A stretch of 64,000 bases of DNA from Anaeromyxobacter dehalogenans 2CP-C (lineage in GTDB: Bacteria > Myxococcota > Myxococcia > Myxococcales > Anaeromyxobacteraceae). Each line of letters opens with the position of its first letter. Position 1 is the first letter of the stretch. The stretch covers positions 124,001 to 188,000 of the forward strand of contig NC_007760.1 in assembly GCF_000013385.1 (NCBI RefSeq), read 5' to 3'. Of the stretch, positions 1 through 64,000 are shown in pieces. Under the pieces are notes generated by a model. It was not told where the DNA came from. It saw only the letters and a list, made by a program, of their open reading frames with translations, and ran no database searches. Both the position numbers and the translations under genes were made by a program.

Positions 1-189
1 CTGGCCGGCTACTACGTGCGGACCGGCGACCCCGGGTACCTGGCGAAGGACCTGGCCCGCTACCGGGCCGTGACGCCCGCCGACGTCTCCGAGGCGGCCC
101 GCCGCTTCCTGCGCAAGGACGCGCGCGTGGTCCTCACCGTCCACCCCAGGCCGGCCGCCGCCGGCGCCGCCGCCGGGAGCGCCCGATGA
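1..189 (+). CDS. M16 family zinc peptidase, C-terminal fragment
   Basis: The last 62 codons of a gene entering from the left edge. The residues (LAGYYVRTGDPGYL near the start, VTPADVSEAARRFL, then VVLTVHP) match the end of M16B (pitrilysin/processing-peptidase-like) proteins. Its TGA overlaps the ATG of the next M16 gene as ATGA at 186-189, so the two are probably translationally coupled. M16 proteins often occur as an active and an inactive subunit; this one is presumably the zinc-binding partner, but its HxxEH region lies outside the window, so that is inference. Confidence 0.8.
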   Translation: MAGYYVRTGDPGYLAKDLARYRAVTPADVSEAARRFLRKDARVVLTVHPRPAAAGAAAGSAR

Positions 190-1745
190 CGCGCAGCCTC
201 CGCCTCCTCCCCGTCCTCCTCGCCGCCGCCCTCGGCTGCGCCGGCTCGCGGCCGGCCCCCGCGCCCGCGGCGCCCCCCGCCGCGCCGCCGCAGGCCGCCG
301 CCGCGCCCGCCGGCGCGGATCGCAGCCAGCTCCCGGCCCTCGGCGCCGCGCCCGAGCTGCACCTCCCGCAGCAGCGCCACTTCGCGCTCGCGAACGGGCT
401 GCGGGTGCGGCTGGTCGAGCACCGGCGCCTGCCCATCGTGGCGCTCAACCTGGTGGTGCGCGCCGGCGCGGTGAACGACCCGGCGCGCCTGCCGGGCCTG
501 GCGAGCTTCACCGCCAGCATGCTCACCGAGGGCGGCACCCGCACCCGCACCGCCACGCGGCTCTCGGACGAGGTCGGCTTCCTGGGCGCCTCGCTCGGCG
601 CCGGGGCCGGCCAGGACGCGGCCTCGCTCTCCGGCTCGTCGCTCTCGCGGCACCTCCCGAAGCTGCTCGACCTGTTCGCCGACGTGGCCATGAACCCGGC
701 GTTCCGCGCGAAGGACTTCGCGCGCGTCCAGGACCAGCGCAAGGTGACGCTGCTCCAGCAGCGGGACCAGCCGGCCACCATCGCGGGCAAGGCGTTCCTG
801 AAGGCGTACTGGGGTGAGGGCCACCCCTACGGCCACTACGTGCTCGGCGACGAGGCGTCGGTGGCGGCCACCCGGCCCGCCGACCTGGCCGGGTTCCACG
901 CGCGCTTCTGGCGGCCCGCCAACGCCGAGCTGGTGGTGGTGGGCGACGTCTCAGAGGCCGAGCTGCGGCCGCTCCTCGAGCGGACGCTCGGGAGGTGGCC
1001 GGCGGGCACCGCCGCGGCGGCCCCCCGCGCGCCCGCGCCGGCCGCGCCGCACGTCACGCTGCTGCTCGACAAGCCGGACGCGCCCCAGACGCTGGTGATG
1101 CTGGGCATGCCCGGGCTGGCGCGCGCCTCGCCGGACTACGTCGCGGCCACGGTGGCGTTCCAGGTGCTGGGCGGCGGCATGTCGTCGCGGCTGTTCCGCA
1201 CGCTCCGCGAGGAGAAGGGCTACACCTACGGCATGGGCGCCGGCGCCGACGCGCGCCGCCTGGGCGGCGTGAGCATCGTGCACGGCAACGTGAAGGCCGA
1301 GGTGACCGGCGCCGCGCTGGGCGACCTCCTCGGCGAGATCCGCAAGCTGCGCGAGCAGCCGGTCGGCGACGCGGAGCTGGCCGACGCGCGGAACGCGCTC
1401 GTCCGCTCGCTCCCGGCCGACTTCGCCACCGTGGGCGGCATCGCCGGCCGCGTCGCCGAGCTCGTGATCCACGGCCTCCCCGACGACTACTGGAACGGCT
1501 ACGCCGACGCGGTCCGGAACGTCGGCTCGGCCGACGTGCAGCGGATCGCCGAGCGCTACCTCGACCCCGCGCGCGCCACGCTGGTGCTGGTGGGCACGCC
1601 GGCCGCGGTCCGGCCGCAGCTCGAGGGGCTCGCCATCGGCAAGGTCGAGGTCCGGCCGGTGCCCGGCGCCACGCCGGTGCGCGCGCCGCCGCGGAGCCCG
1701 CGGGTGCGCACGCAGCGGGCGCCTGCCACGTCGCCCGCGCCCTAG
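186..1745 (+). CDS. M16 family peptidase-like protein, probably the non-catalytic subunit (lipoprotein)
   Basis: 519 aa. A short hydrophobic leader ends in LAAALGC, a lipobox-like site, so export with lipid anchoring is likely. It is followed by a Pro/Ala linker and a two-domain M16 fold: the N-terminal domain has LRVRLVEHRRLPIVALNLVV, the C-terminal domain has the RLFRTLREEKGYTYG signature. Where active M16 enzymes carry HxxEH (as in GLAHFLEHM), this protein reads GLASFTASML, so the zinc and catalytic residues are missing. The R/Y signature needed for substrate binding is retained, the pattern of inactive M16B partners. It is coupled by a 4-nt overlap to the upstream M16 gene, consistent with a heterodimeric periplasmic peptidase. 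Confidence 0.88.
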   Translation: MTRSLRLLPVLLAAALGCAGSRPAPAPAAPPAAPPQAAAAPAGADRSQLPALGAAPELHLPQQRHFALANGLRVRLVEHRRLPIVALNLVVRAGAVNDPARLPGLASFTASMLTEGGTRTRTATRLSDEVGFLGASLGAGAGQDAASLSGSSLSRHLPKLLDLFADVAMNPAFRAKDFARVQDQRKVTLLQQRDQPATIAGKAFLKAYWGEGHPYGHYVLGDEASVAATRPADLAGFHARFWRPANAELVVVGDVSEAELRPLLERTLGRWPAGTAAAAPRAPAPAAPHVTLLLDKPDAPQTLVMLGMPGLARASPDYVAATVAFQVLGGGMSSRLFRTLREEKGYTYGMGAGADARRLGGVSIVHGNVKAEVTGAALGDLLGEIRKLREQPVGDAELADARNALVRSLPADFATVGGIAGRVAELVIHGLPDDYWNGYADAVRNVGSADVQRIAERYLDPARATLVLVGTPAAVRPQLEGLAIGKVEVRPVPGATPVRAPPRSPRVRTQRAPATSPAP

Positions 1746-1770
1746 CCCCCCGCCTGTCGGCCCCCTCGGC

Positions 1771-1805
1771 TACACTCGGGCACCCGCCGGTCCCAGACCG
1801 GCGGG
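1771..1805 (+). promoter_or_regulatory. -10-like box followed at once by a perfect 10-bp hairpin
   Basis: TACACT at 1771-1776 is a plausible -10 box. About seven bases later, where transcription would begin, comes CCCGCCGGTC (1783-1792), loop CCA, GACCGGCGGG (1796-1805), a perfect stem. The ATG of the next gene is 7 nt after the stem, so the hairpin would sit at the 5' end of the mRNA and over the ribosome site. It could instead be a T-poor terminator for the M16 gene ending at 1745. Confidence 0.45.
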
Positions 1806-1812
1806 CCTGCCC

Positions 1813-2742
1813 ATGGCCGATCTGCAGAACGAGTTCTCCTGGTCGAAGTCGCGCCACGAGAAGTTCGCCGAGTGCCGGCGCGCGTACTTCTACGCCTACT
1901 ACGGGAGCTGGGGCGGCTGGGAGGCCGCGCACGGCACCCCGGTGCGCGAGCTGTACGTCCTGAAGAAGCTCTCCTCCCGCTGGCAGTGGGCGGGCTCGGT
2001 GGTGCACGGCGCGCTGAAGCAGATGCTCTCGGCGGCGCGGGTGAGCGGGACGTTCTGGCCGGCGGAGAAGCTGCTCGACCGCACCCGCCGCAAGGCGCGC
2101 GCCGAGTGGGCCGCCTCGCGCGACAAGTCCTACTGGCGCGAGGCCTCGCGCATCACCGGCCTGGTCGAGCACGAGTACGGCGAGCCGGTCTCCGACGCGG
2201 ACTGGAAGCGGCTGTTCGAGCAGGTGGTGGACGGCGGGCTCCGCGGCTTCTACGCGAGCGAGGCGCTCGAGGCGATCCGCGCCACGCCGCGCGACCGCTG
2301 GCTGTCGGTGGACGAGCTCGACGCCTGGGACTTCGAGGGCACGAAGATCTGGGTGGCGGTGGACTTCGCCTACCGCGACGCCGAGGGCCGGGTCCAGATC
2401 CTCGACTGGAAGACCGGCCGCGAGCGGACGGTGGACCACACCCAGCTCGGCATCTACTCGCTCTACGCGCAGCGGAAGTGGGGCGCCGCGCCGGACGCGG
2501 TGGTGGGCGGGCTCGTCTACCTGGCCGCGCCGGAGGACGGCGGCGCCGGCCGCGTCTCGGTGGCGGTGGATCCGGCCGCGCTCGCGACCTGCCAGGACCA
2601 GATGCGGGGCTCCATCGCCGCCATGCGCGCGGCGCTCGCCGACCCGGCCCGCAACGTGGCGGTGGAGGACGCGTTCCCGCGGCCCGACGACCGGGTCGCC
2701 TGCCGCCGCTGCCCGTTCCGCCGCCCCTGCGGGCGGCTCTAG
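1813..2742 (+). CDS. RecB/Cas4-like PD-(D/E)xK nuclease with Fe-S cluster cysteines
   Basis: 309 aa. The nuclease core is visible as DFAYRDAEG, then ILDWKTGRER (the D...xWKTG form of the D-ExK motif), then HTQLGIYSLYA, equivalent to the QxxxY motif of RecB-family nucleases. Cys21 (FAECRRAYFY) and Cys297, Cys300 and Cys306 at the C terminus (C-x2-C-x5-C) match the 4Fe-4S cradle of AddB and Cas4. No CRISPR array or cas gene is near, so this is a stand-alone PD-(D/E)xK protein, probably acting in DNA repair or end processing. It ends in CTAG shared with the stop codon of the convergent GNAT gene. Confidence 0.85.
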   Translation: MADLQNEFSWSKSRHEKFAECRRAYFYAYYGSWGGWEAAHGTPVRELYVLKKLSSRWQWAGSVVHGALKQMLSAARVSGTFWPAEKLLDRTRRKARAEWAASRDKSYWREASRITGLVEHEYGEPVSDADWKRLFEQVVDGGLRGFYASEALEAIRATPRDRWLSVDELDAWDFEGTKIWVAVDFAYRDAEGRVQILDWKTGRERTVDHTQLGIYSLYAQRKWGAAPDAVVGGLVYLAAPEDGGAGRVSVAVDPAALATCQDQMRGSIAAMRAALADPARNVAVEDAFPRPDDRVACRRCPFRRPCGRL

Positions 2743-3161
2743 CCCGTCGCGAGCGGCTTGCGCATCCAGCGCGCGGGCAGCCCGAGGCCGCCCGGGAGCG
2801 GCGCGCGCGCGGCGCGGCCGGGGCGGAACCCGAGCCGGGCGTAGAAGCCGATCGCGGGCGCGGCCGCGAGCACGCGCAGCGCCCGGACCCCGTCCCTCCG
2901 GGCCCGCCGCTCCACCGCGGCGACGAGCGCCGCGCCCACCCCGCGGCCGCCCGCGGAGGGCCGGACGAACACCGCCGTCAGCTCCGCCCCGCGCCAGGCG
3001 GCGTACCCGGCCACCCGGCCGCCGCGCTCGGCCACGAGGTAGCGCTCGCCGCCCGCGCTCATGGCCCACAGGTGATAGAGCGGCGGGAGCGAGCCCCACG
3101 CGGCGCGCAGGCGGGCCGGGAGCGCGCCGTCGGCGACCCCCCGCACCGCCGCGCGCATCAC
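2739..3161 (-). CDS. GNAT family N-acetyltransferase
   Basis: 140 aa from the first ATG. RPSAGGRGVGAALVAAVERRARRDGV is the acetyl-CoA-binding motif A (R/Q-x-x-G-x-G/A), followed by LRVLAAAPAIGFYARLGFRPG, the usual beta5/alpha4 region with the Tyr of GNATs. Translation stays open upstream and reads LRAARPADAPAIARV just before this ATG, typical of a GNAT N terminus. The real start is therefore probably upstream, for example GTG at 3164 or a start overlapping the stop of the sigma-54 regulator. Substrate unknown. It follows the two-component genes closely, so it may be read from the same transcript. Confidence 0.8.
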   Translation of the reverse strand: MMRAAVRGVADGALPARLRAAWGSLPPLYHLWAMSAGGERYLVAERGGRVAGYAAWRGAELTAVFVRPSAGGRGVGAALVAAVERRARRDGVRALRVLAAAPAIGFYARLGFRPGRAARAPLPGGLGLPARWMRKPLATG

Positions 3162-3232
3162 CCGCGCGATCGCCGGGGCGTCGGCGGGGCGCGCCGCGCG
3201 GAGCCGGGGCGCGCCGGGGCGACGGTCGCGCC

Positions 3233-4612
3233 TCAGGGCTTCGCGTCCTTGTCGGCGAGCCCGTGGCGCGCGAGCTTCTCGTAGAACGTGGAGCGGTGCA
3301 GGCCGGAGAGCTCGGCGGCCCGCGCCACCTGCCCGCCCGCCTCGCGCAGCACGTCCTCGAGGAAGCGCTTCTCCCAGGCGTCGCGGGCGCGCCGGTAGCG
3401 CCCCTCGTCGGCGCCGCCGGCCGCGTCGGCGGGCGGGGTGAGCTCCGGCGGCAGGTCGGCGAGCGTGATGGCCTCGCCGCGCGCGAGCAGCAGCCCGCGC
3501 TCGATGGCGTGCTCCAGCTCGCGGATGTTGCCGGGCCAGGCGTGGTCGAGGAGCGCCCGCATGGCGTCGGCGTCGGGCTGGAGCGGCGGGCGCGAGAGCC
3601 GCAGCGCGTGCTTCTGGACGAGGTGCTCGACGAGCAGCGGGATGTCCTCGCGCCGCTCGCGGAGCGGGGGCAGGCGCAGCGGGACGACGCGGAGCCGGAA
3701 CCAGAGGTCCTCGCGGAACTTCCCCTCCTTCACGCGCCGCTGCAGGTCCTCGTTGGTGGCCGCCACCACCCGCACGTTCGCCTTGCGCGCCTTGCGGCTG
3801 CCCACCGGGATGAACTCGCCGTCCTGCAGCACGCGCAGCAGCTTCGGCTGGAGCGCCGGGGGCAACAGGCCGATCTCGTCGAGGAACAGCGTGCCGCCCT
3901 CCGCCTCGGCGAAGAACCCGGCCCGCGGCTGGTCGGCGCCGGTGAACGCGCCCTTCTCGTGGCCGAACAGCTCCGACTCGGCCAGGTTCTCCGGGATGGC
4001 GCTCATGTTGAGCGCGACGTACGGCCCCTGCGCGCGCGAGGAGAGCGCGTGGGCGGCGCGGGCGAGCAGGTCCTTGCCGGTGCCGGACTCGCCCTCGATG
4101 AGGATGGGCACGTCGGACGGCGCGATGCGCTCCAGCATCGAGACCAGGTCCTTCATGGACTGCGACTTGCCCACGATCCCGTGCACGCTGAACTGCCCGG
4201 CGAGCGCCGAGCGGAGCCGGGCGTTCTCCTTCTTCACCCGCGCGTGCTCCACCGCCCGCGCCACCACCAGCTCCAGCTCCTCCGGCTCGAACGGCTTCTT
4301 CAGGTAGTCGAACGCGCCCGCCTTCATCGCCTCGACCGCGGTCTCCACCGTGGCGAACGCGGTGACGAGGATGACCGGGATCTCCGGCACCTTCGCCTGG
4401 AAGCGGCGCAGCCCCTCGATGCCGTCGATGCCGGGCATCCGCAGGTCGGTGACGATGCAGTCGAAGTCGGCGCGCTCCACCGCCGGCACCGCCTCCGCCA
4501 CCGAGGGGAAGTCGTAGACGTCGTAGGAGCGGGCCAGCGTGCGCTTCATCATCTGGCGCGCGCTGTCCAGGTCGTCGATGACCATCAGGCTAGGCTTCTT
4601 CGCGCTCGCCAT
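3233..4612 (-). CDS. NtrC-family sigma-54-dependent response regulator
   Basis: 459 aa. The receiver domain has acidic residues Asp13 and Asp14 and phosphoacceptor Asp56 (CIVTDLRMPGIDG). The AAA+ domain has Walker A GESGTGK (about 174-180), GAFTGA (221-226), which contacts sigma-54, and Walker B GGTLFLDEIG. A Fis-type helix-turn-helix lies at the end (VARAAELSGLHRSTFYEKLARHGL). MASAKK was chosen as start because the receiver begins right after it and the upstream kinase stop lies 2 nt away. It forms a two-component system with the kinase and follows a 12-haem cytochrome gene, suggesting control of respiratory genes by electron acceptor or redox state (inference). Confidence 0.95.
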   Translation of the reverse strand: MASAKKPSLMVIDDLDSARQMMKRTLARSYDVYDFPSVAEAVPAVERADFDCIVTDLRMPGIDGIEGLRRFQAKVPEIPVILVTAFATVETAVEAMKAGAFDYLKKPFEPEELELVVARAVEHARVKKENARLRSALAGQFSVHGIVGKSQSMKDLVSMLERIAPSDVPILIEGESGTGKDLLARAAHALSSRAQGPYVALNMSAIPENLAESELFGHEKGAFTGADQPRAGFFAEAEGGTLFLDEIGLLPPALQPKLLRVLQDGEFIPVGSRKARKANVRVVAATNEDLQRRVKEGKFREDLWFRLRVVPLRLPPLRERREDIPLLVEHLVQKHALRLSRPPLQPDADAMRALLDHAWPGNIRELEHAIERGLLLARGEAITLADLPPELTPPADAAGGADEGRYRRARDAWEKRFLEDVLREAGGQVARAAELSGLHRSTFYEKLARHGLADKDAKP

Positions 4613-4614
4613 GG

Positions 4615-6108
4615 CTACCCCGCGCCTCCGGCCGCGGCGTCCGCGGCGGCGCCGGCCTCGGCGGCCGGCAGGTGGACCCGGAACGTGGCGCCGGCGCCGG
4701 GCGCCCCGGCCACCTCCACCGTGCCGCCGTGCGCCTCGGCGGCCTGGCGCACGATGGCGAGGCCGAGGCCCGTCCCGGTCGCCTTGGTGGTGAAGAACGG
4801 CTCGAACACGTGCGCGGCCGCGTCGGGGTCGATGCCGGGGCCGGTGTCCTGGAACTCGACCACCAGGCCGCCCGGCTCGCGCAGCGCCCGGACGGTGAGC
4901 TTCCCGCCGCGGTCCTGCATGGCCTGCACCGCGTTCACGCCCAGGTTGAGGAAGGCCTGCCGGAGCAGCTCCGCGTCCGCGAGCAGCTCGGGCAGGCCGG
5001 GCTCGACCTCCACCGCGCGCTCCACCTTCGCGTGCGCCGCGGCCGGGCCGAGCACCTCCACCGCCTCGCGCAGGATGGGCTCGACCGGCTGCACCAGCGG
5101 GTGGACCGTGCGCGCCCGCGCGAACACCAGGAAGCGCTCGATGAGCCCGGCGGCCCGGGTCACCTCGCGGCGGATCGCCTCCACGTCGGAGCGGTGCGGC
5201 GAGTCGTCGGGCAGCTCGCGCGAGGTGACCGCGGCGTAGCCGCGGATGACGTTCAGCGAGTTGCCGAGCTCGTGCGCGAACCCGGCCGCGATGCCGCCCA
5301 GCGTGGCCAGCCGGTCGGCGCGCAGCACCTCGCGGGTCTTCTGCGCCACGCGCTCCTCCAGCTCGGCGATGAGCCGCTGGTTCTCGGCGCGCCGCTCGTC
5401 GAGCCGGGCGGACATGTGGTTGAAGGCGCGGACGAGGTCCACCAGCTCCCGGTCCTCGGGCTCCTCCAGGCGGACGCCGCGCTCCTCGGCGAGCGACTCG
5501 GCCGCGCTGGCGAGCGAGACGAGCGGCTGCGTCACCTGGCGGATGAAGATGGCCGCGAGCAGGTGCCCGAGCGCGATCCAGAACGCCGCCACCGCCGCCG
5601 CGCCCCAGGCGAGGTCGCGGGCGGCGCCCACCACCTCCTCGTGCGTGAAGTCCACCCGCACCGCGCCCACCACCGCGCCGGCGCGCACGATGGGCGCGGA
5701 GGCGACGATGCCCTCCGGCCGCACCAGGCGCGAGAGCGTCTGCAGCGGCCAGTCCGCCGCCTGGAACTCGGTCGGCGGCACGCCGTCGGGGCAGGGCTCG
5801 CCGGTCCGCGACACGCACGCGAGCACCTTGCCGGCGGAGTCCACGATCCAGGCGCGGTCGAGCGGGGCGGAGGAGACCAGCCGCTCGAGGAGCGCCGGCA
5901 GCGCCTCCGGGCCGCCCGGGTCCACCCCGCCCTCGCGCACCCAGTGCGAGGCGCCGGTGGCGGTGGTCGAGGCGAGCGCCACGCCCTCGCGGAGCAGGAG
6001 CTCCTGCCCGCGCACCAGCTCGCGCCAGAGCGCCACCGCGGTCACGCCGGACATGGCGAAGATGATCACGCCGGCGATGAGCACGAACAGCTTGAGGCGC
6101 AGCGTCAT
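4615..6108 (-). CDS. Membrane sensor histidine kinase
   Basis: 497 aa. One N-terminal transmembrane helix (about 5-28), an extracytoplasmic sensor of about 130 residues with two Cys in CVSRTGEPC (about 98-106), a second helix (about 165-188), HAMP, a short coiled coil, then HisKA with His279 in GFAHELGNSLN. HATPase motifs are the N-box (LGVNAVQAM), DTGPGI, PFFTTK and GTGLGLAI. The start overlaps the cytochrome stop as ATGA at 6105-6108, and the regulator begins 2 nt after its stop, so cytochrome, kinase and regulator are one transcript. The signal is unknown; the linkage suggests periplasmic redox or electron-acceptor sensing. Confidence 0.95.
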   Translation of the reverse strand: MTLRLKLFVLIAGVIIFAMSGVTAVALWRELVRGQELLLREGVALASTTATGASHWVREGGVDPGGPEALPALLERLVSSAPLDRAWIVDSAGKVLACVSRTGEPCPDGVPPTEFQAADWPLQTLSRLVRPEGIVASAPIVRAGAVVGAVRVDFTHEEVVGAARDLAWGAAAVAAFWIALGHLLAAIFIRQVTQPLVSLASAAESLAEERGVRLEEPEDRELVDLVRAFNHMSARLDERRAENQRLIAELEERVAQKTREVLRADRLATLGGIAAGFAHELGNSLNVIRGYAAVTSRELPDDSPHRSDVEAIRREVTRAAGLIERFLVFARARTVHPLVQPVEPILREAVEVLGPAAAHAKVERAVEVEPGLPELLADAELLRQAFLNLGVNAVQAMQDRGGKLTVRALREPGGLVVEFQDTGPGIDPDAAAHVFEPFFTTKATGTGLGLAIVRQAAEAHGGTVEVAGAPGAGATFRVHLPAAEAGAAADAAAGGAG

Positions 6109-7034
6109 CGCACGCCCCCGTCCTCGGTCGGGAAGGAGGGCAGCGGGGCGCCCACGAACGCGTGGCAGGTGGTGCAGGCGGTGCCCTCGGCGTGGGCCTT
6201 GCCCGACGGATGGCAGCGCAGGCAGTCGGCCTGCTCGGCGGTCCAGGTGTGCGGCTTGTGGCACTCGAGGCAGGCGCGGTGGCCGCGGTGCGTGTGCAGG
6301 CCGCCCTTCGCCATCTTGTCGTCGCCGTGGCACTCGGCGCAGGCCGCCAGCGTCTGGCCCTCGGGCCGGTGCGGGCGGTGGCAGGCGCTGCAGCTCATCT
6401 CCATGGGCGCGCCGTGGTCCGCCCCGTGCTCGTTCATGGGCGCGTGGATGCCCTGCGCGGTGTGGCAGCGCATGCAGTCGCGGCGGGTGGGGCGCAGGCC
6501 CTGCTCGCTGCCCAGGAACTCGTGGCAGGCGAAGCAGTGCAGCGCGGCCATCTTCTCGACGCCCACCGCGTGCTTCGGGTGGCACTCCTCGCACTTCTTC
6601 GCCACCGGCTCGAAGCCGTGCATGGAGGCCGCGTGGCAGCGCACGCAGGCGATGCCGCGCTCCTGGTAGTGGATGCGGTGGCCGCGCGAGTTGCCCACCT
6701 GCGGCCAGCGCGGGTCGTGGGAGAAGTGGCACTCCGCGCAGGCGCCCACCTCCACCTCGGCGTGCTTCCCCTTGGGCTTCTGGCCGGCCAGGAACGCGCG
6801 CAGCATGGCGAGGCCCTGCTCCGGCGTGGAGTGGTGGCAGCGCTGGCAGGAGACGCTCCGGTGCGTCCCGCCCATCCACAGCGCGAACTCGGGGCTGGCG
6901 CGGTGGCAGGTGGCGCACAGGCGCGGGTCCTCGTCCACGAACTCCTTGAAGCGCAGGAACCCCGCCACGAGCCCGACGAGCGCCAGCGCGGCGAGCCCTG
7001 CCAGGACCGTCTTCGCGTTCCTCGAGAGGCGCAT
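6105..7034 (-). CDS. Dodecahaem c-type cytochrome, membrane-anchored
   Basis: 309 aa with a single N-terminal helix (VLAGLAALALVGLVAGFL) that looks like a NapC/NrfH-type anchor rather than a cleaved signal. I count twelve CxxCH haem sites: CATCH, CQRCH, CAECH, CVRCH, CEECH, CFACH, CMRCH, CSACH, CAECH, CLECH, CLRCH and CTTCH, about one haem per 25 residues. Many free His residues could act as distal ligands. The role is periplasmic electron transfer, perhaps from the quinone pool or from the neighbouring cytochrome b/c protein to terminal reductases. It is the first gene of a transcript with a sensor kinase and sigma-54 activator. The exact partner reductase cannot be read from the sequence. 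Confidence 0.93.
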   Translation of the reverse strand: MRLSRNAKTVLAGLAALALVGLVAGFLRFKEFVDEDPRLCATCHRASPEFALWMGGTHRSVSCQRCHHSTPEQGLAMLRAFLAGQKPKGKHAEVEVGACAECHFSHDPRWPQVGNSRGHRIHYQERGIACVRCHAASMHGFEPVAKKCEECHPKHAVGVEKMAALHCFACHEFLGSEQGLRPTRRDCMRCHTAQGIHAPMNEHGADHGAPMEMSCSACHRPHRPEGQTLAACAECHGDDKMAKGGLHTHRGHRACLECHKPHTWTAEQADCLRCHPSGKAHAEGTACTTCHAFVGAPLPSFPTEDGGVR

Positions 7035-7045
7035 GCGATCCCGCG

Positions 7046-7051
7046 ATTCTA
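7046..7051 (-). promoter_or_regulatory. -10 box TAGAAT before the 12-haem cytochrome gene
   Basis: TAGAAT on the minus strand, 11 nt from the ATG at 7034. No clear -35 element and no Shine-Dalgarno sequence; transcription from here would give a leader of about 4 nt. Confidence 0.4.
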
Positions 7052-7094
7052 GCCCGTTCCGCGCGATTCCCGGAGCCCGCCGCCGGAAAGGGAA

Positions 7095-7122
7095 GGGGCC
7101 GCACGGAATCCCGTGCGGCCCC
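7095..7122 (-). terminator. Terminator hairpin after the cytochrome b/c gene
   Basis: A perfect 12-bp stem GGGGCCGCACGG / CCGTGCGGCCCC with loop AATC. On the minus strand it lies about 30 nt past the stop at 7152 and is followed by CCTTCCCTTTCC, a pyrimidine-rich but weak U-tract. It separates the two cytochrome transcription units. Confidence 0.75.
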
Positions 7123-7151
7123 CGAGGTGCCCCGACCCGGCGAGCGCCCGG

Positions 7152-8846
7152 CTACAGGTCGTCCTTCAGCCGGTCGTACTCCAGCGGATGCTCGTGCTTC
7201 ATCGCCTCGACCGAGATGCGCCCGTTCAGCCAGGCCCAGTTCATCGGGAAGATCGAGGGCTTCAGGTGCACGTTGTAGAAGTGGACCGTGAAGAGGAACA
7301 GGATGGCGAGCGTCGCCTCCTCGCCGTGGATGATCTGCGCGGCGGTGATGAGCCAGCCCGGCGCCCAGCTCGCGAACCAGACCGGGAACCAGAAGATGAA
7401 CCCGGTGCCGACCATCATCACGATGCCCCAGAACACGGCCCAGTAGTCGAACTTCTCCAGGTACATGTACCGGTCGAACTTCGGCCGCTCCTTCTTCACG
7501 CCCATCATGAAGAGGATGTTGTCGCGCATGTCGAGCGCGTCCTTCGGGACGGGGAGCATCGACAGCGGCAGCCGCTTCTTGGAGGCGAGGAACGTCAGGT
7601 AGAACAGGTGGTAGGCGGCCGAGATGATGATGAGGACCGCGCCGACCCGGTGCCAGGTGGCCGCGCCCTCGGCGCCGCCGAACACCTTCATGAACGCGCG
7701 CGAGTAGGTGGCCGCCTCGGCGTCGCCGGCGCCGCGCAGCGGCCAGCCGGTGATGCCGAGCAGGATGACGCCCGAGAGCATGAACCAGTGCTGGATGCGC
7801 TGGTGGATGTCGAAGCGGATGACCGAGCGGACCGCGTCCGCGCTCGGGCCGTGGCCGGCCTTCTTCGCGAGCCGGCTGCGCAGCTCGTAGACGAAGTCCA
7901 CCAGCACGTGGAACGCGAAGAACAGCAGCGTCAGCGTGGTGAGCCAGGAGAACGCCACGTGGACGAGGTGCGGGATGACGCTCCCGCCGGTCTCGTGCAG
8001 CGGCTTGTGCGCCACCAGGCCGGCGAACGTGTCGGTCGCGCCGGCGTGGCAGCGGGCGCAGGCCTGCTTCTTGTTCGCCGCGCTCACCGTGGACGCGGGA
8101 TCGGTCTTCGACAGGATGGCGTGCGTGCCGCCCGCGTCGGGCGCGGCCGCGTGGCAGCTCACGCAGGTCGGCGCCGCCGCGTTGCCCACCCGCGTCAGCC
8201 GGCCGTGGATCGAGTCGTGGTAGGTGATGACCGCCTCGGGGTCGAGCCCGGCGGCCTCGGCGAACGCCTCGTTCCCGTGGCAGGCCTCGCAGCGCTTCGT
8301 CATCTCGCGGCGGTCGGCCGGCACCGGCACGCGCTTGCCGTCCTTCGGCGCGTACTCGGCGAGCTTCGCCGGGAGCGCGTGCGGGGAGCCGTGGCAGGAG
8401 GCGCAGGTCGCGCCCGGCGCCTTGGTGTCCTGCGCGAGCCACTTGCCGTGCACCGACTTCGCGAACGCCTCGGCCTCGGTCGTGTGGCAGCTCTGGCAGG
8501 CGAGGTAGGCGCGCGGCGCGGTCACGCCGTGCTTCGCCTCGCCCTCGCCCCAGGCGCCCTTCGCCAGGCGCGCCACGGTGGCCTGCTCGGCGGCGGAGAG
8601 CGCGGGCAGCTCGCCCTCGTGCGGGCCCTCCTTGTAGCCGGCGTGGCAGTCGGTGCAGCCCACCTCGGCCTGGCCGTGGACCGAGCCGGGGAAGGCCTTG
8701 AAGTCCACCTCGGGCGCGCCGCCGCCCTTGTCGTGGCACATGAGGCAGGACTCGGCGTCGGCCGGCAGCTTCGGGGCGGGCTTCGCCTCCTCGGCGCGGG
8801 CGGCGGTCGAGAGGAGGAGGGCAATGGCAAGGAGGGTGGCTCGCAT
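7152..8846 (-). CDS. CbcL-like fusion: seven-haem cytochrome c plus cytochrome b membrane domain
   Basis: 564 aa. A cleavable signal peptide (MRATLLAIALLLSTAARA) precedes a periplasmic domain with seven CxxCH motifs (CLMCH, CTDCH, CQSCH, CASCH, CEACH, CVSCH, CARCH). From about residue 300 comes a HydC/FdnI-type cytochrome b domain of about five membrane segments with His ligand candidates (VHVAFSW, DIHQRIQHWFML, WHRVGAVLIII, YHLFYLTFL, IIHGEEATL). The architecture matches Geobacter CbcL, an inner-membrane quinol oxidoreductase used at low redox potential, which has nine c-haems rather than seven. The internal ATG was chosen because the signal peptide starts there; upstream in-frame codons have no signal. 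Expected role: quinol oxidation with electron export to periplasmic cytochromes. Confidence 0.9.
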   Translation of the reverse strand: MRATLLAIALLLSTAARAEEAKPAPKLPADAESCLMCHDKGGGAPEVDFKAFPGSVHGQAEVGCTDCHAGYKEGPHEGELPALSAAEQATVARLAKGAWGEGEAKHGVTAPRAYLACQSCHTTEAEAFAKSVHGKWLAQDTKAPGATCASCHGSPHALPAKLAEYAPKDGKRVPVPADRREMTKRCEACHGNEAFAEAAGLDPEAVITYHDSIHGRLTRVGNAAAPTCVSCHAAAPDAGGTHAILSKTDPASTVSAANKKQACARCHAGATDTFAGLVAHKPLHETGGSVIPHLVHVAFSWLTTLTLLFFAFHVLVDFVYELRSRLAKKAGHGPSADAVRSVIRFDIHQRIQHWFMLSGVILLGITGWPLRGAGDAEAATYSRAFMKVFGGAEGAATWHRVGAVLIIISAAYHLFYLTFLASKKRLPLSMLPVPKDALDMRDNILFMMGVKKERPKFDRYMYLEKFDYWAVFWGIVMMVGTGFIFWFPVWFASWAPGWLITAAQIIHGEEATLAILFLFTVHFYNVHLKPSIFPMNWAWLNGRISVEAMKHEHPLEYDRLKDDL

Positions 8847-9054
8847 AGGCGTGGTCCGCGTGTGCAACCGATGTGCCCCGGTCCGGTGCCGGGGCGATGA
8901 CTCAACCCACGGACAGGACTCGGATTTGCGTGTGGTCAAGGGACAGGGTGACGCAGGGTTTGCGCGGTGCAGGGGTGCGGCGGAAAGGATCTGCGCGATG
9001 GCGCGCGCGCCCATCCGCGCACGGCGGGTTCCCCAGGGTGGGGGGGAAGAGGCG

Positions 9055-9076
9055 GGCCCGGCCTCGCGGCCGGGCC
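9055..9076 (-). terminator. Hairpin after the small membrane-protein gene
   Basis: GGCCCGGCC / GGCCGGGCC with loop TCGC, about 25 nt past the stop at 9102. On the minus strand it is followed by CTCTTCCCCCCC. The stem is strong but the tail is poor, so termination is likely rather than certain. Confidence 0.5.
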
Positions 9077-9101
9077 GCCCCGGGGTCCCCGCCCGCGAAG
9101 G

Positions 9102-9410
9102 TCAGCGGCCCGACTGCTCCTGCGCGACCGGGCGGCGCCCGGCGATGGTCAGGATCGCGCCCACCGCCGCGCCGGCGGCCGCGCCGGCCACCGCGAACAG
9201 CGAGGCGACGCCCACCACGCCGAGGCCCATGCCGAACACGATGAGGCCGCGGACGAGCAGGGTGGGCTGCACCGGCGTGCCGACGATCCCGCCCGCCAGC
9301 AGCAGGCCGGCGTAGCCGCCGTAGAGCAGCGCCGGGAGGAGCGCGACGGCGAGGAACAGCGCGAGGCCGATGCCGGCGCCGATGAGGGAGGGGAGCTTGT
9401 TCTGGGCCAT
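9102..9410 (-). CDS. Small hydrophobic membrane protein of unknown function
   Basis: 102 aa. The start MAQNKLPSLIGAG is supported by CCAGGAG about 6 nt upstream; a longer in-frame extension lacks a ribosome site. Three to four Gly/Ala/Leu-rich segments (IGAGIGLALFLAVALLPALLYGG, LLLAGGIVG, LIVFGMGLGVVGVASLFAVAGAAAGAAVGAIL) make it an integral membrane protein with a short polar tail. I recognise no family. It is flanked by an M14 peptidase gene upstream and a respiratory cytochrome gene downstream, both on the same strand but separated by gaps of about 200-250 nt, so it is probably its own unit. Confidence 0.75.
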   Translation of the reverse strand: MAQNKLPSLIGAGIGLALFLAVALLPALLYGGYAGLLLAGGIVGTPVQPTLLVRGLIVFGMGLGVVGVASLFAVAGAAAGAAVGAILTIAGRRPVAQEQSGR

Positions 9411-9611
9411 GGCGTTCTCCTGGAGTCGCTGCGGGTTCGAGGTTCCCGGGGGCGCCACCGTGGCGCGCCACCGTCGTCCCCCCGCTACTGCAGGAGCGCG
9501 GCCAGCCCCGCCCGACGCGATCTCGCGGGGTTGGCCGCGGCGCTGTCGGGAACTCCCGACCCGCTGCCGGGCCCGCCGGACGCGGACCGGCGCGGGCGTC
9601 GGGCCGCGGCC

Positions 9612-11357
9612 TCAGGGCCGGCGGGCGGCGCGCAGCACCGGGTAGAGCCGGTAGGCCTCGTCGTGGGCCGGGTGGCGCCGGTGGAAGAACTCGAGCCGCG
9701 CGGCCGGGTCCTTCGCGAACGCCGGGTCGGCGAGCCGCCGCTCGAACTCCGCCTTGACCGCCGGATCCTTCGCGAGCAGCGCCCGGGCCCACGGGTCGAG
9801 CACGTAGTCCTCGATGTACTCCTTCTTCTCGAACGCGGTGGCGAACGCGCCCCAGGCCACGAACGCGTCGGGCCCGGCCGGATCGAGCAGCATGGCGGCG
9901 AGCGGCGCGAGCGGCTGCGCCGACGGGACCCAGAGCCAGCCGGGGGCGAGGTCGCGCGCCTCCGGCGCCCAGGCGCCGGCGAGCGTGGTCTGGTGCCGGC
10001 CCTCGAACGACTGCGCCTTCGTCTCGACCGCGGTGGCGCGGAACGCCTCCACCTGCGCGGCGGCTCGACGGGACGCCATCCGCTCGAAGGCGATGCCGTG
10101 CAGCCGGAGCTTCCCGGCCATCCACCCCGCGTGCGCGGCCGGGACGATCCAGCCGCCCATCGGGACGCGCGCCCGCGCGGTGACCACCAGCTCGTCCACG
10201 ACCGGGACGTTCCACACCTCCGGCCGCGTCTCGTCGTAGCGCGGGACCTTCTTCCCGAGCACCGGCGAGTCCTCGCGGACGTAGGCGTAGCCCTGGAACG
10301 CGAGCGGCCGCGTGCGCGACCCGGGCGCCCAGCCGAGCTCCACCTCCCGCCCGCCCGCGGCCGCGCCCTCGCGGTCCGCGCGGTCGGCGGCGGCGCGCCA
10401 GCGGCCGCCCCGCTCGGCGGCGAGGTCGAGCAGCGCGCGCACGAAGTGGGCGGTCGCCTTCACCCGGTGCGCATACGGCCGCCAGGAGTGCGTCTCGAGC
10501 AGGATGCCGAAGCGGTTCCGCGCGGCCCAGTAGCCGTGGCCGAAGCGGATGGGCGCGGGGTAGGGGGCGAAGCCGGAGGCGGGATCGCCGTCCTCGCGGA
10601 GCGAAGGGTAGAAGTCGAGCGGCAGGTGGCCGGCCGCGGCGAGCCGCTCGACCAGCGCGGCCGAGAGCGCCGCGCCCTCCTCGCGCATGGCCGGCGAGTA
10701 GCCCTGGCGCGGCTCGACCATCACCGCGAGGTCGTGCTGGAACTGCGCGCCGTCGGTGACGTGGAGGTCGCCGAGGGCGATGGGGTCCCAGGCGTCCATG
10801 AGCCGGAGCACCGCCTGCGTCTCCGGCGCCTGCGCCGCGACGTAGTCGCGGTTCAGGTTCAGGTTCTGCGCCGTCGTGCGCCAGCCGGAGGCCTCCGGCC
10901 CGCGCTGGTTGGGCCGGTGGTTCGGCCCGAAGCGCTCGTGACCGTCCGCGTTCAGCACCGGCACGAACAGCGCCGTGACCTTCGCGAGCGGCCCGCCGTC
11001 CCGCGAGGCGAGCAGGTCGCGGAGCACCATGAACCCGGCGTCCTTGCCGTCGATCTCGGCGGCGTGGATGCCGCCCTGCAGGAGCACCACCGGCCGGCGC
11101 GCGGCCCGCGCGGCGCGGGCATCGAGCCCCCCGCCCGCGCTCGCCACGAGCGCCACCAGCGGCCGGCCCTCCGGCGTCTCGCCGAAGGTGAGGCAGCGGG
11201 CGCGCGCCGGGTGCGCGGCGGCGAGCCCGCGGCACAGCCGGACCGCCTCGTCGTAGCGGCCGGTCTCCCGGAAGCCGGTCTTCTCGGCGGTGGTGGTGAG
11301 GTCGGCGCGGGCGGCGAGCGCGAGCGCGAGGAGCGGGGCGAGGGTGGGCGCGAGCAT
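9612..11357 (-). CDS. Secreted M14-family zinc carboxypeptidase-like protein
   Basis: 581 aa with a short signal peptide (MLAPTLAPLLALALAARA). The M14 motif is GGIHAAEIDGKD with zinc ligands His98 and Glu101. LNLNRDY supplies the Asn-Arg substrate-binding pair, and DLHVTDG supplies a candidate third zinc His. LETHSW could contribute the catalytic region. After about residue 350 a beta-rich C-terminal half has no clear family. Substrates are probably extracellular peptides or cell-wall peptides, as usual for secreted M14 enzymes. TAGGAT lies 11 nt before the ATG and there is no ribosome site, like several other genes here. Confidence 0.88.
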   Translation of the reverse strand: MLAPTLAPLLALALAARADLTTTAEKTGFRETGRYDEAVRLCRGLAAAHPARARCLTFGETPEGRPLVALVASAGGGLDARAARAARRPVVLLQGGIHAAEIDGKDAGFMVLRDLLASRDGGPLAKVTALFVPVLNADGHERFGPNHRPNQRGPEASGWRTTAQNLNLNRDYVAAQAPETQAVLRLMDAWDPIALGDLHVTDGAQFQHDLAVMVEPRQGYSPAMREEGAALSAALVERLAAAGHLPLDFYPSLREDGDPASGFAPYPAPIRFGHGYWAARNRFGILLETHSWRPYAHRVKATAHFVRALLDLAAERGGRWRAAADRADREGAAAGGREVELGWAPGSRTRPLAFQGYAYVREDSPVLGKKVPRYDETRPEVWNVPVVDELVVTARARVPMGGWIVPAAHAGWMAGKLRLHGIAFERMASRRAAAQVEAFRATAVETKAQSFEGRHQTTLAGAWAPEARDLAPGWLWVPSAQPLAPLAAMLLDPAGPDAFVAWGAFATAFEKKEYIEDYVLDPWARALLAKDPAVKAEFERRLADPAFAKDPAARLEFFHRRHPAHDEAYRLYPVLRAARRP

Positions 11358-11368
11358 GCTGGGCGCAC

Positions 11369-11374
11369 ATCCTA
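11369..11374 (-). promoter_or_regulatory. -10 box TAGGAT before the M14 peptidase gene
   Basis: TAGGAT on the minus strand ends 11 nt before the ATG at 11357. No obvious -35 or Shine-Dalgarno sequence. Confidence 0.35.
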
Positions 11375-11427
11375 AGCGCCCGGCCGGCCGGCATCCACCT
11401 CGCGTGAGGGTGCGCCGCGGACGGCGC

Positions 11428-12471
<1,044 letters not shown>

Positions 12472-12593
12472 CTACTACAACACGGTCCGCGGCCAAACCC
12501 TTTCTGCGAGTTGGGCGCGGATCGCGGATTCGCCCACCCCCGATCGCGGGAACGCCTCACCGGACGTGAAGGCGCCCGCCCGGTCGGAGGAGA

Positions 12594-13667
<1,074 letters not shown>

Positions 13668-13678
13668 GGTCCCGGCCA

Positions 13679-15703
13679 TCATCGCGGCGCGCTCGCCTGC
13701 GGCGCAGGCGAATCCAGCCAGCGCCCGATCCAGCCGAGCACCTCGTCGTGGAACACCTTCGCGTTGCGCGGCTTCAGCACCCAGTGCCCCTCGTCCGGGA
13801 ACACCATCAGGCGGGACGGGATCCCGCGCCGCTGGAGCGCGGTGAACGCCGCGAACCCCTGCGTCACGGTGACGCGGAAGTCCTTCTCCCCGTGCGAGAT
13901 CAGCGTCGGCGTCCGCCACTGCTTCACGAACGCGCTCGGCGACCAGCGCTCGAACGCCTCCGGCGTCTCCCACGGACGGCCCAGCTCCCATTCGGGGAAC
14001 CAGAGCTCCTCGGTGTCGTAGTAGGCCATGCGCAGGTCGAAGTTGCCGGCGTGCGCCACCAGGCAGCGGAACCGGTCGGTCTGGCCGTTGATCCAGTTCA
14101 CCATGTACCCGCCGTAGCTCGCGCCGGCGGCGCACATCCGGCCCCCGTCGGCGGCGCCGGTGGCGACCGCGGCGTCGGTGAGCCGCATGATGTCGTCGTA
14201 CGGGGTGCCGCCCCAGTTCGCCCGGACGGCGTCGGTGTAGCCCTGGCCGAAGCCGGTCGAGCCGCGCGGGTTGGGCAGCACCACGGTCCAGCCCCGGGCC
14301 GCGTAGAGCATCGGGTTCCAGCGGAAGCTCCAGGCGTCGTTCCAGGCGCCCTGCGGGCCGCCGTGGACGAGCACCACCGCCGGGTGGCGCTCGCCGTCGC
14401 GGTGGCCGGGCGGCAGCACCATCCACCCGTGCAGCGCCTGCCCGTCCTTGCCGGTGGCGGAGAGCGGGCGCACCTCGCCGAGCGCGATCCCGGCCAGCCC
14501 CTTCGCGCCGAGCGCCGTGAGCGGCCGCGGCTGCGCGCCGCGCCCGCCCGGCTCGAGCACCGCCACCTCCGGCGGCGCGGCGAGCCCGTCCACCAGCGCC
14601 GCCAGCCGCGCGCCGTCGCGCGACCAGCTCACGCGGGCGAGGTTCCGCCCGCGGTACAGCTCGGTGACCTTGCCGGCGAGGTCCACCTCGTACAGCGCGT
14701 GGACGCCCTCGCTCTCGGCGGTGAACCGGAGCGCCTTGCCGCCGCGGGCCCACACGAGATCCGCCGCGGAGCGGTCGAACCCGGCGGTGAGGTCGCGCGC
14801 GCCCGAGCCGTCGGCCGCCGCCACCATCACGTGGTAGCGGTCCGCCTCGTAGCCGGCGCGCGGCTGCGCCAGCCAGGCGAGGCGCTTGCCGTCGGGCGAC
14901 GGGCGCGGCGCGCCGTCCCAGCCCGGCGCGATGGTGACGCGGCGGGGCGTCCCGCCGGCGAGCGGGACCGCGTACACGTCGCCGTTCGTGGAGGTGGCCT
15001 CCACCGGATCCGACACCGCCACGTAGTAGAGCGTCTTCCCGTCGGGCGAGAACGCCAGGTCGTCGCCCGAGCCGCGCTGCACCGGCGGCGCGTCGCGGTC
15101 GCCCGGGGTGAGGTCCACGGCGGCGCCGCCGTCGAGCGGCACGCGGACGAGGTGCGTGCGCACGCGCTCGCGCCACTCGTCCCAGTGCCGGAACAGGAGC
15201 CGGTCGGCGAGGTGCGGGCGGACCTCGGCGGCCGCGTCCGCCTTCCGGTTGCAGGCGGCGTCGGCGCCGCAGGCCGGGTCCACGTCGCTGGCGACGACCA
15301 GCGCGGCGCCGTCTGGGGTGAAGCGGAGCTCGGAGACGCCGCCGGGCAGGTCCGTCACCCGCCGGGCCTCGCCGCCCTGGAGGTCGAGCACCCACGCCTG
15401 CGTGCCGCCCTTGCGGTTGGAGAGGAACGCGATCCGGCGCCCGTCGGGCGAGAACGCCGGCGAGGACACCCGCTCCTCGCCGAACGTGAGCCGGCGCGCG
15501 GCGCCGCCCGCGGCGGGCACGAGGTGCAGCGCCGAGACGAGCTTCTCGCCGCCGGGCGCCGAGGTGGCGACGGTGTACGCGACGCTGGCGCCGTCCGGCG
15601 AGATGGCCGCGTCGCCCGCGCGCTCCAGGGCGAGCAGGTCGTCTACGGTGAAGGGGCGGGGGACCGATGCGAGGGCGAGCGCGACGAGCGCGGCGGTGAG
15701 CAT
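13679..15703 (-). CDS. S9 family prolyl-oligopeptidase-like peptidase, secreted
   Basis: 674 aa. A short signal-like start (MLTAALVALALAS) is followed by PFTVDDLLALERAGDAAISPDG, typical of the S9C (acylaminoacyl-peptidase/dipeptidyl-peptidase) beta-propeller, with repeated WD40/TolB-like SPDGK units up to about residue 400. The alpha/beta-hydrolase domain carries the Ser529 elbow (GASYGGYM), Asp608 (HGEKDFRV) and His640 (DEGHW), a complete triad. A two-Cys insertion (DPACGADAACN) in the propeller may form a disulfide outside the cytoplasm. Expected to cleave short peptides in the periplasm or outside. Divergent from the Ser/Thr kinase across 96 nt. Confidence 0.93.
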   Translation of the reverse strand: MLTAALVALALASVPRPFTVDDLLALERAGDAAISPDGASVAYTVATSAPGGEKLVSALHLVPAAGGAARRLTFGEERVSSPAFSPDGRRIAFLSNRKGGTQAWVLDLQGGEARRVTDLPGGVSELRFTPDGAALVVASDVDPACGADAACNRKADAAAEVRPHLADRLLFRHWDEWRERVRTHLVRVPLDGGAAVDLTPGDRDAPPVQRGSGDDLAFSPDGKTLYYVAVSDPVEATSTNGDVYAVPLAGGTPRRVTIAPGWDGAPRPSPDGKRLAWLAQPRAGYEADRYHVMVAAADGSGARDLTAGFDRSAADLVWARGGKALRFTAESEGVHALYEVDLAGKVTELYRGRNLARVSWSRDGARLAALVDGLAAPPEVAVLEPGGRGAQPRPLTALGAKGLAGIALGEVRPLSATGKDGQALHGWMVLPPGHRDGERHPAVVLVHGGPQGAWNDAWSFRWNPMLYAARGWTVVLPNPRGSTGFGQGYTDAVRANWGGTPYDDIMRLTDAAVATGAADGGRMCAAGASYGGYMVNWINGQTDRFRCLVAHAGNFDLRMAYYDTEELWFPEWELGRPWETPEAFERWSPSAFVKQWRTPTLISHGEKDFRVTVTQGFAAFTALQRRGIPSRLMVFPDEGHWVLKPRNAKVFHDEVLGWIGRWLDSPAPQASAPR

Positions 15704-15781
15704 GGGGCGGACTTTCTACCACGTCGCACCGGCGCGCGATCCCGATGCCGCGGGGACTTTCCGGGTCCGGCGACGCCGGGA

Positions 15782-15787
15782 TACTCT
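15782..15787 (+). promoter_or_regulatory. -10-like box TACTCT before the kinase gene
   Basis: TACTCT ends 12 nt before the ATG at 15800, preceded by GGGA; there is no recognisable -35. Part of the recurring TANNNT pattern in the window. Confidence 0.35.
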
Positions 15788-15799
15788 CGCGGCGAGCGC

Positions 15800-17566
15800 A
15801 TGCCCGGCCCCCTGGCGATCCCCGACCTCCGCGCCCCGTGCCCCGGCTGCGGACACCTCGCGGAGCCGGCCGGCGGGCCGCTGAACTTCTGCCCGCGCTG
15901 CGGCCTCGACCTGCGCGAGACGGCGCGCCGCGCGCCGCCGCCGGACCCGCTGGTGGGCCGGGTGATCGCGGACCGCTACCGGCTCGTCTCCCTGCTCGGC
16001 GAGGGCGGCATGGGCGCGGTCTACCGGGCCGAGCACGTGCAGATGGGCAAGGCGCTCGCGGTGAAGGTGCTGCGGGGCGACTTCGCCCGCGACCCGTCCG
16101 CCGCGGAGCGCTTCCGCGCCGAGGCGCGCATCGTGTCGCGCCTCTCGCACCCGCACACCATCGCGGTCTTCGACTTCGGCGAGCTGCCCGAGCGCGGCTT
16201 CTACCTCGCCATGGAGTACGTGCCCGGGCAGGACCTGGCGCGCGCGCTGCGCGAGGGCGGCGCGTTCTCCGAGGCGCGGGCGGTCGGCGTCGCTCAGCAG
16301 GTGCTCGGGTCGCTGGCCGAGGCGCACGAGGCGGGCGTGGTCCACCGCGACATGAAGCCCGCGAACGTGATGCTGATGCAGGCGCGGCCGGGCGAGGACT
16401 TCGCGAAGGTGCTCGACTTCGGGATCGCGAAGCTGCGCGACGAGGCGGGCGGCGCCACCACCGGCGCGGGCGCGGTGGTGGGCACGCCGAGCTGCCTCGC
16501 GCCGGAGCAGGCCCGCGGCGGCCCGGTGGACGCGCGCGCCGACCTCTACGCCATGGGCTGCCTGCTGTACGAGCTCGTGTCCGGGCGGCCGCCGTTCACC
16601 GCGGCGAGCCCGGTGGCGGTGATCACCGCGCACCTCCACGATCCGCCGCCGCCGCTCCGGCAGGTCGCCCCGGGCGTCTCGCCGCGCCTCGCCGAGGTGG
16701 TCCACCGCGCGCTCCGCAAGGATCCCGCCGAGCGGTTCCCGAGCGCGGACGCGATGCGCGCCGCGCTCGCCGGGCCCGGGCACCCGGCCCGCCCGTCCCG
16801 CCGCCCCGCGCTCCCCCGGGCCGCGGGCGAGCTCGAGCTGGCGAGCCGGGAGGACTTCCGCGACGGCCTGGAGCAGGGCGCGCTGGAGCGGCAGGTGGGC
16901 GTGCTGCGCCCGCAGCGGCTCGTCACGCCCGCCGGGGCCGCGCTGGTGGCGGCCGTCGCGCTCGCCGCCGGGGCCGCCTGGCGCTGGGACGACCTGTACG
17001 CGGCGCTCGCCGACCGCGCGCCCGGGATCGCGGCGCGGGTGCCGGCGGCGCTCCGCCCGGCCGCGGCCGCCTGGGTGGAGCGCGAGCCGAACGACGGCGC
17101 GGCGGAGGCGACGCCGCTCCCGCTGCTCCCGCGCGCGGACGGCGTGCCCGCCGCGGAGGTGCGCGGCGCCGTCGGCGCGCCGCGCCGGCCGGACGAGGGC
17201 GACCTCGACGTGTACCGCCTGGCCGTGCCGGACGGCGCGGGCCGGCGGGTGCTGCGGGCGCGCTGGCACGCGGCGGGGGCCGCGCCGGACCAGGGCATCC
17301 CGGGGCTCGCGGTGACGCTCTCGCTCAACCGGGCGCCGGCCGGGGCCGAGCGGGCGCCGCTCGTGGCCGCCGCCGGCGAGGGCGGGCCGGGCGCGGCCGA
17401 GGCGCTCTCGGCCGAGGTCGAGCCGGGCACCTACTGGCTGTCGGTGCGCGAGCGGCACGCGGCGGGCGCCGCGCCGGCCGGGCGGCCGGACGCGCCCTAC
17501 GCGCTCGAGGTGGAGCTCGCGCCGCCGGCGCCGGGCGAGGCCGCGACGCGCGCACCGCAAAAATGA
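15800..17566 (+). CDS. Ser/Thr protein kinase with N-terminal zinc ribbon and extracytoplasmic C-terminal domain
   Basis: 588 aa. A zinc ribbon uses Cys14, Cys17, Cys31 and Cys34 (CPGC ... CPRC). The Hanks-type kinase domain has the glycine loop GEGGMGAVY (about 66-74), AVK lysine (about 88), HRDMKPAN (about 182), DFGIAKL and APEQ. A transmembrane segment (LVTPAGAALVAAVALAAGAAW, about 374-394) leads to a C-terminal domain starting EPNDGAAEATPL and containing a D-x-D-x-Y element (EGDLDVYRL), like the pre-peptidase C-terminal fold. All catalytic residues are present, so it should be active. It resembles myxobacterial membrane eukaryote-like kinases; ligand and targets are unknown. Confidence 0.93.
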   Translation: MPGPLAIPDLRAPCPGCGHLAEPAGGPLNFCPRCGLDLRETARRAPPPDPLVGRVIADRYRLVSLLGEGGMGAVYRAEHVQMGKALAVKVLRGDFARDPSAAERFRAEARIVSRLSHPHTIAVFDFGELPERGFYLAMEYVPGQDLARALREGGAFSEARAVGVAQQVLGSLAEAHEAGVVHRDMKPANVMLMQARPGEDFAKVLDFGIAKLRDEAGGATTGAGAVVGTPSCLAPEQARGGPVDARADLYAMGCLLYELVSGRPPFTAASPVAVITAHLHDPPPPLRQVAPGVSPRLAEVVHRALRKDPAERFPSADAMRAALAGPGHPARPSRRPALPRAAGELELASREDFRDGLEQGALERQVGVLRPQRLVTPAGAALVAAVALAAGAAWRWDDLYAALADRAPGIAARVPAALRPAAAAWVEREPNDGAAEATPLPLLPRADGVPAAEVRGAVGAPRRPDEGDLDVYRLAVPDGAGRRVLRARWHAAGAAPDQGIPGLAVTLSLNRAPAGAERAPLVAAAGEGGPGAAEALSAEVEPGTYWLSVRERHAAGAAPAGRPDAPYALEVELAPPAPGEAATRAPQK

Positions 17567-17592
17567 GAAGGGCCGGCGGGAGCCGGCCCTTC
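17567..17592 (-). terminator. Shared terminator between the kinase gene and rplI
   Basis: A perfect 11-bp stem GAAGGGCCGGC / GCCGGCCCTTC with loop GGGA, beginning directly after the kinase stop. On the minus strand it is followed by TCATTTTTG, a real T-run, so it mainly terminates the ribosomal operon ending at 17618; it may also stop the kinase transcript. Confidence 0.8.
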
Positions 17593-17617
17593 GGAGCTTC
17601 GGGATGACGCCGGGCGG

Positions 17618-18067
17618 CTACTCCGCCTCGGCCTCCACGGTGACCTTGACCTTGCCGGCCACCTCGGAGTGCAGCTTCACCGGCACCTCGAACTCGCCCA
17701 GGGTCTTGATGGGCTCGTCGAGGACGATGGAGCGGCGGTCGAGCTGCACGCCGCGGGCGGCGAGCGCCTCGGCCACGTCCAGCGCGGTGACCGAGCCGTA
17801 GAGCTTGTCCTGCTCGCCCACCTTGCGCTTCAGCGTGACCGGGGTCTCGCTGAGCCGCTTGGCGACCGCCTGGGCCGAGGCCTTCAGCTTCGCGGCCTTG
17901 GCGGCGGCGACCGCCTTCTGGTGCTCGAGCTCCTTCACGTTCTTCGGATTCGCGGAGACCGCGAGCCCGCGCGGCAGGAGGTAGTTCCGCCCGTAGCCGG
18001 GCTTCACGTCCACCAGGTCGCCGCCCTTTCCGAGATTCTCGACGTCTTCACGGAGGATGAGCTTCAT
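17618..18067 (-). CDS. rplI: 50S ribosomal protein L9
   Basis: 149 aa, standard length. The N-terminal signature is [36 protein letters not shown]; a long central helix ([19 protein letters not shown]) joins the two RNA-binding domains of L9. It is the last gene of the run rplY-pth-rpsF-rpsR-rplI, 12 nt after rpsR, followed by a terminator. L9 binds 23S rRNA at the base of the L1 stalk and supports reading-frame fidelity. A GGAGCGCCGCC stretch upstream gives a ribosome site. Confidence 0.98.
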
Positions 18068-18079
18068 GGCGGCGCTCCT

Positions 18080-18487
18080 TTACATCTGCCCGACGGTGTA
18101 GGGCAGGATCGCGAGCATCCGGCCGCGCTTGATGGCGGTGGCCACCTCGCGCTGGTGCTTCGCGCAGTTCCCGCTGATGCGGCGGGGGATGATCTTGCCG
18201 CGCTCGGTGAGGAAGTACTTCATCTGGCCCTGGTCCTTGTAGTCGACCTTCAGCGTCTTGTCGGCGCAGAACCGGCAGACCTTGCGCCGGCCGAAGCCGC
18301 GCCGCCCGCCGCCCTCGTCGCCGCCGCGGTCGTCGCGGTCGCCACGGTCGCCGCGATCACCGCCGCGGCCGCCGCCGAACCCGCCACCCCCGAAGCCGCC
18401 GCCGCCGCCACCACCGCCGAAGCCGCCGCTGCGAGGACCGCCGAAACCGCCACCCATCTTCGGACCACCCATGTCAGGACGCGCCAT
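18080..18487 (-). CDS. rpsR: 30S ribosomal protein S18 with a Gly/Arg-rich N-terminal extension
   Basis: 135 aa, against about 75 in most bacteria. The last roughly 70 residues are a normal S18 ([52 protein letters not shown]) and keep two N-terminal Cys plus Cys and His, a possible zinc site of C+ S18 proteins. The first roughly 65 residues are low-complexity GGGFGG runs followed by [12 protein letters not shown], resembling RGG boxes of RNA-binding proteins. The extension is in frame with a good ATG and begins 3 nt after rpsF ends, so it is probably translated. S18 pairs with S6 on the platform of the 30S subunit. Confidence 0.96.
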
Positions 18488-18490
18488 GGC

Positions 18491-18937
18491 TCACTCCTCC
18501 TGCCCTTCCGGCGCCTCGGCCTCGAACGGCTCCTCGCCGCCCTCGGGGCGCTCCTCGCGAGGCTTCTGCTCGTCATCGACGGCCTGGATCTTCACGTCGG
18601 CCTCGACCTGGCGGGCGTCGAAGTCCACGCCGTCGGCCAGCTTCACCGACTGGAACTTCGTGACCACGTCGATCATCTTGAGGTTGCGCTCGAGCTCGGT
18701 CACGAGCCCGGGCTTGCCGATGTACAGGCAGTGCATGTACAGGGCCTTCGCGTTCTTCGCGACCGGGAAGGCGGTCTTGCGCTTGCCCTGGTTGGTGAAC
18801 CGGATCACCTTCCCACCCTGGCGGCTCACCACCCCGCGCAGGCGCTCCTTGATCTCGTCCACCTGCTCGTCCGGCGTCTCGGACTTGAGCAGGTAGATCG
18901 TCTCGTACTCGCGCACGAGCTGCTTCGTCTCTGCCAT
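18491..18937 (-). CDS. rpsF: 30S ribosomal protein S6
   Basis: 148 aa. The S6 core is YETIYLLKSETPDEQVDEI, GKRKTAFPVAKNAKALYMHCLYIG and a final beta strand DVVTKFQSVKLADG, with a Glu-rich acidic tail of about 45 residues as in many proteobacterial S6 proteins. The start MAETKQ was chosen for GAGGGGAG 5 nt upstream; a longer in-frame ATG lies in the leader and lacks support. First of the S6-S18-L9 trio; S6 and S18 bind 16S rRNA as a pair. Confidence 0.97.
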   Translation of the reverse strand: MAETKQLVREYETIYLLKSETPDEQVDEIKERLRGVVSRQGGKVIRFTNQGKRKTAFPVAKNAKALYMHCLYIGKPGLVTELERNLKMIDVVTKFQSVKLADGVDFDARQVEADVKIQAVDDEQKPREERPEGGEEPFEAEAPEGQEE

Positions 18938-18959
18938 GTCGCTCCCCTCGGGTTCGGTA

Positions 18960-18978
18960 GCGGCGGTTCGCCCGCCGC
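18960..18978 (-). promoter_or_regulatory. Hairpin in the rpsF leader
   Basis: A 7-bp stem GCGGCGG / CCGCCGC with a 5-nt loop, ending about 22 nt upstream of the rpsF ATG and followed on the mRNA by TACCGAACCCGAGG. In many bacteria the S6:S18 complex represses its own mRNA through a leader hairpin with a CCG element. This is a candidate only; I could not model the full structure. Confidence 0.3.
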
Positions 18979-19042
18979 GAGGAGTCGTTCCCGCCAATCC
19001 GGCCCGCCGGCCCGATGCCGGCGCGTCCGGTGCTGCCTCGCT

Positions 19043-19621
19043 TCACTCCGCCGCGCGGGAGCGGCGGTTCACCTGGTTCATCGCCTTCGCGGCGCCCAGC
19101 TCGACCGCGAGCCGCGTCGCCTCGACCGCCTGCTCGACGCACAGGTCGAGCTCGGCATCCTCGCCCTTCGCGAACTTCCCCAGCACGTAGTCGGCCGGGT
19201 CCATCCGCGGTGGCGGGCGGCCCACGCCCACGCGCACGCGCGCGTACTCGGGGCTGCCCACGTGGGCGTTCACGCTCTTCACGCCGTTGTGCCCGCCGTG
19301 GCCGCCGCCGACCTTGAGCTGGACGCGGAACGGCTCCAGCTCCAGGTCGTCGTGCACCACCACGAGGTCGTCGAGCCCCAGCTTCCAGAACCGCAGGGCC
19401 GCGCCGACCGCCTCGCCGGAGTGGTTCATGTAGGTCTGGGGCTTCAGGATCCAGACCCGCTCCGGCCCGAGGCGGGCCTCGGCGAGCTCCGCCGCGAACT
19501 TCTTCGCGGTGAAGCTCGCCCCCGCGAGCTGCGCCAGCCGATCCGCCACCACGAAGCCGACGTTGTGGCGGGTGCGGGCGTATTCCTCGCCGGGGTTGCC
19601 GAGGCCGACCACGAGCTTCAA
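19043..19621 (-). CDS. pth: Peptidyl-tRNA hydrolase
   Basis: 192 aa. Family signatures [23 protein letters not shown] (with catalytic His19 in TRHNVG), [12 protein letters not shown] with the substrate Asn, VVHDDLELE, and [13 protein letters not shown] are all present. The enzyme releases peptides from prematurely dropped peptidyl-tRNAs in the cytoplasm. It follows rplY by 9 nt and precedes rpsF by 105 nt, the same rplY(ctc)-pth neighbourhood seen in Bacillus and many other bacteria. Confidence 0.98.
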
Positions 19622-19630
19622 GCGACGCCC

Positions 19631-20353
19631 TTACTTCTTGCCCTTGTCGCCGCCCTTGGCCTCGCCGCCCTTGGCAGGGGCAGCGCCCGCGGCCGGGGCC
19701 GCGCCGGCGGCCGGAGCCGCAGCGCCCGCGGCCGGAGCCGCGCCCTCGGCAGGAGCCGCGCCCGGGACCGCCGCAGCGACCGGCGCCGCGACCTCCTCCT
19801 TCTCGGGCACCGCGACGAAGACGACCACGTAGTCCGTCTGGAACTTGAACTTGCAGCCCTCGGGCGCCTTCAGCTCCGAGACGTGGAGCGACCGGCCGAT
19901 CTTCAGCTCGGTGACGTCCACCTCGATGCGCACCGGGATCTTGTTCGGCAGCGCCTCGACCACGATGGCGTGCGCGGCGACCGAGAGGATGCCGCCCTCG
20001 GCCACGCCGGCGGCGCGGCCGACGGTGACCACCGGGACGTTCACCTTCACCGGCTGGTCCATGCTCACCTCGAGGAAGTCCGCGTGCAGCAGCTTCCGGG
20101 TGACCGGATCGACGGTGTAGTCCTTGAACAGCACGTGCTTCGAGGCGCCTTCCACCTGCAGCTCGAGCAGCGTGTTGAACTTGTGGGGCGTCTCGATGGC
20201 CTTCAGCAGCGTGGCCGGGTCGAGCGCGACGTGGGTGGGCTCCCGCTTGCCGCCGTAGACGACCGCGGGGATGAGGCCCTGCTGGCGAAGCCGGCGGGCG
20301 GGACCCTTGCCCTGCTCGGTGCGCTTCTGGGCGCTGAGGACGTTCTCTGCCAT
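19631..20353 (-). CDS. rplY: 50S ribosomal protein L25/general stress protein Ctc
   Basis: 240 aa. The L25 domain (SAQKRTEQGKGPARRLRQQGLIPAVVYGG) binds 5S rRNA; the TL5/Ctc C-terminal domain follows (VPVVTVGRAAGVAEGGILSV, VDVTELKIGRSLHVSEL). The last roughly 45 residues are an Ala/Pro/Gly-rich repeat (GAAPAAGAAAPAAG) ending in Lys/Gly (KGGDKGKK), probably disordered. The start MAENVL has GGGAGGA 5 nt upstream; longer in-frame starts lie in the leader. A promoter lies about 125 nt upstream. Likely first gene of rplY-pth-rpsF-rpsR-rplI. Confidence 0.96.
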   Translation of the reverse strand: MAENVLSAQKRTEQGKGPARRLRQQGLIPAVVYGGKREPTHVALDPATLLKAIETPHKFNTLLELQVEGASKHVLFKDYTVDPVTRKLLHADFLEVSMDQPVKVNVPVVTVGRAAGVAEGGILSVAAHAIVVEALPNKIPVRIEVDVTELKIGRSLHVSELKAPEGCKFKFQTDYVVVFVAVPEKEEVAAPVAAAVPGAAPAEGAAPAAGAAAPAAGAAPAAGAAPAKGGEAKGGDKGKK

Positions 20354-20477
20354 CTTTTCCTCCCAATGGACTCGCGCCTCGCTCCGGAGCGCGCGGGGGG
20401 CCGTCGCGAACAAGCGCATGGGCCCTGGGTGGTTGTCGGAGGCCACTCGCTCGTCGAGGGGCCGTCGGGAACGCGGG

Positions 20478-20506
20478 GAATTAGCCGAAAACCCCCGCGA
20501 GGTCAA
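20478..20506 (-). promoter_or_regulatory. Promoter of the rplY-pth-rpsF-rpsR-rplI run
   Basis: On the minus strand TTGACC (20501-20506), 17-bp spacer, TAATTC (20478-20483). It leaves a leader of about 118 nt before the rplY ATG at 20353, long enough for ribosomal-protein control, though no known element is recognised there. Confidence 0.6.
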
Positions 20507-20548
20507 GGGTTCTGGATCTCGCCCGCCAACGACCGCCAGCCGGGAGGG

Positions 20549-20586
20549 CCCCAGCCAAAGGCTGGGGAGGGGTGCAACCCCTCCCC
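20549..20586 (-). terminator. Two overlapping alternative hairpins downstream of prs
   Basis: GGGGAGGGG (20564-20572), loop TGCAA, CCCCTCCCC (20578-20586) forms a 9-bp stem. CCCCAGCC (20549-20556), loop AAA, GGCTGGGG (20560-20567) forms an 8-bp stem. They share bases 20564-20567, so only one can form at a time. With the 20609-20625 hairpin they fill the gap after prs; there is no T-run, so factor-independent termination is uncertain. Confidence 0.5.
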
Positions 20587-20597
20587 GCGGGGACCTC

Positions 20598-20626
20598 GCT
20601 CGGCGGGGCGAGGGCGCAGCCCTCGT
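20598..20626 (-). repeat. 29-nt intergenic repeat with hairpin, copy 1
   Basis: Directly follows the prs stop on the minus strand. The core is CGAGGGC, TGC, GCCCTCG (hairpin 20609-20625), then CCCC(G)CCGAGC. It matches 29677-29705 on the plus strand at 28 of 29 bases, where it also follows a stop codon. Probably a family of 3'-end elements in this genome. Confidence 0.6.
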
Positions 20627-21592
20627 TCAAACGAACAGCGACGACAGCGAATCGGCCGAGTGGATCCGCCGGATGGCCTCGGCGAGCAGGCCGGCGACCG
20701 ACAGCGTCCGGATCTTCGGGCAGGAGGCGGCGGGCGGGGCGAGCTGGATCGAGTCGGTCACCACCACCTCCTCGATCGGGCTCTTCATGATCCGGTCCAC
20801 CGCCGGGCCGGACAGCACCGCGTGCGTCGCGTACGCGAACACCCGCGTCGCGCCCTTGTCCACGAGCGCGTTGGCGGCCTGGGTGAGCGTGCCGGCGGTG
20901 TCGATCATGTCGTCGAGCAGCACCGCCACCTTCCCGTTCACGTCGCCGATGACGTTCATGATCTCGGCGACGTTCGGCTTGGTGCGCCGCTTGTCCACGA
21001 TGCCGAGGCCGGCGCCGAGCCGCTTCGAGTAGGCGCGCGCGCGCTCGACGCCGCCCGCGTCCGGCGAGACGATCACGAGGTCCTGCGTCAGGCCGTCGAA
21101 GCGCTTGCGCATGTGCTCGAGCAGCACCGGCGCGGCGTAGAGGTGGTCGAACGGCACGTTGAAGAAGCCCTGGATCTGCCCGGCGTGCATGTCCATCGAG
21201 ACGACGCGCGTCGCGCCGGCGGCCTCGATGAGGTCGGCGATGAGCTTCGCGGTGATGGGCACGCGGGGCGCGACCTTCCGGTCCTGGCGCGCGTAGCCGT
21301 AGTACGGCAGCACCGCGTTGATGGAGCCGGCCGACGCGCGCTTCAGCGCGTCGATCATGATGAGCAGCTCCATCAGGTTGGTGTTCGCGTCGGGCGAGGT
21401 GGACTGGATGATGAACGTGTCCAGGCCGCGGACGTTCTCGCCGATCTCGACCTGGATCTCGCCGTCGGAGAAGCGGCCGACGGTCGCGCGCGCCAGCGGG
21501 CGCCCCAGCTCCTTCGCGATGGCCTCCGCCAGCGGCCGGTTCGCGTTGCCGCAGAAGACCCGGTAGTCGGGGTAGTGACCGTTGCTCGCCAT
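20627..21592 (-). CDS. prs: Ribose-phosphate pyrophosphokinase (PRPP synthase)
   Basis: 321 aa, the usual length of class I enzymes. Signatures: [39 protein letters not shown] (flexible-loop region), the PRPP synthase signature [11 protein letters not shown], and the PRPP-binding loop [12 protein letters not shown]. It makes PRPP from ribose 5-phosphate and ATP for nucleotide, His and Trp synthesis. The start [10 protein letters not shown] was chosen by homology to the family N terminus; an in-frame extension to 21640 would add 16 residues unlike other Prs proteins. Placed between spoVG and rplY as in Bacillus. Confidence 0.97.
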
Positions 21593-21683
21593 GGCGCCCT
21601 GGCTCCCTTCAATCCCGCAAAGATGGAAGGCGACGCGCACGCCCGGAGGCCGTCGCCGGACGTCGGATCGTCGAAAGGGCGCC

Positions 21684-21712
21684 CTTATACCGGATGGGTC
21701 CCACGCCGTCGA
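21684..21712 (-). promoter_or_regulatory. Promoter of prs
   Basis: On the minus strand TCGACG (21707-21712), 17-bp spacer, TATAAG (21684-21689), leaving a leader of about 85 nt before the prs ATG. The -10 matches consensus at 5 of 6 bases. Confidence 0.5.
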
Positions 21713-21741
21713 CCGGGCGCTGCGTGAACCGCATCCGCGGC

Positions 21742-22047
21742 TCAGTCCTCGTGGGGATCCGTGCCGGTGGCCCGCGCCGGCGCCGCCGCGCCCTTCTTCA
21801 GCTCGCGGTCGTACTCGGCGAGGATGGTGCGCTCCATCTTCTCGCGCGTGTCCGAGTTGAGCGGGTGGGCGATGTCCTTGAACGTGCCGTCCTTGCGGCG
21901 CTTGGCCGGCATGGCGATGAACAGGCCGGTGTTGCCGTGGATCACCTTCAGATCGCGGATCACGAAGCAGTGGTCGAGGGTGATCGTCACGTAGGCCTTG
22001 AGCTTCTCCTCGTTGACGGGGAAGACGCGGACCTCGGTGATCTCCAT
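21742..22047 (-). CDS. spoVG: SpoVG family protein
   Basis: 101 aa. Begins [36 protein letters not shown], with [28 protein letters not shown], which is diagnostic of SpoVG. The family binds nucleic acids and acts as a pleiotropic regulator in Firmicutes and spirochaetes; its role in deltaproteobacteria is not settled. The start codon lies 61 nt inside the end of ispE in another frame, and GAGGG stands 8 nt upstream, so it is probably translated from the ispE transcript. prs begins about 150 nt downstream. Confidence 0.96.
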
Positions 22048-22928
22048 GGCGATACCCTCGGATGCCGTCGCACCGTCCGCGCGAGGAGGACCTGCACGCC
22101 CGCCGCGCCCCCCTTCGCCCTGCCCTGGATCGCTAACGCCGCCCCGCGCGCCGCGCCTCGGCCCGGGAAGACTCCGAAGACCGTCGGCCCGCTGCCGGAC
22201 ATTATAGCGGCCGTCGCCCCCGCCCCCACAAGCAGCCCAAGCAGCGCCTGGAGCGCGGGCTTGCGTGCCACGCAGGGCGCCTGGAGATCGTTCCCCAGCA
22301 GGGACGGCCGCCACCGCCCCGGACGGCCCAGACGGCGGGGGGCCTGCGGCCCGCCGGCGCGCGCCTCGTCGAGCCAGCGGTAGGCGTCGCCGGCCCGGAT
22401 CGCGAGCGACGGATCCGCCGGGTACACGAGCACGAGGTCGAGCGGCGGCACGTCGGCGGGGGAGAGCCGCTCGCCGCGCCCGGCCGCCCAGGCCGGCCCC
22501 GGCCCGAGGAAGAACGGCACGTCCGAGCCGATCTCGAGCGCGAGCGCGGCGAGCGCGGCGCGGTCGCGCACGCGGAACGCGCGGGCGAGGCAGCGGAGCA
22601 CCGCCGCCGCGTCCGACGAGCCCCCGCCCAGCCCGGCGGTCACCGGCGTCCGCTTCTCGATCCGGATCGACACCGCGCGATCGACGCCGAAGCGCCGCCG
22701 GAACGCCTCCGCCGCGCGCGCCGCCAGGTTCTCCGGACCGTGAAGCTCGGGCCGGCCCGGCACCGTGCAGCGGACCGGGCCGCGGCGCGCGGAGACGCGC
22801 ACGTCCACGCGATCGCCGAGATCGAGCGGGACCATGAGCGTGCGCAGGTCGTGGTACCCGTCCGCGCGGACGGGGCCCACGCGCAGCACGAGGTTCACCT
22901 TGGCCGGGGCGAGCGTGACGAGGCGCAC
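21987..22928 (-). CDS. ispE: 4-diphosphocytidyl-2-C-methyl-D-erythritol kinase
   Basis: 313 aa from a GTG start ([35 protein letters not shown]). GHMP-kinase motifs are [17 protein letters not shown] (ATP loop) and [10 protein letters not shown] (motif 3). The enzyme phosphorylates CDP-methylerythritol in the non-mevalonate isoprenoid pathway. GTG was chosen because the family sequence begins there with GAGG upstream; more distal in-frame codons read as non-family sequence. The last 61 nt overlap spoVG out of frame, and the extra C-terminal residues ([20 protein letters not shown]) look like readthrough beyond a normal IspE end, perhaps through loss of an earlier stop. Confidence 0.95.
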
Positions 22929-23077
22929 GGACAGGCCTCTATCACGCCCAGGCGCGGCGGTGCGCCGGGCCCGCGCGCCGATGCGCGTGTCACGGAGGCG
23001 CGCGCGCTTACTCTCTGTCCCCGAGGGCGCGGACCGCACGCGCGGCCGGCGCGCCTCTTCTTCGGAGGAACACCGAA

Positions 23078-23431
23078 ATGAACTCGACGTTCGCCCGCGC
23101 GGCGGCTTGCGCCGCGCTGCTCGCCGCGGCCGGTTGCCGCAGCGCCTTCGCTCCCGAGCCCGTGCTCAAGCTCTCCTCGGCGCCCGCCGCCGAGCACCCC
23201 GCGACCGTCGTCCAGGCCGCCGAGCTCCGCTCCGGTCCGGACGGGCTCGCCAAGGTCCTCGGGACCGTGGCGGCCGGCACCACGGTGACCGCGTCCGACA
23301 AGCCGATCCGCGGCTTCCTGCGCGTGCGCACCGCCGACGGCAAGTCCGGCTACGTGCCGCAGGCGGCGGTGTCCGCGACCGCCGCGGCCAGCGCGCCGGC
23401 CCCGGCGCCCGCCGGCGCCGTCGCGCCGTAG
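23078..23431 (+). CDS. SH3b-domain lipoprotein
   Basis: 117 aa. The signal peptide ends in the lipobox LAAAGC, so it should be a lipid-anchored envelope protein. The middle (VVQAAELRSGPDGLAKVLGTVAAGTTVTASDKPIRGFLRVRTADGKSGYV) is a bacterial SH3 domain of the kind that binds cell-wall peptides or proteins. The tail is Ala/Pro-rich. A ribosome site (GGAGG) precedes the ATG. It is divergent from ispE and adjoins a cupredoxin-like lipoprotein gene in the same direction; no shared pathway is evident. Confidence 0.85.
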   Translation: MNSTFARAAACAALLAAAGCRSAFAPEPVLKLSSAPAAEHPATVVQAAELRSGPDGLAKVLGTVAAGTTVTASDKPIRGFLRVRTADGKSGYVPQAAVSATAAASAPAPAPAGAVAP

Positions 23432-23595
23432 CGGCGGCCTCCGCGCCGGGCGCCACGGGCGCGGGGGCAGCTCGCCTCCGCGCCCGCGACGTTCCGGGCC
23501 CCCACGCGCTCCGCGGCGGGGCGGGCGGGGCCGCGCTAGGATGCCCACCGCCCCGCGGCCTCCGCCGCGGCGCGACGCCCGGAGGAGCACCCGCC

Positions 23596-23943
23596 ATGAC
23601 CCGCACCGCGATCCTGCCGCTCGCCGCCCTCGCCGCCGTCCTCGCGCTCGCGCCCGCCTGCAAGGGCGACGACGCGAAGGAGCAGGTGGTGAAGGTCACC
23701 GTGACGAAGAACGGCTACGAGCCCTGGCGCATCGAGGCCAGGGCGGGCCGCCCGCTCACGCTCGTCATGACCCGGGTGACCGACGAGACGTGCGCCACCG
23801 AGATCGTCATCCCGGACCTCGGCATGAACGTGCCGCTGCCGCTCAACGAGACGGTGATGGTGCGCCTCGTGCCGCAGAAGACGGGCGAGCTCCGCTTCTC
23901 CTGCGGCATGAAGATGTTCCAGGGCGTCATCGACGTGAAGTGA
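23596..23943 (+). CDS. Cupredoxin-like lipoprotein
   Basis: 115 aa. Signal peptide with lipobox-like LAPAC; ATG preceded by GGAGGAG. The mature part (VVKVTVTKNGYEPWRIEARAGRPLTLVMTRVTDETCATEIVIPDLG ... LRFSCGMKMFQGVIDV) is the EfeO-type cupredoxin fold seen at the end of P-type ATPases and in small periplasmic proteins. Candidate copper ligands are the Cys of TDETCATE, the Cys of FSCGMKMF and nearby Met residues; the family often keeps this C...CGM-M arrangement. Role: periplasmic metal or electron binding, not further defined. TAGGAT about 50 nt upstream may be a -10 box. Confidence 0.85.
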   Translation: MTRTAILPLAALAAVLALAPACKGDDAKEQVVKVTVTKNGYEPWRIEARAGRPLTLVMTRVTDETCATEIVIPDLGMNVPLPLNETVMVRLVPQKTGELRFSCGMKMFQGVIDVK

Positions 23944-24038
23944 GACCGGCGCGGTGCGCCGCCGGCGAGCGTCCCGGCGCCGGCTCCCCGCGGCCGGGGC
24001 GCGCAAATTTGGCAGGAGGCTTCCGGGCCGACCCGCAT

Positions 24039-24044
24039 TATGCT
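24039..24044 (+). promoter_or_regulatory. -10 box TATGCT before the uracil phosphoribosyltransferase-like gene
   Basis: Ends 8 nt before the GTG at 24053; no Shine-Dalgarno sequence. A leaderless or nearly leaderless transcript is implied. Confidence 0.45.
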
Positions 24045-24052
24045 CCCGGCCC

Positions 24053-24868
24053 GTGCGAGACCTGAGCTACGACCACGTCCCCTACCGGATGAGCGAGATC
24101 GAGCACCGGTACGGCGAGAACGTCCACATCGTCGCGAACCCCTTCCTGCTCGGCGCGCTCGCGACGCTGTGCTCGAAGGAGACCCGCCAGCCGGCCATCA
24201 ACCGTCTGGTCCGGCTGCTGTACGAGGACCTCATCCGCACCGTGATGAACCACGAGTTCCCGCGGCGCCGGGTGGCGGTCCCCACCCGCATGATCGACAG
24301 CTCGCCGCAGGCGATCTTCGAGGGCGAGGTGGTGGACCGGCAGGTGCGCGCGGTGACGGTGAACATCGCCCGCGCCGGCGCGGTGCCGTCGCAGCTCGTC
24401 TACGACCTGCTGAACGAGACGCTCGAGCCGTCGCTGGTCCGCCAGGACCACATCATCATGAGCCGGATGCTGGGCGAGAACGAGGAGGTCGTGGGCGCCG
24501 GCATCGGCGGGATGAAGATCGGCGGGGACGTGGACGACGCGTTCCTGCTGTTCCCCGACCCGATGGGCGCGACCGGCTCGTCGCTCGCGACCGCCATCGA
24601 GACCTACAAGAAGAAGGTGCCCGGCAAGGCGAGGCGGATCGTGAACATCCACCTCATCGTCACCCCCGAGTACCTGCGCAACATGACGAAAGCCCACCCC
24701 GACGTGCGGATCTACGCGATCCGGCTCGACCGCGGCCTCTCCCCGCCCGACGTCCTCGCCACCGTCCCCGGCACGCGCTGGGACGAGGAGCGCGGGCTCG
24801 ACGACCACCAGTACATCGTCCCCGGGGGCGGCGGCTTCGGGGAGATCATGAACAACGCCTATGTCTAG
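24053..24868 (+). CDS. Uracil phosphoribosyltransferase-like protein
   Basis: 271 aa from GTG (VRDLSYDHVPYRMSEIEHRYG). The C-terminal two thirds have the PRTase fold with the UPRTase arrangement: LLYEDLIRTVMN, VPTRMIDSSP, the loop FPDPMGATGSSLATAI (equivalent to DPMLATGGS that grips PRPP) and a terminal GGGGFGEIMNNAY in place of GxGDxGDR. It is longer than a typical UPRTase (about 210 aa). It overlaps hpt by 8 nt, so uracil and hypoxanthine/guanine salvage appear coupled. A start at ATG 24089 is possible, but the GTG is well placed after a TATGCT box. Confidence 0.85.
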   Translation: MRDLSYDHVPYRMSEIEHRYGENVHIVANPFLLGALATLCSKETRQPAINRLVRLLYEDLIRTVMNHEFPRRRVAVPTRMIDSSPQAIFEGEVVDRQVRAVTVNIARAGAVPSQLVYDLLNETLEPSLVRQDHIIMSRMLGENEEVVGAGIGGMKIGGDVDDAFLLFPDPMGATGSSLATAIETYKKKVPGKARRIVNIHLIVTPEYLRNMTKAHPDVRIYAIRLDRGLSPPDVLATVPGTRWDEERGLDDHQYIVPGGGGFGEIMNNAYV

Positions 24869-25388
24869 CAGCCGCGCCGGCCTCGACGTGCTCATCTCCG
24901 AGGCGGACCTCCGGGCCCGCGTCGAGCAGATGGGCGCCGACGTCACCCGCGACTACGCGGGGAAGAACCTCGTCGTCATCGGCGTGCTGAAGGGCAGCTT
25001 CATCTTCCTCGCCGACCTGGTGCGCGCCATCGACCTGCCGCTGTCGGTGGACTTCATCGGCATCAGCTCGTACCAGGGCACGCGCACCACCGGCGTCGTC
25101 CAGATCACGAGCGACCTGACCCGGCCCATCGACGGCAAGGACGTGCTGCTCGTCGAGGACATCATCGACACCGGCCTCACCATGCGGTACCTGCTCGAGA
25201 ACCTCTCCACCCGCAAGCCGGCCAGCGTGCGGATCGCGGCGCTGCTCGAGAAGCCGGCGCGGGCGCAGGTGAAGATCCCCATCGACTACCGCGGCTTCGT
25301 CATCGGCGACGAGTTCGTGGTGGGCTACGGGCTCGACTGGGACGGCAAGATGCGGAACCTGCCGTTCATCGGCGTTCCGCGAAAGTAG
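24861..25388 (+). CDS. hpt: Hypoxanthine phosphoribosyltransferase
   Basis: 175 aa, standard length. PRTase signatures: VVIGVLKGSFIFLADLVRAI, the PRPP-binding loop VLLVEDIIDTGLTMRYLL (ED-DIIDTG), and VGYGLDWDGKMRNLPFIGV, the base-binding C terminus. It converts hypoxanthine and guanine to IMP and GMP using PRPP. Translation overlaps the upstream phosphoribosyltransferase gene by 8 nt. The two share the substrate PRPP made by Prs, coded nearby on the other strand. Confidence 0.97.
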   Translation: MSSSRAGLDVLISEADLRARVEQMGADVTRDYAGKNLVVIGVLKGSFIFLADLVRAIDLPLSVDFIGISSYQGTRTTGVVQITSDLTRPIDGKDVLLVEDIIDTGLTMRYLLENLSTRKPASVRIAALLEKPARAQVKIPIDYRGFVIGDEFVVGYGLDWDGKMRNLPFIGVPRK

Positions 25389-25406
25389 CTCCCGGAGGAC
25401 ATCGAC

Positions 25407-26213
25407 ATGGCGGACGAGACCACGCGCGCGCGCGCCGGATCCGGCGCGAAGGCGCTGCTCGCCTGGGTGGCCATCCTGGGCCTCGCCGGCGTGGTGGCGT
25501 GGCTCGCCTCCGAGCGGAACGCGCGCACCTGGTACCTGGTGCCGGACGAGGGCCGGCTGGTGGTGATGAAGGGGCTCATGCTGCCGGTGGGGCGGCAGGC
25601 GTTCGCCACCGACGACCCGGCGCTCGCCGCCGCCTACGCGCCGCTCGTGCCGCCGCCGGGGAAGCCGCTCCCGGCCGAGCGCGCCTTCGAGGAGCGGAGC
25701 CTGCTCGACCAGGGGCTGTTCGACCTGCTCGCCGGCTGGGCGCGGGAGGAGGTCGCCACCGGCGACCCGGCCCGCCTCGAGCGCGGCCTCGGGTACCTCG
25801 GGCGCGCCGAGCGGCTGGCCGGGATCTCCCCGGCGCAGCGCGACGAGCTCGGCGCCATCCGCGCCGAGTCCGGCTACCACGAGGCGCGGCGGCTGCTGGA
25901 GCGCGCCGCCGCCGAGCTGCGCGACGCCGCCGAGAAGCTCCGGGTCACCGCCGGCTCCCGCTCGTCCCGCGCCATGGACGCGCAGCTGCTCCTGAAGCAG
26001 CTCGAGCCCGCGGTGGACGCCACCCTCGGCGCGATCCGCACCGCGGCCAGGGCCGAGCCCGCCGCCGCGGAGCAGGGCGCCGGGACGCCGCCCGCCGCGG
26101 GCGAGCCGGCCCCCGCCGCCGCCCCGGCGCCGGATCACGCGCCGGCCGCCCCGCCGGCCGCCGCGCCCGCCGGGCCGGCCGCCCAGCTGCCCCCGTCCGG
26201 CGAGGGGCGGTAG
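25407..26213 (+). CDS. Membrane-anchored protein of unknown function
   Basis: 268 aa. After a basic N terminus comes one transmembrane helix (ALLAWVAILGLAGVVAWLA, about 17-35), so most of the protein is probably periplasmic. It continues with WYLVPDEGRLVVMKGLMLPVGRQAF, then an Ala/Glu/Arg-rich helical region (about 75-205) that may form helical repeats, and ends in a disordered Ala/Pro tail. GGAGGAC lies 9 nt before the ATG. It is 18 nt after hpt and so may be read with it. No family recognised; WYLVPDEGRLVVMKG is seen in conserved hypothetical proteins of myxobacteria as far as I recall, which I cannot verify. Confidence 0.75.
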   Translation: MADETTRARAGSGAKALLAWVAILGLAGVVAWLASERNARTWYLVPDEGRLVVMKGLMLPVGRQAFATDDPALAAAYAPLVPPPGKPLPAERAFEERSLLDQGLFDLLAGWAREEVATGDPARLERGLGYLGRAERLAGISPAQRDELGAIRAESGYHEARRLLERAAAELRDAAEKLRVTAGSRSSRAMDAQLLLKQLEPAVDATLGAIRTAARAEPAAAEQGAGTPPAAGEPAPAAAPAPDHAPAAPPAAAPAGPAAQLPPSGEGR

Positions 26214-26270
26214 GGCGCCCGCGCACCCCCGCCGCCCCGGCGCCGCGCACGGACCGGCCCTCCGCCGGTG

Positions 26271-26276
26271 TACCAT
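26271..26276 (+). promoter_or_regulatory. -10 box TACCAT before the methyltransferase/coiled-coil gene
   Basis: Ends 8 nt before the ATG at 26285; there is no Shine-Dalgarno sequence between. Member of the recurring TANNNT set. Confidence 0.4.
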
Positions 26277-26284
26277 CCGGCGCC

Positions 26285-29128
26285 ATGGCCTCCTTTCACG
26301 CCCGGAACGGCACCGGCGAGCTGCTCGCGCGCTACGCGTTCGTCGAGCCCCTCCTCGAGGGACGGCGGATCCTCGAGATCGGCGCGGCGGCCGCCACCGA
26401 GGGGGCGACCGCCGGCTTCCTCGCCGAGCGGGGCGCGGCCGAGGTCGTGTCCATCGAGGAGGACGGCGCCGCGCTCGGCGCCGCGGCGCGCGGGCCGCAC
26501 GCACCCTACGTGCAGTTCCGCGCGGCCCGCCCCGAGGACCTGCCCGCCGGCGCCTTCGACGTGGTGCTGCTCGCCGACGGCGCGGCGCTCGCCGCCGACC
26601 CCGGCCGCGCCGCGGCGCTGGCGCGCCTGCTCGCGCCGGGCGGCCGGCTCGTCACCGCGGTGGACGCGGGCGGACCGGGCCTCGCCGATCTCGCCGGCGA
26701 GCCGCGCGGCGCGGCGCCGCCGGGGTACGAGGCGTTCGTGGGCGCGCTGGTGGGCCGCTTCCCGCAGGTGGAGGTGGCGGCGCAGTCGGCCACGCTGGGC
26801 TGGGTGTTCGGGATGGGCGGCGGCTCCGGCGAGGAGCCGGAGCTGTCCATGGACGGCTCGCTCGCCGGGACCGCCGAGACGGCGGCGTACGTGGCGGTGT
26901 GCGGCGACGCGCCCTGCGGGCTGTCGGGCTTCACGCTGGTGGCGCTGCCGGCGGGGCCGCTCCTCGAGGAGGGCGCGGCCGGCGCGGCCTCCGCCGCGGT
27001 GCGGGCGCTCGCCGCCGACGCGCTGCGCGAGCGGGCCGAGGCGCTCGCGGCCCGCGATCTCGCGCTCGGCGAGCGCGACGAGGCCGCCGAGGAGCGCGAG
27101 CGGCTCCGCGCCGAGCTGGACGCGGCCGTCGCCGCCGGGGTGGACGCCGCGCGCGCCCGGGACCGCGTGCTCGCCGAGGCCGCCGCGGATCGCGACCGCG
27201 CCGCGCGCGCCGAGCAGGCGGCCGCGGCCGCCGCCGACGCGCGGGACGCGGCGCTCGCCGCCCGCGAGGCGCTCGCGCGCGAGCTGGACGCGATCCGGGC
27301 GGGCGTGGACGACCTGCGCCGCTCGCGCGAGGCGGTGGAGGCGGAGGTGGACCGCCTCCGCGCCGGCGCCGAGCTGGGCGACGCGCGGGCGCGGGAGCTG
27401 GAGGCGATGCTCGACGCCGAGCGCGGCGGCGCGGCGGACGCGCGGGCCGAGCTGGAGCGGGCCGAGGTCGTGATCGCGGAGCGCACCCACGAGCTCGCCG
27501 AGGCGCGGGCCGCGCTCGCGACCCAGGCCGGGGCGGTGGCGCAGGCGGACGAGGCCCGCGCGCGGGCCGACGCCGCGCTGGCCGAGCGGCGCGAGGCGGC
27601 GGCGGAGGCCGAGGCGGCGCTGCAGGCGGCGCGCTCCGAGGCGCAGGCGGCCAAGGCCGCGCTGGAGGCGGCGCTGGAGCGCGCCTCGGTGGGCGAGGCC
27701 CGGCTGCCGGAGCTGGAGGAGGCGCTGGAGGCCCGCGCGCACGAGGCGGCGGAGGCGGAGGCGGCGCTGCGCGAGGCGCGCGACCGGATCGCGGCGCTGG
27801 AGGCCGAGGCGGAGCGCGGCCGCGAGGCGCTGGCCGAGGCGCGCGCGGCGGAGGAGGTGGCGCGCCTCGACGCGGGCTCGGCCCGGGCCGAGGCCGGCCG
27901 GGCGCTGGTGGACGCCGAGGCGGCGCGCGAGGAGGCGGGGCGCCTGGCCGGCGAGCTCCGGAGCGCCGAGGCCGCCCGCGCGCAGGCCGCCGCGGAGGCG
28001 GAGCCGCTGCGCGCCGAGGCCGACGCGGCCCGCGCGCGCGCCGAGCGGCTCGCCGGGGAGGCGGAGGCCGCGCGCGCCGTCCTCGTCGAGCGGGAGCGCG
28101 CCGACGCGGCGCGCGACGCCGAGCTGCGCGAGGCGGCCGAGGCGCGGGCCGAGGCGCTCGCCGCGGGCGCGGGCGAGGTGGAGCAGCTCACCGCCGCGCT
28201 GGCCGGCGCGGCGGCCGCGGCCGGGGAGGCCGCCGCGGTGCGCGAGGCGCTCGAGGCGCGGGTCGCCGAGCTGGAGGCGCGGCTGGAGAGCGAGGCGGAG
28301 CGGGCGCACCTGGTGGAGGCGCGCGCGGCGGAGGCGCTGGCGCGCCTCGAGGGGCTGGAGGAGGCCGGCGCCGCGCACGAGGCGGAGCAGGGCGCGGCGG
28401 TCCGGACGGCCGAGGCGCGCGCGGAGCAGGCGGAGGCGGCCGCCCGCGCGGCGGAGGCCCGCGCCGCCGCGGCCGAGGCCCGCCCGGCGACGCCGGCGCG
28501 AGACGCCGGGCTGGAGGCGGAGCTCGCCGCCGCCCGGAGCGCCGCCGACGTGGCCGGGGCGCAGGCGGCGGAGCTCGAGGCCGAGCTGCAGGCGGTGCGC
28601 TGGGAGAAGGACGAGATCGAGCAGCGGCTCCAGTCGCTCACCGCCTCGGGCGCGCTGGGCGGGGCCGGCGAGCTGAGCCGGCTCCGCGACGAGCTCGCCG
28701 CGCGCGCGGGCGAGGGCGCGCTCCTGCGCAAGGAGATCCAGCGGCTCGAGGCGCAGGTGGCGGAGCTGACGGCCCGCCCGCTCGCCGCGCCCGCGCCCGC
28801 CGAGGAGGCGGAGGCGGTCCGCCGGGCCGCCGCCCGCGCCGCGGAGCTGGAGGACCGGCTCGCCGAGGCGCTCCGGCGCGCCGCCGACGCGGAGGCCGCC
28901 GCCGAGGCGGCCCGGGCCGCGCCGGCGCCCTTGCCGGCCGCCGCGCCGGGCGAGGCGCTGAAGCGCGCCGCGCAGGAGAAGGACGCGATCGCCGCGCAGG
29001 TCGCCGAGCGCGACCAGAAGATCGCGCGGCTGCAGCGCGAGGTGGCCGACAAGACCGAGCGGCTGGGCCGGCTCGCCAAGGAGATGGGCGAGCTGAAGGC
29101 GCGCGGCTTCGGCAAGATCTTCCGCTAG
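26285..29128 (+). CDS. Methyltransferase-like N-terminal domain fused to a very long coiled coil
   Basis: 947 aa. Residues about 1-220 look like a class I SAM methyltransferase (LLEGRRILEIGAAAATEGATAGFLAERG for motif I, VVSIEEDGAAL for the ribose acid, FDVVLLADG and ARLLAPGGRLV for later motifs). However the glycine-rich loop is degenerate (EIGAAAATEG), so activity is doubtful. From about 235 to 860 almost every residue is Ala, Glu, Arg, Leu, Asp or Gln in heptads, predicting a coiled coil near 90 nm if continuous. The end is Lys-rich (LGRLAKEMGELKARGFGKIFR). The plan recalls myxobacterial scaffold proteins with a globular head and coiled-coil tail such as AglZ or FrzS, but with a different head. 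A PilZ gene follows by 13 nt. Confidence 0.8.
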   Translation: MASFHARNGTGELLARYAFVEPLLEGRRILEIGAAAATEGATAGFLAERGAAEVVSIEEDGAALGAAARGPHAPYVQFRAARPEDLPAGAFDVVLLADGAALAADPGRAAALARLLAPGGRLVTAVDAGGPGLADLAGEPRGAAPPGYEAFVGALVGRFPQVEVAAQSATLGWVFGMGGGSGEEPELSMDGSLAGTAETAAYVAVCGDAPCGLSGFTLVALPAGPLLEEGAAGAASAAVRALAADALRERAEALAARDLALGERDEAAEERERLRAELDAAVAAGVDAARARDRVLAEAAADRDRAARAEQAAAAAADARDAALAAREALARELDAIRAGVDDLRRSREAVEAEVDRLRAGAELGDARARELEAMLDAERGGAADARAELERAEVVIAERTHELAEARAALATQAGAVAQADEARARADAALAERREAAAEAEAALQAARSEAQAAKAALEAALERASVGEARLPELEEALEARAHEAAEAEAALREARDRIAALEAEAERGREALAEARAAEEVARLDAGSARAEAGRALVDAEAAREEAGRLAGELRSAEAARAQAAAEAEPLRAEADAARARAERLAGEAEAARAVLVERERADAARDAELREAAEARAEALAAGAGEVEQLTAALAGAAAAAGEAAAVREALEARVAELEARLESEAERAHLVEARAAEALARLEGLEEAGAAHEAEQGAAVRTAEARAEQAEAAARAAEARAAAAEARPATPARDAGLEAELAAARSAADVAGAQAAELEAELQAVRWEKDEIEQRLQSLTASGALGGAGELSRLRDELAARAGEGALLRKEIQRLEAQVAELTARPLAAPAPAEEAEAVRRAAARAAELEDRLAEALRRAADAEAAAEAARAAPAPLPAAAPGEALKRAAQEKDAIAAQVAERDQKIARLQREVADKTERLGRLAKEMGELKARGFGKIFR

Positions 29129-29141
29129 GGGAATCCGCACC

Positions 29142-29669
29142 GTGACCGAGCCACGCCGCTACGAGCGCATCGACGTCGAGCTTCCCTGCCGCCTGTACAT
29201 CCCCGGCGAGCGCGGCCTCAAGTTCGAGGCCCACTGCACCTCGCGCAACCTCGGGCTGGGCGGCGTGTTCCTCTCCTCCTCGTTCCTGCTGCGCGAGGGG
29301 CTGGAGCTGTTCGTCGAGCTGGGGCTGCCGGGCGGCCCGCTCGCGATCCGCGCCCGGGTGGCGCACACGGTGCCGGGCGACGACCCGGAGCTCGAGGCCG
29401 GCTTCGGCGTCGAGTTCCTGGACGTGGACGCGGCCGGGCGCGAGACCTTGCTCCGCTACTTCACCCCGCTCCGCTACCACGAGTTCTACCGCGCGTTCGC
29501 CGGGGAGTTCCCGCACCTGCGCGAGCGCGTGCCGGTGGCCGACGTGGCCCTGCTCCTCAACCTCTGGGAGGAGTGGAAGGTCCGGGGCGAGGGAGGCCCG
29601 GCCTTCACGGCGTCGGGCGCGCCGCCGGCGCCGGCGAGGGCCGGCGCCGCACGCCGCGCCCGACGCTAG
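29142..29669 (+). CDS. PilZ-domain protein
   Basis: 175 aa, GTG start. The first 110 residues form a PilZ domain. RRYERIDVELPCRLYI carries the R-x3-R element (Arg5 and Arg9) that binds cyclic di-GMP; the second element reads NLGLGGVFL where binders have (D/N)-x-S-x-x-G, so the Ser is Gly, as in some weak or altered binders. A C-terminal segment (LLNLWEEWKVRGEGG) ends in an Ala/Pro-rich tail. It lies 13 nt after the methyltransferase/coiled-coil gene, probably in one transcript, suggesting that the coiled-coil protein acts in a c-di-GMP-responsive envelope or motility process. A diguanylate cyclase is encoded at 32086. Confidence 0.88.
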   Translation: MTEPRRYERIDVELPCRLYIPGERGLKFEAHCTSRNLGLGGVFLSSSFLLREGLELFVELGLPGGPLAIRARVAHTVPGDDPELEAGFGVEFLDVDAAGRETLLRYFTPLRYHEFYRAFAGEFPHLRERVPVADVALLLNLWEEWKVRGEGGPAFTASGAPPAPARAGAARRARR

Positions 29670-29676
29670 GTTCGCG

Positions 29677-29705
29677 ACGAGGGCTGCGCCCTCGCCCCAC
29701 CGAGC
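29677..29705 (+). repeat. 29-nt intergenic repeat with hairpin, copy 2
   Basis: Begins 7 nt after the PilZ stop: CGAGGGC, TGC, GCCCTCG then CCCC(A)CCGAGC. One mismatch to the element after prs (20598-20626, other strand). The rest of the 187-nt gap to the GH57 gene holds GAGCTCGGCGGGGCCCC-like GC-rich sequence without an ORF. Confidence 0.6.
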
Positions 29706-29842
29706 AGAGCTCGGCGGGGCCCCACTCCTGCTGCGCGGGGCCCGTGACCTCGCGCGCCCGCCGGCGAGGGCGGGAGCAGCCCCGGTCGCCCGCCGCCGCC
29801 GCCGAGGCGCCGGGCGCATTTGCGCGCGGGGCGTCCGCGTTC

Positions 29843-29848
29843 TACCGT
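29843..29848 (+). promoter_or_regulatory. -10 box TACCGT before the GH57 gene
   Basis: Ends 8 nt before the ATG at 29857; preceded by TTC; no ribosome site in between. Confidence 0.4.
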
Positions 29849-29856
29849 CCCGCCAG

Positions 29857-32037
29857 ATGACGCCCGTTCGCCTCGCGCTCCTCTGGCACATGCACCAGCC
29901 CCCGTACCGCGAGCCGGAGACGGGCGCCTACCTCATGCCGTGGGTCCGGCTGCACGCCACCCGCGCCTACCACGACATGGCCTGGATGCTGGAGCGCCAC
30001 CCGGGCGTGCGCTGCACCGTGAACTTCACCCCGGTCCTGCTCGAGCAGCTCGAGGACTACGCGCAGGGGACCGCGCAGGACCGACTGCTCGAGCTGAGCG
30101 CACGCCCGCCCGCCGACCTCGGCCCCGAGGACCGCCAGCAGATCCTCCGCTCCTTCTTCATGGTCGGGTGGGAGACGAACGTGAAGCCCATGCCGCGCTA
30201 CTGGGAGCTGCTCCAGAAGCGCGGGCGCGAGCTGCGCGGGGTGGACCTGGCGCGGCTCGCCCAGTCCTTCGACGACCAGGAGCTCCAGGACCTGCAGGCG
30301 CTGTTCAACCTCGCCTGGATGGGCTTCGGGGCGCAGGCGGACGAGCCGGCGGTGCGCGCGCTGCGGGAGAAGGGGCGCGGCTACACCCGCGCCGACGTGG
30401 ACGCGGTGCTCGAGGTGCAGCGGCGCATCGCGGCCGGCGTCGTGCCGCGCTGGCGCGCGCTGCAGGACCGCGGGCAGGTCGAGCTCTCCACCACGCCGTA
30501 CTACCACCCGATCCTCCCGCTGCTCTGCGACACCGACGCCGCGCACCGCGCGCTGCCCGGCATCCCGCTCCCCCCGCGCTTCGCCCACCCCGAGGACGCG
30601 CGCTGGCACGTGCGCGAGGCGATCGCGTCGCACGCGCGCCGGTTCGGGCGGCCGCCCGCCGGCATGTGGCCGGCGGAGGGCTCGGTCTCGCCGGAGGCGC
30701 TCGAGATCCTCGCCACCGAGGGCGTGGGCTGGGCCGCGAGCGACGAGGGCGTGCTGCTGCAGTCCTTGCCGGCGGCGGCGCCGCGCCTGCGCTCGGTCTA
30801 CCGGCCCTGGCGCGTCGCGGCCGGCGCCGGGCGCGAGCTCCGGATGCTGTTCCGCGACCGCGCGCTCTCCGACGTCATCGGCTTCACCTACGCGCGCGTC
30901 CCGGCCGCCGAGGCGGTGGCCGACTTCTCCGCGCACGTGCGCGCGGTGGCGGACGCGTGGGCGCGGGACGGGCAGCCCGGCGCGCCGACGGTGGGCGTGT
31001 TCCTCGACGGCGAGAACGCCTGGGAGCACTACCCGAGCTCGGGCCACGACTTCCTCGACCGGCTCTACGACGCGCTGGAGCGGTCGGACCGCGTCGAGAC
31101 CGTGACGATGTCCGAGGCGACGGCGGCCCCCGGGGGCCCGCCCATCGCGCGCATCCACACCGGCTCCTGGATCGAGGCCTCGTTCCGGATCTGGATCGGC
31201 CACCGCGAGGACTGCGAGGCGTGGACGGCGCTGGGCCGCGTCCGCGAGGCGCTCGCGCAGGCGGAGGAGAAGGGGGAGCTCCCCGCCGAGCGGCTCGCCC
31301 GCGCGCGCCGGCACCTGTACGCCGCCGAGGCGTCGGACTGGTACTGGTGGTACGGCGAGGACTTCACCACCGAGCAGGCGGCGGAGTTCGACGCGCTGTT
31401 CCGCGCGCACGTGAACCGGGCGGCGCTGCTCTGCGGCGTGGACCCGCCGCCCGAGTCGCAGGCGCCCATCAAGCGCGCCGGCGCGCCGGCGCCGGGCGGC
31501 CTCGAGGCGAAGCCGCTCCGCGAGCCGGTGATGCTGCTCACCCCGGCCCTGGACGGCCGGGAGACGACCTACTTCGAGTGGCAGGGCGCCGGCCTGTACC
31601 GGCCCGGCCAGCACCGCGGCTCGATGTACGGCGGCGCGCAGGCGTTCCACGTGCTCCGCTTCGGCTTCGACCTCGCCGCGCTGTACCTCCGGCTCGATCC
31701 GGCCGAGTCGCCGGCGCGCGCCGCCGAGGTCGCGACGCACGTGCGCGTGTCGGTGCGCTCCCGCGACGGCCAGCGCTGGGTGGACTTCCCGCTCGAGCCG
31801 GACGGCGCGCCGCGCCCCGGCGCCTGGCGCGGCAAGGCGCTGGGCCGGCTCGCGTTCGCGCAGGTGGCGGAGCTGGAGCTGCCGTTCGCGGGGCTGGGCC
31901 TGTCGCCGGGCGACCGGATCGACCTCGCCGTCCACGCGCTCCGCGGCGAGGTCGAGGTGGAGCGGCTGCCGCGCTACGGCTACCTCACGCTCACCGTGCC
32001 CGACCAGGACTTCGAGCGCATCCACTGGCGGGTGTAG
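29857..32037 (+). CDS. Glycoside hydrolase family 57 enzyme (alpha-glucan acting)
   Basis: 726 aa. GH57 conserved regions: LALLWHMHQPPYREPE (region 1, HQP), TVNFTPVLLEQL (region 2), GMWPAEGSVS (region 3, Glu nucleophile) and VFLDGENAWEHY (region 4, Asp acid/base), followed by WYWWYGEDF typical of amylopullulanase/alpha-amylase-like GH57 proteins. The last roughly 220 residues are a beta-rich domain (YFEWQGAGLYRPG ... IDLAVHALRGEVEVERLPRYGYLTLTVP). No signal peptide, so it acts in the cytoplasm on glycogen or maltodextrin. A galT-like gene and glgA lie downstream, supporting glycogen metabolism; exact activity (amylase, transferase or branching) is not clear. Confidence 0.93.
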   Translation: MTPVRLALLWHMHQPPYREPETGAYLMPWVRLHATRAYHDMAWMLERHPGVRCTVNFTPVLLEQLEDYAQGTAQDRLLELSARPPADLGPEDRQQILRSFFMVGWETNVKPMPRYWELLQKRGRELRGVDLARLAQSFDDQELQDLQALFNLAWMGFGAQADEPAVRALREKGRGYTRADVDAVLEVQRRIAAGVVPRWRALQDRGQVELSTTPYYHPILPLLCDTDAAHRALPGIPLPPRFAHPEDARWHVREAIASHARRFGRPPAGMWPAEGSVSPEALEILATEGVGWAASDEGVLLQSLPAAAPRLRSVYRPWRVAAGAGRELRMLFRDRALSDVIGFTYARVPAAEAVADFSAHVRAVADAWARDGQPGAPTVGVFLDGENAWEHYPSSGHDFLDRLYDALERSDRVETVTMSEATAAPGGPPIARIHTGSWIEASFRIWIGHREDCEAWTALGRVREALAQAEEKGELPAERLARARRHLYAAEASDWYWWYGEDFTTEQAAEFDALFRAHVNRAALLCGVDPPPESQAPIKRAGAPAPGGLEAKPLREPVMLLTPALDGRETTYFEWQGAGLYRPGQHRGSMYGGAQAFHVLRFGFDLAALYLRLDPAESPARAAEVATHVRVSVRSRDGQRWVDFPLEPDGAPRPGAWRGKALGRLAFAQVAELELPFAGLGLSPGDRIDLAVHALRGEVEVERLPRYGYLTLTVPDQDFERIHWRV

Positions 32038-32070
32038 CGCGTCGTGCGCCTGGCGCGCGGGGGCCCGGTG

Positions 32071-32076
32071 TAGACT
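32071..32076 (+). promoter_or_regulatory. -10 box TAGACT before the FHA-GGDEF gene
   Basis: GTGTAGACTCG, ending 9 nt before the ATG at 32086, without a Shine-Dalgarno sequence. Nearly identical to the box before hprK (GTTAGACTCGG). Confidence 0.5.
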
Positions 32077-32085
32077 CGCGGTCGC

Positions 32086-32955
32086 ATGGCCGACGATCCC
32101 ACCCGCGTCCGGACCCCGGAGGAGCGCGCCGCCGCCGCGGCCGGCCACTGCCTCGTGTTCGTGGCCGGGGACGGCGCGCTCGGCCTGCGCGTGCCGCTCG
32201 ACGGCGAGGTGGTGCTCGGGCGCGATCCGTCCTGCGCGGTGTCGCTGCCCGCGGGCGACGTCTCGCGCCGGCACGCCCGCGTGGTGCCGGACGGCGAGGG
32301 CCACCTGGTGCTGGACCTCGGCTCGACCAACGGGACCTGGGTGAACGGGCGCGAGGTGGCGGTGCACCGGCTCGCCCCGGGCGACCGGGTGCAGGTCGGC
32401 CCGTTCGTGGCGCGGTACCTGCGCGCCGGCGACGCCGAGGAGTCGGAGCTCGCCGCCCTCGCGGACCTGGCGCTGCGCGATCCGCTCACCGGGCTGCCCA
32501 ACCGCCGCGCCTTCGAGGAGTCGCTCCGCCGCGAGGTGGCGCGGGCGCGGCGCGGCGGCGCCCGGCTCGCCGTGGCGGTGCTCGACGTGGATCGCTTCAA
32601 GGACGTCAACGACCGGCACGGCCACGCCGCCGGCGACGTCGCGCTCGCCGAGGTGGCGCGCCGCGCCGCGGCCGCGCTGCGGGCCGGCGATCTCCTGGCG
32701 CGCATCGGCGGCGAGGAGCTCGCCGCCATCCTCCCCGGCGCCGATGTGGCCGCCGCCGCCGAGGTGGCCGAGCGGGTCCGCCGGGCGGTGGGCACCGAGC
32801 CGGTGCAGGCGGGCGGGCAGGCGCTGCGCGTGACCGTGTCGCTCGGCTGCGCCGAGCTCGCGCCCGGCGACGCCGACGGCGCCGACGTGTTCGCGCGCGC
32901 CGACGGCCACCTGTACCGCGCCAAGAACGCGGGACGCGATCGCGTGGCGTGGTAG
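32086..32955 (+). CDS. FHA-domain diguanylate cyclase
   Basis: 289 aa. An FHA domain (about 22-110) with VVLGRDPSC, SRRHARV and DLGSTNGTWVNGR keeps the Arg, Ser and Asn that bind phosphothreonine. A GGDEF domain (about 120-288) has DPLTGLPNRRAFE, DVDRFKDVNDRHGHAAGD and the active loop GGEEL (208-212). The inhibitory site is intact (RAGD, 199-202, five residues before the loop). It should make cyclic di-GMP and be recruited by, or respond to, Thr phosphorylation; a Ser/Thr kinase is encoded at 15800. No membrane segment. A PilZ receptor is encoded at 29142. Confidence 0.95.
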   Translation: MADDPTRVRTPEERAAAAAGHCLVFVAGDGALGLRVPLDGEVVLGRDPSCAVSLPAGDVSRRHARVVPDGEGHLVLDLGSTNGTWVNGREVAVHRLAPGDRVQVGPFVARYLRAGDAEESELAALADLALRDPLTGLPNRRAFEESLRREVARARRGGARLAVAVLDVDRFKDVNDRHGHAAGDVALAEVARRAAAALRAGDLLARIGGEELAAILPGADVAAAAEVAERVRRAVGTEPVQAGGQALRVTVSLGCAELAPGDADGADVFARADGHLYRAKNAGRDRVAW

Positions 32956-33073
32956 CGCCGCCGCCCCGCGATTCCCCGCCTCGCGCGCGTGAGTCAATCC
33001 CCGGACCGAGCCAGGCGCTCCCGGCGCCGCCCCCGGCCCGGCAGGAAAGCCTGCGCCCCGCCCCTGGCCGGGT

Positions 33074-33079
33074 TATCCT
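33074..33079 (+). promoter_or_regulatory. -10 box TATCCT before the MFS gene
   Basis: GTTATCCTCG, ending 9 nt before the GTG at 33089; no ribosome site. Confidence 0.4.
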
Positions 33080-33088
33080 CGCGCCCGC

Positions 33089-34285
33089 GTGAAGAACCGG
33101 TCCGCCCTCGCGATCCTCTTCGTCATCGTCTTCATCGATCTGCTCGGCTTCGGGATGGTCATCCCGGTGATGGCCCTCTACGCCGAGCGGCTCGGCGCGC
33201 CGGACGCGCAGATCGGGTGGCTGATGACCGGCTACTCGGCCATGCAGTTCGTCTTCACGCCGATCTGGGGCCGGCTCTCGGATCGCCACGGCCGCCGGCC
33301 GCTGCTGCTCGTCTCGATCGTGATGACGGCGGTCGGGTTCCTGGGCTACGCGCTGGCCCCGAGCTTCGCGTGGCTGCTCGTCTCGCGCCTGTTCGCCGGC
33401 GCCGCCACCGCCAACATCGCCATCGCGCAGGCGTACATCGCCGACGTGACGCCGCCGGAGGGGCGCGCGCGCGGCATGGGGCTCATCGGCGCGGCGTTCG
33501 GGCTCGGCTTCGTGCTCGGGCCGGCCATCGGCGGCCTGCTCTCGGCCATCTCGCTCTCCGCGCCCGGCTACGCGGCGGCGGCGCTCGCGGCGGTGAACGG
33601 CGTGGCGGCGTTCTTCGTGCTGCCCGAGCCGGCCGCGCACGTCCAGGCCGAGCGCCGGCCGCACCTCGAGGCGCTGCTCGGCGGCGTGAGCCGGCCCGGG
33701 ATCCGCCGGCTCATCCTCATCTACTTCATCGCCATCCTCGCGTTCAGCGGGATGGAGGCGACGTTCGCGCTGCTCGCGGTGCACCGCTACGGGCTCGACC
33801 AGCGCCAGGTGAGCTACGTGTTCGCGCTCATCGGCGTGGTCGCGACGGTGGTCCAGGGCGGCCTCATCGGCCCGCTCAGCCGCCGCTTCGGCGAGCGGGC
33901 GCTGCTCGTGGCCGGGCTGCTCCTGCAGGCCGCCGCGCTCGCGGCGCTGCCCTACGCCGGCTCGGTGGCGGGCCTGCTCGTCGCCACCGTGCCGCTCGCG
34001 TTCGGCTCGAGCCTGACCACCCCGTCGCTCACCTCGCTCATCTCGCGCTCGGCGCGCGCCGAGGACCAGGGCGGCACGCTCGGGATCGGCCAGTCCGCCG
34101 CCGCGCTGGGGCGCATCGCCGGCCCCATCTCCGCCACCCACGCGTACAGCCAGCTCTGGTTCGCGGCGCCGTACCTGGGCGGCGCGACGCTCATGCTCGC
34201 CGGCGCCGCGGTGGGCTCGACGCTCCGGCGCCCGCCGCGCCACGAGCCGGTGGAGCCGGGGGCGGCGCCGGCGGAGGAGGGCTAG
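33089..34285 (+). CDS. MFS transporter, TetA/drug:H+ antiporter-like
   Basis: 398 aa, GTG start, twelve predicted membrane segments. VFIDLLGFGMVIPVMALYAERLGA is the first helix and motif D1 of the DHA1 family. GRLSDRHGRRPLLL is motif A between helices 2 and 3; GLGFVLGPAIGGLL is motif C of antiporters. It resembles the tetracycline-efflux and related drug exporters, but also general DHA1 proteins, so the substrate is open. galT-like begins 9 nt after its stop, so both may be in one transcript, though a sugar-related role for this transporter is only a guess. Confidence 0.92.
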   Translation: MKNRSALAILFVIVFIDLLGFGMVIPVMALYAERLGAPDAQIGWLMTGYSAMQFVFTPIWGRLSDRHGRRPLLLVSIVMTAVGFLGYALAPSFAWLLVSRLFAGAATANIAIAQAYIADVTPPEGRARGMGLIGAAFGLGFVLGPAIGGLLSAISLSAPGYAAAALAAVNGVAAFFVLPEPAAHVQAERRPHLEALLGGVSRPGIRRLILIYFIAILAFSGMEATFALLAVHRYGLDQRQVSYVFALIGVVATVVQGGLIGPLSRRFGERALLVAGLLLQAAALAALPYAGSVAGLLVATVPLAFGSSLTTPSLTSLISRSARAEDQGGTLGIGQSAAALGRIAGPISATHAYSQLWFAAPYLGGATLMLAGAAVGSTLRRPPRHEPVEPGAAPAEEG

Positions 34286-34293
34286 GGCCCCGC

Positions 34294-35295
34294 ATGCCGG
34301 ATCTCCGCCGCGACCCCATCGTCGGCCGCTGGGTGATCATCGCCACCGAGCGCGCCCGCCGCCCCTCCGACATGCAGCGGGCGGCGCCCGCGCCGCAGGG
34401 CGGGCTGTGCCCGTTCGACCCCGGCAACGAGGGCATGACGCCGCGCGAGGTGTACGTGGCGGGGCGGGCCCCCTCCGCGCCGCCCAACGCGCCGGGCTGG
34501 AAGGTGCGGGTGGTGCCGAACCGCTTCCCGGCGCTCAAGATCGAGGGCGAGCTGGACCGCCAGGCCGAGGGCATCTACGACCGGATGAACGGGATCGGCG
34601 CCCACGAGGTGATCGTCGAGACGCCGGACCACGGCCGGTCCATGGAGGACCTCTCCGCGGCCGAGCTCACCGAGGTGCTGTTCGCGTTCAAGGCGCGCAT
34701 CCTCGACCTGCGCAACGACCTGCGCTTCAAGTACATCCTGCTGTTCAAGAACCACGGCCACCTGGCCGGCGCCTCGCTCGAGCACGCGCACTCGCAGCTC
34801 ATCGCGCTGCCGGTGGTGCCGCGGCAGGTGATCGAGGAGATCGAGGGCGCCCGCCGCCACCACGACCTGAAGGAGCGCTGCATCTTCTGCGACATCGTGG
34901 GGCAGGAGCGGAAGGAGCGCGCGAGGCTGGTGCTCGAGAACGACGAGTTCGTGGTGTTCGCGCCCTGGGCCCCGCGGAGCCCGTTCGAGACCTGGATCAT
35001 GCCGAAGCGCCACCAGTCGAACTACGAGGCCGAGCCCAAGGAGCGGCTGGCGCTGTGCGCGGAGGCGCTGGGCAGCACGCTGCGCCGCCTGGGGGGGGCG
35101 CTCGGCAAGCCCGCCTACAACTTCATGGTCCACTCCAACCCGCTCCGCGACGCGCAGAGCCCGAGCTACCACTGGCACATCGAGGTGATGCCGGCGCTCA
35201 CGCAGGTGGCCGGGTTCGAGTGGGGCTCCGGGTTCCACATCAACCCGGTCCCGCCCGAGGAAGCCGCGGAGTTCCTGCGCAAGATGCCCGGCTAG
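34294..35295 (+). CDS. galT: Galactose-1-phosphate uridylyltransferase-like protein
   Basis: 333 aa. HIT-superfamily nucleotidylyltransferase: LRRDPIVGRWVIIATERARRPSD, LVPNRFPALK-like VRVVPNRFPALKIEG, LFKNHGHLAGASLEHAHSQLIALP with the H-x-H-x-Q active site, a second half starting CIFCDIV, and YNFMVHSNPLRD with YHWHIEVMP. Family members have CPFCPGNE near residue 40 as a zinc or structural site; here it is CPFDPGNE, so one of the two Cys is Asp. It transfers UMP between UDP-glucose and a hexose 1-phosphate. In this glycogen-gene setting an ADP- or UDP-glucose phosphorylase activity is an alternative. Confidence 0.85.
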   Translation: MPDLRRDPIVGRWVIIATERARRPSDMQRAAPAPQGGLCPFDPGNEGMTPREVYVAGRAPSAPPNAPGWKVRVVPNRFPALKIEGELDRQAEGIYDRMNGIGAHEVIVETPDHGRSMEDLSAAELTEVLFAFKARILDLRNDLRFKYILLFKNHGHLAGASLEHAHSQLIALPVVPRQVIEEIEGARRHHDLKERCIFCDIVGQERKERARLVLENDEFVVFAPWAPRSPFETWIMPKRHQSNYEAEPKERLALCAEALGSTLRRLGGALGKPAYNFMVHSNPLRDAQSPSYHWHIEVMPALTQVAGFEWGSGFHINPVPPEEAAEFLRKMPG

Positions 35296-35323
35296 CCGCG
35301 CCGGAAGATCCATACTGAGCTCG

Positions 35324-36751
35324 ATGCAGATCCTGTTCGTCGCCTCGGAGGTTGCCCCCTGGTCGAAGACGGGCGGGCTCGGGGACGTGGCCGGCGCGCT
35401 GCCGCGGGCGCTCGCCGAGCGCGGCAACGAGGTGGTGGTGGTGACGCCGCGCCACGGGTCGATCGACCCGCGCGCGGCCGGGCTCCAGCCGGTCAGGACC
35501 TCGCTCCACGTGCGGGGCGAGCCGGTGGCGCTCTGGGTGAAGCGGGGGCCCGCGCCCGTCTACTTCGTCGAGCACCCGCACCTGTTCGGCAGCCGCCGCG
35601 GCCTGTACGGCGACGGCGGGCGCGACCACCCCGACAACGCCGAGCGGTTCGCGTTCCTGACCCGCGCGGCGCTGGCCCTGCCCGGCGCGCTGGGGCTGCG
35701 GCCGCGCATCCTGCACCTCAACGACTGGCAGTGCGGCCTCGGGCCCTGGCTCCTCCGCCACGAGCACGCGCGCGATCCGGCGCTCGCCGGCGCCCGGACC
35801 GTGTTCACCATCCACAACCTCGCCTACCAGGGGCTGTTCCCGAAGCAGGTGCTGCCCGCGCTGGGCCTGCCCTGGGAGGTGTTCCGCTGGGAGGCGATGG
35901 AGTTCTTCGACCAGCTCTCGTTCATGAAGGCCGGGCTGGCGTTCGCGGACGCGCTCACCACCGTCTCGCCCACCTACGCGCGCGAGATCCTCACGCCGGA
36001 GGGCGGGGCCAGCCTCGACGCGCTGCTCCGGCACCGCGCCCGCGACCTGCACGGCATCCTGAACGGCATCGACGTGCACGCCTGGGACCCGGCCCGGGAC
36101 CCGCACCTGCCCGCGCACTTCACCCCGGGCGAGCTCGCCGGCAAGGCGGCGTGCAAGGCCGCGCTCCAGCGCGAGGTGGGCCTGCCGGTCCGGCGGGACG
36201 CGCCGCTGGCGGGGCTGGTGACGCGGCTCGCCGAGCAGAAGGGCATCGACCTCGTGGCCGCGGCGCTGCCGGCGCTCCTCGCCCGCGACGTGCAGGTGGT
36301 GCTCCTCGGGAGCGGGGACCCGGCGTACGAGGAGGCGTTCGCGCGGGCCGCGCGCGAGCACCCCGACCGCGTCGCGGCGCGCATCGGGTTCGACGAGGGG
36401 CTGGCGCACCGGATCGAGGCGGGCGCCGACCTGTTCCTCATGCCCTCGCGCTTCGAGCCCTGCGGCCTCAACCAGATGTACTCGCTCCGCTACGGGACCG
36501 TCCCGGTGGTGCGGTCGGTGGGCGGGCTCGCCGACACGGTGGAGGACTTCGACGGGTTCGCCCGCGGCACCGGCTTCCGCTTCGCCGAGTACACGCCGCA
36601 GGCGCTCCTCACCGCCACCCGCCGCGCGCTCGACGTGTTCCGTGACCGGCGCGCCTGGCGCGGGCTGGTGGAGCGCGGCATGGCCGAGGACAACAGCTGG
36701 GAGCGCAGCGCGGCGAGGTACGAGGCGCTCTACCGCACGCTCGCGCCCTGA
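35324..36751 (+). CDS. glgA: Glycogen synthase (ADP-glucose type, GT5)
   Basis: 475 aa, normal for bacterial GlgA. MQILFVASEVAPWSKTGGLGDVAGALPRAL carries KTGGL, which binds the nucleotide sugar; HLNDWQCGLGPWLLR, TIHNLAYQGLF and FMPSRFEPCGLNQMYSLRYGTVPVVRSVGGLADTV (catalytic Glu and phosphate-binding residues) are all present. It adds glucose from ADP-glucose to growing alpha-1,4 chains. CATACT ends 7 nt before the ATG and may be its own promoter box. It ends a cluster with GH57 and galT-like genes; no glgC or glgB is in the window. Confidence 0.97.
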   Translation: MQILFVASEVAPWSKTGGLGDVAGALPRALAERGNEVVVVTPRHGSIDPRAAGLQPVRTSLHVRGEPVALWVKRGPAPVYFVEHPHLFGSRRGLYGDGGRDHPDNAERFAFLTRAALALPGALGLRPRILHLNDWQCGLGPWLLRHEHARDPALAGARTVFTIHNLAYQGLFPKQVLPALGLPWEVFRWEAMEFFDQLSFMKAGLAFADALTTVSPTYAREILTPEGGASLDALLRHRARDLHGILNGIDVHAWDPARDPHLPAHFTPGELAGKAACKAALQREVGLPVRRDAPLAGLVTRLAEQKGIDLVAAALPALLARDVQVVLLGSGDPAYEEAFARAAREHPDRVAARIGFDEGLAHRIEAGADLFLMPSRFEPCGLNQMYSLRYGTVPVVRSVGGLADTVEDFDGFARGTGFRFAEYTPQALLTATRRALDVFRDRRAWRGLVERGMAEDNSWERSAARYEALYRTLAP

Positions 36752-36801
36752 CCGGTCGCCCGCGCCTTCCCGGCGCCGCCGGCGGTGCGCAGGGTGCGGT
36801 C

Positions 36802-37143
36802 ATGGCCACCGCACCCCACGACGACCCGGAGCCGACCGCCCGGCCCACCGAGCAGATCCCGCGCGAGCGGCTGGAGGACGACGACGAGCGGCTCGTGCCC
36901 TCGGCGAACGTGGGCGGCGCGGCCCCCACGCCGCTCGGCGCCGACTCGGGGGGCGACCTGCCCGGCCCGGAGGACGACCTCGCGAGCATGTCCGAGCCGG
37001 AGCCGCCCGAGCCGCCGGAGGTGGGGGCGGTGCACGTCCGCCGCGCCGCCGCCGGCGAGGAGGGCGAGGAGGCCGAGGAAGGCGAGGCCGGCGAGGAAGA
37101 GGAGGGCCGGCCCCGGCCCGGCGCGCCGCGGACGCGGCACTGA
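36802..37143 (+). CDS. Acidic low-complexity protein of unknown function
   Basis: 113 aa. Very rich in Glu, Asp, Pro, Ala and Gly (PEPPEPPEV, GEEGEEAEEGEAGEEEEG), with no hydrophobic core, so it is probably disordered. There is no signal peptide. It begins about 50 nt after glgA and is convergent with the TPR/zincin gene. Codon third positions are G/C as in real genes here, and the frame has no better rival on either strand, but nothing else proves it is expressed. Function unknown. Confidence 0.5.
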   Translation: MATAPHDDPEPTARPTEQIPRERLEDDDERLVPSANVGGAAPTPLGADSGGDLPGPEDDLASMSEPEPPEPPEVGAVHVRRAAAGEEGEEAEEGEAGEEEEGRPRPGAPRTRH

Positions 37144-37161
37144 GCTGCCCGGCCCGGGCGG

Positions 37162-38403
37162 CTACTCGAGGCCGCGGTCGCGCAGCTCGTCGTCCGACTC
37201 GCCGTGCAGGTGCCCGAGCTCGTGCAGGAGCGTCACGCGCACCTGCTCGGTGAGCTCGGCCCGGTCGCGGGCGAAGCGGAGCAGGTTCTTGCGGTAGAAC
37301 ACGATGCTCCGGCAGCGGGGCCCGTCGGCCTCGGTGCAGGCCTCGTCCGCGGGCGGGCCGCGGTAGAGCCCGAGGATCGACGGCGAGAGCGGCGGCTCGA
37401 CCGCGGTGAGGTCCTCGGTGTCGGGCAGGTCCTGGATCTCCACCGGCGCGAGCTTCAGCGCCTCGCGCTCGGCCGCGGGGAGCGCCGCCACCGCGGCCTC
37501 CACCTCGGCCCGGAACGCGCCCGCGTCCACGGCCAGCTCGTCCTTGAAGTCGTCCGGCGCGAGCGACCGGGCCCGCGCCAGGAGCGCCGCCGCGCGCCGG
37601 CCCTCCCCGGTGCGCTCGGCGACCAGCCCGAGCTGGTGGATGGCCCACGGGTCGTCGGGCGCGATCGCGAGCGCCCGCTCGAACGCGCGCCGCGCGTCGC
37701 CGAAGCGGCACAGCTCGAACAGCGCCACCCCGCGCTCGTAGAGCGCGTCCGGGTCCTTCGGCCGGACCGCGAGCGCGCGCTCGAGGTGGGCGAGCGCCAG
37801 GTGGCTGCGGCCGAGGTCGTTCTCGGCCATCCCGGCCACCAGCTCGAGCCGGGCCGCGAGGTCCTTGTCCTTGCGCGGCGGACGGGTGGCGCTGCGCACG
37901 CCGCGCACCGCGTACTCGAGGCCGGCCTCCAGCGCGTCGCGGGCGGAGCCCAGCCGGCGGACGTGCAGCTCGGCCGCGCCGAGCAGCGCCTCGGGCTCGT
38001 CCGGATCCACCGCCAGCGCGCGGGCGAAGGCGAGCCGCGCCTCGTCGAGCCGGTCGAGCGCGGCGAGCGCCGCCCCGCGCGCGGTGAGCGCCGGCACCAT
38101 CCGCGGCGAGAGCCGCAGCGCCTCGTCGGCGCAGGCCAGCGCGCGCTCGCGGGCGCCCGCGTCCAGCGCCGCGACCGCCTCCTCGGCGAGCGCGCTCGGC
38201 GCCGCGAACGGCTCGCCCGGCAGGCACGCCTCCGGGCGGACCCGGGCCCCGCGGGCGGGCGGCGGGACGTAGCGGGCGGGCGTGATCGTCCCGCGCGCGA
38301 CGTGGTTCGCCGGCGGCGCCGCCGGGGCGGGCGCGGGAGCGGTGGACGGGGTGCAGGCCGCAGCGAGCAGGAGGACCGCCGCACGGCGGAGCGGCAGAGA
38401 CAT
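37162..38403 (-). CDS. TPR lipoprotein ending in a zincin-1-type metallopeptidase domain
   Basis: 413 aa. Signal peptide with lipobox LAAAC. Residues about 65-300 are TPR-like helical pairs (ALACADEALRLSPRMVPALTARGAALAALDRLDEARLAFARALAVDP and further copies). The C-terminal roughly 110 residues match the PF06262-type zincin fold: SILGLYRGPP, IVFYRKNLLRFARDRAELTEQVRVTLLHELGHLHGESDDEL, with His394, Glu395 and His398 forming HExxH. In most bacteria that domain is a small separate cytoplasmic protein; here it is fused to a TPR lipoprotein and so is probably envelope-located. Substrate unknown. Confidence 0.88.
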   Translation of the reverse strand: MSLPLRRAAVLLLAAACTPSTAPAPAPAAPPANHVARGTITPARYVPPPARGARVRPEACLPGEPFAAPSALAEEAVAALDAGARERALACADEALRLSPRMVPALTARGAALAALDRLDEARLAFARALAVDPDEPEALLGAAELHVRRLGSARDALEAGLEYAVRGVRSATRPPRKDKDLAARLELVAGMAENDLGRSHLALAHLERALAVRPKDPDALYERGVALFELCRFGDARRAFERALAIAPDDPWAIHQLGLVAERTGEGRRAAALLARARSLAPDDFKDELAVDAGAFRAEVEAAVAALPAAEREALKLAPVEIQDLPDTEDLTAVEPPLSPSILGLYRGPPADEACTEADGPRCRSIVFYRKNLLRFARDRAELTEQVRVTLLHELGHLHGESDDELRDRGLE

Positions 38404-38568
38404 CGGCGCGAGCTTGCCACAGCCCTCGGGGGCGCGCCAGCCGGGGTCCCCCGGCCCGCGAGCGCCCGCGCCGCCAGCCGTGGGGCCCAGGGCGCAGGCG
38501 CCCGCCCGCCGGGCGCGCGCGGACCCCGCCGTCCCCCGCGTCCGGGGGGACGGGGGCGGGCCGGGAGG

Positions 38569-39489
38569 TCAGCGCGGGAGCGGGGCCAGCGCCGCCTCGC
38601 ACCGGTCGGCGAGCGCGCCCAGGAACGCGAGCAGCTCCGGCGGGTGCACGGGGTCGGAGGCCCTCAGGTCCACGCGGGCGATCCGGTCGAGCTCGAACGT
38701 GGCGAGGTCGAGGTCGGTGGAGGTCCCGAGCTCGAGGAACCAGGCCACCGGGAGCACCTCCAGGTCGCGCAGCTTGGTCCAGATCCAGCGCAGGTTCGGG
38801 TCGTTGAACCCGTAGCCGACGAGCAGCAGCTCGCGGCCGACCGCGTCGGAGCAGAAGCGCAGGTCGATGGCGTGCGCGGCCAGGCTGGCGCGCCGCTGGA
38901 AGTCGGTCTCGCTCACCACCAGCGTGGCGGGGCGGTCGAGCGTGCCGTGCAGCTTGTAGACGGGGAAGCGCGAGACGAAGCGGCCGCCGGCGGGGTCGAG
39001 GCGCCAGCGCTGCAGGTCGTCCGGCGCCGCCACCACCTGGCAGGCGCGGCCCGCCCAGGCGAACGTCCGCTCCAGCAGGTCGTCGAAGTTGGTGGTGTAG
39101 AGCGCGGGCACGAACCCGGCCAGCCGGACCAGGAGCCGGTGCAGCGGCAGGCCCGCGGGGTCGATGCCGGAGGTGTCGAACAGCGCCGCGAGCCGCTCCA
39201 CCAGCCGCGCCTCGCCGCAGAGGGCGCGGTGGGCCTCGGGGACGCGGAGCAGCGTCTCCAGCGCCACCGGGTCGTCCGGCCCGGGCGGCGAGAAGCGCGC
39301 CGGCGCGTCCGGGAGCCGCTCGCGGAGCACCGGCACGAGGTCGCGCGCCAGCGCCGCCACCGCCTCGCGCCACGACGGCAGCCCGGCCCAGCGCGAGGCG
39401 CCCGCGCCCACCAGCAGGAGGAGCTGGCCCCGCGCGAGCCGGTCGAAGAGGTGGTCCTGCACCTCCCGGATGTCCGGCGCGCCGCGCAT
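38569..39489 (-). CDS. SIR2-like domain protein
   Basis: 306 aa. A SIR2-type NAD-binding fold: LLLLVGAGASRWAGLPSW (GAGAS, 28-32), ALYTTNFDDLLERTF (TTNFDD, 132-137), YKLHGTLDRP (KLHG, with His181 in the catalytic position) and LLLVGYGFNDPNLRWIW. This is the SIR2_2 class rather than protein deacetylases: there is no zinc CxxC. Such domains occur in antiphage NADases (ThsA, DSR, SIR2-APAZ), but here the gene stands alone with no obvious partner, so a defence role is only possible. TPR/zincin lies downstream at 165 nt and an FAD oxidase upstream at 58 nt. Confidence 0.85.
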   Translation of the reverse strand: MRGAPDIREVQDHLFDRLARGQLLLLVGAGASRWAGLPSWREAVAALARDLVPVLRERLPDAPARFSPPGPDDPVALETLLRVPEAHRALCGEARLVERLAALFDTSGIDPAGLPLHRLLVRLAGFVPALYTTNFDDLLERTFAWAGRACQVVAAPDDLQRWRLDPAGGRFVSRFPVYKLHGTLDRPATLVVSETDFQRRASLAAHAIDLRFCSDAVGRELLLVGYGFNDPNLRWIWTKLRDLEVLPVAWFLELGTSTDLDLATFELDRIARVDLRASDPVHPPELLAFLGALADRCEAALAPLPR

Positions 39490-39547
39490 GGGCCCGGTGG
39501 AAACCTGCGGCCCGGGGCGGCGCCGGGCAAGGCGGGCGGGCCCGCGC

Positions 39548-40678
39548 CTACTTCCGGCCCGCCGCCTGCGGGCGCCCGGCCCCGAGGCGCGCCGGCGAGA
39601 ACGGCGCCAGGTCCACCGGCGGCGGCGTCCCCAGCACCGCCGCGGCCACCGCGTCGGCGGTGATGGGCGCGAGCAGGATGCCGTTCCGCGTGTGGCCGGT
39701 GGCGTAGTGGAGCCCCGGCACCGTGCCCGCGCCGAGGATGGGCGAGCCGTCCGGGCTGGCGGGGCGGAAGTTGGACCAGGTCTCGACGACCGGCGCGCCC
39801 GCCAGCGCGGGCGCGATCTCGAGCGCGATGTCGAGGACGCGCCGCAGCCCGCCCGCGGTCACCGCCTTCTCGTGCCCGACCTCCTCCATGGTGGAGCCGC
39901 ACAGGATCCGCCCGTCGGCGCGCGGCACCACGTAGCCGTTCGCGGAGAACACCACGCGCGAGAGGAGCGGCGGCCGGGTGTCGAGGAGCGCGATCTGGCC
40001 GCGCACCGGGCGCACCGCGCCGGGCGGCAGCCCGTTCCCCTCCACCTGCATGCTCCAGCTCCCCGCCGCGAGCACCACCGCGTCCGCCTCGATGCGCCCG
40101 GCGGCGTGGTCCACGCCCACCGCGCGCCCGCCCTCGTGGACGATCCGCTCCACCTTGCCGGTGACGAAGCGGGCCCCGGCGCGCGCCGCCGCGACGTACA
40201 CGGCCCGGCCCAGCAGCCGCGGGTCCACCGAGGCCTCGTCGGCGAAGTACAGCGCGCCGCGCGCCTCGGGCGAGACGCCCGGCTCGAGCCGGCGCACCTC
40301 GGCGTCGTCGAGCACCTCCACCGGCAGCCCGGCCTTGTGGAGCTTCTCGGCGCGGCCGGCGAGGAGCCGGGCCTCCGGGTCGTCCACCGCGATCTCGAGC
40401 GTCCCGCCGCCGCGGAGGCCGACCCACATGCCGCTCGCGGCCTCGACCTCGCGCGCGAACGCCGGGTAGCGCGCCAGCGAGGCGGCGCAGAGCGCGTAGA
40501 ACGGGCCGGGCTCGAGCGCCTCGACGCCGGGGGAGAGGATGCCGCCGGCCGCGTAGGAGGCCTCTGCGCCCGGCACCGCGCGCTCCAGCACCACCACCTG
40601 CTTGCCGGCCTGCGCCAGGCGCAGCGCCACCGAGGCGCCCTGCAGCCCGGCGCCGACCACCACCACGTCCGTCTTCAT
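39548..40678 (-). CDS. thiO: FAD-dependent glycine/D-amino-acid oxidase (ThiO-like)
   Basis: 376 aa. An N-terminal Rossmann dinucleotide motif (DVVVVGAGLQGASVALRLAQAGKQVVVLE) is followed by ASYAAGGILSPGVEA, a middle substrate domain, and a C-terminal WSNFRPASPDGSPILGAGTVPGLHYATGHTRNGILLAPITADAVA, all as in the DAO/ThiO family. ThiO oxidises glycine to iminoglycine for the thiazole of thiamine. No other thiamine gene and no TPP riboswitch is present here, so the assignment within the family is moderate; a D-amino-acid or sarcosine oxidase role is possible. Confidence 0.85.
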   Translation of the reverse strand: MKTDVVVVGAGLQGASVALRLAQAGKQVVVLERAVPGAEASYAAGGILSPGVEALEPGPFYALCAASLARYPAFAREVEAASGMWVGLRGGGTLEIAVDDPEARLLAGRAEKLHKAGLPVEVLDDAEVRRLEPGVSPEARGALYFADEASVDPRLLGRAVYVAAARAGARFVTGKVERIVHEGGRAVGVDHAAGRIEADAVVLAAGSWSMQVEGNGLPPGAVRPVRGQIALLDTRPPLLSRVVFSANGYVVPRADGRILCGSTMEEVGHEKAVTAGGLRRVLDIALEIAPALAGAPVVETWSNFRPASPDGSPILGAGTVPGLHYATGHTRNGILLAPITADAVAAAVLGTPPPVDLAPFSPARLGAGRPQAAGRK

Positions 40679-40686
40679 GGTGCGCG

Positions 40687-40692
40687 AGCCTA
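40687..40692 (-). promoter_or_regulatory. -10 box TAGGCT before the ThiO-like gene
   Basis: On the minus strand GTAGGCTCG, ending 8 nt before the ATG at 40678; no ribosome site. Confidence 0.4.
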
Positions 40693-40748
40693 CGCCCGCC
40701 CCGGCGCGCCGGAAAGGCTCGCGTGCGCCGCGGCGAGGGGCCGATCGC

Positions 40749-41375
40749 TCAGCCCCGGGGGCCGCCGGCGCGCGGGGCGAGCCCGTTCGCCAGCACGTGC
40801 AGCACGTGGGCGCGCCAGGCCTCGGGGGCGAGCTGCTGCCCGACCATCGGCAGCATCGCCTCCCGCGAGGACGCCACCAGCGCGGCGAGGCCGCCCACCG
40901 TCACGACGGCCAGCACCGGATCGACGCCGCCGTCGGTGCCCTCGGCGATCACCGCCGCCGCCCGCCGGAGCGGGTCGAGCAGCGCCGGCTCGGCGGTGGT
41001 GAGCTGGGACAGGTACGGGGCGCCGTCCAGGTACTCGCGCACCAGGATCTGCGCGCCCATCGCGTCGTGCATCATGGCGTCGAGGTAGGCGGCGATGACC
41101 GCCTCCGGGCCGCCCGAGCCGTTCTCGACGAAGCGCGACAGCTCGTTCGCCGCCGACAGCCAGACCGCGCGCAGGATGTCGAGGTAGAGGGCGCGCTTCG
41201 AGGCCCAGTGGCGGTAGATGAGCGCCACGTTGCAGGACGCACCCCGTGCGATCCCCTGCACGCGGGCACCGTGGTACCCCCGCTTCGAGAACTCGGCCCT
41301 GGCCGCGTCCCAGATCCGTTCCGCGATCCCGGCCCGCGGAGGACCGATACGGCGGGTAGCCACCGATCCGTCCAT
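40749..41375 (-). CDS. TetR family transcriptional regulator
   Basis: 208 aa. The helix-turn-helix region is AERIWDAARAEFSKRGYHGARVQGIARGASCNVALIYRHWASKRALYLDIL (about 18-70), a standard TetR DNA-binding domain with the Y-x-H-W/F-x-x-K recognition helix. The C-terminal ligand domain is Ala/Leu-rich and not assignable to a ligand. It is divergent from dinB, and a perfect 22-bp palindrome lies 20 nt upstream of its start, so self-repression is likely and control of dinB possible. Confidence 0.93.
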   Translation of the reverse strand: MDGSVATRRIGPPRAGIAERIWDAARAEFSKRGYHGARVQGIARGASCNVALIYRHWASKRALYLDILRAVWLSAANELSRFVENGSGGPEAVIAAYLDAMMHDAMGAQILVREYLDGAPYLSQLTTAEPALLDPLRRAAAVIAEGTDGGVDPVLAVVTVGGLAALVASSREAMLPMVGQQLAPEAWRAHVLHVLANGLAPRAGGPRG

Positions 41376-41395
41376 GCAAGCCGCTACTTACCGGG

Positions 41396-41417
41396 CCACT
41401 TGATCAGGATCAAGTGG
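41396..41417. promoter_or_regulatory. Perfect palindromic operator between tetR and dinB
   Basis: CCACTTGATC, two-base centre AG, then GATCAAGTGG: an uninterrupted inverted repeat in the 79-nt divergent gap. Size and symmetry fit a TetR dimer (or pair of dimers) site. It lies 20 nt from the tetR start and 37 nt from the likely dinB start. TTGATC within it may also serve as a -35 for dinB. Confidence 0.75.
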
Positions 41418-41454
41418 CGCGGCGTCCCCGTTGGGCACGGCAGGGGGTTGTCCT

Positions 41455-42711
41455 ATGTACAGGAGGCCGATGACCCCGGGACCCCGCACCATCCTCCACC
41501 TCGACCTCGACGCGTTCTACGCGTCGGTGGAGCAGCTCGACCACCCCGAGCTGCGCGGCCGCCCCGTGATCGTGGGGGGGACCGGCAACCGGGGGGTGGT
41601 GTGCGCGGCCAGCTACGAGGCCCGGAGGTTCGGCGTCCGCTCGGCGCTGCCCACCGCCAGGGCCCGGCGGCTCTGCCCGGACGGCGTGTTCCTCCCGCCC
41701 CGCTTCGGGCGCTACTCGGAGCTGTCGCGGCGGGTGTTCGACGTCTACCGGCGCTACACGCCGCTCGTGGAGCCGCTCTCGCTCGACGAGGCGTTCCTCG
41801 ACGTCACCGCCAGCCGGGCGCTGCACGGCGGGGGGCCGGACATCGCGCGGGCCATCAAGGCGGCGGTGCGGGGCGAGTGCGGGCTCGCGGTCTCGGCCGG
41901 CGTGGCGGACGTGAAGATGGCGGCGAAGATCGCCACCGACCTCGGCAAGCCGGACGGGCTGGTGGTGGTGCCGCCGGGCGGGGTGGCGGCGTTCCTGGCG
42001 CCCTTGCCGGTGGGCCGGCTGTGGGGCGTGGGCGAGGTGACCGAGGCCGCGCTGCGCCGCATCGGCGTCGCCACCATCGGCGACCTCGCCCGCATGCCCG
42101 AGTCGGCGCTCGCCGCCGCGCTCGGGCCCACGCACGCGCGCGGCCTGCGCGCGCTCGCGTGCGGTGAGGACCCGCGCGAGGTGGTGCCGGACGAGGAGGC
42201 GAAGTCGGTCGGCGCCGAGGACACGTTCGACCAGGACCTGCTCGGCCGGCCGGCGCTCGAGCGCGAGCTGCTCGCGCAGGCGGGCACGGTGGCGCGGCGG
42301 CTGCGCGCGGCGGGGCTGGCCGGCCACGTCGTGACGCTCAAGGTGAAGTACGCCGACTTCACGCTGGTGACGCGCCGGGTGACGCTCGAGCGGGCCACCG
42401 ACGACGACCGCGCCATCTTCGACGCGGCGTGCGCCCAGCTCGCGCGGGTGGACCTGCGCCGACCGGTGCGCCTCACCGGCATCTCGGTCTCCGGCTTCGC
42501 GGGCGACGAGGAGCGCGGGCAGCTCGGGCTGTTCGGCGGCGCGCCCGCTCCCCCGCCGCCCGAGGCGTCGCGCCGCAAGGCGCTCAACGCCGCGCTCGAC
42601 GCCTTGGCGGGCCGCTTCGGCGAGGGCGCGGTGACGCGGGCCGACCTGGCCGGCCGGCCGCCCCGCCGGCGCCACGGCGATCCCGAGGACGGCGGCGACC
42701 CGGAGGGCTGA
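41455..42711 (+). CDS. dinB: DNA polymerase IV (Y-family)
   Basis: 418 aa from ATG 41455, with AGGGGG 7 nt upstream; ATG 41470 (MTPGPRTILHLDLDAF), which has AGGAGG only 3 nt upstream, is the alternative. Catalytic motifs are HLDLDAFYASVEQ (metal Asp and steric Tyr), SLDEAFLDVT (Asp-Glu pair), and the helix-hairpin-helix/thumb LWGVGEVTEAALRRIGVATIGDLAR. A little-finger domain follows. It synthesises DNA past lesions. No beta-clamp-like QLxLF tail, although LGLFGG at about 350-355 resembles one. It sits beside a TetR gene and operator rather than a recognisable LexA box. Confidence 0.95.
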   Translation: MYRRPMTPGPRTILHLDLDAFYASVEQLDHPELRGRPVIVGGTGNRGVVCAASYEARRFGVRSALPTARARRLCPDGVFLPPRFGRYSELSRRVFDVYRRYTPLVEPLSLDEAFLDVTASRALHGGGPDIARAIKAAVRGECGLAVSAGVADVKMAAKIATDLGKPDGLVVVPPGGVAAFLAPLPVGRLWGVGEVTEAALRRIGVATIGDLARMPESALAAALGPTHARGLRALACGEDPREVVPDEEAKSVGAEDTFDQDLLGRPALERELLAQAGTVARRLRAAGLAGHVVTLKVKYADFTLVTRRVTLERATDDDRAIFDAACAQLARVDLRRPVRLTGISVSGFAGDEERGQLGLFGGAPAPPPPEASRRKALNAALDALAGRFGEGAVTRADLAGRPPRRRHGDPEDGGDPEG

Positions 42712-42756
42712 GGGCCCGGTTTGCCCCGCGCCGCGGGGCGCCGCAGGTTGACGGGC

Positions 42757-43617
42757 ATGGGCGCGGGCACACGGCCGGGCGAGGACCTCGCCATCCGGGA
42801 GCGGAGCCAGGGCGAGCTGGACGCGCGGGCGACCGCGCTGCGGGCGCTCGCCCGCTCCGGGGTGCCGTTCCTGGTCGCGGGCGCGTACGCGTTCTTCGAG
42901 TACACCGGCATCTTCCGCGACACGAAGGACCTCGACCTCTTCCTGCGCGAGCAGGACCTCGACGCCGCGTTCCGCGTGCTGGAGGACGCGGGGTTCCGCA
43001 CCGAGATCACCGACTCCGGCTGGATCGGCAAGGCGTGGCAGGGCGAGTGGTTCGTGGACCTCATCTTCTCGTCCGGCAACGGCGTGGCGGTGGTGGACGA
43101 TCTCTGGTTCACCCACGCGCGGCCGGGGCGGGTGATGGACGTGGAGGTGCTGCTCGCGCCGCCCGAGGAGATGATCTGGTCGAAGAGCTTCGTGCTGGAG
43201 CGCGAGCGCTACGACGGCGCCGACGTGAACCACCTGCTGCACGCCTGCGGCGCGGGCATGGACTGGGACCGGCTGCTGCGGCGCTTCGACCGCTACTGGG
43301 AGGTGCTGTTCTCCCACCTGCTCCTGTTCCAGTTCGCCTACCCGGGCGCGCGCTCCATCGTGCCGGACCGGGTGATCGAGGAGCTGGTGGGGCGCACGCT
43401 CGAGAACCTGCGGAGCGGCGATCACCCGGTGGCGATGTGCCGGGGGAGCCTGATGTCGCGCGTGCAGTACGTGCACGACGTGGAGCGGCTCGGGCTCCAC
43501 GACGGCCGCCGCTGGGACGAGGCGGAGCGGGGACCGGCGGGGAGGGCGGGACATGGCGGAGCAGCAGGCGCAGACGCAGCAGGCGGAGCGGACGTTTCGC
43601 CTGGCGGCGGCGGCTGA
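42757..43617 (+). CDS. Nucleotidyltransferase-fold protein of unknown substrate
   Basis: 286 aa from ATG 42757; an in-frame GTG/TTG region 36 nt upstream is less likely. RSGVPFLVAGAYAFFEYTGIFRDTKDLDLFLRE matches the G-[G/A]-x-A...T-x-D-[ILV]-D core of minimal or AbiEii-like nucleotidyltransferases, with KDLDLFL giving two Asp. WFVDLIFSS supplies a third acidic strand. The rest is a helical domain with many aromatic residues. It begins 45 nt after dinB and its end overlaps the phosphoesterase gene by 65 nt in another frame, implying coupled translation. Function and target (nucleotide, tRNA or small molecule) are unknown. Confidence 0.75.
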   Translation: MGAGTRPGEDLAIRERSQGELDARATALRALARSGVPFLVAGAYAFFEYTGIFRDTKDLDLFLREQDLDAAFRVLEDAGFRTEITDSGWIGKAWQGEWFVDLIFSSGNGVAVVDDLWFTHARPGRVMDVEVLLAPPEEMIWSKSFVLERERYDGADVNHLLHACGAGMDWDRLLRRFDRYWEVLFSHLLLFQFAYPGARSIVPDRVIEELVGRTLENLRSGDHPVAMCRGSLMSRVQYVHDVERLGLHDGRRWDEAERGPAGRAGHGGAAGADAAGGADVSPGGGG

Positions 43618-44305
43618 CCTGCACTGCCGCTCGGACCAGCACGGCCGCTTCCGCGAGCTGGTGCGGATGGTGAACGGCGAGGCCGAGGGGCTGGTCATCG
43701 CCGGCGACCTCACCGACCACGGTACGCTCGACGAGGCGAAGACGCTCGCGGAGGTGCTCTCGCAGCTCCGGGTCCCCTGCGCCGCCGTGCTCGGCAACCA
43801 CGACTACGAGGGCGGGGTGGTGCGCGACATCTGCCGGGTGCTGACCGAGGCCAAGGTCACCCTGCTCGACGGCGACCACGCCGTGTTCGACCGCCGCATC
43901 GGCATCGCCGGCGTGAAGGGGTTCGCGGGCGGGTTCGAGCGCGGGATGCTGCAGGCGTTCGGCGAGCCCGCCATCAAGGCGTTCGTGCAGGAGTCGGTGA
44001 ACGAGGCGCTGAAGCTCGAGGCCGCGCTCGCGCAGCTCGAGATCCCGAAGAAGGTGGTGGTGATGCACTACGCCCCGGTGTTCGAGACCACCGAGGGCGA
44101 GGACCTGCAGCTCCGCCCGTTCCTCGGCTCGAGCCGCCTCATCGGGCCCTGCGAGGCGTTCGGGGCGCGGGCCGTCTTCCACGGCCACTCGCACCACGGC
44201 ACGCTGGAGGCGCGCACGCCGAAGGGCGTGCCGGTCTACAACGTCGCCATGCCGCTCCTGCGCAAGCTCATGGACGACCGGCGCTTCAGGGTGTTCGAGG
44301 TGTAG
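43553..44305 (+). CDS. Metallophosphoesterase
   Basis: 250 aa. Calcineurin-like motifs in order: ADLHC (Asp22, His24), GDLTDHG (Asp52), GNHDYEGG (Asn82, His83), MHYAP and HGHSHHG near the C terminus, so all metal ligands are present. This family hydrolyses phosphomono- or diesters such as cyclic nucleotides. It overlaps the upstream nucleotidyltransferase-fold gene by 65 nt, and both follow dinB closely. The pairing suggests addition and removal of a nucleotide-type modification, but this is inference; no family name for the pair is known to me. Confidence 0.88.
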   Translation: MAEQQAQTQQAERTFRLAAAADLHCRSDQHGRFRELVRMVNGEAEGLVIAGDLTDHGTLDEAKTLAEVLSQLRVPCAAVLGNHDYEGGVVRDICRVLTEAKVTLLDGDHAVFDRRIGIAGVKGFAGGFERGMLQAFGEPAIKAFVQESVNEALKLEAALAQLEIPKKVVVMHYAPVFETTEGEDLQLRPFLGSSRLIGPCEAFGARAVFHGHSHHGTLEARTPKGVPVYNVAMPLLRKLMDDRRFRVFEV

Positions 44306-44354
44306 CCCTTCGACTCCGGCGGTCCTGCGGCCCGCCTACGCTCAGGGAGAGCGG
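44306..44354. repeat. Candidate REP-like intergenic element
   Basis: Starts directly after the phosphoesterase stop: CCCTTCGAC ... GGCGG-TCCTGCGGC-CCGCC ... CTACGCTCAGGG-AGAGCGG. CCCT/AGGG and GGCGG/CCGCC pair as nested stems. It resembles the CCCTTCGAC...GCTCAGGGCGAGCGG elements scattered in many GC-rich proteobacterial genomes; only one copy is seen in this window. Confidence 0.35.
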
Positions 44355-44380
44355 AGAGCGATGGCGCTCATCCCGAGCGT

Positions 44381-44398
44381 CGCGGCCTCGAGGCCGCG
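44381..44398. terminator. Palindromic hairpin between convergent genes
   Basis: CGCGGCC-TCGA-GGCCGCG, an 18-bp perfect palindrome between the phosphoesterase end (44305) and the receiver gene end (44414). It could stop transcripts from both sides, but neither side has a T-run. Confidence 0.45.
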
Positions 44399-44413
44399 CG
44401 GGGTCGAGGGACC

Positions 44414-44794
44414 TCAGTGCCGCATGGGCGGGGGCCCGGCGGCCTTGCGGACGCGCTCCAGGATCTCGTCCATCCCCACCGACTTCGGGATGTAGCCCTG
44501 GGCGCCGAGCAGCTCCGCCTCCCACTCGAAGCCGTACGCGGAGAGGATCAGGATGGGCACGGCGGCGCTCTTCGCGTCCCCGCGCATCCGCTCCATCACG
44601 CCCCAGCCGTCGAGCACCGGCATCTTGAGGTCGAGCAGGACGATGCCCGGCGCCTCCTCGTCCACCTTGGCGAGCGCCACCTCGCCGTTCTCGGCCTGCT
44701 GCACCGGGTAGCCGGCGTCCACCAGCACCTCCGAGAGCGCCTCGCGGAAGTCGTCGTCGTCGTCCACCACCAGGATGTACTGGCCCGGGGTCAT
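44414..44794 (-). CDS. Single-domain response regulator
   Basis: 126 aa, one receiver domain and nothing else. ILVVDDDDDFREALSEVL gives the acidic pocket, IVLLDLKMPVLDGWGVM the phosphoacceptor Asp (about 56), ILILSAYG the Ser switch and YIPKSVGMDEIL the Lys. Its ATG overlaps the stop of the DHH phosphoesterase gene as ATGA (44791-44794). There is no output domain and no adjacent kinase, so it would act by protein contact, perhaps as a CheY/Spo0F-like relay or as a regulator of the DHH enzyme. Confidence 0.93.
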   Translation of the reverse strand: MTPGQYILVVDDDDDFREALSEVLVDAGYPVQQAENGEVALAKVDEEAPGIVLLDLKMPVLDGWGVMERMRGDAKSAAVPILILSAYGFEWEAELLGAQGYIPKSVGMDEILERVRKAAGPPPMRH

Positions 44795-45756
44795 GGTGCG
44801 TTCGGCTCCCCCCGGAGCGCGGAGGCGATCTCCGCGGCGATCCGGCGCGCGTCCGCCAGCCGGTCCGGCGCGAGCGACACCGCCCCGACCACCGGGTGCC
44901 CCCCGCCGCCGTACCGCTCGCAGAGCTTGGAGATGTCGTGCGTGCGCTTCTCGCGGGCCCACGGGTTCGAGCCCACCGACACCTTGGTTCGCTTCGGGTC
45001 CTTCGACACCACCACCGTGTAGCGCGCCTCCGGGAACAGGTCGTAGGCGATGAACTTGTTCGCGGCCTCGATGCCGGTCTCGCCGAGGTCGATCTCCACC
45101 ACCCCGTCCCGCACCCGGGCATTGCGTCGAACCACGTCCACCGTGCCCCGGTGCCGCTCGAGGATGGGCTCGAGCGGCGCCGCCACCCAGGCCTGCGCCG
45201 CGATCTCGGCGAGCGGCATCCGCTGCATGGCGCCGATGAGGCGGGTCGGGACGGACGGGTCCTTGGTGGCCTCGAGCAGCGTCATGATCCGGAGCGCGGG
45301 CGCCTCGAGCCGCACCGCCACCGCGGCCGACTCGAAGCGGGCCGCGTCGATGACGTCGGCCCAGCGCACCAGCTCGTCCAGCTCCGGCGCGCGCCAGCCG
45401 AACCGGTCCGCGAGCGTGCGCGCGATGAAGCCGGTGCAGCTCGGCGCCTTCGGGTCCCAGAACTTCTGGCCGGTCCCGTCGCGCTCGAACGCCTCGCGGT
45501 CGGCGGGCGTCGGGAACGCGCTGGCGTGGTGGTCGAACCACCAGTCGAGGCGGGGCGAGTAGCGGAAGTCCACGCACGCGTTCACGTCCGCGCCGAAGGC
45601 GTCGGCGGGGAACGCGTCGCCCTGCTGGTGCTGCACGGGGCGGTAGCGGACGCCGGCGAGGCGCGCCCCCTCGCGCTCCTGGAACCAGCGTCCGAAGAGG
45701 GCGGCCGAGGCGCAGCCGTCGAAGCAGTTGCCGTGGTAGAGGAGCTCGAGCTGCAT
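44791..45756 (-). CDS. DHH/DHHA1 family phosphoesterase
   Basis: 321 aa. HGNCFDGCASAALFGRWF resembles the motif HxDxDG of DHH proteins with Asp13; CVDFRYSPRLDWWFDHHASAF contains DHH (75-77). The C-terminal DHHA1 domain has RYGGGGHPVVGAVS, the GGGH substrate-binding motif. Such enzymes cleave nanoRNA, pAp or cyclic dinucleotides. HGNCFDG rather than HxDxDGxxS is the less common variant, with a conserved Cys. It shares a transcript with a stand-alone receiver protein. A strong promoter with a very short leader lies upstream. Confidence 0.9.
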   Translation of the reverse strand: MQLELLYHGNCFDGCASAALFGRWFQEREGARLAGVRYRPVQHQQGDAFPADAFGADVNACVDFRYSPRLDWWFDHHASAFPTPADREAFERDGTGQKFWDPKAPSCTGFIARTLADRFGWRAPELDELVRWADVIDAARFESAAVAVRLEAPALRIMTLLEATKDPSVPTRLIGAMQRMPLAEIAAQAWVAAPLEPILERHRGTVDVVRRNARVRDGVVEIDLGETGIEAANKFIAYDLFPEARYTVVVSKDPKRTKVSVGSNPWAREKRTHDISKLCERYGGGGHPVVGAVSLAPDRLADARRIAAEIASALRGEPNAP

Positions 45757-45768
45757 GGCGGGCCGGGC

Positions 45769-45798
45769 AATCTAGTGACCTCGGGAGCATAGCGTCAA
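45769..45798 (-). promoter_or_regulatory. Promoter of the DHH-receiver transcript
   Basis: On the minus strand TTGACG (45793-45798), 18-bp spacer, TAGATT (45769-45774), then 12 nt to the ATG at 45756. Both boxes match consensus well; the leader would be about 5 nt. Confidence 0.65.
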
Positions 45799-46049
45799 CG
45801 CGCGTCGCAGGCCCGGGCGGCGATCTGTACCCAGAGGGGGAAGCCACGGCGGCCCGTGCCTCCGGTGCGGGCCGTGCGGGCGCGCGCGTTCTCTGTAAGT
45901 GAACACGCTCGGAGCGTGCGGGGCCCGCGGTCCGGCGGCCGCCCCGGGGCGCGCGGGCGCTCGACCCGCGGCGGCGGCCGCGTCCGGCCCCGGGGCGCGG
46001 GGCGCCACGCCGGCGCGCGCCGAGGTGGCGGGCCCGGGTTTCGCCGGGT

Positions 46050-46055
46050 TAGACT
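46050..46055 (+). promoter_or_regulatory. -10 box TAGACT before hprK
   Basis: GTTAGACTCGG, ending 9 nt before the ATG at 46065; no Shine-Dalgarno sequence. Likely start of the hprK-PTS transcript. Confidence 0.5.
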
Positions 46056-46064
46056 CGGCACCCC

Positions 46065-47030
46065 ATGGATGCGATCCGCGTCGGGGCGCTCCTCGACGAC
46101 ACCAAGTTCGATCTGCGGCTCACGCTCGTCGCGGGCAAGCAGGGCCTGTCGCGCCGGATCAGCTCCTCGCGCATCCAGAAGCCCGGCCTGGTGCTCGCCG
46201 GGTTCACCGAGTACCTGCACAAGGAGCGCGTCCAGGTGTTCGGGAACACGGAGATGAGCTACCTCGCCACCCTGCCGCGCGAGCGCTCGGTCGAGGTGCT
46301 GCGCAGCTTCTTCGCCCAGGACGTCTCCTGCCTGGTGGTGACGAAGGGGCTGCAGCCGCCGCCCGAGATGACGGCGGCGGCGGACGAGGCCGGGGTGCCG
46401 CTGCTCCGCACCAGCCACCTCTCCTCCAACTTCATCGAGTCGGTGCAGAACTGCCTCGAGGACGTGCTCACCGCGCAGACCTCCATGCACGGCGTGCTGC
46501 TCGACGTGTTCGGCGTCGGGATCCTGCTGCTCGGCAAGTCCGGCATCGGCAAGAGCGAGATCGCGCTCGACCTCATCATGCGCGGCCACCGGCTGGTGGC
46601 CGACGACATCGTGGACGTGAAGCGCAAGACGCCGGAGTCGGTGTTCGGCGCGGGCTCCGAGATCATCAAGCACCACATGGAGATCCGGGGCCTCGGCATC
46701 ATCAACATCAAGGACCTGTTCGGCGTCGCCGCCATCCGCGAGCGCAAGAAGATCGAGATCGTGCTCGAGCTGGTGGAGTGGGATCCGAACGTGGAGTACG
46801 ACCGGCTCGGCGTCGAGGAGCGCAAGTTCCGCATCCTCGACGTGGAGATCCCGATGCTGGTCGTGCCGGTCCGGCCGGGCCGCAACATGACCACCATCGT
46901 GGAGGTGGCCGCGCGCAACCACCTCCTCAAGCTCCAGGGGCACCACTCCGCCCGTGAGTTCCAGGAGCGCCTGAACCGCGCCATCGCGCTCGCGCCGGGG
47001 GGGCGCGTCGGGGAGATCGACGTCGAATGA
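46065..47030 (+). CDS. hprK: HPr kinase/phosphorylase
   Basis: 321 aa. N-terminal domain (1-130) followed by the kinase domain with Walker [10 protein letters not shown] (157-165), [12 protein letters not shown] (catalytic region) and the family signature [31 protein letters not shown]. It phosphorylates HPr on its regulatory Ser and can reverse this. The HPr encoded downstream retains that Ser. The stop overlaps the rapZ start as ATGA (47027-47030). In proteobacteria HprK usually regulates the PTS rather than catabolite repression by CcpA. Confidence 0.97.
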
Positions 47031-47911
47031 CCGCCACGGTGAGCCACGCCGGGCCGCAGGTGGTGATCCTCACCGGCGTGTCCGGCTCGGGGAAGTCCAC
47101 CGCGCTGCGCGCGCTGGAGGACGCCGGCTTCTACTGCGTAGACAACCTCCCCATCGTCTTCCTCGAGAAGCTGCTCGAGCTCTCCGGCCACACCGCCGGC
47201 GAGGTCTCGCGCATGGCGCTCGTGGTGGACGCGCGGGAGGGGCGCTTCCTGGTGGAGGCGCCGCGGGTCATCCGCGAGCTCCGCCAGAAGGGCGCCGACG
47301 TGGAGGTGCTGTTCCTCGACGCCTCCGACGAGGCGCTGGTCCGGCGCTACTCCGAGACCCGCCGCCGCCACCCGCTGGCCGGCGAGGGCGGCACCGTGCC
47401 CGACGGCATCGCCGCCGAGCGGCTGGCGCTCGCCGACGTGCGCGGGATCGCCGACGAGGTGATCGACACCACCACGCTCAACGTCCACGAGCTGAAGCGG
47501 CTCGTCACCCGCCGCTTCGTGGCGGGCGACGGGGCGAAGCTGGGCGTGACGCTGGTGTCCTTCGGGTTCCGGTTCGGCATCCCGACCCACGCCGACCTGG
47601 TGCTCGACGTGCGCTTCCTGCCGAACCCGTTCTTCGTCCCGGAGCTGAAGCCGCACCCCGGGACCGATCCGCGGGTGGCGGAGTTCGTGCTGGGCCAGGC
47701 GGACGCGAAGGCGTTCCTGGAGCGGCTCGTGGACCTGCTCGGCTTCCTGCTGCCGCGCTACCGGAACGAGGGGAAGAGCTACCTCACGATCGCCATCGGC
47801 TGCACCGGCGGCAAGCACCGCTCGGTGGCGCTCGCCGCCGCGCTGGCCGAGCGGCTCGAGGGCTCCGGCCAGCCGGTCCGGCTCTGGCACCGGGACGTCG
47901 AGAAGGAGTAG
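47027..47911 (+). CDS. rapZ: RNase adapter RapZ (YvcJ family) nucleotide-binding protein
   Basis: 294 aa. P-loop [21 protein letters not shown], followed by [31 protein letters not shown], and the C-terminal motif [24 protein letters not shown]-like [23 protein letters not shown] that binds GlcN6P and RNA in E. coli RapZ. In E. coli it directs small RNAs GlmY/GlmZ to RNase E; in other phyla the role is less clear. Placement between hprK and PTS genes is conserved in many proteobacteria. Confidence 0.97.
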
Positions 47912-48021
47912 TCCGCGCCGGGCGTTCGGCGCTGGCCGCCGGGCGCGGCGGCGTATATGGTACGCGCGCGCCGGGGGGCCGGACGCGGCCGGGCACTCAT
48001 CCGCCGCGAGGACGCGAGGAC

Positions 48022-48438
48022 ATGGTCGGACTGGTGGTCGCCACGCATGGACGGCTCGCGGAGGAGCTCCTGCTCACCGCGGAGGGGATCGTCGGGCGCC
48101 TGGAGCGCTGCGAGGCGGTGAGCATCGTGGCCGGCGCGTCGATGGACGAGGCCCGCGAGCACATCGCCGCGGCGGTGAAGCGGGTGGATCAGGGCGAGGG
48201 CGTGCTCGTCCTCACCGACATGTTCGGCGGGACGCCCGCGAACCTGGCGCTCACCTTCCTCGGGGACAAGCTGGAGGTCGTCACCGGGGTGAACCTCCCC
48301 ATGATCATGAAGCTCGCGACCGCGCGGGGCGAGGGCGTCTCGCTCCACTCGGTGGCCGAGCTGGTGACCGCGTACGGGCAGAAGAACATCACCCTCGCCT
48401 CCGAGCTGCTGCGCACCCGCGCGCGGAGCCGGACGTAG
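48022..48438 (+). CDS. PTS mannose-family EIIA component
   Basis: 138 aa. GLVVATHGRLAEELLLTAEGIVG places the phosphoryl acceptor at His9, as His10 in E. coli ManX. VLVLTDMFGGTPANLALTFL is the second signature. It accepts phosphate from HPr and passes it to EIIB. It begins 110 nt after rapZ; TATGGT about 60 nt upstream could be a secondary promoter. The ATG is preceded by GAGGAC. Confidence 0.96.
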   Translation: MVGLVVATHGRLAEELLLTAEGIVGRLERCEAVSIVAGASMDEAREHIAAAVKRVDQGEGVLVLTDMFGGTPANLALTFLGDKLEVVTGVNLPMIMKLATARGEGVSLHSVAELVTAYGQKNITLASELLRTRARSRT

Positions 48439-48481
48439 CCGCCCGCTGAATGGCCGGCCGGGAGCGACCGTCGAGTCTCAC

Positions 48482-48976
48482 GTGATCCCCCTGGTCCGCG
48501 TCGACAACCGCCTGCTGCACGGCCAGATCCTCGAGACCTGGGTGCCCCGCCTGCGCATCGACCAGGTGATGGTCGCGGACGACGAGGCGGCCGCCAGCTC
48601 GCTGGCCCAGGCGGCCATGACCCTGTGCGTCCCGCCGGAGCTGCCGGTGCGGATCCGCCGGGTGGCCGAGGTGGACTACGCCGGGCTGGCCTCGGGCGGC
48701 GCCAAGGTGCTCGTGCTGGTGCGCGACGTGGCCGGGCTCGCGGCCGCGCGCGCGGCCGGCCTCACCGCCGCGCTCGCACCCAAGGTGAACCTGGGCAACC
48801 TCCACTTCGGGCCGGGGCGGCGCCTGGTCACGCCCTCGGTGTTCGTCTCCGAGGAGGACCTCTCCCTGCTGCGCGGGCTCGCCGCGGAGGGCTTCGACGT
48901 GGAAGCCCGCGCGATTCCTTCCGAATCCCCCACGGGTTTGGCGGAGATCGAACGCCGGTACGCCGCGGGCCATTAG
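48482..48976 (+). CDS. PTS mannose-family EIIB component
   Basis: 164 aa, GTG start. IPLVRVDNRLLHGQILETWVPRL carries the active His13 (RLLHGQ), and VMVADDEAAASSLAQAAM and RDVAGLAAARAAG follow the family pattern. It is phosphorylated by EIIA and phosphorylates the incoming sugar. Forty-three nt after the EIIA gene. Confidence 0.95.
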   Translation: MIPLVRVDNRLLHGQILETWVPRLRIDQVMVADDEAAASSLAQAAMTLCVPPELPVRIRRVAEVDYAGLASGGAKVLVLVRDVAGLAAARAAGLTAALAPKVNLGNLHFGPGRRLVTPSVFVSEEDLSLLRGLAAEGFDVEARAIPSESPTGLAEIERRYAAGH

Positions 48977-48978
48977 GT

Positions 48979-48984
48979 TACACT
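48979..48984 (+). promoter_or_regulatory. -10 box TACACT before the EIIC gene
   Basis: GTTACACTCG, ending 8 nt before the TTG start of EIIC and starting 2 nt after the EIIB stop. It suggests an internal promoter within the PTS operon. Confidence 0.4.
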
Positions 48985-48992
48985 CGTCCGGC

Positions 48993-49688
48993 TTGGGTCT
49001 TCTCTTCCTAGGGCTCGTGGCGGGCCTCGCCGCCGTGGAGCGCAAGGGGTTCCTGCAGGCCATGCTGTCGCGCCCCATCGCGCTGGCCCCGGTGGCAGGC
49101 TGGGTGCTGGGCGACGCGGCCGGCGGGCTGGTGGTCGCGGCGCCGCTCGAGCTGCTCTGGCTGGGCGCGGTCAACCTCGGCGCGGCCGTGCCGGTGCACG
49201 AGGCGCTCGGCGCCGCCGCCATCGCCGGCGGCGCGGTGCTGGCCGGCCGGGCGGTGGGCTCCGGGGTCACGCCCGAGGTCGCGGTGCTGGCGGTGCTGCT
49301 GGCCGCCCCGGTCGCGCTCGTGGGCCGGCGCGCCGACAAGGCGGTGGAGGGCTGGAACGAGCGGCTGGCGCGCCACGCAGAGGCGGCGCTCGCGAGCCAC
49401 CGGGTCGCCGAGGCCGCGCGCTCGAACCTCTACGGCCTGGCGGCGCCGTTCGCCATCGCCGCCGTGCTCGCGCCGCTCTCCGCCTGGCTGGCCGAGGCGC
49501 TCATCCCCCGCCTGCTCGCCGCCGTGCCGGGCGCGGCCGCGCCGCTGCGGGTGGGGTACTTCGCGTTCGCCGCGCTGGCCTGCGCCGCCGGCGCGAAGGC
49601 GCTCCGCTCGCGCGCCGCCCCGCGCCTGTTCTTCGCCGCGTTCGCCGCCGCCTTCGCGGCCCTGCTCACCTGGAGGCTGCTCGGGTGA
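48993..49688 (+). CDS. PTS mannose-family EIIC permease component
   Basis: 231 aa from a TTG start (LGLLFLGLVAGLAAVERKGFLQAMLSRPIALAPVAGWVLGD). About six hydrophobic segments and the pattern of EII-Sor/Man EIIC (LELLWLGAVNLGAAVPVHEALGAAAIAGGAVL). A GTG or ATG further in would remove the first membrane helix, so TTG is preferred. It forms the sugar channel with EIID, whose start overlaps this stop (GTGA). The sugar is unknown. Confidence 0.9.
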   Translation: MGLLFLGLVAGLAAVERKGFLQAMLSRPIALAPVAGWVLGDAAGGLVVAAPLELLWLGAVNLGAAVPVHEALGAAAIAGGAVLAGRAVGSGVTPEVAVLAVLLAAPVALVGRRADKAVEGWNERLARHAEAALASHRVAEAARSNLYGLAAPFAIAAVLAPLSAWLAEALIPRLLAAVPGAAAPLRVGYFAFAALACAAGAKALRSRAAPRLFFAAFAAAFAALLTWRLLG

Positions 49689-50452
49689 GCGCGCGCGTCC
49701 CGAGGGCCACGCTGGTGCGCGTCTTCTGGCGCTGCCTGTTCCTGCAGGCGGCCTGGAACCGGCGCGGCATGCAGAACCTGGGCTTCGCCTTCGCGATCGA
49801 CCCGGCGCTCCGCGCGCTCTACCCCGAGCCCGCGCGGCGCGAGGAGGCGCTCGCGCGCCACCTCGGCTTCTTCAACTGCCACCCGTACATGGCCGCCGCG
49901 ATCGTGGGCGGCGCCATCCACCACGAGGAGCGCGTGGCGGCGGGCCTCGAGCCGGGGCAGGGCCCGCTCGCCTACAAGGCGACGCTGCAGGGCCCGCTCG
50001 CGGCGGTCGGCGACGGCTTCTTCTGGACCGCGCTCCGCCCGTTCTTCGGCGCGCTGGCGGTGGTGGGCGCGCTCCTGCTCGGCGTGCCGGCGCTGGTGGC
50101 GGCGCTCGTCGTCTACAACGCCATCCACCTGGCGCTCCGGATCGGCCTGTTCCGCGCCGGCTACCTGCGCGGCGACGCGCTCGTCGGGACCATCGCGCAC
50201 CTGAACCTGCCGGTGGTGGCCGACCGGCTCCGCGCCGGCGGCGCGGCGCTGTGCGGCGTGGCGGGCGCCGTGTTCCTCATGCGCGGCGCGGCGGCGGGCG
50301 GACCGCCGGCCGCGGCGCTCGCGGCCGCGGCCGCGGCGGGCGGCTACGCGGCGCTGGCCCGCGGCGCGCGCCTGCTCCCCACCGCCTACGTCGCCACCCT
50401 GGCCGGGGTCGGCGCCGCGCTCCTCCTCGGCCACCTCCACGGGAGCAGCTAG
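49685..50452 (+). CDS. PTS mannose-family EIID permease component
   Basis: 255 aa, GTG start overlapping the EIIC stop. VFWRCLFLQAAWNRRGMQNLGFAFAIDPAL and HLGFFNCHPYMAAAIVGGAIHHEE are diagnostic of EIID; TLQGPLAAVGDGFFWTALRPFFGALAVVGALL follows with the membrane part. With EIIA, EIIB and EIIC it completes a mannose-class transporter, uncommon in deltaproteobacteria, where PTS is often regulatory only. Confidence 0.95.
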   Translation: MSARVPRATLVRVFWRCLFLQAAWNRRGMQNLGFAFAIDPALRALYPEPARREEALARHLGFFNCHPYMAAAIVGGAIHHEERVAAGLEPGQGPLAYKATLQGPLAAVGDGFFWTALRPFFGALAVVGALLLGVPALVAALVVYNAIHLALRIGLFRAGYLRGDALVGTIAHLNLPVVADRLRAGGAALCGVAGAVFLMRGAAAGGPPAAALAAAAAAGGYAALARGARLLPTAYVATLAGVGAALLLGHLHGSS

Positions 50453-50454
50453 GG

Positions 50455-50727
50455 ATGCCGCACCAGGAGCGCACGTTCGTCATCGTCAACACGCTCGGCC
50501 TCCACGCGCGCGCCGCGGCGCAGCTCGTCCAGACCTCGAACCGCTACAAGTCCGAGATCCACGTCGAGAAGGACGGCATGCAGGTGAACGGCAAGAGCAT
50601 CATGGGCGTGCTCACGCTCGCGGCCGCGAAGGGCTCGCAGATCACCGTGACCTGCGACGGCGACGACGCCGACCAGGCCATGACCGCGCTCGCCAAGGTG
50701 ATCGAGAACGGGTTCGGGGAGACATGA
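50455..50727 (+). CDS. ptsH: Phosphocarrier protein HPr
   Basis: 90 aa. NTLGLHARAAAQLVQ gives the catalytic His17 (His15 in E. coli). NGKSIMGVLTLAAAKGS gives Ser48, equivalent to Ser46, the HprK target. The start ATG is 2 nt after the EIID stop. It carries phosphate from EI to EIIA. ptsI begins within its stop (ATGA, 50724-50727). Confidence 0.97.
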   Translation: MPHQERTFVIVNTLGLHARAAAQLVQTSNRYKSEIHVEKDGMQVNGKSIMGVLTLAAAKGSQITVTCDGDDADQAMTALAKVIENGFGET

Positions 50728-52523
50728 GCCGGTCGTCCGCCACCACGCTCGTCGGCATCGGGGCCTCGCCCGGCATCGCCATCGGGCGCTGCTGGACGAT
50801 CGAGCGGCGGCGGGTGCGGACCCCGAAGCGCCGGCTCACGCCGGAGGAGGTCGAGGGCGAGCTGGCGCGGCTGCGCACCTCGCTCGAGATCTCCGACGTG
50901 CAGCTCGCCGAGGTGCGCGGCAAGGTGGAGGAGGCGCAGGTCCCGGGCAGCGCCGAGCACACCGCCATCATCGACATGCACCGGATGATGCTGAAGGACG
51001 AGATGCTCGTCCTGGAGGCGCAGCGGCAGATCCGGGAGGAGCGGCTCAACGCGGAGTGGGCGGTGAAGCGCGCCACCCGCAAGATCAAGAACGCGTTCCA
51101 CGAGCAGGCCGACGACTACTTCAAGGAGCGCCGGGCCGACGTGGACTTCGTGGGCGAGCGGATCATCAAGAACCTGCTCGGCCAGGCGCCGGACGTGGAG
51201 GACGTGCCGCCCGAGGGCGTCATCGTGGTGGCGCACGACCTCTCCCCCGCCGACACCGCGCTGCTCCTGCACGAGCACAAGGTGGCCGCGTTCGTCACCG
51301 ACGCCGGGGCCAAGACCTCGCACACCGCCATCGTGGCCCGCGCGCTGGAGGTGCCGGCGGTGGTGGGGGTGGGGCGGGTGACCGCCGTCGCCGAGCGCGG
51401 CGACTGGATCGTGGTGGACGGCGCCCGCGGGCTGGTGGTCATCAACCCGAGCCCGGGCGAGCGGGCCGGCTACGAGGCCGCCCGGGAGAAGCAGCTCGCC
51501 GGCGAGCAGGCGCTGCTCGCCACCCGCGACCTGCCCGCCCGGACGCTCGACGACCTCACCGTCCGGCTGGCCGGCAACATCGAGTTCGCCGAGGAGGTCC
51601 CGAGCCTGCTCGCGCACGGCGGCGAGGCGGTGGGGCTCTACCGCACCGAGTTCCTGTTCATGGGCCGGTCCGACCTGCCCGGCGAGGAGGAGCACTACCA
51701 GAACTACCGGCGCATCCTGGAGGCGCTCGCCCCGCGCCCGGTCACCATCCGCACGTTCGACCTGGGCGGCGACAAGCTGCCGGCCGGCATGCGCGTGACC
51801 GCCGAGAACCCCGCGCTCGGCCTGCGCGCCATCCGCTACTGCCTGCGCCAGCCGGACATGTTCCGCGCCCAGCTCCGCGCGCTGCTGCGGGCGTCGGTGC
51901 ACGGCAACCTGCGGGTCATGTTCCCGATGATCTCCGGGGTGGCGGAGCTGCGGGCCGCGAAGCACGCGCTCCGCCAGGCCGCCGACGAGCTGCGCGCCGA
52001 GGGGGTGCCCTTCCGGCAGGTGCCGGTGGGGATCATGGTGGAGCTGCCCAGCGCCGCGATGATCGCGGACCGGCTCGCGGCCGAGTGCGACTTCTTCTCC
52101 ATCGGGACGAACGACCTCATCCAGTACACGATCGGCATCGACCGGCAGGACAAGGACGTCGCCTACCTCTACAAGCCGCTCCACCTCGCGGTGCTGCGCC
52201 TGCTGAAGCTCATCTGCGACGCCGGCCGCGCCGCGGGCGTGCCGGTGTCGATGTGCGGGGAGATGGCGGGCGAGCCGGTGAACGCGCTCGTGCTGCTCGG
52301 CCTGGGCGTGAGCGAGCTGTCGATGAACGGCCCGTCCATCCCGCTGGTGAAGCGGGTCGTCCGCGCGGCCCGCGCCGAGGAGGGGCGGGCCCTGGTGGAC
52401 CGCCTGCTCGCGCTCACCACCGCGGACGACATCGAGCACGAGGTCCAGGCCGAGATGGCCCGGCGCTTCCCGGGCCTGCTCGACGGCGACGACGAGGGCC
52501 CGGAGCCGGCCGGCCAGGGCTGA
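50724..52523 (+). CDS. ptsI: PTS enzyme I (phosphoenolpyruvate-protein phosphotransferase)
   Basis: 599 aa, full length. GIGASPGIAIGRCW begins the family; the phosphohistidine is in DAGAKTSHTAIVARALEVPAVVG, the PEP-binding barrel has EFLFMGR, GIMVELPSA, FFSIGTNDLIQYT and MCGEMAGEP with the active Cys. It starts the phosphate chain from PEP. No N-terminal GAF domain, so it is the sugar PTS type rather than PtsP. Last gene of the hprK-rapZ-PTS run. Confidence 0.97.
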   Translation: MSRSSATTLVGIGASPGIAIGRCWTIERRRVRTPKRRLTPEEVEGELARLRTSLEISDVQLAEVRGKVEEAQVPGSAEHTAIIDMHRMMLKDEMLVLEAQRQIREERLNAEWAVKRATRKIKNAFHEQADDYFKERRADVDFVGERIIKNLLGQAPDVEDVPPEGVIVVAHDLSPADTALLLHEHKVAAFVTDAGAKTSHTAIVARALEVPAVVGVGRVTAVAERGDWIVVDGARGLVVINPSPGERAGYEAAREKQLAGEQALLATRDLPARTLDDLTVRLAGNIEFAEEVPSLLAHGGEAVGLYRTEFLFMGRSDLPGEEEHYQNYRRILEALAPRPVTIRTFDLGGDKLPAGMRVTAENPALGLRAIRYCLRQPDMFRAQLRALLRASVHGNLRVMFPMISGVAELRAAKHALRQAADELRAEGVPFRQVPVGIMVELPSAAMIADRLAAECDFFSIGTNDLIQYTIGIDRQDKDVAYLYKPLHLAVLRLLKLICDAGRAAGVPVSMCGEMAGEPVNALVLLGLGVSELSMNGPSIPLVKRVVRAARAEEGRALVDRLLALTTADDIEHEVQAEMARRFPGLLDGDDEGPEPAGQG

Positions 52524-52610
52524 GCCGGCAGCACGGCCGCCGCCCGGACGGCCACGTCCGGCGGGGTCGCCCTCCGATCGGACGGACGCGGCGGCAGCGC
52601 GTCCGCCATA

Positions 52611-52640
52611 TTGACACCGCGCGGGGCGCGCGCGTACCTT
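52611..52640 (+). promoter_or_regulatory. Promoter of metK
   Basis: TTGACA (52611-52616, perfect -35), 18-bp spacer, TACCTT (52635-52640). The leader to the ATG at 52681 is about 34 nt and contains GGAGGAG; that is too short for a SAM riboswitch. Confidence 0.7.
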
Positions 52641-52680
52641 GCCCGTCCCGCCCGGGCACCCCGCCGCCGGAGGAGAACAC

Positions 52681-53853
52681 ATGCCGCTCCAGGACTTCCT
52701 CTTCACCTCCGAGTCGGTCACGGAGGGCCATCCCGACAAGATGGCGGACCAGATCTCCGACGCCGTGCTCGACGCGGTGCTGCGCCAGGATCCCAAGGGC
52801 CGGGTGGCCTGCGAGACGCTGCTCAAGACCGGCTACGTGATGATCGCCGGCGAGATCACCACCAAGGCGCGCATCGACTACCCGAAGCTCGCCCGCGAGA
52901 CGGTGCGCCGCATCGGCTACACCAGCGGCGACATGGGCTTCGACGCCAACACCTGCGCGGTGCTGGTGGCGGTGGACCAGCAGTCCCCGGACATCGGGCA
53001 GGGCGTGGACACCGGCGGCGCCGGCGACCAGGGCATGATGTTCGGCTACGCCTGCGACGAGACGCCGGAGCTCATGCCCGCGCCCATCCAGTACGCGCAC
53101 GCGGTCACGAAGCAGCTCGCGAAGGCGCGCCGCGCCGGCCTCGACCTGCTCCGCCCCGACGGCAAGAGCCAGGTGTCGGTCGAGTACCGTGACGGCCGGC
53201 CCGCCCGCATCGACACGGTGGTGGTCTCCACGCAGCACGCCGAGTCGGTCTCCAACAAGCGCCTCCACGAGGCGGTGCGCGAGCAGGTGATCGCGAAGGC
53301 GCTGCCGAAGCGGCTCGTGGACCGCAAGACGCGGATCCTCATCAACCCCACCGGCCGCTTCGTCATCGGCGGCCCCATGGGCGACACCGGCGTCACCGGC
53401 CGCAAGATCATCGTGGACACCTACGGCGGCATGGGCCGCCACGGCGGCGGCGCGTTCAGCGGCAAGGACCCGTCGAAGGTGGACCGCTCCGCCGCGTACA
53501 TGGGGCGCTACATCGCGAAGAACGTGGTGGCGGCCGGCCTCGCCGCGCGCTGCGAGGTGCAGGTGGCGTACGCCATCGGCGTGGCCGAGCCGGTCTCGGT
53601 GATGGTGGACACGTTCGGCACCGCCAAGGTGCCGGAGGGGAAGATCGCCCGCGCCGTCCGCGAGGTGTTCGGCCTCACGCCGCGCGCGATCATCGAGGGG
53701 CTCGACCTGCTGCGCCCGGTCTACGAGAAGACCGCCGCCTACGGCCACTTCGGCCGCACCGAGAAGACCTTCACCTGGGAGCGCACCGACAAGAAGGACG
53801 CGCTCGCCGACGCGGCCGGGTTGTCCAAGATCCGCGCCGTCGCGGGGGTGTGA
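52681..53853 (+). CDS. metK: S-adenosylmethionine synthetase
   Basis: 390 aa. [58 protein letters not shown] and the lysine-rich ATP motifs are all present. The start MPLQDF was chosen for GGAGGAG 6 nt upstream and the family N terminus. It makes AdoMet from Met and ATP. The ArsR-methyltransferase regulator gene and ahcY follow, forming an AdoMet-use and recovery cluster. A terminator follows the stop. Confidence 0.98.
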
Positions 53854-53880
53854 GCCGAAGCAGCTGCGCCCCGGCCTCTC

Positions 53881-53911
53881 GCGGCCCGTCCGGTCCTTCC
53901 GGGCGGGCCGC
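53881..53911 (+). terminator. Terminator after metK
   Basis: GCGGCCCGTCCGG / CCGGGCGGGCCGC, 13 pairs with one T-G wobble, loop TCCTT, followed by CTCGTTTGC. About 27 nt after the metK stop. Confidence 0.7.
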
Positions 53912-53940
53912 CTCGTTTGCGGGGCACCGCGCCCCGGGAG

Positions 53941-53985
53941 TTGACCGGGCCGGCCGGGTGGACTAGCTATCCGTCCATCCGGATG
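53941..53985 (+). promoter_or_regulatory. Promoter and candidate operator of the sahR-like gene
   Basis: TTGACC (53941-53946) is a good -35; TAGCTA 17 bp later is a weak -10. CATCCGGATG (53976-53985), a perfect 10-bp palindrome, follows near the expected start of transcription, just before the ATG at 53991. An ArsR-type repressor bound there would block its own transcription. Confidence 0.45.
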
Positions 53986-53990
53986 CATTG

Positions 53991-54971
53991 ATGCCTCGTC
54001 CCGCCCCCGCCCGCCCCGCCGCCCCGAGCCGGCGCCCCGAGGCCCTGCTCGGCTGGCTGGAGCTGCTCTCCGACCCCATCCGGCTGCGCGCGCTGCGCGC
54101 GCTCGAGCCGCGCGAGCTGTCGGTGCTCGAGCTCCGCGAGGTGCTGGCGCTCCCGCAGTCCACCGTGTCCCGCCACCTGAAGACGCTCTCCGACGCGGGC
54201 TGGCTCTCCGCCCGGCGCGAGGGCACGCAGAGCCTGTACGGCTGGGCCGCGGAGCTCGACCCGGGGGCCCGGAAGCTGTGGCAGCTCGCGCGCGCCGAGA
54301 GCGACGGGTGGGCGGTGGTCCGCGCCGACGCGGCCCGGCTCCGGGCGGTGCGGGCCCGCCGCGACGAGGCGCAGCGCTTCTTCGCCGGCGCGGCCGGCGC
54401 CTGGGACGGGCTGCGCGCCCGGGTGTACGGGCGGGGCGTCGCGGCCGAGGCGCTGCTCGCGCTGGTGCCGCCCGCCTGGACCGTGGCCGACCTGGGCTGC
54501 GGCACCGGCGCGGTCGCGGCCGAGCTGGCCCCGCGCGTGCGCCGCGTGATCGCCGTGGACCGCTCCGCCGCGATGCTGCGCGCCGCCCGCCGCCGCACCG
54601 CCCGCTTCGACAACGTCGAGCTGCACGAGGCCGACCTCGCGGACCTGCCGCTCGAGGACGGCGGCTGCGACGCGGCCCTGCTCGTGCTCGTGCTCGCCTA
54701 CCTGGACGACCCCGCGCCGGCGCTCGCCGAGGCGGTGCGGGTGCTGCGCCCGGGCGGGCGCCTGGTGGTGCTCGACGCCGCCCGCCACCAGGACGAGGCG
54801 CTCCGGCGCCGCATGGGCCAGGCGCACCCCGGCTTCGAGCCGGACGCGCTCGCCGCGCTCGTCCGCCGGGCCGGCGCGGCCGGCGTCACCGCGCGGACGC
54901 TGCCGCCGGAGCCGGGCGCCCGCGGCCCGGGGCTGGTCGCCTGCACCGGCGAGCGGCCCGCCCGCACCTGA
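53991..54971 (+). CDS. sahR: ArsR-family regulator fused to a SAM-methyltransferase-fold domain (SahR-like)
   Basis: 326 aa. Residues about 20-95 are a winged helix of the ArsR type ([54 protein letters not shown]) without the metal-binding Cys of arsenic sensors. Residues about 150-290 are a class I methyltransferase fold ([55 protein letters not shown]). SahR proteins have this arrangement, bind S-adenosylhomocysteine and repress ahcY and metK. The gene sits between metK and ahcY, which strongly supports that role, although effector binding is inferred. Confidence 0.85.
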
Positions 54972-55020
54972 CCCGCCTTCGACCCGACCTTCGACCCGTT
55001 CCACGCAAAGGAGAAGCACC

Positions 55021-56496
<1,476 letters not shown>

Positions 56497-56509
56497 GCCC
56501 GGCCCGGCG

Positions 56510-57388
56510 ATGAGCCTCGTCTCCGCGGCGCTGTTCGGGCTCGTCCAGGCGCTCACCGAGTTCCTCCCGGTGAGCTCCACCGCGCACCTGCTGGTGTTCG
56601 GCGAGCTGCTCGGCCACTCGCTCGACGACCGGCGCTTCCGCGCCTTCGTCACGATCATCCAGGCCGGCACCACCCTGGCGGTGCTGATCTACTTCCGCGC
56701 CGACATCGCGCGGCTGGTGGCGGCCTCGACGCGGGGGCTGGTCCGGGGCAAGCCGCTCGGGACGCCGGAGGCGCGGCTGGGCTGGTACATCCTGCTCGGC
56801 ACCCTGCCGGCCGCGCTGGCGGGGAAGCTGCTCGAGCGGCGGATCGAGGCGCTCGGCAACTGGGTCATCGCGGGCTCGCTGGTGGGGCTGGGCCTCGTGC
56901 TGCTCGCGGCCGAGCGCCTGGCCAGCCACCGGCGGCGCGTGGAGGACGTGGGCCCGGGCGACGCGCTCCTCATCGGCGTCGCCCAGGCGCTCGCGCTCGT
57001 GCCGGGCAGCTCGCGCTCCGGCACCACCATCACCGGCGGCATGCTGCTCGGCTTCACCCGCGAGGCGGCGGCGCGCTTCAGCTTCCTGCTCTCGGTGCCC
57101 ATCACGCTCGCGGCCGGGGCGTACAAGCTCTGGTCCACCGTCCCGGACCTGCGCGGCGAGGTGGCCTGGACGGTCGCGACCGTGGTCGGTACCGTGGTGT
57201 CCGCGGTGGCCGGCTACCTCGTCATCGACTGGCTGCTCGCGTGGCTGCGGACCCGCACCACGTACGTGTTCGTCGTCTGGCGCATCGCCGCCGGCGCCGC
57301 CATCGCGGCGCTCATCCTCTCCGGCGTCCTCCCCGCCGGCGCCGAGGCGCCTCCGCCGCCTCCGCCGGCCCTGCACGCGGCCCCGTGA
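56510..57388 (+). CDS. uppP: Undecaprenyl-diphosphatase (BacA/UppP)
   Basis: 292 aa, integral membrane. GLVQALTEFLPVSSTAHLLV (E-F-L-P-V-S-S-T motif) and ALVPGSSRSGTTITGGMLLG (P-G-S-S-R-S-G-T motif) are the two diagnostic sites, with the active Glu and Arg. It recycles the lipid carrier for peptidoglycan and polysaccharide synthesis. A short proline-rich tail is unusual. Its stop overlaps the NUDIX gene start (GTGA). It is followed by manC and a phosphomannomutase gene. Confidence 0.96.
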   Translation: MSLVSAALFGLVQALTEFLPVSSTAHLLVFGELLGHSLDDRRFRAFVTIIQAGTTLAVLIYFRADIARLVAASTRGLVRGKPLGTPEARLGWYILLGTLPAALAGKLLERRIEALGNWVIAGSLVGLGLVLLAAERLASHRRRVEDVGPGDALLIGVAQALALVPGSSRSGTTITGGMLLGFTREAAARFSFLLSVPITLAAGAYKLWSTVPDLRGEVAWTVATVVGTVVSAVAGYLVIDWLLAWLRTRTTYVFVVWRIAAGAAIAALILSGVLPAGAEAPPPPPPALHAAP

Positions 57389-57975
57389 CGCTCGACGATC
57401 TCGCCGCGGCGCTCGTCGCCCGCGCGCCGGGGGTGGCCCCGGTGGACCGGATCGCGCACGAGCACCTGCCCCGGGGCGGCTTCGCCGCGGCGGCGGTGCT
57501 GGTGCCGCTGCACGTGGTCCACGGCGAGGTCCACGTCCTCATGATCCGCCGGCCGATGAAGATGTCCCGCCACGCGGGGCAGATCGCGTTCCCCGGCGGG
57601 AAGATCGACCCGGGCGAGGAGAGCCTCGCCGCGGCGCTCCGCGAGGCGCACGAGGAGGTCGGGCTCGAGCCGGCCCGTGCCGACGTCATGGGACAGCTCA
57701 GCGAGACGCTGGTGCTGGCGTCGGCCTTCCGCTTGACGCCGTGGGTGGCTTCCGTGCCATACCCGTACCCGTACGCGGCCGCGCCGCACGAGGTGGACGA
57801 GATCCTGCACGTCCCGCTCTCGGCGCTCTCCCGCCCCGGCGCGCACCGGGTCGAGTGGCGCGAGGTCTACGGCCTGAGGCTCGACGTGCACTTCTTCTCG
57901 TTCGGCAAGGACGTGATCTGGGGCGCGACGGGGCGCGTGCTCGCCGAGCTCCTGTCCATCTGGAGGGCGTCGTGA
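57385..57975 (+). CDS. NUDIX hydrolase, CoA pyrophosphatase type
   Basis: 196 aa, GTG start (VTLDDLAAALVARAP). The NUDIX box is GGKIDPGEESLAAALREAHEEVGL. Just upstream, MIRRPMKMSRHAGQIAFPGG is the CoA-pyrophosphatase (NudL/UPF0035) motif, so coenzyme A or its derivatives are the probable substrates. It lies between uppP and manC, with overlapping starts on both sides (57385 and 57972), though the metabolic link with them is unclear. Confidence 0.92.
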   Translation: MTLDDLAAALVARAPGVAPVDRIAHEHLPRGGFAAAAVLVPLHVVHGEVHVLMIRRPMKMSRHAGQIAFPGGKIDPGEESLAAALREAHEEVGLEPARADVMGQLSETLVLASAFRLTPWVASVPYPYPYAAAPHEVDEILHVPLSALSRPGAHRVEWREVYGLRLDVHFFSFGKDVIWGATGRVLAELLSIWRAS

Positions 57976-59060
57976 AGATCTACCCGGTGATCATGGCGGG
58001 CGGCTCGGGCACGCGGTTCTGGCCGCTGTCGCGCCGCAACCGCCCGAAGCAGTTCCTGGCGCTCGCCGGCGACGCGCCGCTGCTCGCGGCCACCGTGGGC
58101 CGGCTCCCGCCGCTCGCGCGCCCGAAGGACACGTTCGTGGTGTGCGGGCCGAAGCACGCGGCCGCGGCCCGGCGGATGGTGGCGCAGCTCCCGAAGGAGA
58201 ACTTCATCGTCGAGCCGTGCGCGCGGAACACCGCGCCGTGCGTGGGCCTCGCCGCCATCCACGTGGCCGCGAAGGACCCCAAGGGCGTCATCGCCATGCT
58301 GCCGGCCGACCACCACATCGGCCGCCCCGAGGCGTTCCGCGACGCGGTCGCGGCGGCCGCCCAGCTCGCCGAGGCCGGCTCCATCGCCACCATCGGCATC
58401 CGGCCCTCGCGCCCCGAGACCGGCTACGGCTACCTGAAGCTCGGGCCGCGCCTGGCGGTGCGGGCGAAGGGCAGGAAGCGCCTGGTGGCGCACAAGGTCG
58501 AGCGCTTCGTGGAGAAGCCGGACGTGGTCACCGCGGCGCGGTACCTCGCGGACGGCAGCTACCTGTGGAACTCGGGCATCTTCGTGTTCCGCGCCGACGT
58601 GATCCTGGACGAGATCCGCCGCGCCATGCCGGTGCTGGGCGAGCAGCTCGAGGCCATCCGCCGCACGCTCGGCACGCCCGCCTACGCGCGCACGCTGAAG
58701 CGCGTCTTCCCCGACTGCCCCTCCATCTCCATCGACTACGGCGTCATGGAGAAGAGCGCGCGCATCTCGGTCGTGCCGGCCGAGTTCGGCTGGAGCGACG
58801 TGGGCAGCTTCGCCGCGCTCTCCGACGTCCGCGTCACCGACGACCTCGGCAACGTGGCCGAGGGCGACGCGCTCGTCATCGACGGCCGCAACAACGTGGT
58901 GCTGGCCGGGAAGGACCGGCCCATCGCGCTCATCGGCCTCGACGACGTCATCGTGGTGGACTCGGGGGACGCGCTGCTCGTGTGCCGGCGCGACCGCGCC
59001 CAGGACGTCCGCAAGGCCGTCGAGGAGCTGGGCCGCCGCGGCCGCGAGGAGCTCCTCTAG
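57972..59060 (+). CDS. manC: Mannose-1-phosphate guanylyltransferase
   Basis: 362 aa, GTG start overlapping the NUDIX stop. VKIYPVIMAGGSGTRFWPLSRRNRPKQFL is the nucleotidyltransferase signature (GGxGTRxWPLSR-x5-K). AHKVERFVEKPD and SIDYGVMEKSARISVVPAEFGWSDVGSF are typical of GDP-mannose pyrophosphorylases. It is the short form without the isomerase domain. It makes GDP-mannose for envelope glycans, with substrate from the phosphomannomutase encoded 170 nt downstream. Confidence 0.95.
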   Translation: MKIYPVIMAGGSGTRFWPLSRRNRPKQFLALAGDAPLLAATVGRLPPLARPKDTFVVCGPKHAAAARRMVAQLPKENFIVEPCARNTAPCVGLAAIHVAAKDPKGVIAMLPADHHIGRPEAFRDAVAAAAQLAEAGSIATIGIRPSRPETGYGYLKLGPRLAVRAKGRKRLVAHKVERFVEKPDVVTAARYLADGSYLWNSGIFVFRADVILDEIRRAMPVLGEQLEAIRRTLGTPAYARTLKRVFPDCPSISIDYGVMEKSARISVVPAEFGWSDVGSFAALSDVRVTDDLGNVAEGDALVIDGRNNVVLAGKDRPIALIGLDDVIVVDSGDALLVCRRDRAQDVRKAVEELGRRGREELL

Positions 59061-59115
59061 CGGGCGCCCCGCCCCCCGCGTCCCCGAGGGACGCGCGGGC
59101 CCCGGTCCGAGGTGC

Positions 59116-59121
59116 TATACA
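59116..59121 (+). promoter_or_regulatory. -10 box TATACA before the phosphomannomutase gene
   Basis: GCTATACAG in the 169-nt gap after manC; the leader to the ATG at 59230 would be about 100 nt. No clear -35. Confidence 0.35.
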
Positions 59122-59229
59122 GCCGCCCGGCGGCCTGCCCCGGGGGGAACCGGGCGGCGCCGGCGCTCCCCGGGCACGGAGCCTGCCCGCGGCGCCTCAC
59201 GTCACGACATTCACGACCGAGGACCACCC

Positions 59230-60600
59230 ATGGCCAAGCTCTCCCCGACCATCTTCCGCGAGTACGACATCCGCGGGCTGGTGGACCAGGACCTCACCGA
59301 GGAGGCGGTCTCGCTCGTCGGCAAGGCGCTCGGCACGCGCATCCGGGGCGCGGGCGGGAAGCGCGCCGCCGTGGGCTGGGACGCGCGCCTCTCCGGGCCG
59401 AAGTTCGCGAAGGCCATGATCGAGGCGCTCACCTCCACCGGCGTGGACGTGGTGAGCCTCGGGGTGGTGCCGACGCCCCTCACCTACTTCGCCGCCCACA
59501 CCCTCGACGTGGACGGCATCTGCATGATCACCGGCTCGCACAACCCGCCGGAGTACAACGGGCTCAAGGTCGGCCTCGGCTCGGCCACCTACTACGGCGA
59601 GGAGATCCAGGCGCTGCGCCGCGAGGCGGAGGCGGGGCGCTTCGCCACGGGCCAGGGCACCGTCCGCGCGCACGACATCGTGACGCCGTACCGCGAGCAC
59701 GTCCGGCAGAACCTCCGGCTGGGGAAGCGCCGCCTGAAGGTGGTCGTGGACGCCGGCAACGGGACCGGCGGCGTGGTGGCGGTCCCGCTGTTCGAGGCGC
59801 TCGGGTTCGAGGTGATCCCGCTGTTCATCGAGATGGACGGCAACTTCCCGAACCACCACCCCGACCCGACCGTGGAGAAGAACCTCGAGCACCTGCGGCG
59901 CAAGGTGCTCGAGACCGCGGCGGACGTGGGCATCGCCTACGACGGCGACGCCGACCGGGTGGGCGCGGTGGACGAGAAGGGCAACGTGCTCTGGGGCGAC
60001 CAGATCATGATCCTCTTCTCCCGGGCGCTGCTCGCCGAGGAGCCGGGCGCCGCCATCGTGGGCGAGGTGAAGTGCTCCTTCACGCTCTACGACGACATCG
60101 CCGCCCGGGGCGGGCGGGGCATCATGTGGAAGGCCGGCCACAGCCTCATCAAGGCGAAGATGAAGGAGGAGCACGCGCTGCTCGCCGGCGAGATGAGCGG
60201 GCACATCTTCTTCGCCCACCGCTGGTTCGGGTTCGACGACGGCATCTACTCGTCGGCGCGGCTGCTCGAGCTGCTCACGCACACCGACCGGCCCATGTCC
60301 GCGCTGCTCGCCGACGTGCCGCGGACGTTCTCCACGCCCGAGCTGCGGGTGGACTGCCCCGAGGACCGGAAGTTCGAGGTCGTGCGCCGGGCCCAGGAGT
60401 TCTTCGCGGCCCGCTACGAGGCGGTGACCGTGGACGGCGTGCGGGTGGTGTTCCCCGACGGCTGGGGCCTGGTGCGCGCCTCCAACACCCAGCCGCTGCT
60501 GGTGCTGCGCTTCGAGGCGAAGACCGAGGCGCGGCTCGCCGAGATCCAGGCGCTGGTGCGCGGCAAGGTGGACGAGCTGCTGCGCGAGCTGGGGGCATAG
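59230..60600 (+). CDS. Phosphomannomutase/phosphoglucomutase
   Basis: 456 aa, alpha-D-phosphohexomutase. FREYDIRGLVDQDL starts the family; the phosphoserine loop is CMITGSHNPPEYNGLK, the metal site is IAYDGDADRVGAVDEKG, the sugar loop is AGEMSGHIFFAHRWFGFDDG, and the phosphate site is RASNTQPLLVLRFEA. It interconverts hexose 1- and 6-phosphates, supplying mannose 1-phosphate to ManC and possibly glucose 1-phosphate to glycogen synthesis. A ROK kinase gene begins 3 nt after its stop. Confidence 0.97.
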   Translation: MAKLSPTIFREYDIRGLVDQDLTEEAVSLVGKALGTRIRGAGGKRAAVGWDARLSGPKFAKAMIEALTSTGVDVVSLGVVPTPLTYFAAHTLDVDGICMITGSHNPPEYNGLKVGLGSATYYGEEIQALRREAEAGRFATGQGTVRAHDIVTPYREHVRQNLRLGKRRLKVVVDAGNGTGGVVAVPLFEALGFEVIPLFIEMDGNFPNHHPDPTVEKNLEHLRRKVLETAADVGIAYDGDADRVGAVDEKGNVLWGDQIMILFSRALLAEEPGAAIVGEVKCSFTLYDDIAARGGRGIMWKAGHSLIKAKMKEEHALLAGEMSGHIFFAHRWFGFDDGIYSSARLLELLTHTDRPMSALLADVPRTFSTPELRVDCPEDRKFEVVRRAQEFFAARYEAVTVDGVRVVFPDGWGLVRASNTQPLLVLRFEAKTEARLAEIQALVRGKVDELLRELGA

Positions 60601-60603
60601 GCC

Positions 60604-61566
60604 GTGAAGGGGCTCGCGCTCGGCGTGGACCTCGGGGGCACCAACGCGCGCGCCGCGGTGGTGGACCGCGCCACCGGCGAGATCGTCGCCTCGCACAAGG
60701 AGCCGCTGCACGAGCGCGGGCCGGAGGCGGTGGTCGCGACGGTCGTCCACGCGCTCGGCCAGGCGGCCGGCGCCGCCGGGATCGCGCCGGCGTCGGCGGG
60801 CCGGGTCGGGGTGGGCGTGGCCGGGCAGGTGCTCGGCGCCACCGGCGTGGTGATGAACGCGCCCAACCTGGGCTGGCGCGACGTGGCGTTCGGCGCGCTG
60901 CTGGAGAAGGCGCTGGGCGTGCCGGTGCGGGTCGCGAACGACCTGTCGGTCGCGGCCTGGGGGGAGAAGCGCTTCGGCGCCGCCCGCGGCATCGAGGACG
61001 TGGTGCTGGTGTTCGTCGGCTCCGGCGTGGGCTCCGGGCTCATCCTGGGCGGCCGGCTGCACGACGGGGCCCAGGGCGTGGCCGGGGAGCTCGGCCACAT
61101 CAAGGTGCGCCTGCCGCGCCCGGGGTTCACGCCCCGCCGCTGCGGCTGCGGCCAGCTCGGCTGCCTCGAGGCCTACACCTCGGGCGTGAACGTGGCCGCG
61201 CGGGTCCGCGAGGAGATCGCGGCCGGCGCCGCCACCCGGGTGCTGGAGCTGGCGGAGGGCGACCTCGCCCGCGTCACCGCCAGCGTGGTGGAGGAGGCGC
61301 ACGCGCTGGGCGACGCCTACGCCGTGGCGCTGTGGGACGAGGTCTCCGAGCTGCTCGGCCTCGCCGTGGCGAACCTCGTCACGCTGCTCAACCCCGCCCG
61401 GCTCATCCTGGGCGGCGGCGTGCTGCTGGGCGCCCCCCGCCTCGCCGCCCTGACGCTCCGCCGGTTCGACGACGCGGTATCGCGGTCGGCCACGCGCGGG
61501 CTCACCGTGGAGCGCGCCTGGCTCGGCGACGACGCCGGGGTCATCGGCGCCGCGGTGCTCGAGTAG
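60604..61566 (+). CDS. ROK-family sugar kinase (glucokinase-like)
   Basis: 320 aa, GTG start. ATP motif GVDLGGTNARAAVVD; sugar-binding VMNAPNLGWRDV; GELGHIKV with the catalytic His; and the ROK zinc motif CGCGQLGCLEAYTSG. Closest in pattern to bacterial glucokinases. It would phosphorylate free glucose or a related hexose inside the cell and feed the mutase encoded just upstream. Regulation by ROK repressors is unlikely, because there is no DNA-binding domain. Confidence 0.94.
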   Translation: MKGLALGVDLGGTNARAAVVDRATGEIVASHKEPLHERGPEAVVATVVHALGQAAGAAGIAPASAGRVGVGVAGQVLGATGVVMNAPNLGWRDVAFGALLEKALGVPVRVANDLSVAAWGEKRFGAARGIEDVVLVFVGSGVGSGLILGGRLHDGAQGVAGELGHIKVRLPRPGFTPRRCGCGQLGCLEAYTSGVNVAARVREEIAAGAATRVLELAEGDLARVTASVVEEAHALGDAYAVALWDEVSELLGLAVANLVTLLNPARLILGGGVLLGAPRLAALTLRRFDDAVSRSATRGLTVERAWLGDDAGVIGAAVLE

Positions 61567-61857
61567 ATCGAAGGGGTGTCCGCGAGGGCCACGCGCCCCC
61601 GCGCCCCGAGGCGTCCGGCGGCGCGCCGCGCGCGCGCGAGGACGCCGCCTCCGCGCGCCGGCGCCCGCGCGGCGCCGTCGATCGCAAGACGCTGCGCCCC
61701 AACGATTTCCGTGCACCTCCTCGCGCGCGCTCCGGCGCCGCTCCTCGATCACGGTGAGTGGATTGACGCAGCGGCGACGCCGTCGGCGGCGCGGGATCCA
61801 TCCGGGTGCGCGACGCCTCGCGGCGGAGATCGCGCGCGCGAAACGCGTGTCGCTTCC
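61567..61857. other. Gene-free interval before the basic-peptide gene
   Basis: About 290 nt with no convincing gene. One open frame (61576-61884) is Arg/Ala-rich, lacks a ribosome site and crosses the promoter at 61858, so it was left out. GAGATCGCGCG occurs twice (near 61826 and 61868) in the approach to the promoter; its meaning is unknown. Confidence 0.6.
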
Positions 61858-61887
61858 TTGACGTGCGAGATCGCGCGCTGCTAACCT
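61858..61887 (+). promoter_or_regulatory. Promoter of the basic-peptide gene
   Basis: TTGACG (61858-61863), 18-bp spacer, TAACCT (61882-61887). It gives a leader of about 58 nt which ends in GAGGAGGG before the ATG at 61952. Confidence 0.65.
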
Positions 61888-61951
61888 CCGCACAACTTGT
61901 CCATTCCTGAGTGTCCATCGACATCGAATGGACGTTCCGAGGAGGGAACAG

Positions 61952-62038
61952 ATGGCTGCGAAGAAGAAGACCGCGAAGAAGACCGCTGCGAAGAAGCCGG
62001 CCGCGAAGAAGAAGGTCGCGAAGAAGGGCAAGAAGTAA
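61952..62038 (+). CDS. 28-residue Lys/Ala-rich histone H1-like basic peptide
   Basis: Translation begins MAAKKKTAKKTAAKKPAAKK and ends VAKKGKK: 15 Lys, 8 Ala and no acidic or aromatic residue. Runs of AAKK and TAKK resemble the C-terminal tails of histone H1 and of bacterial H1-like proteins (chlamydial Hc1, AlgP), but here the tail is the whole protein. Evidence it is a gene: strong GAGGAGGG ribosome site 6 nt upstream, a good promoter, ATG and TAA in frame, Lys coded only by AAG, and a hairpin terminator 30 nt after the stop. Likely binds DNA or RNA by charge. I know no named family for such a short free tail. Confidence 0.75.
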   Translation: MAAKKKTAKKTAAKKPAAKKKVAKKGKK

Positions 62039-62065
62039 CGCAGGGCTTCCACCCAGCGTAGCGCC

Positions 62066-62094
62066 GCGGCCGCCTCCGGGCGGCCGCTGCTTTT
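62066..62094 (+). terminator. Terminator of the basic-peptide gene
   Basis: GCGGCCGCC / GGCGGCCGC, 9-bp perfect stem with loop TCCG, followed by TGCTTTTCC, one of the best U-tracts in the window. It lies 28 nt after the TAA, before the NFACT gene at 62114. Confidence 0.8.
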
Positions 62095-62113
62095 CCGGGC
62101 TACGAAGAGGCGC

Positions 62114-63604
62114 ATGTCGCTCACCGCTCGCGAGCTCGCCCAGGTGGTCGCCGAGCTCGCCCCGCTCGCCGGGGCGTACGTCGAGGCGGTGCGCGCGCAC
62201 GCGGAGCGGGCGCTCACCCTGTCGCTCCGCGGCCGCGCCGGCGACGCGCTGCTGCTGCTCTCCGCCGAGCCCGACGTCACCCGCCTCCACGCGGCCCGCC
62301 GCCGCCCCCCGCAGCCCGACGCCCCCTACGCCGTCCAGGCGGTGCTCCGCCGCGAGCTGGAGGGCGCGCGCCTCGCCGGCCTGGAGACGCTCCCGGGCGA
62401 CCGGGTGGTGGCGCTCTCCTTCGAGCGCGCCCCGGCGCGGGGCGGGCCGGTACGCCTGGTGGCGGAGCTCACCGGCCGGCACGGCAACCTGTTCCTGGTG
62501 GACGCGGCCGGGATCATCCGCGCCGCCGCCGCCCGCAACCTCTCGCAGCGCCGCGACCTCGCCGTGGGCCGGCCCTACCAGCCGCCCTCGCTCCCGCCCG
62601 CCGGCCCCGGCTCCGACGCCGGCCAGGGCGCGCCCCGGTTCGCGCCGGTGCCCGGCACGCCGTTCCCGCTCTCGGCCGCGATCGAGGACGCCTACCTCGC
62701 GCGCGAGGAGGAGCGGCGCCTGGCCGAGGGGCGGCGGCGGCTGCGCGAGCCGGTGCGCGCGGCGCTGGCCCGGGCCGGGCGCGCGCTCGCGAAGCTCGCC
62801 GACGAGGCGGCGCGCGTGCCGGCCGCCGAGGCGGACCGCCGCGCCGCCGACCTGCTCAAGACCCACCTGCGCGCCGTCCGGCGCGGCGCGACCGAGGTCG
62901 CGGTCACCGAGTGGACCGAGGAGGGCCCGCGCGAGGTGCGCGTGGCGGTGGACCCGGCGCTCACGCCCCAGGCGAACCTGGAGCGGTACTACCGGCGCTA
63001 CCGCCGCATCGTGGAGAGCGCCGCCCGGGTGGAGGCCCGCGCCGCCGAGGTCCGCGCCCGCGAGGCCGCGCTGCGCGCGCTCCTCGGCCGGATCGACGCC
63101 GCCGGCGCCGCCGACCTGCCGCGCCTCGAGCGCGAGGCCCGCCGCCTGGCCGCCGGCCCGCGCCCGGCCGCGCCGCCGCGCCGCAAGCGCGACGAGCCCG
63201 CGCTGCCCTACCGCACCTTCCGCTCGCTCTCCGGCGCGACGATCCTGGTCGGGCGCGGGGCGGCCGAGAACGACGCGCTCACGCTGCGCGTCGCCCGCGG
63301 CAACGACCTGTGGCTGCACGCGCGCGGGCTGCCCGGCGCCCACGTGGTGGTCCGGCTCGACAAGGCGAAGGCGCCGGACGCGGAGACGCTCGTGGACGCC
63401 GCCCACCTCGCGGTGCACTTCTCCGACGCCCGCGGCGCGCCGCAGGCCGACGTCGCCTACACCCGCGCCCGCTTCGTGAAGAAGCCGAAGGGCTCGGCGC
63501 CGGGCGCGGTCACCTACAGCCAGGAGAAGGTCCTGCTCCTGCGCACCGAGCCCGGGCGCGTCGAGCGCCTGCTCGCCGAGGAGGAGGGCGGGCAGGGCGG
63601 CTAG
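62114..63604 (+). CDS. NFACT-family protein (RqcH/FpbA-like)
   Basis: 496 aa, shorter than the usual 550-590. N-terminal NFACT-N-like part (LTARELAQVVAELAPLAGAYVEAVRA, YAVQAVLRRELEGARLAGLETLPGDRVVALSFE), an Ala/Arg-rich helical middle (about 195-360) that would form the coiled coil, and the C-terminal NFACT-R domain (YRTFRSLSGATILVGRGAAENDALTLRVARGNDLWLHARGLPGAHVVVRL, ARFVKKPKGSAPGAVTYSQEKVLLL). RqcH recruits tRNA-Ala to stalled 50S subunits and adds Ala tails. Whether this compact form keeps that function depends on the NFACT-N Asp-Arg pair, which I cannot identify clearly. Confidence 0.88.
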   Translation: MSLTARELAQVVAELAPLAGAYVEAVRAHAERALTLSLRGRAGDALLLLSAEPDVTRLHAARRRPPQPDAPYAVQAVLRRELEGARLAGLETLPGDRVVALSFERAPARGGPVRLVAELTGRHGNLFLVDAAGIIRAAAARNLSQRRDLAVGRPYQPPSLPPAGPGSDAGQGAPRFAPVPGTPFPLSAAIEDAYLAREEERRLAEGRRRLREPVRAALARAGRALAKLADEAARVPAAEADRRAADLLKTHLRAVRRGATEVAVTEWTEEGPREVRVAVDPALTPQANLERYYRRYRRIVESAARVEARAAEVRAREAALRALLGRIDAAGAADLPRLEREARRLAAGPRPAAPPRRKRDEPALPYRTFRSLSGATILVGRGAAENDALTLRVARGNDLWLHARGLPGAHVVVRLDKAKAPDAETLVDAAHLAVHFSDARGAPQADVAYTRARFVKKPKGSAPGAVTYSQEKVLLLRTEPGRVERLLAEEEGGQGG

Positions 63605-63647
63605 CGATCGAGGGCACCGCGGACGCCCCGACGGTCCGAGGGTCCGT

Positions 63648-63665
63648 GGGGCGGAGCGCAGCCCC
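63648..63665 (+). terminator. Weak hairpin after the NFACT gene
   Basis: GGGGC / GCCCC around GGAGCGCA, about 45 nt after the stop at 63604. Short stem and no T-run; listed as a possible terminator only. Confidence 0.3.
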
Positions 63666-63686
63666 GCCCGATCGCCCAGCTACCCC

Positions 63687-63715
63687 TTGATGGACGGGCG
63701 CCCCCTCCGTAGGAT
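63687..63715 (+). promoter_or_regulatory. Promoter of the gene at the right edge
   Basis: TTGATG (63687-63692), 17-bp spacer, TAGGAT (63710-63715), then 9 nt to the GTG at 63725. Both boxes are good, and the leader would be about 2-3 nt. Confidence 0.6.
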
Positions 63716-63724
63716 CGGCGCCGC

Positions 63725-64000
63725 GTGCGCCCCAAGGAGTCGAGCCGTCAGCTGACGCTGTTCTCCCCGGAGGCCCGCCGCTCCGCCGCGCACCTGCTCG
63801 CGGACGCGCTCTCCGGGATCCTCACCGAGCGGGTCCGCCTCACCGTCCACGACAACCGCTCCACCATGGTCTCCTTCCGGCGCCGGCCGGGCGAGATCCA
63901 CTACCGCGTCCACCACATGTTCCTGGAGGCGCCCGACGATGTGGTCTCGGCGCTGGCCAGCTTCGCCGTGGCCGGGCGCGGCGCCGCGGCGGCGCGCCGG
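63725..64000 (+). CDS. Protein of unknown function, partial (runs off the window)
   Basis: The first 92 codons from GTG (VRPKESSRQLTLFSPEARRSAAHLLADALSGI); the frame is open to the last base. GILTERVRLTVHDNRSTMVSFRRRPGEIHYRVHHMFLEAPDDVVSALASFAVAGRG is a pattern I associate with SprT/M48-like conserved proteins whose HExxH comes later, but the visible part has no decisive motif. The promoter with TTGATG and TAGGAT just upstream and the third-position G/C bias support it as a real gene. The remainder is needed to name it. Confidence 0.7.
   Translation, partial: MRPKESSRQLTLFSPEARRSAAHLLADALSGILTERVRLTVHDNRSTMVSFRRRPGEIHYRVHHMFLEAPDDVVSALASFAVAGRGAAAARR

Follow-up and report, generated by a model that had tools for sequence, protein, structure and literature searches.

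We found that a 947-aa open reading frame in Anaeromyxobacter dehalogenans 2CP-C, running on the forward strand from its ATG at 26285 to its stop at 29128, encodes one member of an unnamed myxobacterial protein family in which a methyltransferase-like head is carried on a helical rod of variable length. The window, the whole stretch of DNA analyzed, comprises 64,000 nucleotides, and the features given coordinates here lie on its forward strand. Residues 1-228 (26285-26968) form a constrained head of the class I SAM-methyltransferase type with a degenerate glycine-rich loop, LEIGAAAATEGATA; residues 229-902 (26969-28990) form a helical, coiled-coil-like tail, rich in Ala, Glu, Arg, and Leu and interrupted by prolines, that is poorly conserved and varies in length between relatives; and residues 903-947 (28991-29125) form a C-terminal tip, containing QREVADKTERLGRLAKEMGELK, that is conserved in the window's own family. 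The head and long tail match the anatomy proposed in a first-pass annotation, and the recurrence of a head with a long tail across the phylum Myxococcota marks it as more than a chance arrangement. Strict searches of an open-access literature library gave no paper, and among the best 10 of 4,497 matches to a looser search no title concerned such a head-plus-rod protein; DUF4388 with Myxococcus likewise gave no paper. Promoters and terminators were sought and none were found, using a sigma-70 consensus that may not suit this organism.

The fold assignment comes from the head taken separately. A Pfam scan of the whole protein reported no family at E 0.1, and the head scanned alone matched Methyltransf_11 (PF08241; E = 2e-6, 28.8 bits against a cut-off of 21.2). 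Its best NCBIfam match was the DVU_1556 family methyltransferase (NF045667; E = 1.2e-6), but at 28.1 bits against a cut-off of 155. A profile built from 34 heads found methyltransferases in the PDB, the best being 2avn (E = 4.7e-12); the lower ranks include a few Rossmann-type proteins of other kinds. Because nearly all of these matches stop by about position 135 (3c3p reaches 171), the remainder of the head is family-specific, a C-terminal extension that closes with an AYVAVCG...LVALP block. Structure prediction of the head, a check proposed in the first-pass annotation, gave a low-confidence AlphaFold2 model (pLDDT 50, pTM 0.53, three sequences). Among the 50 Foldseek matches listed for it, most are methyltransferases, SAM/SAH complexes, or spermidine synthases (best E = 1.4e-5), but their TM-scores are low (0.27-0.43 by query) and their rmsd is large. 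Sequence and structural matches thus both place the head in the class I SAM-dependent methyltransferase fold, and no receiver family was matched in the Pfam, NCBIfam, or head-alone scans.

The description of this fold as degenerate holds for the glycine-rich loop. The window head reads LEIGAAAATEGA at this site, departing from the E/DxGxGxG motif of methyltransferase enzymes, and its loop has about three more residues than the canonical loops of other heads. A canonical GxGxG occurs in just 3 of the 42 heads aligned (L067, L072, and L076, the last probably not orthologous), and four more have a relaxed version.

Counted from residue 236, the tail is 712 aa long and composed largely of Ala (36%), Glu (17%), Arg (14%), and Leu (10%); its 11 prolines leave no proline-free run longer than 249 aa. 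Its hydrophobic power peaks at 3.5 residues, modestly above 200 shuffles (z = 2.9); in nine relatives, z at the peak ranged from 3.5 to 15.0, and the peak lay at 3.5 in nine of the ten proteins (L054 at 3.6). The earlier reading of this region, as an unbroken heptad-rich sequence of over 600 residues, thus holds only in part: the prolines and the modest periodicity make the word unbroken too strong. If continuous, 719 residues at 0.149 nm each would make a rod of about 100 nm in this species. Across 35 proteins the tail spans 133-2023 aa, with only 133-189 aa in two genomes of family f6, and within three genera it differs by about 160-220 aa (606-770 in g1, 1807-2023 in g23, 1807-1994 in g26).

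Related heads were present in 33 of 45 chosen Myxococcota genomes, and genomes with a head range from about 2 to 13 Mb; the search covered Myxococcota, and one further contig scan, confined to close relatives, gave two Anaeromyxobacter loci. Purifying selection in close pairs is strong on the head (dN/dS 0.05-0.16) and weaker on the tail: three f4 pairs, of which two have L054 in common, give 0.05 for the head and 0.21-0.25 for the tail, and the closest Anaeromyxobacter pair gives 0.16 and 0.29. The constraint looks weaker between the window and the more distant L043, where dN/dS reaches 0.41 in the head and 0.66 in the tail. Identity follows the same order in L055 and L054 (head 86%, tail 48%). 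In the window's family the tip is the most conserved part, being 73-100% identical in five relatives, compared with 57-94% for the head and 44-90% for the tail over five pairs. In f4 pairs it is not specially conserved (37-89% identity, dN/dS 0.15-0.66). Single members of f9, f11, f13, and f24 carry a similar motif, found with a pattern chosen after the sequences had been seen.

Upstream of the head gene, gene order is conserved through a UPRTase-family gene (23954-24868), a phosphoribosyltransferase gene (24861-25388) that we take to be Hpt, and a gene for a putative single-pass membrane protein (25407-26213); this last gene and the UPRT-Hpt pair are the deeper neighbors of the head. Since UPRT, Hpt, and dapF resemble housekeeping genes, this order may reflect age and not function. 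The 25407-26213 product has a hydrophobic helix at about residues 12-38, judged by eye and from a low-confidence model, and a helical region at about 94-223; the model suggests that just a short N-terminal segment lies on one side of the membrane. Neither Pfam (at E 0.1) nor NCBIfam gave a match to this protein, and a Foldseek search with its model added nothing (best E = 0.52). Its gene shares a contig with 18 of 31 heads, at gaps of 33-1939 nt, in seven families (f1, f3, f4, f6, f9, f27, and f31); for six other heads it lies elsewhere, seven head-bearing genomes (G012, G017, G024, G070, G182, G183, and G184) yielded no copy, and 12 genomes have the gene but no listed head. Downstream genes in the window include a GH57 gene, which was found beside the head at f1 loci only, and a galactose-1-phosphate uridyltransferase-type frame. 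A receiver-DUF4388 protein is encoded close to the head gene in f4, f6, and f10, DUF4388 being presumably the PATAN domain of cyanobacterial pilus regulators.

The nearest downstream gene (29142-29669) starts with a GTG 13 nt past the head gene's stop, the spacing first noted for it, and encodes a 175-aa protein with a PilZ domain (E = 2.9e-14, 53.7 bits against a cut-off of 22.5). PilZ receptors of c-di-GMP carry the motifs RxxxR and D/NxSxxG. RxxxR is present here, and the second motif is altered to NxGxxG; it reads NLGLGG, DLGLGG, or NLCLGG in all 16 copies shown, the window's included, with Gly or Cys replacing Ser, so c-di-GMP binding is not to be assumed. Among the loci examined, a PilZ gene follows the head gene on the same strand only in the Anaeromyxobacter family, at roughly 15-140 nt in five relatives (L043, L045, L047, L048, and L049); it does not adjoin the head in L050, and the orthologs in G163, G061, G065, G182, G016, and G009 are on other contigs than the head. 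We therefore rejected PilZ as a conserved partner: judged by gene order, it is a lineage-specific, local neighbor of the head gene, and such tight linkage in one genus can mislead on a protein's lasting neighbors. A lasting PilZ-GH57 pair was rejected as well, since outside f1 the PilZ stretches of G163, G061, G065, and G182 lack both GH57 and the head, as does that of G016, which lies inside f1; G009, whose contig stops just downstream of PilZ, was left out of this judgment.

The first-pass annotation had used the linkage to c-di-GMP binding to suggest a polar or focal-complex scaffold. That particular gene is not the family's lasting association, but a GGDEF or PilZ gene lies within 5 kb of the head at 11 of 22 loci, against a summed per-locus expectation of about 1.4, an excess in which related loci count individually. 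Four of the loci had served as seeds for the GGDEF model, three (L059, L065, and L077) were counted on that model alone, flanks were shorter than 10 kb at L062, L082, L083, and L084, and the PilZ model recovers 18 of 19 known loci in their own genomes. The positive loci probably represent about three independent arrangements (f1; f4/f6/f10; f24/f25), giving the c-di-GMP idea some independent support, weakened by shared ancestry. Neither gene was found within 5 kb in f2, f9, f11, f13, f17, f27, or f31, or at L058 or L063. An HD-GYP gene, left out of this count, lies near the head in f2.

The best reading of the protein, which we hold tentatively, is a pseudo-enzyme-headed cytoplasmic scaffold or tether. 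The head would descend from a SAM-dependent methyltransferase that lost its canonical glycine-rich cofactor loop and may now serve as a docking module, like the pseudo-receiver of FrzS. We infer that the tail oligomerizes into the rod and that the tip docks a second partner; one end would probably be tied to the inner membrane through the 25407-26213 product, and, in several lineages, receiver, GGDEF-like, or PilZ proteins from nearby genes probably read or regulate the assembly. More doubtful is the wider proposal of a widespread, undescribed Myxococcota scaffold family whose methyltransferase-fold head abandoned catalysis for docking and whose rod, unconstrained in evolving lengths of about 20 to 300 nm, tethers a membrane protein, with repeated recruitment into c-di-GMP and receiver signaling. 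If right, these ideas would add a new type of head to the coiled-coil organizers of myxobacteria, beside receiver-type heads, and an example of an enzyme fold converted into a docking module; given the range of genomes bearing heads, work in one tractable myxobacterium would inform many species.

Excerpts of the published accounts describe three systems suited to comparison. FrzS of Myxococcus xanthus has a pseudo-receiver head, a coiled coil, and a functional C-terminal tail (PMC1974792). The window protein may parallel FrzS and AglZ, with a small and probably non-catalytic head before a putative coiled coil and C-terminal tail; for the last two parts the observations are a 3.5-residue periodicity (z = 2.9) and a tip conserved in its family. 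It differs in that its head is of the methyltransferase rather than the receiver or pseudo-receiver type. WbdD of E. coli O9a, a methyltransferase-kinase-coiled-coil ruler for O antigen (PMC5082667), likewise has an N-terminal methyltransferase fold ahead of a coiled coil, whereas the window protein has no kinase match after the methyltransferase, a degenerate SAM loop, a coil of unconserved length, and another neighborhood. HmpF, an SMC-like coiled-coil protein of cyanobacterial type IV pilus taxis (PMC12288463), offers a likeness in its coil and in the receiver-DUF4388 neighbors of f4, f6, and f10, but its model (NF038350) scores 17 bits against a cut-off of 200, over the coil only. The SMC model TIGR02168 also falls short (30.4 bits against 567.35, coil region 744-938).

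An unlikely alternative is that the head is still a working methyltransferase, whose remodeled, longer loop binds SAM and whose rod brings the enzyme to a target such as a signaling or envelope protein. By eye, many heads retain an acidic residue close to the end of the second strand, f11 heads read GCGDG (L067 and L072) or close to it, and the strong constraint on the head in close pairs would suit an enzyme, but the glycine loop is non-canonical in 39 of 42 heads, no catalytic motif was identified in the head, and the part past about position 135 is family-specific. The methyltransferase fold and coil also recall WbdD, and with the GH57 and uridyltransferase-type genes downstream they might suggest a ruler of surface-polysaccharide chain length that measures distance from the membrane. 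We consider this the least probable explanation: a ruler requires a fixed length, and we rejected one on the variation of the rod within genera; GH57 was found next to the head at f1 loci only and the loop is degenerate; and Pfam gave no kinase or glycosyltransferase family for the protein, where it also failed to report the head, or for the 2230-aa relative L054, whose head it did find.

The scaffold or tether reading also has to be set against a c-di-GMP-tuned polar or focal-adhesion motility scaffold working with the adjacent PilZ protein. The PilZ genes of the window and five relatives and the c-di-GMP-type neighbors at further loci fit this proposal, as do T2SSE-family ATPases (type IV pilus or type II secretion) in all eight genomes tested, four of which are head-bearing genomes of 2.1-2.7 Mb. 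It is nevertheless distinctly improbable, since PilZ adjacency was seen in one family only and is not universal within it, orthologs elsewhere are unlinked to the head, the PilZ motif is altered, and no known motility family occurs among the neighbors scanned with Pfam. Slightly less probable still is that the gene is a dispensable accessory, its tail a compositionally drifting high-GC helix of little function beyond the head. Low tail conservation would agree with this, as would three genomes: G013 carries a head-like gene of just 216 aa at this locus, G021 there passes from the membrane-protein gene directly to a GH57-like gene, and G018 keeps a shorter remnant, which the head profile did not report. 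Yet the tail is constrained in four close pairs (dN/dS 0.21-0.29, though 0.66 between the window and L043), and many families keep long tails.

The gene at 26285-29128 on the forward strand is an open frame of 947 residues with a methyltransferase-like head and a coiled-coil-like tail, in a genome of 5,013,479 bases on one contig. A gene with a PilZ domain match follows (29142-29669), and the 13-nt gap reported in the first-pass annotation was confirmed (29128 to 29142). Upstream lie genes for a UPRTase-family protein (UPRT, 23954-24868), a phosphoribosyltransferase (Hpt, 24861-25388) and a putative single-pass membrane protein (25407-26213) that matched no family in Pfam or NCBIfam scans; 3' of PilZ, Pfam gives the order GH57, FHA-GGDEF and MFS. 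A contig scan found two named relatives, Anaeromyxobacter oryzae and A. oryzisoli. Families carry their numbers in our genome set, f1 being the Anaeromyxobacter genomes and f4 presumably Myxococcaceae; L, G, C and g mark fetched loci, genomes, contigs and genera.

A Pfam scan of the whole 947-residue protein reported no family, head included; residues 1-228 by themselves matched Methyltransf_11 above the cut-off. A profile built from 34 heads matched PDB methyltransferases at 4.7e-12, with a few other Rossmann-type enzymes among its lower-ranked matches. An AlphaFold2 head model from three sequences was poor (pLDDT 50, pTM 0.53); methyltransferases, SAM/SAH complexes and spermidine synthases predominated among the 50 Foldseek matches listed for it, with E-values down to 1.4e-5 and low TM-scores. 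The earlier description of the fold as degenerate holds for the SAM loop: E/DxGxGxG is intact in just 3/42 heads and relaxed in a further 4/42. Heads of f1, f2, f4, f6, f9 and f10 have some three extra residues in the loop region compared with the others; in f11 the sequence is GCGDG or nearly so. Among pairs of heads, dN/dS was 0.05 for each of three from f4, 0.16 for the two closest Anaeromyxobacter heads and 0.41 for the window's head against that of L043, a more distant pair. A 1131-residue open frame (L076, in G010) with a methyltransferase head, intact GxGxG and, by eye, a glycosyltransferase-like C-terminus is probably a separate architecture.

The tail, 36% alanine plus glutamate, arginine and leucine, had been called unbroken and heptad-rich. 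A 3.5-residue periodicity is present (z 2.9, and up to 15.0 in relatives), but 11 prolines break the tail of the protein in the window. Tails diverge more quickly than heads do (between L055 and L054, tail identity is 48% and head identity 86%), and tail length spans 133-2023 residues across 35 proteins, differing by 164, 216 and 187 residues inside genera g1, g23 and g26. The tip, the last 45 residues, was more alike than the head in all five f1 pairs compared (tip versus head identity 100 vs 94% for L045, 81 vs 71% for L043, 84 vs 67% for L047, 73 vs 59% for L049 and 76 vs 57% for L050). The f4 tips are different and without special conservation. A pattern picked after inspecting sequences found a tip-like motif close to the C-terminus in single members of f9, f11, f13 and f24, which we treat as a lead.

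These features, a head under constraint, a loose rod that varies in length and a tip conserved in f1, are those expected of a tether or scaffold, and the protein may act as one, a role we propose tentatively, at somewhat under even chances. Ruler proteins are expected to hold a constant length (PMC5082667); rod length is not kept here, and we rejected that reading. The overall plan of head, coil and C-terminal part resembles that of FrzS, which works with an unphosphorylated receiver head followed by a coiled coil and a tail at the C-terminus (PMC1974792); the window protein is not a member of the FrzS family.

A single-head query matched 156/195 genomes of the phylum at E <= 0.001, a count whose weak matches include other methyltransferases, and the 34-head profile at 1e-15 matched 33/45 chosen genomes. 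One genome, G025, has two heads (C201:30651-31310 and C182:59805-60452). The membrane-protein family occurs in 35/45 genomes searched, 12 of them without a listed head, and shares a contig with 18/31 heads (30 genomes) at gaps of 33-1939 nt, in the same orientation in f1, f3, f6, f9, f27 and f31 and divergently in f4. For the remaining 13/31 heads it is absent from the genome (7) or on another contig (6); in one of the latter, G163, both genes lie at contig ends. UPRT and Hpt genes precede the head in several families, including f24 and f25, although the membrane-protein gene is missing there. The head locus has decayed in genus g6 of f1, where head-only or shorter remnants stand beside the membrane-protein gene (minus strand, L137 5125-5775 and L136 about 5420-5860) and look as though the rod was lost. 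In G013 of this genus, a head-like gene of 216 residues survives downstream of the membrane-protein gene; in G021 the frame immediately behind the membrane-protein gene starts, judged by eye, with residues matching those of the GH57 protein. A shorter remnant visible in G018 was not reported by the 34-head profile.

In 11/22 loci a GGDEF or PilZ domain is encoded no more than 5 kb from the head gene, where genome-wide domain counts give expectations summing to about 1.4 (for L045, in G004, the count of its close relative G000 was used), and 6/13 families are positive. This association with c-di-GMP-type genes is suggestive, and the positive loci look like three arrangements: PilZ with FHA-GGDEF in f1; receiver-GGDEF in f4, f6 and f10, related to one another, weakly for L077; and GAF-GGDEF upstream of the head in f24 and f25. 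An HD-GYP gene near the f2 head (HD...HHERWDGAGYP) was left out of the count. Pattern search found no typical GGDEF motif in the receiver- or GAF-type domains of L054, L065, L066 and L077, and the motif is altered in L062 and L059, so these domains, judged by their motifs, are probably not active cyclases.

In f4 and f10 the head is followed downstream by dapF and by genes for receiver-GGDEF and receiver-DUF4388 proteins; the two receiver genes recur in the two f6 loci, with a weak match in L077. Because this trio sits apart from the head in G000, G031, G065 and G192, its closeness in f4 and f10 may reflect gene order kept by descent. Clusters of dapF, receiver-GGDEF-like and receiver-DUF4388 genes occur in at least five Myxococcota families (L131 6441-10541, L132 6145-10215, L133 5804-9880, L135 946-5806, L054 12706-16963), and in those copies from f4 and f10 that were checked, the GGDEF motif appears changed.

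PilZ adjoins the head gene in the fetched loci L045, L043, L047, L048 and L049, and is not beside it in L050. Orthologues 53-60% identical lie on contigs other than the head's in G163, G061, G065, G182, G016 and G009, and the stretches fetched round them held no head; in the f4 genomes tested, PilZ matches were weak (best 8e-12). The subfamily also occurs in distant families, away from the head locus, and glycine or cysteine replaces the serine of D/NxSxxG in 16/16 copies listed.

Follow-up and report, generated by a model that had tools for sequence, protein, structure and literature searches.

A conserved lysine-rich small gene located directly before rqcH in Anaeromyxobacter and other Myxococcota

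We analysed a window of 64,000 nt from Anaeromyxobacter dehalogenans 2CP-C (NC_007760.1, 124,001-188,000) and give all positions relative to the first nucleotide of this window. At 61858-62094, downstream of genes for a phosphoglucomutase/phosphomannomutase and a ROK kinase, the window carries a micro-gene that is followed by a gene of the NFACT/RqcH type. The features are:

61858-61887, forward strand: sigma-70-type promoter TTGACG-18-TAACCT, read directly, with similar boxes in relatives
61858-61863, forward strand: -35 box TTGACG, followed by an 18-nt spacer
61882-61887, forward strand: -10 box TAACCT
61899-61933, forward strand: 5'-proximal leader hairpin with the stem GTCCATTC/GAATGGAC, from fold and conservation
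61934-61949, forward strand: small hairpin GTTCC/GGAAC with the Shine-Dalgarno sequence in its loop, from the fold
61940-61946, forward strand: Shine-Dalgarno sequence AGGAGGG, read directly, 5 nt upstream of the ATG
61952-62038, forward strand: micro-ORF of 87 nt (ATG at 61952, TAA at 62036-62038) encoding the peptide MAAKKKTAKKTAAKKPAAKKKVAKKGKK
62063-62094, forward strand: intrinsic terminator with a 12-bp GC stem and TCCG loop (62063-62090) and TTTT at 62091-62094
62114-63604, forward strand: rqcH (NFACT/RqcH gene), from Pfam and PDB matches, starting 19 nt past the T-run

The transcript, whose start position we infer, encodes a presumably disordered, low-complexity peptide of 28 residues. 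A preliminary description of the locus had called it Lys/Ala-only with 15 Lys and 8 Ala; the Ala count is correct, but there are 14 Lys, and the remaining six residues (Met, Thr, Pro, Val and Gly) mean that the label is not strictly true. The micro-ORF is the only short ORF of the 64 kb window with more than 25% Lys, and it is the only match in its own genome to a pattern of Shine-Dalgarno sequence, ATG and Lys-rich codons. Reversed as a control, the pattern had no match here and a single one across all 195 Myxococcota genomes. Neither Pfam nor NCBIfam contains a model matching the peptide.

The product of the downstream gene contains the Pfam domains NFACT_N and NFACT-R. Its best solved relative is RqcH of B. 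subtilis (PDB 7as8, E = 2.7e-47), and the Asp-Arg pair of NFACT-N is aligned in this match, which identifies the product as RqcH. In most families rqcH starts similarly near the micro-gene terminator, and this spacing would leave no room in most genomes for a promoter of its own after the terminator. We infer from the lack of space that transcription of rqcH either reads through the terminator or starts at an internal promoter.

All eight Anaeromyxobacter genomes in which the locus is seen have promoter, leader, ORF and terminator preserved before NFACT. Across the genus, identity to the window is 77-100% for the promoter, 92-100% for the leader and 97-100% for the terminator. For the more distant members, the promoter (77-83%), the leader (92-97%) and the ORF (77-91%) compare with about 50% for the upstream intergenic DNA and 37-53% for the gap between terminator and NFACT; within the genus the leader is better conserved than the ORF. 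Since all parts are kept in the eight genomes while the flanking upstream DNA diverges, the conservation of the micro-gene is, judged from these alignments, far beyond chance. The preliminary description had taken the locus for an intact unit of transcription that yields a small basic peptide, not for a remnant. Related strains without the frame, the promoter or the terminator would have contradicted this. We looked for such losses and found all three retained, and the promoter, Shine-Dalgarno sequence, ORF, hairpin and T-run that it listed are there in the window and found again in relatives. Other genera of the same family (f1) carry micro-ORFs of 21-42 aa at the same place. The terminator loops of this family are mostly TCCG or TTCG tetraloops, the window copy being the one at 62063-62090.

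We then followed the gene through the phylum. In a search blind to NFACT, 195 Myxococcota genomes were scanned for a Shine-Dalgarno sequence followed by ATG and Lys codons, and most of the short Lys-rich products in the order, among the loci retrieved, adjoin the start of NFACT. In the converse search, the NFACT/RqcH genes of the phylum were located first and the DNA upstream of them was scanned; a Shine-Dalgarno sequence was required for accepting homologues in later scans. In families f1, f2, f4, f6, f7, f8, f13 and f19 a micro-ORF with a Shine-Dalgarno sequence precedes the NFACT match by about 70-170 nt, and in f10 by 577 nt; the minus-strand control upstream of NFACT was empty. Lys-rich micro-ORFs of 20-99 aa are found directly before rqcH in about 90 Myxococcota genomes of at least eight families, including Myxococcus xanthus (79 aa), Corallococcus, Pyxidicoccus and Citreicoccus. 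By the count of our architecture table, 97 genomes carry the micro-gene and about 91 have it adjoining NFACT; the remainder lie at contig ends, are separated from NFACT or lack NFACT. The synteny before NFACT, which the preliminary description proposed as a check, therefore extends far past the genus.

The expression signals recur as well. Similar promoter boxes with 17-18 nt spacing are present in most f1, f2, f4, f6 and f7 relatives, and most other families have a terminator at the same place with an unrelated stem sequence. The AT-rich f19 genome has its own Shine-Dalgarno and terminator sequences, yet the same gene order. Outside f1, no ROK or phosphoglucomutase genes were found upstream of the micro-gene, so that what is kept is the pair of micro-gene and NFACT, not the whole region. 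In a scan that covered 80 loci, none of those from Nitrospirota, Planctomycetota, Nitrospinota, Spirochaetia and Acidobacteriota-type genomes has a Lys-rich ORF before NFACT. On this comparative evidence the micro-gene is a real, conserved small gene that has been overlooked, and its link to rqcH is the new finding; our search of the open literature found no description of either. Gene finders commonly miss ORFs this short (87 nt is probably under the usual gene-caller limits, in agreement with the preliminary description), and low-complexity filters mask them in homology searches, which is how a gene linked to rqcH in much of a phylum can stay unseen.

The pattern of substitution suggests that the micro-ORF is a coding sequence. 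The pN/pS ratio is about 0.28-0.44 in five sets of micro-ORFs, and by this measure their codons are under purifying selection. The frame is kept despite length changes, while length and sequence drift freely among relatives. Of 1862 Lys codons 1850 are AAG, which agrees with the genes that flank the window copy; these belong to a GC-rich genome and contain no AAA. A chance or decaying ORF is hardly credible here: the sequence is of low complexity, and repeat expansion can yield such sequence, but conservation across families together with expression signals contradicts this explanation.

We also considered a structured small RNA in which the ORF would be incidental. The leader and terminator are indeed conserved above the ORF, and fourfold sites in Anaeromyxobacter change less in the micro-ORF (14/90) than in NFACT (667/1705, five comparisons summed), which makes an added constraint at the level of RNA or expression possible in this genus. 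The leader of the window folds with z = -2.7, and values of -2.5 or lower are found in most members of genera g1 and g6 and in several of f6, whereas others are near zero. The leader stem is the same in g1 and g6 with different loop lengths; in other families some loci have different short stems around the Shine-Dalgarno sequence and others have none. A 5'-terminal hairpin stabilises mRNA, and this would fit an abundant product. On the other hand, frame and Shine-Dalgarno sequence are kept, pN/pS is below 1, and in the Myxococcus-type genus g33 the fourfold sites of the micro-ORF diverge as freely as those of NFACT (0.36 vs 0.37), so that we regard the small-RNA explanation as very improbable. 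The one Rfam match, to sX6 of Xanthomonas (RF02225), stays below threshold (24.5 bits, cut-off 40), and its score is driven by Lys codons and the terminator. sX6 resembles the micro-gene in being a short gene with a strong terminator, and it was itself first called an sRNA and then found to encode a small protein (PMC5559785); we therefore rejected an Rfam sRNA identity. Binding of CsrA to the Shine-Dalgarno hairpin was likewise rejected, because PF02599 is absent from the genome, whereas the same search was positive in the E. coli, B. subtilis and T. maritima controls.

For a putative peptide encoded just before rqcH, the next question is whether it acts in cis or in trans. As a cis-acting leader peptide, slowing of the ribosome on the polybasic chain would alter read-through of the terminator and so set the level of rqcH, which would amount to a self-sensing switch for ribosome quality control. 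The order of promoter, short ORF, terminator and gene, as in known leader-peptide attenuators, is found here and kept across families, rqcH lacks promoter room in most genomes, and polylysine mildly stalls B. subtilis ribosomes lacking YkpA/YbiT (PMC11381351). In family f2 (L111, L112, L164, L168), unlike the other families, two overlapping hairpins without a U-run directly follow the stop codon and look mutually exclusive; this is the only place where a switch looks possible. Apart from this possible exception, the search for an antiterminator was negative: across 23 loci the 5' arm of the terminator pairs upstream no better than shuffled sequence does. Between the stop codon and this arm there are 24-46 nt, too many for a terminating ribosome to mask the arm directly. 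Also against a cis role, the ORF can be anything between 20 and 99 aa long, and in Myxococcus it ends in a conserved tail that is less basic.

Two genomes (G098 and G100) have an opposite-strand gene, about 2.8 kb long, between the micro-gene and rqcH, and in both the micro-gene has remained whole, as has its terminator; the insertion may be recent, and both cases may come from one event. In G056 the micro-gene is retained and no NFACT was found. In having no antiterminator, a hairpin far from the stop codon and retention when the downstream gene is gone, the micro-gene differs from attenuators. A classical leader-peptide attenuator is thus not favoured, given the lack of an antiterminator and survival of the insertion before rqcH, and we judge both the cis-acting control and the self-sensing switch unlikely. 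The insertions and the G056 case favour a peptide acting in trans, and the lasting linkage favours a process shared with rqcH. In G100 the frame of the intervening gene spans 969 aa and includes a DUF7948 domain (L213; the two insertion loci are L212 and L213).

With its low complexity, a trans-acting peptide of this kind could fill many roles on nucleic acids. The preliminary description likened it to a free histone-H1 tail and proposed an abundant peptide that would compact nucleic acid; for a nucleoid peptide compacting DNA, the link to rqcH would be a matter of operon inertia or promoter supply. The likeness in composition holds, as the HC2 protein of Chlamydia and the H1-like proteins of Burkholderia are also Lys/Ala-rich, basic and of low complexity, but these proteins are larger, and the 28-aa peptide matches none of the H1-like HC2 models (PF07382, NF038052, NF038053). 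Longer relatives give matches to the HC2 and Burkholderia H1-like models at 15-32 bits, which are driven by composition and fall below the cut-offs of 40-135. The occurrence of H1-like tails on other proteins of the same genome and of Lys-rich small genes away from NFACT in family f11 also speaks for this explanation. Against it, no H1-like model reaches its cut-off, 20-28 residues is short for DNA condensation, and the tie to rqcH outlasts that to the other neighbours examined. DNA compaction by the peptide is possible, and as an account of the locus we consider it somewhat unlikely. The Lys/Ala tails of the genome (L002, L004 and L006, in the vicinity of C1:2693600, 3233250 and 1199770) belong to a separate protein beside a tRNA-synthetase gene (apparently valS), a CarD-type regulator and an RlmE-like methyltransferase. 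The f11 genes (L046, L049, L050) share a common upstream element, CACGAAGACAGG.

The explanation that we prefer, and to which we give an even chance of being right, is a small-protein gene encoding a trans-acting polycation in a two-gene unit with rqcH, which is expressed by read-through. With its relatives among the myxobacteria, the peptide would make up a family of polycations, presumably disordered, 20-99 aa long and rich in Lys, Ala, Thr and Arg. It would be made in quantity and bind nucleic acid electrostatically in trans. In view of the lasting tie to rqcH, the likeliest target would be the ribosome or rRNA, with a role within or close to ribosome-associated quality control. The terminator would divide the transcripts, giving abundant peptide and low-level rqcH by read-through. 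This proposal is supported by the agreement of the NFACT-blind and NFACT-first searches, by pN/pS below 1, by the G098, G100 and G056 cases and by the missing antiterminator. The preliminary description called the micro-gene autonomous, which is not supported in that form: the unit has its own promoter and terminator, but much of the phylum keeps it in front of rqcH, whose expression seems to rely on read-through from it.

The retention of the micro-gene just before rqcH in myxobacteria suggests that it and RqcH work together in an undescribed way. More tentatively, the polylysine peptide may be a dedicated, Myxococcota-specific part or regulator of ribosome quality control, either binding split 50S subunits or RqcH in trans or, as an ORF on which ribosomes stall readily, acting as a sensor that adjusts rqcH. 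RqcH is known to act with a small protein, RqcP, and ArfA and BrfA are small proteins that bind the mRNA channel of the ribosome through basic tails (PMC8012679). The micro-gene product resembles RqcP as a small protein linked to RqcH, and differs from RqcP/Hsp15, whose S4 domain has no counterpart in a low-complexity peptide of 28 residues without a Pfam or otherwise recognisable domain. It differs from ArfA and BrfA in being polybasic throughout, and we saw no KH motif or shared signature. If the peptide works with RqcH, it would be an undescribed small component or control of myxobacterial ribosome rescue, and a polybasic sequence, which is hard for bacterial ribosomes, would sit at the control point of the pathway for stalled ribosomes.

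Among the genomes examined, 34 have rqcH without an adjoining micro-gene, and the micro-gene is therefore not essential to RqcH function. One genome with rqcH and no micro-gene, G102 (L100), has a different basic ORF of 37 aa, beginning MPAKKGNRSKKSLKRR.
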